The translations under genes were made by a program, and so were the position numbers. 35,353 nt of DNA, taken from assembly GCA_017622505.1 (NCBI GenBank), contig JAGAQZ010000079.1, positions 1-35,353 of the forward strand, in the 5' to 3' direction. The notes under the pieces were generated by a model. It worked only from the letters and a program-made list of their open reading frames with translations, searched no databases and was not told the DNA's origin. The stretch is from Lachnospiraceae bacterium (GTDB taxonomy: Bacteria > Bacillota > Clostridia > Lachnospirales > Lachnospiraceae). The first letter of the stretch is position 1. The number at the start of each line of letters is the position of its first letter. This document shows, one piece after another, positions 1-35,353 of the stretch.

Positions 1-1
1 G

Positions 2-418
2 ATTCTGGATGAGCCTACATCAGGCCTTGACGTTATTGCAAGAGAAGAAATCCTTGATATGCTTCGTGAATATATGAAAAAAGAAGACAACAGCATTTTA
101 ATCAGTTCTCACATTGCATCCGACCTGGAAGGCTTATGTGATGACGTTTATATGATTGAAAACGGACAGATACTTCTTCACGAAGAGACCGGCGTAATCC
201 TTGACGAATACGGTGTGTTGAAGGTGACGGCCGAGCAATATGCAAAGTTGGAGAAAGAATATCTTTTATGTGCTAAAGAAGAAAGTTACGGATATGCGTG
301 CCTTACCCCACAGAAGACATTTTATCGGGAAAATTATCCTGATATCACCATTGAAAAGGCAGGCATTGATCAGGTGATTACTCTTATGATTTCCGCAAAC
401 GGAAAAAAGGAGGCATAA
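2..418 (+). CDS. ABC transporter ATP-binding protein, C-terminal part (cut by window edge)
   Basis: Only the C-terminal ~138 residues are inside the window; the reading frame is open from base 2. It starts inside the Walker B motif (ILDEP), followed by the D-loop SGLD and the switch histidine in ISSH, so this is the end of an ABC ATPase domain. Walker A and the signature motif lie upstream of the window. About 75 residues after the H-loop form a poorly conserved tail, as in small Firmicute exporters of the BcrA/YtrB kind. The stop codon is one base before the ATG of the next gene, an ABC-2 type permease, and the permease's AGGAGG ribosome binding site lies inside this gene's last codons, so the two are co-translated and form one exporter. 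The substrate cannot be told from sequence. Confidence 0.93.
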   Translation: MLDEPTSGLDVIAREEILDMLREYMKKEDNSILISSHIASDLEGLCDDVYMIENGQILLHEETGVILDEYGVLKVTAEQYAKLEKEYLLCAKEESYGYACLTPQKTFYRENYPDITIEKAGIDQVITLMISANGKKEA

Positions 419-419
419 T

Positions 420-1091
420 ATGAAAACATTATTGGTAAAAGATTACAGAATTCTTATGACACAGAAGAAAAGCTTTTTCATTCTTTTGCTTGTCGGTGTT
501 ATTATGGTGATTTCCACTTTTGAGATTGATTTTTTGACCGGTTATATGATGATGATGGCTATGATTTTGTCTTTGGGCACCGTCAACTATGATGAGTTAG
601 ATAACGGAATGGCTTTTATTATGACCTTGCCCGCAAACCGTAAGACCTACGCAATCGAAAAGTACGTGTTTACTATGATTAACATTGCAGCGTGTGCAGC
701 AATTATGTTGATGATATATTTTATTACCAAAGGGTTCGTCAACTGGCAATTTGGTGCAGGCGATATGGTATCAATTACGGCCGGCTGGATATGCGGAATT
801 ATGATTGCAGCATCCGTAATGATTCCTTTGTATTTAAAGTTTGGTGCAGAGAAGAGACGCGTTGTTATGATGCTTCTTTGGGGCATTGTGGCAGTAATTG
901 CAATCGGCGGTCAGAAACTGGCGGAAGTTATGGCCGGTACGGAAGCGATGAATACAATCAACGGATTTTTTACAAAGATTAGTACATTGCCTGCTGGAGT
1001 GGTAGTGTTGGCAGTGGTTGCTGTATTGGTAATGGTTGTAATCTTTTCGTTGGGAATCAGCATTGGAATTATGAAGAAAAAAGAGTTCTAA
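420..1091 (+). CDS. ABC-2 type transporter permease
   Basis: A 223-residue hydrophobic protein with about six predicted membrane segments, the first near residues 18-36 and the last near 195-217. The opening (KDYRILMTQKK) and a motif near residue 60 (YDELDNGMAFIMTLPANRKTY) are typical of the small ABC-2 membrane family paired with single ATPases in Firmicutes. It follows the ATPase gene with a one-base gap and its ribosome binding site AGGAGG (408-413) overlaps the end of that gene. It probably forms the homodimeric channel of the exporter. Such pairs are often controlled by GntR-type repressors encoded upstream, outside this window. No strong terminator is seen before the chemotaxis gene, only a weak A-rich/T-rich hairpin around 1121-1137. 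Confidence 0.88.
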   Translation: MKTLLVKDYRILMTQKKSFFILLLVGVIMVISTFEIDFLTGYMMMMAMILSLGTVNYDELDNGMAFIMTLPANRKTYAIEKYVFTMINIAACAAIMLMIYFITKGFVNWQFGAGDMVSITAGWICGIMIAASVMIPLYLKFGAEKRRVVMMLLWGIVAVIAIGGQKLAEVMAGTEAMNTINGFFTKISTLPAGVVVLAVVAVLVMVVIFSLGISIGIMKKKEF

Positions 1092-1141
1092 AATTCATTT
1101 AGTGACAATTGCATAAAAACATTTAAAAGCCCCCTTTTACA

Positions 1142-1170
1142 TTGACAAAAATGTACAAAAATTGTATAGT
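1142..1170 (+). promoter_or_regulatory. Sigma-A promoter of the chemotaxis receptor gene
   Basis: TTGACA at 1142-1147 and TATAGT at 1165-1170 are separated by exactly 17 bp, close to the vegetative consensus. The predicted start of transcription is near 1177, leaving a short leader with an AGGGGG ribosome binding site (1197-1202) 8 bases before the ATG. No sigma-28 (flagellar) promoter was seen here, so the receptor appears to be transcribed by the housekeeping polymerase. Confidence 0.8.
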
Positions 1171-1210
1171 AAATAATGTATATAACTATGCAAGTTAGGG
1201 GGCTTAGATT

Positions 1211-2911
1211 ATGAAATTAAGATTCAAAATTGCAATGTATGTATTGGTGCCATTGGTAGTTGTAGCAATTTTTGTAGCAACAATCGGGCGTGCGCAAACC
1301 GTAGATATCAGTGCGGGAACCGTTGAGCAGGGATTGAAGGCGACAGCAGTCTCTATTCAGGATACATTACATTTGTTAGACGAAGGTGCACCTTTTGAGG
1401 TGAAAGACGGTGAGCTTTGGAAGGGACAGGTAAATGTAACTCAGCATACGGATATCGTCGACGATATTATGACAGAGTCATCTGTAGCAGTTACTGTCTT
1501 TTACGGTGATACCAGATATTCCACATCCTTAAAGGATGAAAACGGTAACCGTATGATTGGTACGCAGGCTAAACCTGAAATTGTAGAAGCGGTTATTACC
1601 AATGGCGGTGAATACATAGATGAAGATCTTGAAATTGCAGGCGTGGAATATTATGGCTATTACAGACCATTATGGAATGATGCGCATACAGAAATCGTTG
1701 GTATGGTATTCACAGGTATGGATAAGGAACATGCAGACAACGGTGCAAGAATCATCATTACCAATATGTTGGTTTTGATTGGCGGTATTTCATTAATCGC
1801 GTTTATCATTTCGTTTATCAGTATTAGTAAGATGACAAGGGATTTAGGTCTTAGCGTGAGAGCTTTGGATTCCCTTGCAAATGGTAACTTGAATGCAGAA
1901 GTTGACAGACGTGCATTGAAGAGAAGAGATGAAATCGGTAAGTTAATGCGTGCGGTTCTTAACCTTCGCGGACAGATGAAGGAAGTAATCGGTGCCATTA
2001 TTGAAAAAGGTGATGCAGTTCAGCTTGCGGCACAGCAGGTTGACGAGCAGACAAATGAAGCTGCTAAGGCAATTGGCCAGGTAGATATGGCTGTTTCCGA
2101 AATTTCAGAAGGTGCGACTTCACAGGCAACCGAAACCCAGAGTGCAACCGAGAATGTTATTATTATGGGTGAAATGGTTGAACAGACCAGAGAAGAAGTG
2201 GAAACCTTACTTGCGCACGCAGAAGAAATGCAGGCAGCAGGTGATGTGGCTACTCAGGCATTGGATGAGTTGGATGAAATCAACGGTCAGACTAAGAAAG
2301 CAATTGATGTAATTTACGAACAGACACATACAACAAATGAATCAGCATTGCGAATCCGCGAAGTAACCAAGATGATTACAGGTATCGCAGAAGAAACCAA
2401 CCTTCTTTCTCTTAATGCTTCTATCGAGGCTGCAAGAGCAGGAGAACAGGGACGTGGTTTCGCAGTTGTAGCAGCACAGATTCAGAAGTTGGCAGAACAG
2501 TCGAATGCATCTACCAAGGAAATTGCTCAGATTATCAATGTGCTTATGGAAGATTCCGAGAAGGCTGTTGCTACTATGGATGAAGTAAAAGAAATTATGG
2601 ATGCCCAGAACGAAAAGGTACTTCGTGCAGGCGAAGCCTTCAGCCAGGTGAAAGCAGGTATCGACGCATCTATCAAGGGCGTTGAAGCTATCGAAGAAAA
2701 GACCATTAAGTTGGACGATGCAAGAGCAAACGTAATCGATATTGTTCAGAACTTAACAGCAATCGCTGAAGAAAATGCAGCCGCTACAGAGGAAACATCA
2801 GCATCTGTAACAGAAGTAACCGCAATCGTAGAAGATATTGCACAGAATGCTCAGAAGATGAATACCTATGCAACAGATTTGAAAGACAAGACAAACGTAT
2901 TTTATATGTAA
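1211..2911 (+). CDS. Methyl-accepting chemotaxis protein with extracellular Cache-type sensor
   Basis: 566 residues in the classic transmembrane receptor layout. Membrane segment 1 is at about 7-26, an extracellular sensor at about 28-180, membrane segment 2 at about 182-204, then a HAMP linker and a long helical signalling domain. The sensor resembles the single-Cache (sCache_3) family, with a short strand around YGDTRYSTS and a conserved KYYGYYRPL-like strand (here EYYGYYRPL). The signalling tip near residues 394-421 holds the near-invariant hairpin with [11 protein letters not shown] and GRGFAVVA, which binds CheA and CheW. Gln/Glu pairs in the flanking helices are likely methylation sites. 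The gene stands alone between its own promoter (1142-1170) and terminator (2933-2962). With the YjfB-like gene at 25124 it suggests a motile cell. The ligand is unknown; small organic acids or other metabolites are typical for Cache sensors. Confidence 0.95.
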
Positions 2912-2932
2912 TTGCAAATTATGAACATAATG

Positions 2933-2962
2933 AAAGCGCAACCGGTTTTGGTTGCGCTTTTT
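2933..2962 (+). terminator. Rho-independent terminator of the chemotaxis gene
   Basis: An 11-bp perfect stem, AAAGCGCAACC (2933-2943) with GGTTGCGCTTT (2950-2960), a 6-base loop and a T-run continuing to 2962. It lies 22 bases after the stop codon. It may also stop transcripts of the convergent ABC-F gene, but the T-run on that side is poor. Confidence 0.9.
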
Positions 2963-3036
2963 GTATGTCTTTATGAATAATAAAAGTTCATTAGGATTTG
3001 TAAATCTATTTTATGACCGGTCAGTGGCGGACTGTT

Positions 3037-4590
3037 TTATAACATCGTCGTCCACTTGGAACAATCCCAAACCGCCGTTGCAAAATCAGCATAGAAGTCA
3101 GGCTCGTGGCATACCATAAGGATGCTTCCTTTATATTCTTTTAAGGCCTGTGCAAGTGCTGTTTTGGCATCTACATCTAAGTGGTTGGTAGGCTCGTCCA
3201 ATACTAAAATATTGCTTTCGCGGTTTAATATTTTACAGAGGCGGACTTTACTTTGTTCACCACCGCTCAATACTTTCACCTTGCTTTCGATGTGTTTGGT
3301 GGTAAGACCGCACTTGGCAAGGGCGGAACGCACTTCGTACTGGGTGTAACCCGGGAATTCGTTCCAGATTTCTTCGATACAAGTGGTTTCCGGCATTACG
3401 GACATTTCCTGCTCATAATAGCCTATCTCTAAGTAGTCGCCTAAGGTGACGCTTCCGCTTAAGGAAGGAATTAAGCCTAAGATACTTTTTAAAAGGGTTG
3501 ACTTACCGATACCATTGGCACCGGAGAGAACGATTTTACTTCCGCGTTCCATTTCTAAAGTGAGAGGTGAGGACAGCGGAGTATCATAACCGATGACCAA
3601 ATCCTTGGTCTGGAAAATGTATCTGCTTGGAACTCTAGCCGTTTTAAAGTGAAATTCCGGCTTGGGACGTTCGGCATTCAATTCGATGATATCCATTTTG
3701 TCCAGTTTCTTCTGGCGTGACATTGCCATATTTCTCGTAGCAACGCGGGCTTTGTTTCTGGCAACGAAATCTTTCAAATCTGCAATTTCCTTCTGTTGCT
3801 TGTTATAGGCAGCTTCCAATTGAGACTGTTTCATTTCGTAGACTTCCATAAATTTATCGTAATTACCTACATAGCGATTTAATTCCTGATGATCCATATG
3901 ATAAATCAAATTGACTACTTCGTTTAAGAAGGGAATATCATGGGAAATCAAGATAAAAGCATTCTCATAGTCAATCAAATATCGCTTCAGCCATTCAATA
4001 TGATTTACATCCAAATAGTTAGTGGGCTCGTCAAGGAGCAAAATATCGGGTTTGGATAAAAGAAGTTTACCCAACAATACTTTGGTTCTCTGACCACCGC
4101 TTAATTCGGTCACGTCTCTTTCAATACCGATTTCTGTTAAGCCCAAAGCAGCAGCAACTTCTTCGACTTTAGAATCAATCAAATAGAAGTCATGAGCATC
4201 CAATAAGTCTTGAATGGTTCCAAGCTCTTCCATATAGGTTTCCATTTCACTCTCGTCAGCTGTGCCTAATAAGTCGCAGATTTCATTCATTCTGGTCTCC
4301 CAGGCAAAGAGAGAGTCGAAAGCAGATGCCAGTACTTCGCGGACTGTCATACCTTTCTCCAAAACAGTATGCTGGTCTAAGTAGCCGACCTGGACGTTTT
4401 TAGACCATTCAACCTTGCCTTCGTCGGGCATAAGCTTGCCGGTAATAATATTCATAAAAGTGGATTTACCCTCGCCGTTGGCACCGACCAAACCGATGTG
4501 TTCCCCTTTTAAAAGGCGGAATGAAACATCCTGGAAAATGGCGCGGTCGCCAAAGCCGTGGGATAAGTGTTCTACATTTAAAATACTCAT
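3037..4590 (-). CDS. ABC-F family ATPase (ribosome-associated, YfmM-like)
   Basis: 517 residues with two ABC ATPase domains in one chain and no membrane segments, which defines ABC-F translation factors. Domain 1 has Walker A GANGEGKST near residue 36, signature LSGGQ and Walker B LLLDEPTNYLD. Domain 2 has Walker A GANGIGKST, signature LSGGEQ and LVLDEPTNHLD. The linker between them (about residues 240-325) is basic and helical, with an RNKARVATRNMAMSRQKKLDKM stretch typical of the P-site tRNA-interaction motif. The start (MSILNVEHLSHGFGDRAIF) resembles the B. subtilis YfmM branch by memory, which is not an alignment. Members act in the ribosomal E site; some protect against antibiotics and others help with difficult peptides, and sequence alone does not separate these here. 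The ribosome binding site is AAAGGAT. A long structured leader precedes the gene (4591-4965), suggesting regulation by attenuation. Confidence 0.95.
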   Translation of the reverse strand: MSILNVEHLSHGFGDRAIFQDVSFRLLKGEHIGLVGANGEGKSTFMNIITGKLMPDEGKVEWSKNVQVGYLDQHTVLEKGMTVREVLASAFDSLFAWETRMNEICDLLGTADESEMETYMEELGTIQDLLDAHDFYLIDSKVEEVAAALGLTEIGIERDVTELSGGQRTKVLLGKLLLSKPDILLLDEPTNYLDVNHIEWLKRYLIDYENAFILISHDIPFLNEVVNLIYHMDHQELNRYVGNYDKFMEVYEMKQSQLEAAYNKQQKEIADLKDFVARNKARVATRNMAMSRQKKLDKMDIIELNAERPKPEFHFKTARVPSRYIFQTKDLVIGYDTPLSSPLTLEMERGSKIVLSGANGIGKSTLLKSILGLIPSLSGSVTLGDYLEIGYYEQEMSVMPETTCIEEIWNEFPGYTQYEVRSALAKCGLTTKHIESKVKVLSGGEQSKVRLCKILNRESNILVLDEPTNHLDVDAKTALAQALKEYKGSILMVCHEPDFYADFATAVWDCSKWTTML

Positions 4591-4661
4591 AATTTATCCT
4601 TTCGATGAGGTTGTGTGCAAATCACTTCTTGGAAAAGGGAGGGGGAGTGTTTTATTAGGAC

Positions 4662-4818
4662 GGTGATTGCAGGAATTATTTTATATTCCAACAGAACGCG
4701 CTCTCGCTCGAGTGAAATCGTAACGGACACTAAACTCGTGCGACATTACATTTGCACTCGTTAAGTGCCGACGTTTTCACACGGTTCTTTATGGAATAAA
4801 AATATTCCTGTAGTCACC
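4662..4818 (+). repeat. Long imperfect palindrome, copy 1 of a hairpin repeat family
   Basis: Terminal inverted repeats at 4662-4690 and 4792-4818 match apart from a few mismatches and small gaps (GGTGATTGCAGGAATT versus GGTGACTACAGGAATA on the other strand). A second, inner pair is at 4712-4741 and 4754-4780 (GTGAAATCGT against GTGAAAACGT read on the opposite strand), with a 12-base loop. An unpaired insertion containing CGCTCTCGCT lies only in the left arm. The copy at 29354-29492 has the same layout and shares CGCT(C/T)TCGCT on the left and AAGT(G/A)CCGACG on the right, in the same orientation. No open frame is present. It could be a miniature mobile hairpin or a structured RNA; here it would be transcribed within the ABC-F leader. 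Confidence 0.7.
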
Positions 4819-4899
4819 TGTGCATAAAAAAGTAAATATACACTGTCTACCTTTGTCTAAGGTTACTAAGAAGTGAATTGCACATAAGTTCATTGGTAA

Positions 4900-4959
4900 G
4901 CGATATCGGCGGATTGCATGGTTGATGATAGACAACCTTGTGGTAAATTGCGATATCGC
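4900..4959 (-). repeat. Inverted repeat at the 5' end of the ABC-F leader
   Basis: GCGATATCG (4900-4908) and CGATATCGC (4951-4959) form a perfect 9-bp stem. Inside it, GGTTG (4920-4924) and CAACC (4933-4937) form a second stem with an 8-base loop. Because the predicted transcription start on the minus strand is near 4965, this hairpin would sit at the very 5' end of the ABC-F message. It could stabilise the transcript or be part of an attenuator. The arms are themselves self-complementary (CGATATCG), so a protein operator is an alternative. Confidence 0.6.
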
Positions 4960-4971
4960 ACAGACTTGAAT

Positions 4972-5000
4972 ATTATCCTAAAATATCAGGGGATTGTCAA
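4972..5000 (-). promoter_or_regulatory. Sigma-A promoter of the ABC-F gene, reading leftwards
   Basis: On the minus strand TTGACA (bases 5000-4995) and GATAAT (4977-4972) are 17 bp apart. Transcription should begin near 4965, giving an untranslated leader of about 375 nt before the ABC-F ATG at 4590. The rest of 4591-5249 holds two inverted repeats (4900-4959 and 4662-4818) and, from about 5130, a possible rightward promoter with TATACT at 5154-5159 and a poor -35. Confidence 0.75.
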
Positions 5001-5249
5001 GGTAAGAGGATAAAGAAAAAGATATGAAGGAAAAAGATTAAAGTTAATTATCTTCGAAGAAGAAATTATTTTATAAATATATGAAGGGTGCAAAGAAAAG
5101 GCTAAATTATGATACTTTTATGAAAAAGGTATGCAGAAACCTTAAGTTTATGGTATACTCAATCGGTAAGCGTTAATGGAACCGGTGAAACATCCTTTTA
5201 TCAAGGGCTGATGACCGGAGACTTACAGAATATGCAAAGGAAACAAAGA

Positions 5250-5501
5250 ATGAATTCCCCGATTATTGAGTTGGACTTGCACAATTTAAATTGCGCGCAG
5301 GCGCAGGGCGAGATTGACAGGGCGTTGGCAGATGCCGGCCCTGGTGTGTATCGTATTCGCTTAATTCATGGTTTTCATGGCGGAACGGCTTTGAAGAAGA
5401 TGATTAAGGAAGAATATGAATATTACGGGCACAGCAAGGTAAAAAGGGTTGTGCCGGGGAGCAATCAGGGAATTACGGAGCTTGTACTGCGTGAATATTA
5501 A
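5250..5501 (+). CDS. Smr-domain protein (stand-alone)
   Basis: Small protein of 83 residues from this start. It contains the two hallmarks of the Smr (MutS2 C-terminal) fold: an LDLHNLN motif near the N-terminus and HGFHGGTALKKMI in the middle, a variant of the usual HGxGxGxL. Smr domains bind or nick nucleic acids; stand-alone Smr proteins have poorly known roles, and some act on RNA or stalled ribosomes. I chose the ATG at 5250 because AAAGGAAA lies at a good distance and the domain begins right after it; in-frame ATGs at 5211 and 5232 would add up to 13 residues of non-conserved sequence. It is probably co-transcribed with the SseB-like gene 25 bases downstream. Confidence 0.85.
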   Translation: MNSPIIELDLHNLNCAQAQGEIDRALADAGPGVYRIRLIHGFHGGTALKKMIKEEYEYYGHSKVKRVVPGSNQGITELVLREY

Positions 5502-5526
5502 GCAGACAGCCGGAAAGGAATAAAAG

Positions 5527-6312
5527 ATGAGAAATGTAAATGTATTAAACAGCAAAGGGCTTTTGGATGCCATTGCACAGATGAAAGCAAACAATACACC
5601 TGAGAATCAAAGTAAAATGATGGATAAAATGGTAGATGCCCAGTACTTGGCACCGGTATCCATTACACCGCCCCCCGAAACGAACGGATATATGGCAAAC
5701 ATTACATTGCCCCCCGATGCAAAGCTTCGTTTTCATATGATTGAGAACGGTATGGGACAGCGTTTCTTCCTTGCTTTTACATCGTTTGAAGAAATGGCAA
5801 AATGGCGTGAGAACGTGAATGTGCAGAGCATTATCGTGACTTTTGATGATTATGCAGGTATGCTTGCAAAGTCAGAAGGCGATGATAATGTGGGCGGTTT
5901 TGTAATCGATCCCTTTGGTGCAAATCTTGTATTCAGCAAGAACCAGGCAATTGCAATCAAGGGTATGAAAGATAAGAGAGATGCAGGCACTTCTACGCAT
6001 GTTATTAAAGAGGGCGAGGAAGTATATATTGGAGAACCGACAAAATATCCTATCGAAATGGTTGAAGCCATGAAGAAGTATTTAGAAGGCCAGGATGCTG
6101 TTAAGAAAGCATATCTTCAGCTTATGTGCCAGGGTGAAGACGAAAGTTACTTAATCGTTTTGGATTACATTGGAGATAAAAAGGATGTGTTTGACGGCTT
6201 GGCCGAAGCGGCAAAGCCTTATACCGGCGGAATGCTTATTGATATTATGGGAAGCAGCAGCGACTTGGGAAGCAAGATTGCGGATAAGGTGGCACCGTTC
6301 TTTGAGAAATAA
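5527..6312 (+). CDS. SseB-like protein (enhanced serine sensitivity family)
   Basis: 261 residues, soluble, no signal peptide. The N-terminal half (about 10-130) resembles the SseB N-terminal domain, with a FLAFTSFEEMAKW stretch followed by VNVQSIIVTFDDYAGML and then GFVIDPFGANLVF. The C-terminal half (about 150-260) resembles the SseB C-terminal domain, with VYIGEPTKYP and VKKAYLQLM. In E. coli, SseB affects serine sensitivity by an unknown mechanism, and no catalytic residues are recognised. The ribosome binding site is AAAGGA, 8 bases before the ATG. It lies behind the Smr gene in what looks like a two-gene unit ending at the terminator 6331-6366. Confidence 0.82.
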   Translation: MRNVNVLNSKGLLDAIAQMKANNTPENQSKMMDKMVDAQYLAPVSITPPPETNGYMANITLPPDAKLRFHMIENGMGQRFFLAFTSFEEMAKWRENVNVQSIIVTFDDYAGMLAKSEGDDNVGGFVIDPFGANLVFSKNQAIAIKGMKDKRDAGTSTHVIKEGEEVYIGEPTKYPIEMVEAMKKYLEGQDAVKKAYLQLMCQGEDESYLIVLDYIGDKKDVFDGLAEAAKPYTGGMLIDIMGSSSDLGSKIADKVAPFFEK

Positions 6313-6330
6313 AATATGTTAAAAAATAAA

Positions 6331-6366
6331 AAACTCTGAGAAGCATTTGAAGATTTCTCAGAGTTT
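6331..6366. terminator. Bidirectional rho-independent terminator
   Basis: A 12-bp perfect stem, AAACTCTGAGAA (6331-6342) and TTCTCAGAGTTT (6355-6366). T-rich sequence follows on the plus strand, and an A-rich stretch before the stem (6321-6333) gives a T-run on the minus strand. It therefore serves both the SseB-like gene (plus) and the metal operon ending at 6396 (minus). Confidence 0.9.
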
Positions 6367-6395
6367 TTGTTATTTTTAGTTTTTTATAATGCTGT

Positions 6396-8228
6396 TTACG
6401 ACTTCAACGCTCTCATGGCATTTAAAATAGCCAGTACACATACGCCTACATCGGCAAATACCGCAGCCCACATATTAGCAAGGCCGAAAGCAATCAGAAT
6501 TAAAATGCCGATTTTTACTACCAGGGCAAATACAATGTTCTGCATTGCGATGCCGTGGGTTTTCCTGGAGATTTCGATGGCTTTTACCAGCTTGGAAGGC
6601 TCATCGTTCATAATGACGATATCTGCGGCTTCAATGGCCACATCGCTTCCCAAAGCGCCCATTGCAATACCGATATCGGCTCTTGCAAGCACGGGAGCAT
6701 CATTCATACCGTCGCCTACGAAGACAAGTTTCTTCTTGGAAGAAGATTTGGATAAAAGTTCTTCCACGCGGGCAACTTTATCAGTAGGGAGCAGCTGGGT
6801 ATAAACTTCATCAAGGCCAAGTTCTTTGCCAACCTTTTGGCCTACGGAATCTACATCGCCGGTCAGCATAACCTGCTTGCCAACGTGCTTCTTTAAGGAC
6901 TTAATTGCATCAGCAGAGTCTTTCTTAATCTGATCTGCAATGACAATGGAACCTGCAAACTTTTCATTGATTGCAATATAACAAATTGTGCCGATGGCAG
7001 CAGCCTTTTCATACGCAATACCGCGTTCTTTCATCAGCTTTTCATTACCTACAAGGATTGCATAGTCATCTACAAGGGCGCTTACGCCGAAACCTGAAAT
7101 TTCTTCATAATTTTTAACACGTTCCAGTTCGATTTCTTTGCCATAGGATTCTTTTAAGGATAAAGAAATCGGGTGAGAAGAGTAGCTTTCTGCATGAGCC
7201 GTGAATTCTAAAAGTGTATCTTCGGACATATCCACAGCTTTGATTTCTTCTACGGCAAATTCACCGCGGGTTAAAGTTCCTGTTTTATCCCAGACAATGG
7301 TATCAGCTTGCGCAAGGGCTTCTAAGTAGTTGCTTCCCTTGATTAAGATACCTGCTTTGGATGCACCGCCGATACCGCCGAAGAAACTTAACGGTACGGA
7401 GATTACCAATGCGCAGGGGCAGGATACAACCAGGAAGGAAAGTGCTCTTTCCAGCCAGAAGGAGAAGGTCTCCATCTTAAAGATAAAAGGAGGAACCACA
7501 GCCAGTAAAACAGCACAACCCACTACGATAGGAGTGTAAACCAAGGCAAATTTGGTAATAAAATTCTCGGAGTTTGACTTCTTGTTACCTGCGTTTTCTA
7601 CCAGGTCAAGAATCTTATTTACGGTAGATTCTCCGAATTCGGAAGTGACTTCTACCTTCAAAATACCGTTTAGATTAATGGAACCGCTAAGCACCGTATC
7701 ATTAACAATCGCTTCTTTGGGAAGGGATTCGCCGGTAAGGGCTGAAGTATCCAACTGGGCGTTGCCGTCTTTTACAATGCCGTCCAAGGGTACTTTTTCG
7801 CCGGGCTGGATAATGATGATATCGCCGATTGCCACATCATAAGGGTCCACCTTCTTGATTTCGCCGTCTACCATGATGTTGGCGTAGTCGGGGCGGATAT
7901 CCATCAGCGCGGCAATGGATTTGCGCGATTTATTTACCGCATAAGTCTGGAACAATTCACCCAACTGGAAGAACAGCATAACCGCTACAGCTTCCGCATA
8001 TTCTTCGATGAAAAATGCTCCGATGGTAGCTACAGACATTAAGAAGTTCTCGTCAAATAATTTACCGCGGATAATGTTACGCAGGGCATTCCATACGACA
8101 TCATAACCTGCGATGATATATGCAATGATAAAAAGTGCCAGTGCCGGATAAAAGAAGTGCCCGGATAAAATTAAGGCCACCGCAAACAATACGGCACTGA
8201 TGATAAAACGAATTAATCTTTGTTTCAT
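6396..8228 (-). CDS. P1B-type heavy-metal ATPase (Zn/Cd/Pb exporter, ZntA/CadA-like)
   Basis: 610 residues from the ATG at 8228, which has AGGAG at good spacing; an upstream in-frame TTG would add 8 residues. All core P-type motifs are present: TGES in the actuator domain, the metal-binding CPC in SCPCALVIS (around residues 270-272), the phosphorylation motif DKTGTLT (Asp near 314), SSHP in the nucleotide domain, MLTGD and GDGMNDAP. The last two membrane helices carry a Lys (VVKIGIL) and an Asp (FADVG), the pattern of the P1B-2 group that exports Zn2+, Cd2+ and Pb2+. Unlike typical ZntA there is no N-terminal HMA domain; the chain starts directly with membrane helices. A free HMA protein is encoded just upstream. 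It is the last gene of the arsR-led operon and ends before a shared terminator. Confidence 0.95.
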   Translation of the reverse strand: MKQRLIRFIISAVLFAVALILSGHFFYPALALFIIAYIIAGYDVVWNALRNIIRGKLFDENFLMSVATIGAFFIEEYAEAVAVMLFFQLGELFQTYAVNKSRKSIAALMDIRPDYANIMVDGEIKKVDPYDVAIGDIIIIQPGEKVPLDGIVKDGNAQLDTSALTGESLPKEAIVNDTVLSGSINLNGILKVEVTSEFGESTVNKILDLVENAGNKKSNSENFITKFALVYTPIVVGCAVLLAVVPPFIFKMETFSFWLERALSFLVVSCPCALVISVPLSFFGGIGGASKAGILIKGSNYLEALAQADTIVWDKTGTLTRGEFAVEEIKAVDMSEDTLLEFTAHAESYSSHPISLSLKESYGKEIELERVKNYEEISGFGVSALVDDYAILVGNEKLMKERGIAYEKAAAIGTICYIAINEKFAGSIVIADQIKKDSADAIKSLKKHVGKQVMLTGDVDSVGQKVGKELGLDEVYTQLLPTDKVARVEELLSKSSSKKKLVFVGDGMNDAPVLARADIGIAMGALGSDVAIEAADIVIMNDEPSKLVKAIEISRKTHGIAMQNIVFALVVKIGILILIAFGLANMWAAVFADVGVCVLAILNAMRALKS

Positions 8229-8297
8229 AATGTGCTCCTGATACTTCCGCAAAGAAGTATATCGTTTAATAAATAATGATTTATTTTAACTGCATAA

Positions 8298-8519
8298 CTA
8301 TGCACGTTTCAAAACGACGCGAGGGTCAACATCCTTTACTGCAGCTTCAATGCCTGCGATGATTTCGTCCAGGTTTTCATCTTCCAAATCCAACATCATT
8401 TTGGTGGTAAGGAAGTTAATGCTCACTTCTTTGACACCTTTTACTTTGGATACGTTCTTTTCCATTTTCGCTGCACAGTGTGCACAATCAAGTCCGTCGA
8501 TACGATAATTTCTTTTCAT
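8298..8519 (-). CDS. Heavy-metal-associated (HMA) domain protein
   Basis: 73 residues forming a single HMA ferredoxin-like domain with the metal motif GLDCAHCAAKME (Cys12 and Cys15, with Asp11 before the first Cys). An Asp immediately before CxxC is typical of the N-terminal domains of Zn/Cd ATPases (GMDCAAC) rather than copper chaperones, which have Met-Thr or Met-His. I infer that this is the detached metal-binding domain of the ATPase encoded 69 bases downstream. A strong AAAAGGAGA ribosome binding site precedes the ATG. It lies between the methyltransferase and the ATPase in the same operon. Confidence 0.9.
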   Translation of the reverse strand: MKRNYRIDGLDCAHCAAKMEKNVSKVKGVKEVSINFLTTKMMLDLEDENLDEIIAGIEAAVKDVDPRVVLKRA

Positions 8520-8567
8520 TTTAAAGTCTCCTTTTTATATGATTTTATTTTTGTAGAAAATTTTATT

Positions 8568-9170
8568 CTATTTCTTCGTAATCACTGCTATGGCGCAGGG
8601 GATTCGTCCTGTAATCAAAGTGTATTCTACATCAGTGTAGCCTGCGTTTTCGAAGAATTCCTGATAGGATTCGAAAGTGAAATGCTTCTTAAAAACGGGA
8701 CCGAATACCTTCATAATGGTAACAAACAGGTTCTGTTTGCCGGTGTTTTCCTTATTCACATAAGTTGGAATAATGATTTGTCCGCCGGGTTTGCATACAC
8801 GATCTAATTCTTTCAATGCTTCCATAGGGTTATCCAATAAATGTATGACGTTGCCCGCCACAACCTTATCAAAAATATTGGATTTGCATTTGATATAAGT
8901 AATGTCGGCCTTTCGCACTTTTACGTTGGATAACTTGCGACAGTTCCTTGCGGTTTGCTTTAACATTCCGATACTGTAATCGGTAGCGATGACCGATTTG
9001 GCACGTGCGGCAATTGCCTTGGTAATCATTCCCGTTCCGCAGGCACATTCCAGTACCTTGTCAGTGGAAGAGATGTAGTCGGCAACTTCTATGCAAAGCT
9101 GTCTGTTTACTTTATCGTTTATGATATCTTCAAATAAGCTGTATAAGCCTGATACTTTATCCCAGAACAT
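8568..9170 (-). CDS. Class I SAM-dependent methyltransferase
   Basis: 200 residues with a Rossmann-type methyltransferase fold. Motif I is VLECACGTGMIT (about residues 39-50), followed by the acidic end of strand 2 in VIATDYS, then KADITYI and the strand-4 segment FDKVVAGNVIHLL. After these comes VCKPGGQIIIPTY, typical of the Methyltransf_11/UbiE-like group. The substrate is unknown. It is shorter than ArsM arsenite methyltransferases and I do not see their conserved cysteine arrangement clearly, although the protein has several cysteines (for example ECACG, RNCRK, YIKCK, RVCKP). The ribosome binding site AAGGAGAT is well spaced. Its place as second gene of a Zn/Cd operon is notable; it may modify a lipid or small metabolite. 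Confidence 0.85.
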   Translation of the reverse strand: MFWDKVSGLYSLFEDIINDKVNRQLCIEVADYISSTDKVLECACGTGMITKAIAARAKSVIATDYSIGMLKQTARNCRKLSNVKVRKADITYIKCKSNIFDKVVAGNVIHLLDNPMEALKELDRVCKPGGQIIIPTYVNKENTGKQNLFVTIMKVFGPVFKKHFTFESYQEFFENAGYTDVEYTLITGRIPCAIAVITKK

Positions 9171-9229
9171 TGCGTGATCTCCTTGTTATGCATTTAATTT
9201 ACAGATGCTTGTATAAAATGATAAACTGT

Positions 9230-9610
9230 CTATTCATTAATATGCTCAAAACCTGCCTCGAACAATTCTTTTACATGGTCGTCGGAAAGTGAGTAGTAAA
9301 CAGTTTTGCCCTCTCTGCGGTTCTTTACAAGATTTGCCTGACGAAGCAGGGCTAGCTGATGGGAGATGGCGGATTTGGTCATATTTAATAATACGCACAA
9401 GTCGCTTACGCACATTTCATGCTGTTCCAGCGCCCACATAATGCGTGTTCTTGTGGGGTCGCCCAATACCTTAAAAAACAATGCCAGTTCTTCAAAGGTT
9501 TCCAGGGGCGGGAAGTCTTCTTTGACATGATTGACTATATTTTCGTGGATGGCTGCAGTTTCACAAGTGCAGGCATCGTCGTGTTTGTGTACGTGATGTT
9601 CATGTGACAT
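9230..9610 (-). CDS. ArsR/SmtB-family metal-sensing repressor
   Basis: 126 residues, winged-helix repressor of the SmtB/CadC group. The recognition helix region is LLNMTKSAISHQLALLR. The C-terminal alpha5 zinc site is complete: Asp110-x-His112, then His123 and Glu126, matching the D-x-H-x10-H-x2-E pattern of SmtB, so it should respond to Zn(II). The N-terminus is unusually metal-rich (HEHHVHKH, then Cys14 and Cys16), and helix alpha3 has EMCVSDLC (Cys67 and Cys72, with Ser69 where CadC has its second Cys). This is a partial alpha3N site that might bind Cd or Pb. It is the first gene of the operon and has a GGAGG ribosome binding site. It very likely represses its own promoter through the palindromes at 9729-9746 and 9695-9712. 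Confidence 0.93.
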   Translation of the reverse strand: MSHEHHVHKHDDACTCETAAIHENIVNHVKEDFPPLETFEELALFFKVLGDPTRTRIMWALEQHEMCVSDLCVLLNMTKSAISHQLALLRQANLVKNRREGKTVYYSLSDDHVKELFEAGFEHINE

Positions 9611-9694
9611 TTAAGTACCTCCGTAGGAATGCCGATTCGGCTTGATTTCGTTATAAAAAGTAAAGATATTTACAACGTTCTTTAAAGTTTTAAA

Positions 9695-9752
9695 GTTGAA
9701 CAACTATTCAACTGTTGGCTTTATTATAGTTGAATAATCATTCAACTGTCAA
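9695..9752 (-). promoter_or_regulatory. Promoter with two ArsR-type operators
   Basis: Reading leftwards, the -35 is TTGACA (9752-9747) and the -10 is TATAAT (9728-9723), separated by 18 bp. The spacer is exactly the palindrome GTTGAATAATCATTCAAC on the plus strand (9729-9746). A second, similar palindrome GTTGAACAACTATTCAAC is at 9695-9712, just after the predicted start of transcription near 9716. The GTTGAA-N6-TTCAAC design fits known SmtB/CadC-type operators. Repressor bound between -35 and -10 would block polymerase; metal would release it. Confidence 0.85.
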
Positions 9753-9871
9753 GAGCGAAAATAAAAAAATATAAAAAGTTTTTTGTGGTAAGTTTTTCTT
9801 TTAAAATAGTGGACAGTGACTTATAATGAAGAAGTATAGCAGTCCATTTATTACTTGAAAGAAGATATTTT

Positions 9872-10573
9872 ATGAATAATAATCGAAAATATACATTTGG
9901 TGAAATTGTGTTTACCATTGTTTTTATGACTTGGTTCGTTGGTTCTATTGTTATGATGATTTTCTTGGCAAGAAACGGAATGGCAACATTGGCGATAGGT
10001 GTGTTCGGGCAATACTTTCTTGTGTTTGGAATCGCGGCAATTTGGTCGGGGATTAAGAGTAAGGATTTTAATCCGATTGTATTGATTCTGCCGATAGTCG
10101 GTATTGTTTCGATTGCAGTGTCTGTTGTGTGGCAATTCGGGGCTGAAGAGACCATTGAATTTATCGAAGAAAACGGTTGGATGGCGTTGCTGGCGCTTTT
10201 CATTATTGTAGGTGTATTTATGGAAGTGTATGCGATTGCCGGTACAATAGGCAAAAAAAGAAAATTCAGTAAGTCTGTAACGGCTACCTGTGTTGATATC
10301 TTGGTGAATTATGATAATGCAGGGAGAGAGATATATTGCCCGGTTTATGAAACATATGTGGGTGGCATCAAAAATGTCGTAAGCAATAACATTTATAGTA
10401 CGCAAATGGACGTGCATATAGGTGATATAAAGGTTATTAGCGTAAGCGAATATTTCCCGGGTGAGTGTTATGAGAATGAAACAAGTAACCGTATGGGGAT
10501 TTTAGTCGGCATACTGGGATTGTTTTTTATCGGAATGCCTTTGTTCGCATTTTATATGATGTGGCGTGGTTGA
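9872..10573 (+). CDS. Membrane protein with a DUF3592-like soluble region
   Basis: 233 residues with about four N-terminal membrane segments (roughly 10-31, 38-58, 67-88, 102-125) and one near the C-terminus (about 207-229). The stretch between (about 135-200), starting SVTATCVDILVNYDNAG and continuing through YCPVYETYVGG and GDIKVISVSEYFPGE, resembles DUF3592: a strand with a V/ATxxD pattern, a Y-x-P-V-Y strand, and a P-G turn before the membrane. The family has no known function. Upstream, TATAAT at 9822-9827 is a possible -10 but no good -35 was seen, and the ribosome binding site (AAGAAG) is weak. The CapA-like gene follows after 28 bases. Confidence 0.7.
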   Translation: MNNNRKYTFGEIVFTIVFMTWFVGSIVMMIFLARNGMATLAIGVFGQYFLVFGIAAIWSGIKSKDFNPIVLILPIVGIVSIAVSVVWQFGAEETIEFIEENGWMALLALFIIVGVFMEVYAIAGTIGKKRKFSKSVTATCVDILVNYDNAGREIYCPVYETYVGGIKNVVSNNIYSTQMDVHIGDIKVISVSEYFPGECYENETSNRMGILVGILGLFFIGMPLFAFYMMWRG

Positions 10574-10601
10574 TTAAATGTTAGAATGACAGAGTGATAA
10601 A

Positions 10602-11885
10602 ATGAACGATACGATAAACAAAGTAAAAAAGAAAAAGAGAAAACTGATTAAGCGTAGGGCGGCACTTTTTGCGATAGTATTTTCGTTGGTAATATTGCTT
10701 GGATTGGGCGTTGCATACTTTTATAACGCCAATCGTCCTATGTATGCAGGCGTGGTTTTGCCTGCGACAGAGCGTGGATTTGAAGTTGTTGAAACACCTG
10801 CGGAATGGACTGCGTTGGAAGAAGAGCTGGTGATGGAAGTGGAAGAGCGCGTGCGCCTTGTGATGGTGGGCGATATGCTGATGCATCTGCGCGTAACCCA
10901 GAGCGGTTGCATGGAAGATGGTACTTATAATTATGACCATATTTTTGAGCATGTCAAAGAAGATATACAGGCTGCGGATCTTGCGATTGTGAACCAGGAA
11001 ATTATTCTTGGCGGGCCGGACCTTGGTTATTCCGGTTATCCCATGTTCAATACGGCTTATGAGCTTGGGGATGCCATTGATGAGGCCGGGTTTGATGTGG
11101 TGCTTCATGCAACCAACCATACAATGGATAAGGGCAGAGCAGGCCTTATGAATTGCCTAAATTATTGGAGTGAGTATCACCCGGATATTAAGGTACTTGG
11201 TGCTAATAAGACGCAGGAAGAGTACGAAGAGGTATATATTTACGAACAGGACGGGATGAAAATTGCCATTCTGAATTATACTTATGGGTTGAATGGTATG
11301 CCTATGCCTACAGATATGCCTTTTGCGGTAGATATGATGGTTGAGGATAAAATGTCCGCGGACCTTGCCAAAGCCGAAGCGGAGGCGGATTTTACGGTAG
11401 TGTGCCTGCATTGGGGAAACGAATACCAGACTTATGCGTCCGAAAATCAGAAAATGTGGGCGAACTTCTTCTTAGAGCGCGGAACGGATTTGATTATCGG
11501 AACCCATCCCCACGTAATTCAGCCTGTGGAATGGTATGAAGACGAAGCCGGCAATCGGATGCTTGTGTACTATTCCATCGGTAATTTCATCAATTCTACG
11601 GCAGACAGCGGTAACGGTATCGGTAAAAGAGTGGTAGGTGCAATGGCGGAAGTGGAGCTTGTCCGTGATGAGAATGGCGAAGTGGTCATTGATACTTACG
11701 GTGTAACACCGCTGGTAACGCAGATTGAAGCAGGTCCGGGAAATATTACTACATACAAATTGGAAGATTATAGTCAGGAACTGGCGGACAGCAATCAGAT
11801 GTCGTGGAAGGACCCGGGATTTTCTTATGAGTTCTGTAAAGAACTTTGCCGTGAAGTATTTGGGGAGTTATATATTGAGGAATAG
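10602..11885 (+). CDS. CapA-family protein (poly-gamma-glutamate/capsule type, metallophosphatase-like)
   Basis: 427 residues. A basic N-terminus (KKKKRKLIKRR) is followed by one membrane anchor (about 22-44), so the enzyme domain lies outside the cell. The CapA/PgsA domain spans about 85-390 with its usual motifs in order: LVMVGDMLMH, VNQEIILGG, LHATNHTMDKG, LHWGNEY, GTHPHVIQP and YYSIGNFI. The Asp and His residues in these motifs match the metal-binding positions of the calcineurin-like fold that this family resembles. In Bacillus, CapA/PgsA takes part in poly-gamma-glutamate export or anchoring, but no capB or capC homologue lies nearby, so this role is not supported here; stand-alone CapA-like proteins are common in Clostridia and of unknown function. 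No clear terminator follows. Confidence 0.9.
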   Translation: MNDTINKVKKKKRKLIKRRAALFAIVFSLVILLGLGVAYFYNANRPMYAGVVLPATERGFEVVETPAEWTALEEELVMEVEERVRLVMVGDMLMHLRVTQSGCMEDGTYNYDHIFEHVKEDIQAADLAIVNQEIILGGPDLGYSGYPMFNTAYELGDAIDEAGFDVVLHATNHTMDKGRAGLMNCLNYWSEYHPDIKVLGANKTQEEYEEVYIYEQDGMKIAILNYTYGLNGMPMPTDMPFAVDMMVEDKMSADLAKAEAEADFTVVCLHWGNEYQTYASENQKMWANFFLERGTDLIIGTHPHVIQPVEWYEDEAGNRMLVYYSIGNFINSTADSGNGIGKRVVGAMAEVELVRDENGEVVIDTYGVTPLVTQIEAGPGNITTYKLEDYSQELADSNQMSWKDPGFSYEFCKELCREVFGELYIEE

Positions 11886-11970
11886 AAATACATATATTGG
11901 GTAATATTATTTGGGAGAAATGAAGTATTTGCAGGAAGTGAACTTTGTGTAAAAACCTTGCAAAAGTCTC

Positions 11971-11999
11971 TTGACAAAGCAAAAAGAATAGAGTAAAAT
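11971..11999 (+). promoter_or_regulatory. Sigma-A promoter of the tRNA-Arg gene
   Basis: TTGACA (11971-11976) and TAAAAT (11994-11999) with a 17-bp spacer. The expected start near 12006 gives a pre-tRNA leader of about 28 nt. The rest of 11886-12337 holds the tRNA, its terminator and, at about 12239-12260, a small ATGATA/TATCAT hairpin; I see no other gene in it. Confidence 0.8.
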
Positions 12000-12033
12000 A
12001 GGCAAAGTGTTAAGGTAGAAATGCCACACGGAT

Positions 12034-12107
12034 GTGTGCTTAGCTCAGCTGGATAGAGCGTTTGGCTACGGACCAAAAGGTCGGGGGTTCGAATCCTCTA
12101 GCGCACG
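12034..12107 (+). tRNA. tRNA-Arg (anticodon ACG)
   Basis: A full cloverleaf can be folded by hand. Acceptor strands GTGTGCT and AGCGCAC pair over 7 positions (one G-T). The D-arm stem is GCTC/GAGC, the anticodon stem TTTGG/CCAAA with loop CTACGGA, so the anticodon is ACG. The variable loop is AGGTC and the T-arm has the TTCGAAT loop. The discriminator base is G at 12107. CCA is not encoded. A34 is expected to be edited to inosine by TadA, so it reads CGU, CGC and CGA. It is a single-gene transcript with its own promoter and terminator. Confidence 0.95.
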
Positions 12108-12113
12108 TACTAA

Positions 12114-12140
12114 GGGAAAGCAAAATGCTTTCCCTTTTTT
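12114..12140 (+). terminator. Rho-independent terminator of the tRNA gene
   Basis: Perfect 8-bp stem GGGAAAGC (12114-12121) and GCTTTCCC (12127-12134), loop AAAAT, then six T residues (12135-12140). It starts 7 bases after the tRNA 3' end. Confidence 0.92.
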
Positions 12141-12337
12141 GCTTTTTATAATGTTTTGAAAGTGGACAAAAGGACTAAGTATGTAGGAATAAAAATAAAG
12201 CGAAAACATGTACTATTTAGTTTATTTTTATATGGAGATATGATAAAATATTTCCGTATCATTTTATATAAACAAAAAGTGATAAACCGATACAAAAAAG
12301 ATACATACTACATCTAGAATTGGGAGAGTAAAGCAGA

Positions 12338-12853
12338 ATGCTGATGTTTCGTGAGTTGACACCAGAAGAAAGTGCTACCATTGAAAAATTTCATCAAATG
12401 AAAGGACAGATTTCGGACCTTGAATTGCGCAAGCTTGAGAAGAGGAAAGAAATAGAGTATTTCGAAGACCGCAGAAGTATGGACTATGTTCCACCGGTAA
12501 TATGGGGCTTGTTAACCTTGTCTCAGGTTGTGCTGATTTTCTTTGACTTGTTTTTCGGTTGGTGGAATATGCGATTTAACTGGGCGATTATTATGGCATC
12601 TTTGACCCCTGTGTTGCTTATCTTTTTTGGATTCTTTTTTGTAAAAACATTGATGCAATATGTGTACAGAAATTCCAAGAATCCTACATATATGAAGAAA
12701 GCGGTGGATAAAGGCATTGAGAACCGATGGGTGCGTTCTGCTAAACTGAATCACGAATTGGAGCAGATTAACGCAGAATTGCGTCTGCTCAAGAAGGATT
12801 ACGGTTATCTGAAACTGGAAGTGGATAAGATTGAAGCAAATCAATATCAATAA
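12338..12853 (+). CDS. Unknown small membrane protein with flanking coiled coils
   Basis: 171 residues; I do not recognise a family. Residues about 10-47 are charged and helical (ISDLELRKLEKRKEIEYFED), then two membrane helices follow at about 52-74 and 84-108. A basic connector comes next, then a second charged helical segment at about 135-168 (LNHELEQINAELRLLKKDYG) with heptad-like spacing. Both ends are therefore probably cytoplasmic with a short outside loop. The ATG is preceded by GGGAGAG at a rather long distance. The gene stands between the tRNA-Arg unit and the solute-binding cluster with no sign of co-transcription with either. Confidence 0.7.
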   Translation: MLMFRELTPEESATIEKFHQMKGQISDLELRKLEKRKEIEYFEDRRSMDYVPPVIWGLLTLSQVVLIFFDLFFGWWNMRFNWAIIMASLTPVLLIFFGFFFVKTLMQYVYRNSKNPTYMKKAVDKGIENRWVRSAKLNHELEQINAELRLLKKDYGYLKLEVDKIEANQYQ

Positions 12854-12982
12854 TTCCGGAAAAGTTGAATGATTTTCTTCAACAAATTCGTTTTTTTAGT
12901 GAAACTTTTTGTGGCGGCGGATAATCTAATCTGTAAAGATTGCGTGATGAACAGAAAGTAAAAGGAAGATGGAGGAGTTAAA

Positions 12983-15196
12983 ATGAGAAAATTCAGTCTT
13001 TTTAACAATCGCAGTCTTACAGCCCTTACATTAAGCGTGGCTATGGTGCTTGGGCTTGTGGGCTGTGGTAAAGATGGCGAAACCACGGCAAACAGTGGAA
13101 AAGAAGGTAATGCATCGGACGTGGTGTATGTCGCGGATTATCTGGATGTAAAAGATGTAGGCGACATTGTTAATCTGAAAGAAATTGACGGTGTGTTACA
13201 TATGTTGACTGCGAATTACGGGGAAGAAAGTACACAGTATAAATTGGTGAATTACAATTTGGCTGATGCAAGTTCTACAGAAACGGTTTTGGCAACTGCC
13301 AACGGTGGATATTTGAGTTCTTCTTTTTTCAATGAAGACGGAAGCCTTGAGACCATTGAAAGCAAGGAAGAATATGATGATGAATGGAATCTTCTCTCAA
13401 GAGAAGTGTATATGAATAAGTATGATGTCACAGGCGGGCTTCTTTCTTCGGAAGAAGCGTCTGCGAAACTGAAACTGGATGAAGATTTCTATATTTCACA
13501 TTTTTATAAAGACAGTGAAGGAAATTATCTGATCGGAAGCTGGGAGCAACCCCTTAAAATTTATTCGCCGGATTTGGTACAAACCGGTGAAATTACCAGC
13601 AACAATCCATTTGACGGATTATGTATGACCGGAAGCGGTAAACTTGTTACTTCCTACTGGGGAAATATGGGCGTTGATATTGCGGTTGTAGATGTGGCTG
13701 CCAAAAAGGTTGGAACACCAATCAGTACTAATAAAAGTAGTGGTTCCACACAAGTTTGGCCGGGGCCCGGAGACACGGTTCTTTACGTGAACGGAAACGA
13801 ACTTTGTTCCTGTGATGTGGTGACCGGAGAAATTAAAGTGGTTATGGACGTCATGGATATGGATATCAATGCAGATTATCTTCAGCGCGTATATCCTATG
13901 GGCGACGGCAGCTATTTAATGTCTTATTATGATTACGGTGTAGATACAGATGGTTTGTTTATTGCCAAACCGGTAGACCCGTCTACAATCAAAGAACGCA
14001 CCGAATTAACTATTGCAACCGTTTATGCAAATCAGGATTTAAATGATGCGGTAATTAATTTTAATCGAAATAATGAAGAATATCGTATCAAGGTTATAGA
14101 TTATAGTACAGATGATTGGGATTGGGAAGCTTCCATCACAAATTTGCAGAATGATATCGTGGCAGGCAATGTGCCTGATATGATTGATATGAGTTCGCTG
14201 AATATACCTTGGCGTAATTGGGCAGCAAAAGGAATCATTACAGACCTTTATCCTTTGATGGAGGCTGACGCTACATTTGCAAAGGAAGAACTTCTTGAGA
14301 ATGTGAGAGAAGCCTATGAAGTAGATGGTTCCTTATATGTACTTCCTTCTACAATCGGTATCAGCGGCGTTTGGGTGAAAGAAAAGTTTGCAGAAGGTTC
14401 TACGGCTTTGACCCCTGCTATGTTATTGGAAATGGAAAAAGAACTACCTGAAGATGTGCAATTATTCTATTATTCCTATCAGGGTGAAGTGATGTACAAC
14501 ATGGTTTATAATAACATGACGGCTTATGTGAATTATGAAACCGGTGAGTGCAATTTCAATTCCGATGAGTTTAAGGAAGTGCTTGCTTATGCGAAAGAAC
14601 AGCCCGTAGATATCGTTTGGGAAGAGGGCGAAAGTCTTCCGGCACTGTTAAAAGAAGACAAAGTAATCTTTTATAATATGAATATGCAGCAGATGCCTGA
14701 TTATCAGTTCCATAAATTCGTATTTGGTGAAGATATTACAGTACTTGGATATGCAGGCGAAGACGAAGATGGTATTCGCATCATTCCCAGCGGATGTGCA
14801 ATTGCCATTACAGAGCAGTGCGAGCATAAGGATATTGCATGGCAGTTTGCGAAAACCTTTGTCAGTGAAGAATATTTAACCGGACAGCATCGTTGGGGTA
14901 TTCCTGTTACGCAGGCCGGCCTTGACAACTTCATCTATGAAGCACAGCATATGGAAGGAACCCACGGATACGGTTGGGACGATGTAAATATTGAAATTGA
15001 AAGTGCAACGGATGAAGATGTGGAAGGCTTCCTTGCAATTTTAGAGAAGGCAGATGAATTGCAGTATCAGGATACGGCGATTATGGCTATCATTGAAGAA
15101 GAAGTGAAGCCTTACTTTGAAGGCCAGAAGAGTGTTGATGAGGTTGCGGACATTATCCAGAGCCGTGTGGATATTTATCTGAAAGAGAATATGTAA
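12983..15196 (+). CDS. Very large solute-binding lipoprotein (family 1 SBP with N-terminal extra domain)
   Basis: 737 residues. The signal peptide ends in the lipobox LVGC (Cys near 28), so it is a membrane-anchored lipoprotein. Residues about 45-335 form an additional region rich in short beta segments, with repeated GDGSYLMSYY- and EGNYLIGSW-like strands that suggest a beta-propeller; this is inference. The C-terminal part from about 340 is a type 1 extracellular solute-binding domain: LTIATVYANQ, then INFNRNNEEYRIKVIDY, NDIVAGNVPDMIDM and a late DIAWQFAKTF segment. Typical proteins of this type have 400-450 residues. The last ~35 residues (YFEGQKSVDEVADIIQSR) closely match the end of the second SBP at 20013. 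A GGAGGAG ribosome binding site precedes the ATG. Two permease genes follow. No convincing promoter was found in the 129-base gap upstream. Confidence 0.9.
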   Translation: MRKFSLFNNRSLTALTLSVAMVLGLVGCGKDGETTANSGKEGNASDVVYVADYLDVKDVGDIVNLKEIDGVLHMLTANYGEESTQYKLVNYNLADASSTETVLATANGGYLSSSFFNEDGSLETIESKEEYDDEWNLLSREVYMNKYDVTGGLLSSEEASAKLKLDEDFYISHFYKDSEGNYLIGSWEQPLKIYSPDLVQTGEITSNNPFDGLCMTGSGKLVTSYWGNMGVDIAVVDVAAKKVGTPISTNKSSGSTQVWPGPGDTVLYVNGNELCSCDVVTGEIKVVMDVMDMDINADYLQRVYPMGDGSYLMSYYDYGVDTDGLFIAKPVDPSTIKERTELTIATVYANQDLNDAVINFNRNNEEYRIKVIDYSTDDWDWEASITNLQNDIVAGNVPDMIDMSSLNIPWRNWAAKGIITDLYPLMEADATFAKEELLENVREAYEVDGSLYVLPSTIGISGVWVKEKFAEGSTALTPAMLLEMEKELPEDVQLFYYSYQGEVMYNMVYNNMTAYVNYETGECNFNSDEFKEVLAYAKEQPVDIVWEEGESLPALLKEDKVIFYNMNMQQMPDYQFHKFVFGEDITVLGYAGEDEDGIRIIPSGCAIAITEQCEHKDIAWQFAKTFVSEEYLTGQHRWGIPVTQAGLDNFIYEAQHMEGTHGYGWDDVNIEIESATDEDVEGFLAILEKADELQYQDTAIMAIIEEEVKPYFEGQKSVDEVADIIQSRVDIYLKENM

Positions 15197-15271
15197 CGAT
15201 TCAGAACCGATTTTGCGAATGAGGCCCTGGTAGTTACAAAAATATGTAATATTAGAAACGGAGGGGAAGTC

Positions 15272-16198
15272 ATGAGTAAGAAGACTTCGGAAGCGAAAGT
15301 GAAAAAGGCTTCCGCACCTCGTAAAAAAGCAACAAAAAGAATATGGAAAACAAGAGCCAAACTGGGTGCATTTTTAGCACCCAGTCTTGGTGGTGTATCG
15401 GTATTTTATGCAATACCCTTCCTTGTGGTAATCTTTTATGCACTTGTAGATAACCCCATCAGCAAGCGCTTTGTTTTCCTTGACAATTTTATCAATGTAT
15501 TCCAGAACCAGGCCTTTCAACTGGCTGCTTGGAATACCCTTAAATTTTCACTGGTAGCGGTTCCGTTAGCAGTGATTATTTCGCTTTTAATGGCATTTTT
15601 GCTGGATGAGAGAATTCCTTTTGCAAGCAAATTCAGGTCTATATACTTAAGCCCTATGATGGTGCCGGTAGCGTCCATTATTCTGGTGTTCCAGGTGCTG
15701 TTTAACTACAACGGTGTTATCAACGTAGTGGTGGAATGGTTTGGCGGAAGTCAGATTGACTGGTTTAAGTCAGATTGGGCCCCCTTGGTAGTATTGCTTT
15801 TATTCCTTTGGAAAAATCTCGGATACAATATGATTCTTTTTCTGGCGGCTCTGGGAACCATACCAAGGGAAGCGATGGAGGTTGCTTTGCTGGAAAGCAA
15901 TTCGGCGTGGAAGATGTTCTGGCATATTAAAATCAGATACCTTTCACCCACGATTTTGTTTGTTACGATTATGTCTTTGATTAGTTCTTTTAAGGTGTTT
16001 CGAGAGGTCTATTTGCTGACGGGGGATTACCCTTACGACAGTCTGTATACCTTGCAGCACTTTATGAATAATACCTTCCGGCAGTTGGATTATCAGAAAC
16101 TTTCGTCTGCGGCGATTATTATGGCGGCGGTGATGGTGGTAATTATCGGCGGATTGTATCTTGCAGAGAACTATTTCGGTAAGGATATGGAAGAGTAA
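15272..16198 (+). CDS. Sugar-type ABC permease (MalF/UgpA-like) with a degenerate EAA motif
   Basis: 308 residues with about six membrane helices after a long basic N-terminal tail (about 1-30, rich in Lys). The overall pattern (PSLGGVSVFYAIPFL, KNLGYNMILFLAALGTIP, VFREVYLLTG) is that of binding-protein-dependent sugar transport permeases. The cytoplasmic EAA loop, which docks the ATPase, reads MEVALLESNSAWKMFWHIK. The usual EAA-x3-G-x9-I-x-LP core has lost its Gly (S-N-S where D-G-A is expected) and its LP (RYLSP). The partner permease keeps the consensus. No ATPase gene is nearby; a shared MsmX-type ATPase is possible. A GGAGGGG ribosome binding site precedes the ATG. Confidence 0.9.
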   Translation: MSKKTSEAKVKKASAPRKKATKRIWKTRAKLGAFLAPSLGGVSVFYAIPFLVVIFYALVDNPISKRFVFLDNFINVFQNQAFQLAAWNTLKFSLVAVPLAVIISLLMAFLLDERIPFASKFRSIYLSPMMVPVASIILVFQVLFNYNGVINVVVEWFGGSQIDWFKSDWAPLVVLLLFLWKNLGYNMILFLAALGTIPREAMEVALLESNSAWKMFWHIKIRYLSPTILFVTIMSLISSFKVFREVYLLTGDYPYDSLYTLQHFMNNTFRQLDYQKLSSAAIIMAAVMVVIIGGLYLAENYFGKDMEE

Positions 16199-16255
16199 AG
16201 CGATATCGATTTGTGATCGGGAAATAAAAGTTGTAAAGAAAATCAGGAAAATTAT

Positions 16256-17182
16256 ATGGGAAGATTCGGTAAATATTCCGGCGAAAAGAAAGGCTGGAAA
16301 AAGTTTAAAAAAGTTGTACGAACCGTAGTGCTTACTACGATTGCAACCATATTTGCGATATTATTCCTTTTGCCCACGGTATTGACCATAACCAATTCTT
16401 TTATGAGTCAGTCGGAAATATCGGCAAACTACGGTAAAATATTCGAAACCACAGACAACGGCGGTAAGGTATTCGTGGCGGAGACGGTAAATTTGAAATT
16501 CGTTCCGGATATGGTTACCTTTCAGCAGTACATAACCGTACTTTTGAAAAGTCCGGAGTATTTGTTTAAGTTCTGGAACTCAGTGATTTATACAGTGGTA
16601 ATTGTAGTGTTCCAGCTGGTGGTGGCGATGCTTGCGTCCTATGCTTTTATGAGGTATAAGGGGCGATTGAAGGAGATTATTTTCTTTTTGTATATTATCG
16701 TGACACTGATGCCTTACCAGGTTACGCTGGTGCCAAACTTTCTGGTGGCAGACTGGCTTGGCATTATTGATACCAGATGGGCGATTTGGATGCCGGGTAT
16801 ATTTTCACCCTTTGCGGTGTATCTGCTGACCAAGTATATGAAGCGAATTCCAAGTTCGATTATCGAGGCGGCAAGAGTGGACGGCGCCGGGGAATGGCAG
16901 ATTTTCAGGCATATTTGTCTGCCTTTATGTAAGGGTGCCCTGTACTCGGTAGCAATTCTTGTTTTTATTGATTTCTGGAATATGGTAGAGCAACCGCTGA
17001 TTTTATTGACCAATGCGGACTTGCACCCCTTATCAATCTTTTTGTCAAAGATTAATGCAGGGGAAATCGGTCTGGCGTTCGCAGTGGCAACCGTATATAT
17101 GGTGCCCAGCTTGCTGGTATTTTTATATGGCGAAGATTATCTGGTAGAGGGCATTACCTACCAGGGCGGAGTAAAAGGATAA
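16256..17182 (+). CDS. Sugar-type ABC permease (MalG/AraQ-like)
   Basis: 308 residues, about six membrane helices, with an enlarged outside loop between helices 1 and 2 (about residues 55-95). The EAA loop is canonical: IIEAARVDGAGEWQIFRHI followed by CLPL. This is the second half of the heterodimeric channel with the preceding gene, 57 bases upstream. The C-terminus ends in LVEGITYQGGVKG; 'EG(I/L)T.GAVKG'-like endings are common in this permease class. The HlyD-type gene begins 13 bases after the stop, so the two are very probably on one transcript. The substrate is unknown. Confidence 0.93.
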   Translation: MGRFGKYSGEKKGWKKFKKVVRTVVLTTIATIFAILFLLPTVLTITNSFMSQSEISANYGKIFETTDNGGKVFVAETVNLKFVPDMVTFQQYITVLLKSPEYLFKFWNSVIYTVVIVVFQLVVAMLASYAFMRYKGRLKEIIFFLYIIVTLMPYQVTLVPNFLVADWLGIIDTRWAIWMPGIFSPFAVYLLTKYMKRIPSSIIEAARVDGAGEWQIFRHICLPLCKGALYSVAILVFIDFWNMVEQPLILLTNADLHPLSIFLSKINAGEIGLAFAVATVYMVPSLLVFLYGEDYLVEGITYQGGVKG

Positions 17183-17195
17183 CGGAGGAAAAGTA

Positions 17196-18809
17196 ATGGT
17201 AGCAATAGAGAATGAAAATAAAGGAAGCCGTAAAAGAGAGTGGATTAAAAATATCGCGATTATCTTTTTGACGATTATGCTGATTCTGACTTTCTTTTCC
17301 AATACAATTATGAATTATTCACTGCCCCAGGTAGCAACCCGCTATGTGGAGAGCGGTTCGATTTCTGCCCAGATTCGCGGTACGGGTACCGTGGAAGCGG
17401 TAGATCCTTATAATGTGGTGGTAAACGAATCCAGAGTGATTTCTTCGGTGGCGGTAAAGGCTGAGTCTTACGTGGAAAAAGGTGATGTGCTTTACTATTT
17501 GGAAGATAGGGAAAGCGCCGAACTTGAGACTGCAAGGGAAGAACTTGCGGCAGCGCAGCTTGCATACGATAAAGCGATTTTAAACGGTGGACTTACCAGA
17601 GCAGAAGTTACGGAAATTGAAAACGGATTGGTGGAAAGCGTAACCCAGAGCCAGGCACGTCTCGAAGCTGCTGATGCGAAAATTGCAGAATTACAGCATA
17701 CGGTGAATGTATATCAGGCTAATGTAAATGCCCTTCAGGCCAGAATTGATACCTTGGCTTCTTCTAAGGTGGATGCAAGCGCAGAGAGCAAGGCTTTGGC
17801 ACAGGCAGAGATTAACTTAAACAACGGAAAGGCAACACTTGCCCAAGCGCAGAATGCCTATGATGCGGTCAAAGATTTGCCGGATACAGACCAAAGTAAA
17901 ATTGATGCAGCAACTAAACTTTATCAGGAGCAGGATAACGTAGCAAAGCTTGAGGCTGCAGTATCCAATGCGAGAGTGGCGTTGGAATTAAAGACAGGAA
18001 GCGCAGATATTGCCAATCAGATTGCTGCATTGGAAAAAGAAAAAGTAGGTGCGAATAACGTTTTGTCCGCAGCGCAGATTAATCTCGAGAATGCAATCAA
18101 AGAAAAAGATGAAATGCTTGCAGAAATTCTTACAAAGATGGATATTGCCGATGCATATCAGGCAATTAAAGATAAAAAAGCGGAAATCGCTAAATTAGAG
18201 GCGGATTCAGTTGGCGGAGCCATTACGGCACCTGTATCGGGAACCGTAACAAGTCTTTCTTATACAGCAGGTGAAACCACGGTGGCAGGGGAACCGGCAG
18301 CAGTTATCCAGATTGAAGGCAAGGGTTATACCATGACGCTTTCCGTACCTAACAAGCAAGCATCTACCGTTAAAGTGGGTGACCCTGTGGAATTGCAGAA
18401 TGCATGGTATTATGATGATGTGACTGCGTCTTTGATAGCAATCCGTAATGATAAGACAAATCCCGGACAGAATAAGGTGCTTGAGTTCCAGTTGACCGGT
18501 GATTCCTTGGTGCCCGGACAGTCCTTGAGTGTTGCAATCGGACAGAGAAGTGTTAACTATGATTTGATTGTGCCTAACAGCGCAATTCGTGAAGACAATA
18601 ACGGCAAGTTTATCTTGATTGTGGAATCCAAGTTTGCGCCCTTTGGTAACCGTTATGTGGCACAGCGTGTGGATGTGGAAGTCATTGCAAGCGATGATAC
18701 CCAGACTGCAATTAAAGCAGGCTTGTATGGTTACGAATATGTTATTACAACATCGACTAAACCCATAGAATCCGGTGATCAGGTTCGTTTATCCGAGGAG
18801 ATGAATTAA
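17196..18809 (+). CDS. HlyD-family membrane fusion (adaptor) protein
   Basis: 537 residues. A short cytoplasmic start is followed by one membrane anchor (about 23-42), then the first half of a lipoyl-like hairpin (GSISAQIRGTGTVEAVDPY; VAVKAESYVEKGDVLYYL). A very long Ala/Glu/Gln-rich coiled coil spans about 100-325, and the second lipoyl half follows (ITAPVSGTVTSLSYTAGE). Beta-barrel and membrane-proximal regions run to the end (VPNSAIRED, GLYGYEYVITTS). This is the layout of adaptor proteins of MacA/YknX or HlyD type, which normally work with efflux ABC transporters. Here it sits directly behind import-type permeases and is translationally coupled, by a one-base TAATG overlap, to a MacB-core protein. 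GGAGGAAAA precedes the ATG. Confidence 0.92.
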   Translation: MVAIENENKGSRKREWIKNIAIIFLTIMLILTFFSNTIMNYSLPQVATRYVESGSISAQIRGTGTVEAVDPYNVVVNESRVISSVAVKAESYVEKGDVLYYLEDRESAELETAREELAAAQLAYDKAILNGGLTRAEVTEIENGLVESVTQSQARLEAADAKIAELQHTVNVYQANVNALQARIDTLASSKVDASAESKALAQAEINLNNGKATLAQAQNAYDAVKDLPDTDQSKIDAATKLYQEQDNVAKLEAAVSNARVALELKTGSADIANQIAALEKEKVGANNVLSAAQINLENAIKEKDEMLAEILTKMDIADAYQAIKDKKAEIAKLEADSVGGAITAPVSGTVTSLSYTAGETTVAGEPAAVIQIEGKGYTMTLSVPNKQASTVKVGDPVELQNAWYYDDVTASLIAIRNDKTNPGQNKVLEFQLTGDSLVPGQSLSVAIGQRSVNYDLIVPNSAIREDNNGKFILIVESKFAPFGNRYVAQRVDVEVIASDDTQTAIKAGLYGYEYVITTSTKPIESGDQVRLSEEMN

Positions 18810-19942
18810 TGATAAAAGAAGTGTTTTTTCGAATTAAAGAACGCTTGATGCAAATCGGACTTTTTAAAACCATTGTATTGTTTCTGACTTTTATAATGCT
18901 GATAACGGTGGCTGTCCTGGGAATAGTGTTGCAGGTCGGCAAGAATTCCCTGGAAGACCAATTGATGGCCAAACGCTGGTCGATGAAAAAGGACGTGGCG
19001 CAAATCAGTTGCTTCTATTCGCAGGATGCTTTTATGACGGAAGACAGTATTGAAGAGATGCGTTATCTTCTGAGTAAAAAGTTGCAGGAACTGGCAATTG
19101 AGCCGAATACGGCAAATGCGAGATTGTATATTGACGCTTATTCGGCCCAGGGGACGATTTCCATACAAAGCGATAAAAAAAGCATACAGGCCACGGCTAT
19201 TGGCATCGGTGGAGACTTCTTTATGTTTCATCCGGTTAAGCTGAAGGGCGGAATGTATTTTAGCGGTAACGATTTGATGCAGGATGCGATTCTTTTGGAT
19301 GAAGAGGCTGCGTGGCAGTTGTTCGGTTCCAATGATATTGCCGGTAAAACTGTGACCATTGGAGGTTTGCCTTATCGCGTGGCAGGGGTTTATGAGCGGC
19401 CGCAGGGAGATTTGGAAACCTTGGCAGGCAGTGAAGATACGACAGTTTATGTGTCTTTTAGCACATTAAATGCCATGAAATCGGCTTCTGTTACCTGTTA
19501 TGAAGTTGTAATGCCAAATCCCGTTGAAGGTTTTGCAATGGACCGGATGCTTGAAATTAATTTAAGTTCTGAAGAAATGGTGAAAATGGTTGAAAATTCC
19601 AATCGTTTTTCGTATATTTCATTGTACAACGTTTGGAAAGAGCGTGCTGCAAGAAGTATGAAGACCGACGATATTGTACTGCCTTTCTGGGAAAATTTGG
19701 CCCGATATAAGGAAGAACAGATGATGGAAGTGGCCCTTTGGCAGGTGGTGCTTGCGGGTATTCTCTTGATTTATTGGGGAATAAAGGGTATGATTTGGGT
19801 AATCAGACATAAACCTACCGCGCAGACCTTTGTCAAAATAGGGGATTTTATAAGTGAGAAATTCCGCGGGGCAAAGAAGCGTGCCAAGGCGAAAAGGAAA
19901 GCGCGAAAGGAGCAGGAGCAGAATACATATATTGATGAATAG
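18809..19942 (+). CDS. Membrane-anchored MacB periplasmic-core-domain protein without FtsX channel
   Basis: 377 residues. One membrane segment lies near the N-terminus (about 20-42) and one near the C-terminus (about 308-329), ending in a strongly basic cytoplasmic tail (KKRAKAKRKARKEQ). The region between matches the MacB periplasmic core domain: DAYSAQGTISI, GIGGDFFMFHPVKLKGGMY, AILLDEEAAWQLFGSNDIAG, KTVTIGGLPYRVAGVYE. In MacB and relatives this domain is followed by an FtsX-type three-helix unit; that part is missing, leaving only two helices. The start overlaps the stop of the HlyD-type gene by one base, implying a tight stoichiometric pair. I infer a mechanotransmission partner of the adaptor, not a transporter by itself. 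Confidence 0.85.
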   Translation: MIKEVFFRIKERLMQIGLFKTIVLFLTFIMLITVAVLGIVLQVGKNSLEDQLMAKRWSMKKDVAQISCFYSQDAFMTEDSIEEMRYLLSKKLQELAIEPNTANARLYIDAYSAQGTISIQSDKKSIQATAIGIGGDFFMFHPVKLKGGMYFSGNDLMQDAILLDEEAAWQLFGSNDIAGKTVTIGGLPYRVAGVYERPQGDLETLAGSEDTTVYVSFSTLNAMKSASVTCYEVVMPNPVEGFAMDRMLEINLSSEEMVKMVENSNRFSYISLYNVWKERAARSMKTDDIVLPFWENLARYKEEQMMEVALWQVVLAGILLIYWGIKGMIWVIRHKPTAQTFVKIGDFISEKFRGAKKRAKAKRKARKEQEQNTYIDE

Positions 19943-20012
19943 ATGTATGCTTATGTTTCGGAAGCTGTTTGTTTGATTTGGGTGTAAAATATAAAAAGTA
20001 AGAGGAGGAATT

Positions 20013-22535
20013 ATGATGAAAGGAAAGTTAAAAAAAGCAATTTGCATGGCTTTGGCAACCGTTATGGTGGTTTCCATGACTGCCTGCTTTGGAAAAGGCA
20101 ATGGAGGTGATGCCAGCGATGCACTGGCACAGGCTTCAGATTCTGCCAACGCGAAAGAAGCCGTTTTTAAGGAAATCGGCAGTGTTAATCCGGAGGCGGA
20201 ATGGTTTGACAATGTTCTCGTGGATGGCGAGGAGGTCATTGTGGTATGGTCCGAGTATGTGGATGTTTATGGAGAAGAGGGTGGAGATGTGATGCCCGGT
20301 GGTGAGGCCGTACCTTATGAAGAAGATATGACCGGAGAAGTGCCGGAGACACCAGTTGAGGAAGAAATGCCTGAAGAAGAGGGTGCGATTACTGAGGATG
20401 TTGCAACCGAGGGAGAAGGCGTGGACTCGGTGGTAATTGTAGATGATCCTATGATGCCTATGCCTGAAGTTGAATATATTCCTGAGGATAACTACAGTTT
20501 TTATTATAAGTTAAACTTAGGCAGAGTATCCTTTGGCGGAACCGGAATGTCGGTAACATCTATTGACCTTCCGGAAAAGGAATACAGTTGCGGTATATCT
20601 ATTGACCCGAGTACAGGAAATTATGTAATTGTAACCGAGCATACGGAAGAAGATTACAGCGACCCTGAGAACTATACATATGAAACACATTTGTATATGA
20701 ATGTATATTCTAAATCGGGCGAACTTGTGAGCCGTGAAGAGTTGGATTTGGGAATTAAATCAGATGAGTATTATGGCATCTATGGTATGGGTATTGCAGC
20801 AAACGGCGATATTTGTCTTTTATCAGACCGTACTTTAATTGTATTAAATTCTTCTTTACAGAAGGTTGGCCAGGTGGCATTCAGCGACAATCAGTGGGTA
20901 GAAAGTTTCTTCGTATCTTCAGATGGCGTACCTTATGTATACATTTGGACAGAAGGCGGAGAATCTTCAGAAAGTACCTTCCATATGGTTGATACCCAGC
21001 AGGTAAAAATCGGTCCCGCGATAGAAGCACCGGAAGAATTCTGGGGTGGCGTAAGACCGGGTGCCGGACATGATATGTATTATACTACCGATAAGGGTGT
21101 ATATACCTACGATTTCGATAGCAAAGAGAACAAGAAGATCCTGGATTATGTAGATTCAGATATTGATTATAATTTCGTAAATTATTGTGTACCCATTGAT
21201 GAAACACGCATTGTTGCAGTGGTAAATGATCCTGAGACTTGGGAAGCATCCGTTTCTTTCTTAGAGAAAGTGCCCCCCGAGGAAGTAGTGGATAAAATCA
21301 TCATTACCATGGGTATGGTTTATACAGACTATGAAATCCGCAGTAAGGTAATTGCTTTTAACAAGGCAAGTGACAAGTACCGCATCCGAATGATTGAGTA
21401 TTACGAGTATAACAATGAGGCTGACTGGAATGCAGGACAGAAAATGTTTAACAATGACATTATTACGTCTAATGCACCGGATATCATTGTGATTAACAGC
21501 GGTATGCCTGTAGACAGTTTTATGGATAAGGGTGTGTTCCTTAACTTAAATCCTTATATTGAAGCTGATCCGGATGTAAGCAAAGAAGATATGGCTCCTA
21601 ACGTTTTGGCATTAGGTTCCAGAGGCGACGATACTTATATTTTAACAGGTGCTTTTACCATCAGTACAATGGCAATGAAGAAGTCGCTTGTACCAAACGG
21701 CGAAACCATTACTTTGGCAGAATTGCGCCAGCTTGAGCAGAAGTACGGTACTTTGGCATTCCGTGATGCTACAAGAAATGATGTACTTTACTATGCAATG
21801 GAAATGAATTATTCAGAGTTCCTAGATTTAAAAACAGGTAAGTGTGACTTTAATACACCTGCATTTTATGAATTGTTGGAATATGCAAAGCAGTATCCCG
21901 AAGAGATTGATTGGGAAAGTATGGACGATAATTATTGGATGGAGTCTGAAACTGCAATCAGAGATAACAAAGCGTTATTGGCATATTATACAGTAGGATA
22001 TTTTAACAATATGGCATGGACCGAGCAGGGTGTTTTCGGAGAAGATGTGGCATTGGTTGGCTTCCCCGGAAACTCGGGAAATACCGGTGCAATTTATCCC
22101 TATTTCCAGATGGCGATTTCCAATGACTGTGAGCATCCGGAAGAAGCTTGGCAGTTTATGAGACAGTTCTATACCTATGAAGGCCAGAAGGAAATTGACT
22201 ATGGTGCACCCTTAAATCTTAAGGTAATGGATGAGAGATTGGAGCAGGCGCAGCAGAGACCTTACTGGATTGATGATGACGGCAATAAGGTTGAGTATGA
22301 TGAAACCTATTGGATTGGCGATCAGGAAATCATTATCCAGCCCTTAAGCGCTGAACGTGCACAGGAATTAAAAGAGTATACATTGTCCGTAGATAAGTTG
22401 TATTATTACGATTCTTCCATCAGTGATATTATCGCGGAAGAAGCGGCGCCGTTCTTTGCGGGACAGAAGACTGCAGAACAGGCAGCTGACATTATTCAGA
22501 GCCGTGTACAGATATACGTAAATGAAAATATGTAA
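20013..22535 (+). CDS. Second very large solute-binding lipoprotein, paralogue of the one at 12983
   Basis: 840 residues. Signal peptide with lipobox MTAC (Cys near 25), so a lipoprotein. After it comes an acidic, Pro/Glu-rich and probably disordered stretch (about 75-145, with PETPVEEEMPEEEG). A beta-rich region (about 145-425) contains repeats such as NGDICLLSDRTLIVLN, suggesting a propeller. The family 1 solute-binding domain starts near 427 (IIITMGMVYTDYEIRSK; NDIITSNAPDIIVI; HPEEAWQFMRQF). The ending PFFAGQKTAEQAADIIQSR is nearly that of the first SBP. Two such proteins in one cluster imply two ligands or a division of labour. GAGGAGG precedes the tandem ATGs at 20013 and 20016. HflK starts only 10 bases after the stop. 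Confidence 0.9.
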   Translation: MMKGKLKKAICMALATVMVVSMTACFGKGNGGDASDALAQASDSANAKEAVFKEIGSVNPEAEWFDNVLVDGEEVIVVWSEYVDVYGEEGGDVMPGGEAVPYEEDMTGEVPETPVEEEMPEEEGAITEDVATEGEGVDSVVIVDDPMMPMPEVEYIPEDNYSFYYKLNLGRVSFGGTGMSVTSIDLPEKEYSCGISIDPSTGNYVIVTEHTEEDYSDPENYTYETHLYMNVYSKSGELVSREELDLGIKSDEYYGIYGMGIAANGDICLLSDRTLIVLNSSLQKVGQVAFSDNQWVESFFVSSDGVPYVYIWTEGGESSESTFHMVDTQQVKIGPAIEAPEEFWGGVRPGAGHDMYYTTDKGVYTYDFDSKENKKILDYVDSDIDYNFVNYCVPIDETRIVAVVNDPETWEASVSFLEKVPPEEVVDKIIITMGMVYTDYEIRSKVIAFNKASDKYRIRMIEYYEYNNEADWNAGQKMFNNDIITSNAPDIIVINSGMPVDSFMDKGVFLNLNPYIEADPDVSKEDMAPNVLALGSRGDDTYILTGAFTISTMAMKKSLVPNGETITLAELRQLEQKYGTLAFRDATRNDVLYYAMEMNYSEFLDLKTGKCDFNTPAFYELLEYAKQYPEEIDWESMDDNYWMESETAIRDNKALLAYYTVGYFNNMAWTEQGVFGEDVALVGFPGNSGNTGAIYPYFQMAISNDCEHPEEAWQFMRQFYTYEGQKEIDYGAPLNLKVMDERLEQAQQRPYWIDDDGNKVEYDETYWIGDQEIIIQPLSAERAQELKEYTLSVDKLYYYDSSISDIIAEEAAPFFAGQKTAEQAADIIQSRVQIYVNENM

Positions 22536-22545
22536 GAGGTAAAAA

Positions 22546-23568
22546 ATGGCAGACGAAAACGTATTTGAGCGTTTTACCAGCGATGGTAAATCCAAAGGTA
22601 AAAAGAAAAATGATATTAAAATGCCGAAGGGCATCGGTAAGATTATGTTTGCCGTTGTAGCAGTGATTGTGCTTGCGATTCTGGTGTCACAAAGTACTTA
22701 CACCATTCGTGAGCAGGAACAGGCTGTTTTGGTAACTTTCGGTAAGGCAGAAGCGGTAACCGAGGCCGGCTTGCATTTTAAAATTCCTTTTATCCAACAG
22801 GTAAAAAAGGTAAATACTACAATCCAGGGATTTTCCATCGGTTACGCTTCGGATACGAATGCTACAACGGAAGATGAGTCCTTGATGATTACATCGGATT
22901 ATAACTTTGTTAACGTGGATTTCTTTGTGGAATACCGCGTATCCGACCCTGTGAAAGCATTGTATGCGTCGGAAGAACCGGTGGAGATCCTTAAGAAAAT
23001 TTCGCAGTCCTGTATCCGTAACGTAATCGGCAGTTATGAGGTGGACAGTGTTTTGACTACCGGTAAAAACGAAATTCAGGCGCAGATTAAGGAAATGATT
23101 ATTCAGAAGCTTGAAGAACGTGATATCGGTATCCAGTTAGTGAATATTACCATTCAGGATGCAGAACCGCCTACGGAGGCAGTTATGCAGGCATTTAAAG
23201 CCGTAGAAACTGCTAAACAGGAAAGCGAAACTGCCGTAAACAATGCAAACAAGTATCGTAACGAGCAGATTCCTGCAGCCCAGGCTGAGGCAGACAGAAT
23301 TGTGCAGGAGGCAGAAGCGGATAAAACAGAGCGTATTAATGAAGCAACTGCCCAGGTGGCACGCTTTGATGCTATGTATGCAGAATACGTAAAATATCCC
23401 GAATTAACGCAACAGCGTATGTTCTATGAAACAATGGAAGAGGTATTACCGGACCTTACGGTAATTATCGAAAGCGGTAACGGTGAGACCCAGACTGTTG
23501 TACCGGTAGCACCTTTGTTCGGTAATATTACATCAAGTCCCTACACAACGGGAAATAATGAAGGATAG
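22546..23568 (+). CDS. hflK: HflK-like SPFH/Band 7 membrane protein
   Basis: 340 residues. A charged cytoplasmic N-terminus (SDGKSKGKKKND) is followed by one membrane helix (about 33-50) and an SPFH/Band 7 domain (about 52-230) with YTIREQEQAVLVTFGKAE, EAGLHFKIPFIQQV and YRVSDPVKALY. Next come helical segments rich in Ala/Glu/Gln (QAEADRIVQEAEADKTERIN) and a short C-terminal tail. In proteobacteria, HflK and HflC form a cage around the FtsH protease and modulate membrane-protein turnover. Its gene follows the second SBP gene after 10 bases and precedes HflC by 12, so it belongs to the same transcription unit; that link with a transport cluster is unusual. Confidence 0.88.
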   Translation: MADENVFERFTSDGKSKGKKKNDIKMPKGIGKIMFAVVAVIVLAILVSQSTYTIREQEQAVLVTFGKAEAVTEAGLHFKIPFIQQVKKVNTTIQGFSIGYASDTNATTEDESLMITSDYNFVNVDFFVEYRVSDPVKALYASEEPVEILKKISQSCIRNVIGSYEVDSVLTTGKNEIQAQIKEMIIQKLEERDIGIQLVNITIQDAEPPTEAVMQAFKAVETAKQESETAVNNANKYRNEQIPAAQAEADRIVQEAEADKTERINEATAQVARFDAMYAEYVKYPELTQQRMFYETMEEVLPDLTVIIESGNGETQTVVPVAPLFGNITSSPYTTGNNEG

Positions 23569-23580
23569 GAGGAGAGGATA

Positions 23581-24447
23581 ATGAAAAAAGGCATTATTGC
23601 TGTAGTGATTACGATTGTAACCTTTTTGTTAATTATTACTCTCGGTTCTTCTATCGTAGTGACACAGGAAAATGAATACACATTAATTAAGCAGTTTGGC
23701 AAGGTAGACCGCGTAATTGACGAGGCGGGCTTGAGTTTTAAGATTCCTTTTGTTGAAAGCGTTTATACACTGCCGAAAGAAATACTTTTATATGATTTGG
23801 CACCTTCGGATGTTATTACCGGAGATAAAAAGACTATGATTTGTGACTGTTATGTTCTTTGGGAGATTACGGATGCGTTAAAATTCTCACAGACTTTGAA
23901 TTCTTCCGTAGGAAACGCAGAAAGCCGTATTGATACGGTGGTTTACAATGCAACCAAGAGCGTAATCAGTAGTATGACTCAGGAACAGGTAATTTCCGGC
24001 CGAAGTGATATGCTGCAGGATGCAATTATTAATAACATCGGTAGCTCTATGGAACAGTACGGAATTGCAATTCTTGAGGTGGAAACGATTAAGTTAGACC
24101 TGCCCAACGATAACAAGGAAGCGGTTTATGAGCGTATGATTTCAGAGCGTGACAATATTGCTGCAACTCACATTGCACAGGGACAGGCGGAAGCGCAAAA
24201 AATCAGAAACCAGACAGACAAGGAAGTTGCAATTATGATTTCCGAGGCTGAGAAGGAAGCGGAAATTTTACGTGCGGAAGGTGAAGCGGAATATATGCGT
24301 ATTCTTTCGGAAGCTTATTCCGATGAGAGCAGGGCAGACTTTTATGCATATGTAAGAAGTCTTGATGCAGCCAAGGAAGCGTTACAGGGTGAAGATAAGA
24401 CCTTGATTCTTTCACCGGAATCACCTATGGCGCAAATCTTTTATTAA
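23581..24447 (+). CDS. hflC: HflC-like SPFH/Band 7 membrane protein
   Basis: 288 residues: membrane helix at about 5-26, then a Band 7 domain (VTQENEYTLIKQFGKVDRVI; EAGLSFKIPFVESV; CDCYVLWEITDALKF), a long helix (AEAQKIRNQTDKEVAIMISEAEKE) and the HflC-type end ADFYAYVRSLDAAKEAL followed by LSPESP. These C-terminal motifs are diagnostic for HflC rather than generic stomatins. It is the partner of the preceding HflK in a hetero-oligomeric ring at the outer face of the membrane. A GGAGGAGAG ribosome binding site lies in the short gap. HflKC is best known from Gram-negative bacteria but does occur in Lachnospiraceae-type Clostridia. Confidence 0.9.
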   Translation: MKKGIIAVVITIVTFLLIITLGSSIVVTQENEYTLIKQFGKVDRVIDEAGLSFKIPFVESVYTLPKEILLYDLAPSDVITGDKKTMICDCYVLWEITDALKFSQTLNSSVGNAESRIDTVVYNATKSVISSMTQEQVISGRSDMLQDAIINNIGSSMEQYGIAILEVETIKLDLPNDNKEAVYERMISERDNIAATHIAQGQAEAQKIRNQTDKEVAIMISEAEKEAEILRAEGEAEYMRILSEAYSDESRADFYAYVRSLDAAKEALQGEDKTLILSPESPMAQIFY

Positions 24448-24522
24448 AAATAAAACAATCAATGTAACCAAAGAATAGAATGCTGTAAAAGGTATGCAAC
24501 CACAAAGAAAGGAAACGAAGGC

Positions 24523-25068
24523 ATGGCAAAAGTAGCAATTTTTCTTGCAACCGGCTTTGAAGAAATCGAGGCTTTAACTGTAGTGGATTTATTGAGACGT
24601 GTTCACGTGGATATTGATATGGTATCCATTACCGGTGAAAAAAGAGCAATCGGTTCTCACGGAATTGTAGTGGAAACGGATAAAATTATTAACCAGCTTA
24701 ATTTTACCGAATATGATATGTTGGTTTTGCCGGGAGGAATGCCGGGGACTTTAAACTTGGAAGCTTGTGAAGTTTTAATGACTCAGGTGGATGCATTTTA
24801 TCAGCAGGATAAGTGGCTTGCGGCAATCTGTGCAGCACCCAGCATCTTCGGACATAAGGGCATTTTAAACGGAAGAACCGCTTGCTGTTATCCGGGCTTT
24901 GAGAAAGATTTAAAAGGCGCAAACGTGTCTATGGAACCGGTGTGCGTGGATGGCACAATCATTACTTCCCGGGGTATGGGTTGCGCAATTGACTTTGGCT
25001 TAAAGATTGTGGAACTTTTGTTGGGTGAAGAAAATAGCAAAGAAATTGCAAAAGGAATTATTTATTAA
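24523..25068 (+). CDS. DJ-1/PfpI family protein (YajL-like)
   Basis: 181 residues, one complete DJ-1/ThiJ domain. The nucleophile-elbow motif is LAAICAAPSIFG with Cys103, and the supporting acidic residue lies in GFEEIEALT (about Glu16), both as in human DJ-1 and YajL. Later motifs are LPGGMPGTLNLE, CCYPGFEKDL and ITSRGMGCAIDFGLKIVELL. Family members are redox-sensitive proteins reported to have glyoxalase or deglycase activity, the latter being disputed. It follows HflC by 75 bases with AAAGGAAA before the ATG; no clear promoter lies in the gap, so it may be the last gene of the long cluster. The terminator at 25081-25110 follows. Confidence 0.93.
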   Translation: MAKVAIFLATGFEEIEALTVVDLLRRVHVDIDMVSITGEKRAIGSHGIVVETDKIINQLNFTEYDMLVLPGGMPGTLNLEACEVLMTQVDAFYQQDKWLAAICAAPSIFGHKGILNGRTACCYPGFEKDLKGANVSMEPVCVDGTIITSRGMGCAIDFGLKIVELLLGEENSKEIAKGIIY

Positions 25069-25080
25069 ATGCGCAAAAAA

Positions 25081-25110
25081 AAACGGAAGAGAAAAACTCT
25101 TCCGTTTTTT
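25081..25110. terminator. Bidirectional rho-independent terminator
   Basis: Perfect 11-bp stem AAACGGAAGAG (25081-25091) and CTCTTCCGTTT (25097-25107), loop AAAAA, with T residues to 25110 on the plus strand. The A-run 25075-25083 gives a T-run on the minus strand. It closes both the DJ-1 gene and the convergent YjfB-like gene. Confidence 0.92.
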
Positions 25111-25123
25111 ATAATATGTTTTG

Positions 25124-25315
25124 TTAAACTGAAATATCAATGTTCCCGCCGAGATGAGGCTGTACGGAATGCTGCATTGCTACACCGTCAATCATCTGAA
25201 CAAGCTGTGCACCCTGCACTTCGGCAGTATTCATTGCCTTGTCTAAAACAGCCATACCGACTTTGGTTCCGATATTATTCTGTGCCATTGCCATTGATAA
25301 TCCTGCGATATCCAT
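25124..25315 (-). CDS. YjfB-like putative motility protein
   Basis: 63 residues from the ATG at 25315, chosen because AAAGGA precedes it at good spacing; an upstream in-frame TTG would add six residues that include the ribosome binding site. The sequence MDIAGLSMAMAQ, then VGMAVLDKAMNTAE and GAQLVQMIDG, matches the small YjfB family found in motile Firmicutes and labelled a putative motility protein. Its molecular role is unknown. It is convergent with the DJ-1 gene and shares its terminator. Together with the chemotaxis receptor it supports a flagellated lifestyle. Confidence 0.85.
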   Translation of the reverse strand: MDIAGLSMAMAQNNIGTKVGMAVLDKAMNTAEVQGAQLVQMIDGVAMQHSVQPHLGGNIDISV

Positions 25316-25386
25316 AAGCTCACGTCCTTTCAATCCATTCTGTTTCCCTTTGAACTAAAATGGTATTCCCCTAATTCTATGCCTAC

Positions 25387-25415
25387 ATTATAATGCATTT
25401 ATTGGAAAAAAGCAA
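25387..25415 (-). promoter_or_regulatory. Possible promoter of the YjfB-like gene
   Basis: Reading leftwards, TATAAT (25392-25387) is a perfect -10 and TTGCTT (25415-25410) a poor -35, 17 bp apart. No sigma-D (flagellar) type sequence was seen in the gap, so control by the motility sigma factor is not supported by what I can see. Confidence 0.45.
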
Positions 25416-25504
25416 TGGATATCTTTGTTGAAATGAATAGTATGAAGGGATTTGCAGATTGGAATGCGCAAGTTAGAACTCATGGAATGTAAAAAGAATG
25501 AAAT

Positions 25505-25590
25505 GCAAAATGCACCCAAGGGCATTTGCATCCGCTTAAGTGCATTTTGCTTTTTGCACGAAAGAGTCCTATGTAGAACCCTTGGGTGCA
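25505..25590. repeat. Overlapping inverted repeats forming alternative hairpins
   Basis: Pair A: GCAAAATGCAC (25505-25515) with GTGCATTTTGC (25540-25550), followed by five T residues, terminator-like on the plus strand. Pair B: TGCACCCAAGGG (25511-25522) with CCCTTGGGTGCA (25579-25590), a perfect 12-bp match enclosing the whole region. Bases 25511-25515 belong to both, so the two folds exclude each other. Within B, GTGC (25540-25543) can also pair with GCAC (25556-25559). The region lies just downstream of the SASP gene on the minus strand, where fold B may act as its terminator. Confidence 0.65.
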
Positions 25591-25614
25591 TAAAAGGAAG
25601 CTTATTCAGCTATA

Positions 25615-25818
25615 TTACTGCATAGATTCTTCCTGACGCTGGATCATTCTACGAACCATTTCGCCACCGATAGAACCGGCTTCTTTAGAAGTAAGGTCAC
25701 CATTGTAACCTTCCTTTAAGTTGATACCTAATTCGCTTGCAACTTCAGTTTTAAAACGATCTAAAGCTGCTTTGTGTGTTTTAGCTGTTGAGCTTGAATT
25801 GCTATTGTTTTTTGACAT
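25615..25818 (-). CDS. Alpha/beta-type small acid-soluble spore protein (SASP)
   Basis: 67 residues from the ATG at 25818; GGAGG lies about 9 bases before it, and the longer TTG start would contain that ribosome binding site. The family signature is clear: FKTEVASELGI holds the germination protease (GPR) cleavage site, and YNGDLTSKEAGSIGGEMVRRMI is the conserved DNA-binding segment. These proteins coat and protect spore DNA and are degraded at germination. The N-terminus (NNSNSSSTAKTHK) is Ser/Asn-rich and variable as usual. The promoter upstream resembles the forespore sigma-G/F type, and a palindrome lies at the expected 5' end of the message. Confidence 0.95.
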   Translation of the reverse strand: MSKNNSNSSSTAKTHKAALDRFKTEVASELGINLKEGYNGDLTSKEAGSIGGEMVRRMIQRQEESMQ

Positions 25819-25856
25819 AGTGTTTTCCTCCAAATTTTATCTTAGTTTATAGTTTC

Positions 25857-25876
25857 AGATAAGTTATCACTTATCT
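25857..25876 (-). repeat. Palindrome at the expected 5' end of the SASP message
   Basis: AGATAAGT (25857-25864) and ACTTATCT (25869-25876) are perfect 8-bp inverted repeats with a 4-base loop. With the -10 at 25883-25889, transcription should start near 25876, so the mRNA would begin with this hairpin. A 5'-terminal stem of this type can slow RNA decay; an operator is the alternative. Confidence 0.5.
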
Positions 25877-25882
25877 TGATGT

Positions 25883-25911
25883 TAGTATGACCGCAATCAA
25901 ATGAATTATGT
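25883..25911 (-). promoter_or_regulatory. Forespore (sigma-G/sigma-F-like) promoter of the SASP gene
   Basis: Reading leftwards, CATACTA (25889-25883) matches the usual -10 of ssp genes, and ACATA (25911-25907), 17 bp upstream, fits the degenerate -35 (G/A-C/A-ATA). No sigma-A promoter was seen in the same interval. The assignment rests on the spore function of the gene as well as the motif. Confidence 0.5.
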
Positions 25912-25963
25912 TGGAAATTTTTAGCGGTTTCTTTCAATCCGTAGTTGAAACGCAATTTTTTGC

Positions 25964-25992
25964 TTTTCTTTTAAAAATGTTTGTGCTATAAT
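25964..25992 (+). promoter_or_regulatory. Likely promoter of tig (extended -10)
   Basis: TATAAT at 25987-25992 is preceded by TG at 25984-25985, an extended -10 that can work without a good -35; the region 17 bp upstream (TTTTCT, 25964-25969) is weak. A second TATAAT is at 25995-26000. The leader to the ATG at 26078 contains a small CGCAC/GTGCG hairpin (26041-26053) and an AAGGAGG ribosome binding site. Confidence 0.55.
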
Positions 25993-26077
25993 CGTATAAT
26001 GACTGTAAATATGGTCTTTTATCAATTTTAGAAATGGATTCGCACGAGGTGCGATACATATAAGGAGGAAATAAAAA

Positions 26078-27364
26078 ATGAGTTTCACAATCGAAAAATT
26101 AGACAAGAATATGGCAAAGCTTACTATTGAAGTTTCAGTGGAAGATTTTGAAAAAGCAGTAGAAGTAGCATATCAGAAGAACAAAGGTAAAATCGAGGTG
26201 CCCGGATTCCGTAAGGGTAAGGTGCCCCGTAAGATGATCGAGCAGATGTACGGTAAGGAAGTATTCTTCGAAGATGCTGCAAACGAAGTAATTCCCGAAG
26301 CATACGAGAAAGCATATGACGAGTGTGAAGAAGAAATCGTATCTGCACCCAAGATTGAAGTAACACAGATCGAAGCAGGCAAGCCTTTTATCTTCACAGC
26401 AGAAGTTGCATTAAAGCCTGAAGTGAAATTAGGTAAGTACAAAGGAATCAAGGTTGACAAGGTTGCCGTAGAAGTGACTGAAGAAGAAGTAAACGAAGCA
26501 ATCGAAACTGAAAGAAAGAACAGCGCAAGAACAGTATCTGTAGAAGACAGACCTATCAAGGACGGCGATACAACAGTAATCGACTTCGAAGGATTTGTTG
26601 ACGGTGTTGCTTTTGAAGGCGGCAAGGGTGAAAACTATCCTTTGACTATCGGTTCACACTCTTTCATTGATACTTTTGAAGAACAGTTAATCGGTAAGTC
26701 AATCAATGACGAAGTAGAAGTAAACGTTACTTTCCCCGAAGATTACCATGCAGAAGAATTAAAGGGCAAGCCCGCATTATTTAAAGTTACAATTAAAGAA
26801 ATTAAAGAAAATCAGTTACCTGAACTTGATGATGAATTCGCAGAAGAAGTAAGTGCATACGATACATTTGCAGAGTACAAGGAAAGCGTTAAGAAGAATC
26901 TCGAAGAAAAGAAAGAAGCTGACGCTAAGAACGCGAAAGAAGAAGCTGTTGTAGAGGCAATTATTGCAGACGCTGAAATGGAAATTCCTGAAGCTATGAT
27001 TGCTACACAGCAGAGACAGATGGTAGATGAATTTGCACAGAGACTTGCTATGCAGGGGCTTAGCATGGAACAGTACAGCCAGTTTACAGGTATGACAGCT
27101 GCAGCTATGATGGAACAGGTAAAACCTCAGGCTGAAAAGAGAATTCAGTCAAGACTTGTATTGGAAGCTGTTGTAGAAGCTGAAAAGATCGAAGTAAGTG
27201 ATGCAGAATACGAAGAAGAACTTGCTAACATGGCGGAAGCTTACAAGATGGAAGTTGAGCAGATTAAGGAAATCATGGACGACGAAAGAGCAGTTGAAAT
27301 GAAGAAGGATATGGCTATCCAGAAGGCTGTTGAATTCGTTGTAGCTAACGCAAAAGAAAAATAA
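26078..27364 (+). CDS. tig: Trigger factor (ribosome-bound chaperone, peptidyl-prolyl isomerase)
   Basis: 428 residues, the normal length. The N-terminal ribosome-binding domain carries the GFRKGKVPRKMIEQMYG signature (about residues 43-59) that docks on ribosomal protein L23. The FKBP-type isomerase domain lies at about 150-245 (IKDGDTTVIDFEGFVDG; NYPLTIGSHSFIDTFEEQLIG). The C-terminal chaperone arms are helical and Glu/Lys-rich (about 250-428). It folds nascent chains at the exit tunnel. The gene heads the conserved tig-clpP-clpX order, 47 bases before clpP. Confidence 0.97.
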   Translation: MSFTIEKLDKNMAKLTIEVSVEDFEKAVEVAYQKNKGKIEVPGFRKGKVPRKMIEQMYGKEVFFEDAANEVIPEAYEKAYDECEEEIVSAPKIEVTQIEAGKPFIFTAEVALKPEVKLGKYKGIKVDKVAVEVTEEEVNEAIETERKNSARTVSVEDRPIKDGDTTVIDFEGFVDGVAFEGGKGENYPLTIGSHSFIDTFEEQLIGKSINDEVEVNVTFPEDYHAEELKGKPALFKVTIKEIKENQLPELDDEFAEEVSAYDTFAEYKESVKKNLEEKKEADAKNAKEEAVVEAIIADAEMEIPEAMIATQQRQMVDEFAQRLAMQGLSMEQYSQFTGMTAAAMMEQVKPQAEKRIQSRLVLEAVVEAEKIEVSDAEYEEELANMAEAYKMEVEQIKEIMDDERAVEMKKDMAIQKAVEFVVANAKEK

Positions 27365-27411
27365 TTCAGTGAAGTAACTGAGAATGAAATCTAGAAACAG
27401 GAGGAATTCAA

Positions 27412-28011
27412 ATGAGCTTAGTACCTTACGTCATTGAACAGACAGGCCGTGGAGAAAGATCCTATGATATTTATTCCAGACTTTTAAAAGATCGTATTAT
27501 CTTCCTTGGGGAAGAAGTAAATGAAGTAACCGCAGGACTTGTGGTTGCACAGTTATTGTTTTTGGAAGCGGAAGATCCGGACAAGGATATCCAGCTTTAT
27601 ATTAACAGCCCCGGTGGTTCGGTAACTGCAGGATGGGCAATTTATGATACTATGCAGTACATCAAATGTGATGTTTCCACAATTTGTATCGGTATGGCAG
27701 CATCTATGGGAGCATTCTTGCTTGCCGGCGGAACCAAAGGCAAGAGATATGCGCTTCCCAATGCTGAAATTATGATTCATCAGCCACTTGGCGGTGCGCA
27801 GGGCCAGGCTACCGAAATTGAAATTGCGGCAAAGCATATTTTACAGACAAAAGAGCGTTTGAATAAAATTCTTGCGGCAAACACAGGCCAGCCTTTAGAG
27901 GTGGTTGCGGCCGACACAGAGCGCGATAATTGGAAAACTGCAGAAGAAGCAAAAGAATACGGATTGATTGACTGTGTTATTACTTCACGTAGTGAACAGG
28001 AAGAAAAGTAA
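27412..28011 (+). CDS. clpP: ATP-dependent Clp protease proteolytic subunit ClpP
   Basis: 199 residues. The serine-protease triad is visible and even keeps the usual numbering: Ser98 in GMAASMGAF, His123 in MIHQPLGG and Asp172 in ERDNW. The N-terminus [16 protein letters not shown] is the standard processing region, and [16 protein letters not shown] is the conserved oxyanion/handle segment. Fourteen subunits form the barrel that degrades proteins fed by ClpX or ClpC. CAGGAGGAA lies before the ATG. It is followed by clpX after 24 bases, an order usual in many Clostridia. Confidence 0.98.
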
Positions 28012-28035
28012 ATCTTTTAAATTTGGAGGCTTAGA

Positions 28036-29313
28036 ATGGCAGGAAAGCGTTCGGACGATAAAATTAAATGTTCTTTCTGTGGGAAAACTCAAGAACAGGT
28101 TCGTAAAATGGTTGCAGGTCCTTCCGGCATTTACATTTGTGATGAATGTGTGGAAATTTGCAACGATATCGTAACAGAAGAATTGGAAGAATTCGAATAC
28201 GATGCTGCGGATTTTGATTTTAATTTATTAAAACCAATTGAGATTAAGAATTTCCTCGATGATTATGTAATCGGCCAGGAAGAGGCTAAGAAGGTTCTTT
28301 CTGTTGCGGTATATAATCATTATAAGAGAATTATGGCACCCAAGGATTTGGGCGTTGAATTGCAGAAGAGCAACATTATTATGATAGGACCTACCGGTTC
28401 CGGTAAGACTTATCTGGCACAGACATTGGCCAAAATCATTAATGTACCGTTTGCAATTGCAGATGCAACTACATTGACAGAGGCCGGCTACGTAGGTGAA
28501 GACGTCGAGAATATTCTGTTGAAGTTGATTCAGGCGGCAGATTATGAAGTGGAGCGTGCGCAATACGGTATTGTTTATATCGATGAAATCGATAAAATTA
28601 CCAAGAAGAGTGAAAACGTATCCATTACAAGAGACGTATCCGGTGAAGGTGTGCAGCAGGCACTTCTCAAAATTATTGAGGGTACTGTTGCGTCTGTTCC
28701 CCCTCAGGGCGGAAGAAAGCACCCTCATCAGGAATTAATTCAGATTGATACCAGCAATATTTTATTTATTTGCGGTGGCGCATTTGATGGTTTGGATAAA
28801 ATTGTGGAGAAGAGATTGAACCGTAAATCCATCGGTTTTAATTCTACCATCAGCGAGAATACTGATAAGTCACTGAGTGAACTTCTCAAAGAAGTAACGC
28901 CTCAGGACCTTGTAAAATTCGGTTTAATTCCGGAGTTTATTGGCCGTGTGCCCATCAATGTTTCTTTGGAAGGATTAGATGAGGAAGCATTGGTGCGTAT
29001 TATGACGGAACCGAAGAATGCATTGGTGAAGCAGTATAAAGCGTTGTTCGAATTAGACAATGTACAGTTAGAGTTTGAAGAAGAGGCAATTCGTGAAATT
29101 GCAAAAGAAGCGCATGAGCGTAAAACCGGTGCGAGAGGACTTCGTTCTATTATGGAAAAAACGATGATGGATTTGATGTTCCGTATTCCTTCCGACGAGA
29201 CTATGACAGAGTGTATTGTAACCAAAGAAGCAGTTCTTGGTGAAAGTGCACCGATTGAGAAACATATTGAATTGGAAGAACCGAAGAAAAAAACAACCAG
29301 AAAAAGAGCTTAA
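28036..29313 (+). CDS. clpX: ATP-dependent Clp protease ATP-binding subunit ClpX
   Basis: 425 residues. The N-terminal zinc-binding domain has four cysteines (CSFCGK and CDECVEIC; about residues 13-40) for substrate and adaptor recognition. The AAA+ part follows with Walker A GPTGSGKT (about residue 117), pore loop GYVGEDVE, Walker [10 protein letters not shown] and the ClpP-docking IGF loop in RKSIGFNS. The C-terminal subdomain contains the sensor-2 Arg in [13 protein letters not shown]. It unfolds substrates and threads them into ClpP, whose gene is immediately upstream. It is followed by a strong terminator and the hairpin element before lon. Confidence 0.98.
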
Positions 29314-29318
29314 GGGAA

Positions 29319-29345
29319 ACGCCGCCATTCTTGGCGGCGTTTTTT
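29319..29345 (+). terminator. Rho-independent terminator after clpX
   Basis: Perfect 8-bp GC-rich stem ACGCCGCC (29319-29326) and GGCGGCGT (29333-29340), loop ATTCTT, then a T-run to 29345. Its right half, GGCGGCGTTTTTT (29333-29345), recurs exactly at 29521-29533 just before lon. Confidence 0.93.
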
Positions 29346-29353
29346 AGAGTGAG

Positions 29354-29492
29354 GGGATAAGGAAAAGATAATTCACGTCAGGCACGCTTTCGCTGCTTGA
29401 CACACGTAGCGGTACATAAGGTTCTAAAAGACAGAACCCAAGTACCGACGGCGTCAAAAGCACCTTCCTTTGAATTATTTTTTCCTCATCCC
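29354..29492 (+). repeat. Long imperfect palindrome, copy 2 of a hairpin repeat family
   Basis: Outer arms 29354-29374 and 29472-29492 match at 19 of 21 positions (GGGATAAGGAAAAG against GGGATGAGGAAAAA on the other strand). Inner stems are CGGTAC (29410-29415) with GTACCG (29442-29447) and, at the tip, GGTTCT (29420-29425) with AGAACC (29433-29438). The left arm carries an extra CGCTTTCGCT. This and AAGTACCGACG in the right arm correspond in position and orientation to CGCTCTCGCT and AAGTGCCGACG in the element at 4662-4818. It has no coding signs; an open frame of lon extends back through it by chance. Confidence 0.75.
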
Positions 29493-29537
29493 ATCAATGA
29501 CAAAGACGAATGCGAAGAAGGGCGGCGTTTTTTGATT

Positions 29538-31949
29538 ATGAATGATATTAATAAAAAAAATGATATAAATAATGTAAGTAGTATGCAATCTGTTGAGTTG
29601 ACAGATTGGATGCCGGCGATTCCGTTACGTAAGATGACGGTTTTGCCGGGAATGATGGCACATATTGATTTGAACAGAAAGAAGTCTATTACTGCGCTTG
29701 AGAGAGCAACCAAAGGCGGCAACAGACTGTTTTTGGTGTCTCAGAAGCATGTGGATACGGAAGAACCGGTAAAAGATGATTTATATGAAATGGGATGCAT
29801 CGCCAGTGTGAAGCAGGTATTGACCCTTCCGAATAAAGTCATTCGTGTTTTGGTTCAGGGTGAGTCAAGAGGACGTCTTTTATCTGTTGATGATGAGCAG
29901 GAGAAATATTTACTGGCTGAAGTAGAAGTACAGTTTTTGCAGAGAGGACTTTGGGAAAGCGCTGAAGAGGAGGCACGTGTGCGGATCCTGAAAGAGTGTA
30001 TGCAGGAGTACCTTCTATATCAGCCAAATGTTCCGAAGATTGTACCAATTACGTTGGCAGAGTCCTTTAACCTTTCGGAATTGATTCAGGTATGTATCAA
30101 TCACTTGCCTTTTGAACATCAGATTCGTCAGGAATTCTTGGAGAATTACGAAGAAGAAGTGCTGTTCAAAGTTGTGTTGGAGAAATTGACTAATGAAGTC
30201 GATGTGTTACGCATACGTCAGGACTTAAGCGGTAAACTGAAACAGCAAGTCAATAAGCATCAGAAAGATTATATGCTTCGTGAACAGATGAATATGATTA
30301 GAAAAGAATTGGGCGAAGATGATAGTATTTCGGATGCGGACAGTTTTGCGGAAAGTTTAAAGAGCTTGGATGCTGACGATGCGGTCAAAGAAAAGATTCA
30401 AAAGGAAATTAATCGTTTTAAGAGTTTAAACGGAAGCAGTTCTGAGAGTGCGGTTCAAAGAGCGTACATTGAAACGCTTTTGGAATTGCCTTGGAATAAA
30501 TCTTCGAAAGACAATGCTGACATTCATCGTGCGGAAAAGATTTTAAACCGTGACCACTATGGTCTGACTCAGGTGAAGGAGCGAATTCTTGAGTTTCTTG
30601 CGGTGCGAACATTGACCAGTGAAGGTGAAAGTCCTATTGTATGTTTGGTAGGACCGCCGGGAACCGGTAAGACTTCAATTGCCCGTTCGGTAGCGGAGTC
30701 TTTGAAGAAGGAATATGTAAGAATTTGTTTGGGTGGTGTCCGCGATGAGGCTGAAATCCGCGGTCACAGAAGGACCTACGTAGGTGCTATGCCCGGTCGA
30801 ATTGCTACTGCATTGAAGAATGCGGGTGTGAATAATCCGTTGATTCTTTTGGATGAAATTGATAAGTTAAGCAATGATTACAAAGGCGATCCGTCTTCCG
30901 CATTGCTGGAGGTGTTGGATTCTAAACAAAATCAGGCTTTTAGGGATCATTACGTAGAAATTCCTTTGGATTTGTCCAAAGTGTTATTCCTTGCAACGGC
31001 TAACTCTGTATCGGATATTCCAAGACCTTTACTTGACCGTATGGAAATCATTGAATTAAGTAGTTATACCGTCCAGGAGAAGTTCCATATTGCCAAAGAG
31101 CATTTGTGGGGGCGTGCCTTAAAGAATAACGGTTTGACAAGAAAGAATTTAAGCATCACCCCTCAGGGATTGACTGATTTGATTCTTTTGTATACAAGAG
31201 AAGCCGGCGTCCGTGAGTTAGAGCGTAAAATCGGTGAACTTTGCCGTAAGGTGGCCAAAATGATTGTAAAAGGCGAGAAGACCAGCGTTCGTATTACGGA
31301 TAAAAATCTGGAAGAATTTCTTGGTAAGCCTAAATTCCGTCCGGATGAAAAGAATGAAAAAGACGAAATTGGTATTGTACGCGGACTTGCATGGACCGCA
31401 GTAGGTGGAGATACATTACAGATTGAAGTTAATATTATGCCGGGAAAAGGTGTTGTAGAACTGACCGGCCGTTTAGGTGATGTTATGAAAGAGTCTGCGG
31501 CTACGGGTATCAGTTATATCCGTTCCGTTGCCGATGATTATAAAATTAATTCTGACTTTTTTAAGAAGAAAGATATCCATATTCATATTCCGGAAGGAGC
31601 AGTGCCTAAGGACGGACCTTCCGCCGGAATTACTATGGCAACAGCTGTATTATCAGCAATCACCGAAATTCCGGTATATGCAAATCTTGCCATGACCGGG
31701 GAAATTACTTTGCGTGGTCGTGTTCTTCCCATCGGTGGGGTGAAAGAGAAGATTCTTGCGGCGAAAACCGCGGGCATTACCAAAGTGATTGTTCCGAAGG
31801 AAAACGAACGTGATGTGGTAAGATTGGAAGCAGAAATCACGGAAGGTATGGAAGTGGTTTATGCAGAAACCATGGAAGATGTATTGAAAACAGCTTTTAC
31901 GAAGAGCGTGGAGAAAGGAAAGAAGACAGGTGAAAATAAAAAGCGTTAA
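29538..31949 (+). CDS. lon: ATP-dependent Lon protease
   Basis: About 803 residues from the ATG at 29538. The open frame reaches back to 29397, but that extension is translated from the palindromic repeat and has no Lon similarity, whereas the Lon substrate-binding domain begins near [13 protein letters not shown]. The ribosome binding site (AGAAGGG) is rather far from this ATG; the ATG at 29584 is an alternative. The AAA+ module has Walker A GPPGTGKT (about residue 372) and Walker [10 protein letters not shown]. The C-terminal protease domain has the Ser-Lys dyad: Ser in DGPSAG (about 694) and Lys in [11 protein letters not shown] (about 736). It degrades damaged and regulatory proteins. The stop overlaps yihA by 20 bases, so the two are co-translated. 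Confidence 0.96.
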
Positions 31950-32589
31950 TTTGGAAACAGTCATTGGTATTACAAGTAAACTGCCGGAAAATACCCTGCC
32001 AGAATTTGCTTTCGCAGGTAAAAGTAATGTAGGAAAATCGTCTTTGATTAATGCGATTATGAATCGTAAGTCCTATGCGAGAACCAGTTCTCAGCCCGGT
32101 AAAACCCAGACGATTAACTTTTATAATATTAATGAAGAGTTTTATCTTGTTGACCTGCCCGGTTACGGATATGCCAAGGCTTCCCAGGAGACCAAGGCCA
32201 AGTGGGGCAAGATGATCGAGAAGTATCTTCGTCGTTCCGAGCAGTTGAAGGCAGTATTTCTTTTAATTGATATCCGTCATGATCCGTCGGCTAACGACCG
32301 CGATATGTATGAGTGGATCGTGCACAATGGTTTTGAGCCGATTATTATTGCAACGAAGTCTGATAAAATCAGTCGCGGCCAGATTGATAAGCACTTGAAA
32401 GCAATTCGTACGGGCCTTAAAACCAGACCGGGTACCATTATGATTCCTTTTTCGTCCTTAAATAAAAATGGTTTGGATAAGGTGTATGAAGTGCTGGACG
32501 GATATTTGAATCCGGCAACGTCAGAGACCGCAGAGAACGATTCGCAAGACGAAAGCGTATCGAAAGAAACATTGAATACAGAAGAGTAA
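31930..32589 (+). CDS. yihA: Ribosome-assembly GTPase YihA/YsxC (EngB)
   Basis: 219 residues from a GTG start inside the end of lon, with AAAGGAAAG well placed upstream. GTPase motifs in order: G1 AGKSNVGKSS (about 29-38), G2 around TSSQPGKTQT, G3 DLPGYGYAK, G4 TKSD and G5 FSSL. EngB-family GTPases help assemble the large ribosomal subunit and are essential in many Firmicutes. The last ~25 residues (SETAENDSQDESVSKE) are an acidic, non-conserved tail. Lying directly after lon is typical for this group of bacteria. Confidence 0.96.
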   Translation: MKIKSVNLETVIGITSKLPENTLPEFAFAGKSNVGKSSLINAIMNRKSYARTSSQPGKTQTINFYNINEEFYLVDLPGYGYAKASQETKAKWGKMIEKYLRRSEQLKAVFLLIDIRHDPSANDRDMYEWIVHNGFEPIIIATKSDKISRGQIDKHLKAIRTGLKTRPGTIMIPFSSLNKNGLDKVYEVLDGYLNPATSETAENDSQDESVSKETLNTEE

Positions 32590-32635
32590 TATTCAAGAAA
32601 AGTTGGTTAGAGATAACACAGAAAGAATATGGAAT

Positions 32636-33436
32636 ATGAAAAACTATAAAATCACAATTCAATATGAAGGTACCCGTTTTCAAGGTTGGCAACGTCAGAC
32701 TTCTACAGACAATACCATTCAGGGAAAAATCGAAGCGATTTTATCCAAGATGTGCGGAGACCCTGTGGAGATAAACGGTGCAGGGCGCACCGATGCCGGC
32801 GTACATTCCAAAGGGCAGGTGGCAAATTTTAAAATCCATACGGATAAAAGTGCCGGTGAAATTATGGCCTATTTGAATCTGTATTTACCTGAAGATATTG
32901 CTGTTGTGTCAATTGAAGAGGTAAGCGACCGTTTCCATGCAAGACTGAATGCCAAAGGCAAGCATTATCAGTACCGTTTGCGTACGGCCGAAACATCCGA
33001 TGTGTTTAGTCGGAGATATGTGTGCCCCTATGTAGAAATCCCCAATGTGGGAGTGGCTGATAAAGCACAGGCAGAAGGGTTAAAATGCGTAAATAAAAAG
33101 TCCTTGCTTGATGTGAATGCAATGAAAGAAGCGGCAAAACTTCTTGGCGGAAAGCATGATTTCAAGGCTTTTTCTTCAAATCACAGAACCAAGAAGTCTA
33201 CGGTACGAACCATAGATATTCAGATTACAGAAACGCCGGAAGAAATTGTATTTGATTATACAGGGGACGGATTCCTTTATCATATGGTAAGAATTCTGAC
33301 CGGGACTTTGATTGAGGTGGGTGAAGGAAAACGCACACCGCAGAGTATGGAGGATATTTTAAAAAGTGAAGAACGCGCCAATGCAGGTGTTTTGGTGCCG
33401 GCCAAGGGCTTGACCTTGGTTGAGGTGTATTACTAA
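32636..33436 (+). CDS. truA: tRNA pseudouridine(38-40) synthase TruA
   Basis: 266 residues from the ATG at 32636; the upstream in-frame TTG at 32603 adds 11 residues without family similarity. The start MKNYKITIQYEGTRFQGWQRQ is standard for TruA. The catalytic Asp (about 53) is in GAGRTDAGVHS, and KAFSSNHR and GDGFLYHMVRILTGTL are later family motifs. It isomerises uridines 38-40 of the tRNA anticodon arm. A roughly 15-residue stretch (GVADKAQAEGLKCVNKKS) near the middle looks like a variable insertion. The ribosome binding site is weak (GAAAG). A perfect 16-bp terminator follows. Confidence 0.95.
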   Translation: MKNYKITIQYEGTRFQGWQRQTSTDNTIQGKIEAILSKMCGDPVEINGAGRTDAGVHSKGQVANFKIHTDKSAGEIMAYLNLYLPEDIAVVSIEEVSDRFHARLNAKGKHYQYRLRTAETSDVFSRRYVCPYVEIPNVGVADKAQAEGLKCVNKKSLLDVNAMKEAAKLLGGKHDFKAFSSNHRTKKSTVRTIDIQITETPEEIVFDYTGDGFLYHMVRILTGTLIEVGEGKRTPQSMEDILKSEERANAGVLVPAKGLTLVEVYY

Positions 33437-33446
33437 GAAAATTAAG

Positions 33447-33498
33447 AAAGTGAAAATAAGCATAATATAAACTAAAGATGTGCTTATTTTCACTTTTT
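33447..33498 (+). terminator. Rho-independent terminator of the lon-yihA-truA unit
   Basis: A 16-bp perfect stem: AAAGTGAAAATAAGCA (33447-33462) pairs with TGCTTATTTTCACTTT (33481-33496), loop of 18 bases, T-run to 33498. It lies 10 bases after the truA stop. Confidence 0.9.
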
Positions 33499-33525
33499 AT
33501 TTTATAAATTATCGCAAACCCAAGT

Positions 33526-33565
33526 CGTGCAGCATACTTTAAAAGTATGATTGCACGATTTTTTT
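33526..33565 (+). terminator. Second hairpin with T-run, directly before dpaA
   Basis: CGTGCA (33526-33531) and CATACTTT (33533-33540) pair with AAAAGTATG (33541-33549) and TGCACG (33552-33557), with small bulges, followed by a T-run at 33559-33565. It is 13 bases before the dpaA start codon, so it would stop read-through from truA. Its left arm contains CATACTTTA (33533-33541), which fits the sigma-K -10 pattern CATAnnnTA; a start from there (about 33548) would omit the hairpin. The matching -35 is not convincing. Confidence 0.65.
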
Positions 33566-33577
33566 ATGGAGGCAACG

Positions 33578-34423
33578 GTGAAGGCGTACTTAATCGGCGG
33601 TGACAGCAGAGAAAAATACTTGGCATACCAATTGGAGCGAAACGGCATTGAAATCATACATCCTGAGCAGGTTGACCGGTTAAAAGATAAAAAAGTGGAT
33701 TTCATAGTATTGCCTACCCCGGTCACTATGGATCGTTTTACGGTAAAAGCTACGGAAGGCCAGCGGAAAGTTACTTTAAAAGAGGTTTTGGAAATTGCAG
33801 AAAAAGGTCAATTGGTTTTTGGCGGAATGTTTCCGGCGGAATTTCGAACTGAACTGGTGGAGAAAGGTGCCATTGTTGCAGATTTTATGCAAATGGAAGA
33901 CATTGCAATCCAAAATGCCGTGGCAACGGCGGAAGGTGCCATTGCGGAGGCGGTGTATATGAGTAATGAAGTGCTTCATGGGCAGGAGGTTTTGGTGTTG
34001 GGGTACGGGCGATGCGCGGAAGTGCTGGCAGATAAGTTAAAAGGAATGGCGGCTAAAGTTACGGTGATGGCAAGACGCGAAGAAGCGCGCGCAAGGGCGT
34101 GGACCTTTGGAAATGACAGCAGTACTTTTGACGATTTGAGTCAACTGGAAAAGTACCATTTTATCTTTAATACGGTGCCGTCCATGTGCATTACAAGAGA
34201 GTGGATTGACCGCTTAAACCGATACTGTTGCATCATTGACATTGCCAGCAAACCCGGCGGTACGGATTTTGACTATTGCAGTAAAAAAGGAATTCGCGCT
34301 AAACTTTGCGGGTCTTTACCGGGGCGGTATGCACCGAAGACTTCCGGAGAACTTTTAGCCCAAAAGATTGAAACTATTTTAAAAGAGACCAAAGGATACG
34401 GGTATGAAGAAATGCCGTTTTAA
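33578..34423 (+). CDS. dpaA: Dipicolinate synthase subunit A
   Basis: About 281 residues from the GTG at 33578, which has GGAGG 5 bases upstream. In-frame starts further up (33551, 33566) lie in the hairpin or overlap the ribosome binding site. The N-terminus KAYLIGGDSREKYLAYQL is a first nucleotide-binding-like strand; a Rossmann motif follows at about 145 (VLVLGYGRCAEVLADKL). The end has the family's most conserved part: IDIASKPGGTDFDY, then GSLPGRYAPKTSGELL. With DpaB it oxidises the lysine-pathway intermediate to dipicolinic acid in the mother cell; the product fills the spore core with calcium. In B. subtilis the operon (spoVF) depends on sigma-K. Confidence 0.95.
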   Translation: MKAYLIGGDSREKYLAYQLERNGIEIIHPEQVDRLKDKKVDFIVLPTPVTMDRFTVKATEGQRKVTLKEVLEIAEKGQLVFGGMFPAEFRTELVEKGAIVADFMQMEDIAIQNAVATAEGAIAEAVYMSNEVLHGQEVLVLGYGRCAEVLADKLKGMAAKVTVMARREEARARAWTFGNDSSTFDDLSQLEKYHFIFNTVPSMCITREWIDRLNRYCCIIDIASKPGGTDFDYCSKKGIRAKLCGSLPGRYAPKTSGELLAQKIETILKETKGYGYEEMPF

Positions 34424-34455
34424 AAGCAGTTTTGTTTGAAGGCGGAGGGAATAAT

Positions 34456-35049
34456 ATGGATTTCAAGGATATGAAAATCGGTTTTGCACTGACCGGATCT
34501 TTTTGCACTTTTACAAGGATTTTGGAAGTGATGCGGGGACTGAATGATGCGGGTGCGGACATTCACCCGATTTTTTCAAAAAATGTTTCGGAGATGGATA
34601 GCCGTTTCTGGAAGTCGCGGGAATTCATTGCGAAGGTACAGGAGATTACCGGACGTCAGGGGATTTTTACCATTCAGGAAGCGGAGCCCATCGGGCCGAA
34701 AGGATATTTGGATGTCATGGTGATTGCGCCCTGCACAGGAAATACGATGGCTAAGCTTGCTGCCGGGATTACGGATACCCCTGTACTGATGGCGGCAAAG
34801 GCGCATTTGCGGAACGAGAAACCTTTGATTATTGCGGTTTCCACGAATGATGCACTGGGAATGAATTTAAAAAACATAGGTTTGCTGATGAATACGAAGA
34901 ATATTTATTTTGTGCCCTTCGGTCAGGATGATTATATTAAGAAACCCTTATCCCTTGTGGCACATATGGAGGAAATTCCGGAAACAATTGAAGCGGCATT
35001 GAAGCGAAAACAGATACAGCCGGTGGTAAAAGAGTATTCGAAATTATAA
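34456..35049 (+). CDS. dpaB: Dipicolinate synthase subunit B (flavoprotein)
   Basis: 197 residues from the ATG at 34456, preceded by GGAGGG at good spacing; the TTG at 34432 would add 8 residues including that site. The fold is that of the flavoprotein (UbiX/Dfp-like) family: MKIGFALTGSFCTFTRIL at the N-terminus, then VMVIAPCTGNTMAKLAAGITDTPVLMAAKA and STNDALGMN. With DpaA, 32 bases upstream, it makes the spore-core dipicolinic acid. The pair is shared by most spore-forming Bacilli and some Clostridia. Confidence 0.95.
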   Translation: MDFKDMKIGFALTGSFCTFTRILEVMRGLNDAGADIHPIFSKNVSEMDSRFWKSREFIAKVQEITGRQGIFTIQEAEPIGPKGYLDVMVIAPCTGNTMAKLAAGITDTPVLMAAKAHLRNEKPLIIAVSTNDALGMNLKNIGLLMNTKNIYFVPFGQDDYIKKPLSLVAHMEEIPETIEAALKRKQIQPVVKEYSKL

Positions 35050-35058
35050 AAGAGAGGC

Positions 35059-35105
35059 AGAAGTTTAGAACAAACGCAATGAATGTCCTAAACTTCTTCT
35101 TTTAT
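35059..35105 (+). terminator. Probable rho-independent terminator after dpaB
   Basis: AGAAGTTTAG (35059-35068) and CTAAACTTCT (35088-35097) form a 10-bp perfect stem with a 19-base loop, followed by TCTTTTATG. The T-run is short and interrupted, so efficiency is uncertain. Confidence 0.7.
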
Positions 35106-35149
35106 GTAAAAGATAAAAGAATATTTACTGATTTTAAGCCACTTTACCC

Positions 35150-35178
35150 TTGAGCCTTCGTAAAAACTATGTTATAAT
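35150..35178 (+). promoter_or_regulatory. Sigma-A promoter of glyA
   Basis: TTGAGC (35150-35155) and TATAAT (35173-35178), 17 bp apart. The transcript would have a leader of only about 50 nt, too short for a glycine or folate riboswitch. GGAGG lies at 35223-35227. Confidence 0.75.
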
Positions 35179-35235
35179 TCAAAACGATTATGTTTGTACA
35201 TAAAATTTTATCTATAGATTACGGAGGAAATGATA

Positions 35236-35353
35236 ATGTATTCATTGGAAGAAATCAAATTGGTTGACCCCGAAATCGCCCAGACAATTGTGGACGAGCA
35301 GGAAAGACAGAACAGTCACATTGAGTTGATTGCATCTGAAAACTGGGTAAGCA
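35236..35353 (+). CDS. glyA: Serine hydroxymethyltransferase, N-terminal start (cut by window edge)
   Basis: Only the first 39 residues are in the window: MYSLEEIKLVDPEIAQ, then VDEQERQNSHIELIASENWVS. The IELIASENxVS motif is diagnostic of serine hydroxymethyltransferase, the PLP enzyme that interconverts serine and glycine and loads one-carbon units on tetrahydrofolate. The start was chosen by GGAGG 8 bases upstream; an ATG at 35230 in the same frame is too close to that site. It has its own promoter. Confidence 0.92.
   Translation, partial: MYSLEEIKLVDPEIAQTIVDEQERQNSHIELIASENWVS

Follow-up and report, generated by a model that had tools for sequence, protein, structure and literature searches.

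A conserved operon of MalF- and MalG-type permeases, an HlyD-type adaptor, and a MacB-type core in Lachnospiraceae and other families suggests a transport machine of undescribed type

Analysis of a 35,353-nucleotide stretch of DNA from a Lachnospiraceae bacterium (hereafter, the window) and of related loci revealed a conserved unit, MalF-MalG-HlyD-MacB core (positions 15,272 to 19,942), which is usually flanked by genes for large lipoproteins with an MBP-like half. ABC importers and exporters of the MacAB type are regarded as distinct machines, and a unit of this composition suggests a kind of transport machine that has not been described. In the reading to which we give somewhat better than even chances, the genes encode one ABC importer of the CUT1 type, with an HlyD/MacB-core assembly extending its outer face. 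No paper describing this gene combination was found in a literature search covering few subscription papers.

The first-pass annotation had described a co-directional cluster, and eight genes on the + strand were confirmed with the same ends; Pfam and NCBIfam domain calls agreed with its assignments. The first gene (12,983 to 15,196) encodes SBP1, a solute-binding lipoprotein of the upstream type, in which an N-terminal part is combined with an SBP_bac_1 domain at residues ~360 to 631. It is followed by the MalF-type (15,272 to 16,198) and MalG-type (16,256 to 17,182) permease genes, both encoding BPD_transp_1 proteins. The gene for the HlyD/MacA-type adaptor (17,196 to 18,809; HlyD_3 with an N-terminal membrane anchor) overlaps by one base, at position 18,809, the gene for the MacB-core protein (18,809 to 19,942), which consists of a transmembrane (TM) helix, MacB_PCD, another TM helix, and a helical tail. 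SBP2 (20,013 to 22,535), of the downstream type, is a lipoprotein with SBP_bac_1, and its MBP-like half comprises residues 427 to 840. The last two genes encode Band_7 proteins that matched the NCBIfam models of HflK (22,546 to 23,568) and HflC (23,581 to 24,447) above cut-off. Between positions 11,800 and 26,200, terminator-like sites occurred at the level of chance (10 found, 10.5 expected), and promoter-like sites exceeded it (49 found, 35.7 expected, sd 5.5). These results leave a single transcript over the cluster unsupported.

Upstream of the unit are a PGA_cap capsule-type gene (10,602 to 11,885), a tRNA-Arg(acg) gene (12,033 to 12,108), and a gene on the + strand for a 171-aa membrane/coiled-coil protein (12,338 to 12,853). 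The last was rejected as a part of the core, since a profile found homologues before the operon in 12 of 117 loci, all within part of the window's genus; it could conceivably be a companion of the unit. Downstream, a YjfB-type putative motility protein (25,124 to 25,333) and an alpha/beta-type small acid-soluble spore protein (25,615 to 25,833) are encoded on the − strand, and a dipicolinate synthase A-like gene (33,551 to 34,423) lies on the + strand; the spore protein and the dipicolinate synthase gene are signs of sporulation genes.

The association of the core genes was examined in 117 loci anchored on the MacB core, from which 11 duplicates had been removed. In 99 of the 103 loci with at least 4.2 kb upstream, MalF, MalG, HlyD, and the MacB core were contiguous, and the association therefore exceeds chance. 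The four exceptions were two loci with a split HlyD frame (L069 and L158) and two in which the genes lay beyond the gap limits in unchanged order (L119 and L126). In a search of 61 genomes (E 0.001), the MacB core was found in 36, namely the window's own, 29 of 30 congeners, one genome of another genus with a strong match (G032), and five with weak matches; the order of the four genes was the same in every locus of this search whose contig reached far enough, and in one locus (L049) the MacB core was split into two pieces. The surroundings of the core varied among loci and included DJ-1, tig, and clp; GH10, SAICAR synthetase, and ATP synthase; PAP2, PPK2, radical SAM, and a kinase; or UvrD and a histidine kinase. 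Thus, homologues of the core genes did not occur mostly apart elsewhere, and the earlier proposal that the adaptor, the MacB core, and the MalFG-type permeases behave as one unit held. The window by itself cannot separate one system from two independent ones, in which an importer and an adaptor/core pair would simply be encoded in one operon, and the two halves are reordered in two loci (L199 and L227). Such an arrangement is nevertheless very improbable, given the contiguity of the core, the membership of its HlyD and MacB-core proteins in subfamilies of their own that have invariant residues, and the lack of any evident independent job for a MacB core that has neither ATPase nor FtsX.

HflKC, which the first-pass annotation had cast as an organiser of the assembly, did not share this conservation. 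Among the 117 loci, some of which are short, HflK was present in only 4, all in the window's genus, so that HflKC was ruled out as a part of the machine and is regarded as a local neighbour. Its position, with SBP2 on one side and a DJ-1 gene on the other, is confined to close relatives of the window; in L024, SBP2 adjoins the DJ-1 gene directly.

The unit was then traced across taxa. In a scan of named genomes, most of the best 80 of 464 relatives were labelled Lachnospiraceae or Acetatifactor. The MacB core was found in 41 of 397 genomes drawn from the family, in 32 of 344 of the order (two of them weak matches), and in 6 of 398 of the phylum, one of which (G840) is a non-member; matches to the HlyD profile occurred in 8 of 398 genomes of the phylum and 23 of 226 of the class, including the non-members G1206 and G1235. 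MalF, MalG, and HlyD were all present in 128 of the 152 loci examined, and the other 24 comprised 12 cut by contig ends, eight fetched for their SBP or ATPase genes, and four non-members. The latter were L205 of G840, which holds an HlyD, ATPase, and MacB set without MalFG, and L228, L232, and L235 (including those of G1206 and G1235), in which HlyD matches occur without MalFG. A MacB-core gene followed MalF-MalG-HlyD in 126 of the 128 loci (124 by profile, and L229 and L233 by Pfam). In the reordered locus L199 (G1095), two large SBPs and HlyD precede a weak MacB_PCD protein, whose core domain is itself under the cut-off, and then MalF and MalG. Two contigs labelled Gastranaerophilales and Muribaculum (L094 and L110) carry a full Lachnospiraceae-type unit, and our guess is that these are mislabelled metagenome bins.

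In total, the unit occurs in 16 families (f1, f17, f57, f37, f105, f157, f166, f168, f170, f193, f194 in reordered form, f196, f198, f209, f211, and f232), and a looser set of its genes was found in f34. The HlyD proteins of a version of the unit that contains MalK (L166, L200 to L204, and their HlyD matches) were 83 to 93% identical across f105, f157, f166, f168, and f170, a degree of identity suggestive of recent horizontal transfer of the operon. Since three of the genomes concerned consist of one or two contigs, misbinning cannot explain all of these cases. The gene order in f37 is the same as in these five families; six of the 16 families may thus reflect one recent transfer, so that the families are not all independent. 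Omp85 was absent from all 14 genomes tested, with a control that found it in 7 of 14 known genomes. This result points to cells with a single membrane, where there would be no evident outer membrane or channel for the adaptor to reach.

The adaptor of the window matched HlyD_3 above cut-off and RND_mfp with 82.6 bits, under the cut-off of 94.9. It contains the motif LTFFSNTI.N..LP.V, a loose form of which was found in 125 of 126 HlyD proteins; its strict form, FFSNT, occurred in 85 of 114 when truncated proteins were counted; the near-universal loose motif also counts against two systems that only share an operon. In the alignment, its hairpin region spans ~235 residues, compared with 89 to 402 over the 126 proteins. 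As an antiparallel coiled coil with 1.5 Å per residue, the hairpin would extend an estimated ~17 nm. Among 125 MacB cores, crude hydropathy predicted two TM helices in 99, three in 13, one in 1, and five or six in 12, and no FtsX domain was found in the core of the window or of 11 relatives, five- and six-helix proteins among them. An FtsX/MacB_PCD permease encoded upstream with a PHP protein in L057 was considered as a missing partner and rejected, because other loci, compared by eye, hold different genes at that position. In L088, a locus of the culturable strain Lachnotalea glycerini DSM 28816, the hybrid unit is followed by separate genes for a canonical exporter set of ATPase, HlyD, and MacB; by profile, L109 and L161 resemble it. 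The HlyD and MacB of these sets are clearly different from those of the unit. Outside this unit, proteins of the HlyD and MacB families are known from exporters, which counts against the importer reading. A structural precedent from a Gram-positive organism is a tube of six adaptor subunits that sits on a MacB-like transporter and rises ~154 Å above the membrane, according to excerpts of the study (PMC5768738).

The first-pass annotation had reported no ATPase, regulator, or sugar enzyme; this is true of the window's genes from 12,983 to 24,447, whereas a UgpC/MalK-type, that is, importer-type, ATPase lies inside the operon in 12 of the 128 loci. In L150, L151, and L152, which belong to other families, it directly follows the MacB core (with NCBIfam support for L150 and L152); L166 and seven further loci have the order MalF-MalG-HlyD-MacB core-MalK-SBP, and L225 also has an ATPase. 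In three genomes (G618, G861, and G1032), the ATPase of the operon is the sole OB_MalK protein. The window's genome encodes one OB_MalK ATPase, on another contig (G000:C142), and only one other MalG relative; the 20 kb read around the ATPase gene contained nothing labelled as MalFG. Among 49 genomes picked from the positives, OB_MalK was present in 48, the exception being the non-member G840. For MsmX/MsmK, it is established that one shared ATPase serves several importers (PMC7658222; also PMC9601137). Given the importer-type ATPases in the operons of relatives, the motor of the machine is most likely an ordinary one of the MalK type, which would be supplied in trans in the window's genome.

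The best NCBIfam matches of the permeases were UgpA/GlcT and GlcU/UgpE, all under the equivalog cut-offs, and BPD_transp_1 was matched above cut-off. The EAA loop of the window's MalG is intact (EAARVDGA), whereas that of MalF is altered (EVALLES where EAA..DG is expected). EAA..DG was retained in all 109 MalG proteins, and the EAA-loop glycine of MalF was replaced in 95 of 104, the window included. In a wider set, MalF kept the glycine in all 12 loci with an ATPase in the operon; in the 116 loci without one, it was lost in 97, kept in 18, and a gap in one. This asymmetry is confounded by ancestry.

An SBP gene lay directly upstream of the core in 64 of 94 loci and directly downstream in 73 of 100, and no SBP adjoined the operon in 22 of 128 loci, some of them on cut contigs. 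The earlier view that SBPs are components of the unit thus stands insofar as large lipoproteins go with the core, and has to be qualified because often none adjoins it within the window's genus. Elsewhere in the genome, SBPs were found to be retained in all 15 congeners checked of those without an adjoining one; the 22 loci also include those of f211 and L156, which lay outside this check. In a tree, the downstream SBPs formed one clade apart from the upstream ones, SBP1 fell on the upstream side, and its lipobox cysteine was invariant in alignment A3. The N-terminal part of SBP2 is all-beta and probably a beta-propeller, judging from its model and from short profile matches to propeller proteins. 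The separate clade and the large N-terminal parts, together with the altered coupling loop of MalF, are consistent with a sensing device, in which the propeller-SBP lipoproteins would detect ligands of the wall or surface, and a transporter-like complex would signal inward with little transport. We consider this reading quite unlikely, since no regulator recurred beside the unit when the maps were inspected by eye (L040 has a histidine kinase) and since an ATPase is part of the operon in the 12 loci noted above.

CbpC was the best solved-structure match for the SBP profile, in which SBP1 was represented as one row, for the window's SBP2, and for four SBPs of distant members; for the L166 SBP, it was barely ahead of Lmo0181 (2.2e-9 versus 4.2e-9). 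The CbpC-containing transporter C of Clostridium thermocellum (CbpC, MsdC1, and MsdC2; Cthe_2125-2128 / clo1313_2783-6) resembles the unit in combining a CbpC-type SBP with two permeases. The gene name acrA, which we take to denote an HlyD-family adaptor, also appears in connection with the sugar transporters of this species. According to excerpts of the publications, the CbpC operon comprises four genes, namely msdC1, msdC2, one unnamed gene, and cbpC, two of the four being permease genes (PMC8303734), and the legend of an operon figure lists acrA among the genes of five sugar transporters, the operon being unspecified (PMC9601137). From these partial sources we infer that acrA is the unnamed fourth gene. 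A MacB-core gene is absent from the available portions of the published descriptions, in which transporter C is treated as a putative sugar transporter. As reported in the accessible part of one study, an additional loop closes off the pocket of CbpC, no tested sugar bound to it, and growth of a transporter C mutant was normal on glucose, cellobiose, and Avicel (PMC9601137). Glucose and cellodextrins had been reported as ligands in an older study (as tabulated in the part seen of PMC11212667), and further excerpts report that cbpC was up-regulated on xylose (PMC7471329) and that two genes of its operon were highly expressed in glucose-adapted cells (PMC8303734).

The blocked pocket of CbpC and the normal growth of the mutant (PMC9601137, as excerpted), the loss of the MalF glycine, and the loci without an adjoining SBP all weaken the importer reading. 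Several of these observations fit a machine without solute import, in which a MalFG-MalK motor would drive extracytoplasmic work of the HlyD/MacB core, such as shifting lipoproteins, peptides, or wall polymers either outward or in the plane of the wall, and the SBPs would regulate the ATPase. HlyD and MacB are export parts, CbpC-like SBPs may not bind sugar, and the coupling loop is altered in MalF and intact in MalG. On the other hand, the ATPase is of the importer type, the MacB core is without FtsX, SBPs are retained in the 15 checked congeners that have none beside the operon, and sugar binding and sugar-dependent expression of the cbpC operon have been reported. On balance, we regard this explanation as unlikely, though it deserves weight.

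Import would be the most economical direction, and the system is best filed with the CUT1 importers. With those that use a shared ATPase (MsmX/MsmK), it has in common MalFG permeases, an MBP-fold SBP, and probably a MalK/UgpC ATPase in trans; it differs in the added HlyD and MacB core, the extra N-terminal part of the large SBPs, and the altered MalF loop. The MacAB, YknXYZ, and Spr0693-0695 exporters also have an HlyD/MacA adaptor beside a MacB outer-domain protein, whereas the unit has permeases of the MalFG kind, with neither a LolD/MacB-type ATPase in the window's operon nor FtsX. In the proposed importer, MalF and MalG would form the channel, powered by MalK/UgpC-type ATPase subunits encoded elsewhere (G000:C142). 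Within the wall space, HlyD may oligomerise into a tube that rests on a ring formed by MacB-core domains, much like MacA on MacB, and this structure would sit close to or on MalFG. Lipid-anchored SBPs would capture the ligand and hand it through or along the HlyD structure to MalFG for import. The MacB core, having neither FtsX helices nor ATPase, would act as a passive collar or gate rather than as a motor.

A more far-reaching proposition, which we hold tentatively and consider rather doubtful as a whole, is a distinct class of ABC machine in single-membrane bacteria. It would consist of a MalFGK-type motor, a MacB-core collar bearing an HlyD tube that extends ~7 to 30 nm into the wall (as estimated from the range of hairpin lengths in the 126 proteins), and dedicated propeller-SBP lipoproteins, with a ligand other than an ordinary sugar and possibly with wall-directed work rather than plain import.

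An operon that joins an importer channel, SBPs, and an importer-type ATPase to an exporter adaptor and outer core would imply one of two things: an importer can make use of an adaptor tube, or an adaptor assembly can be powered by the motor of an importer. The operon is also a reason to look again at C. thermocellum transporter C, as its SBP and mutant were unlike those of a sugar importer in one study, as far as its excerpts go (PMC9601137). In the Lachnospiraceae, genes that are now named separately as a sugar permease, an efflux adaptor, and a MacB-like protein would belong to one system.
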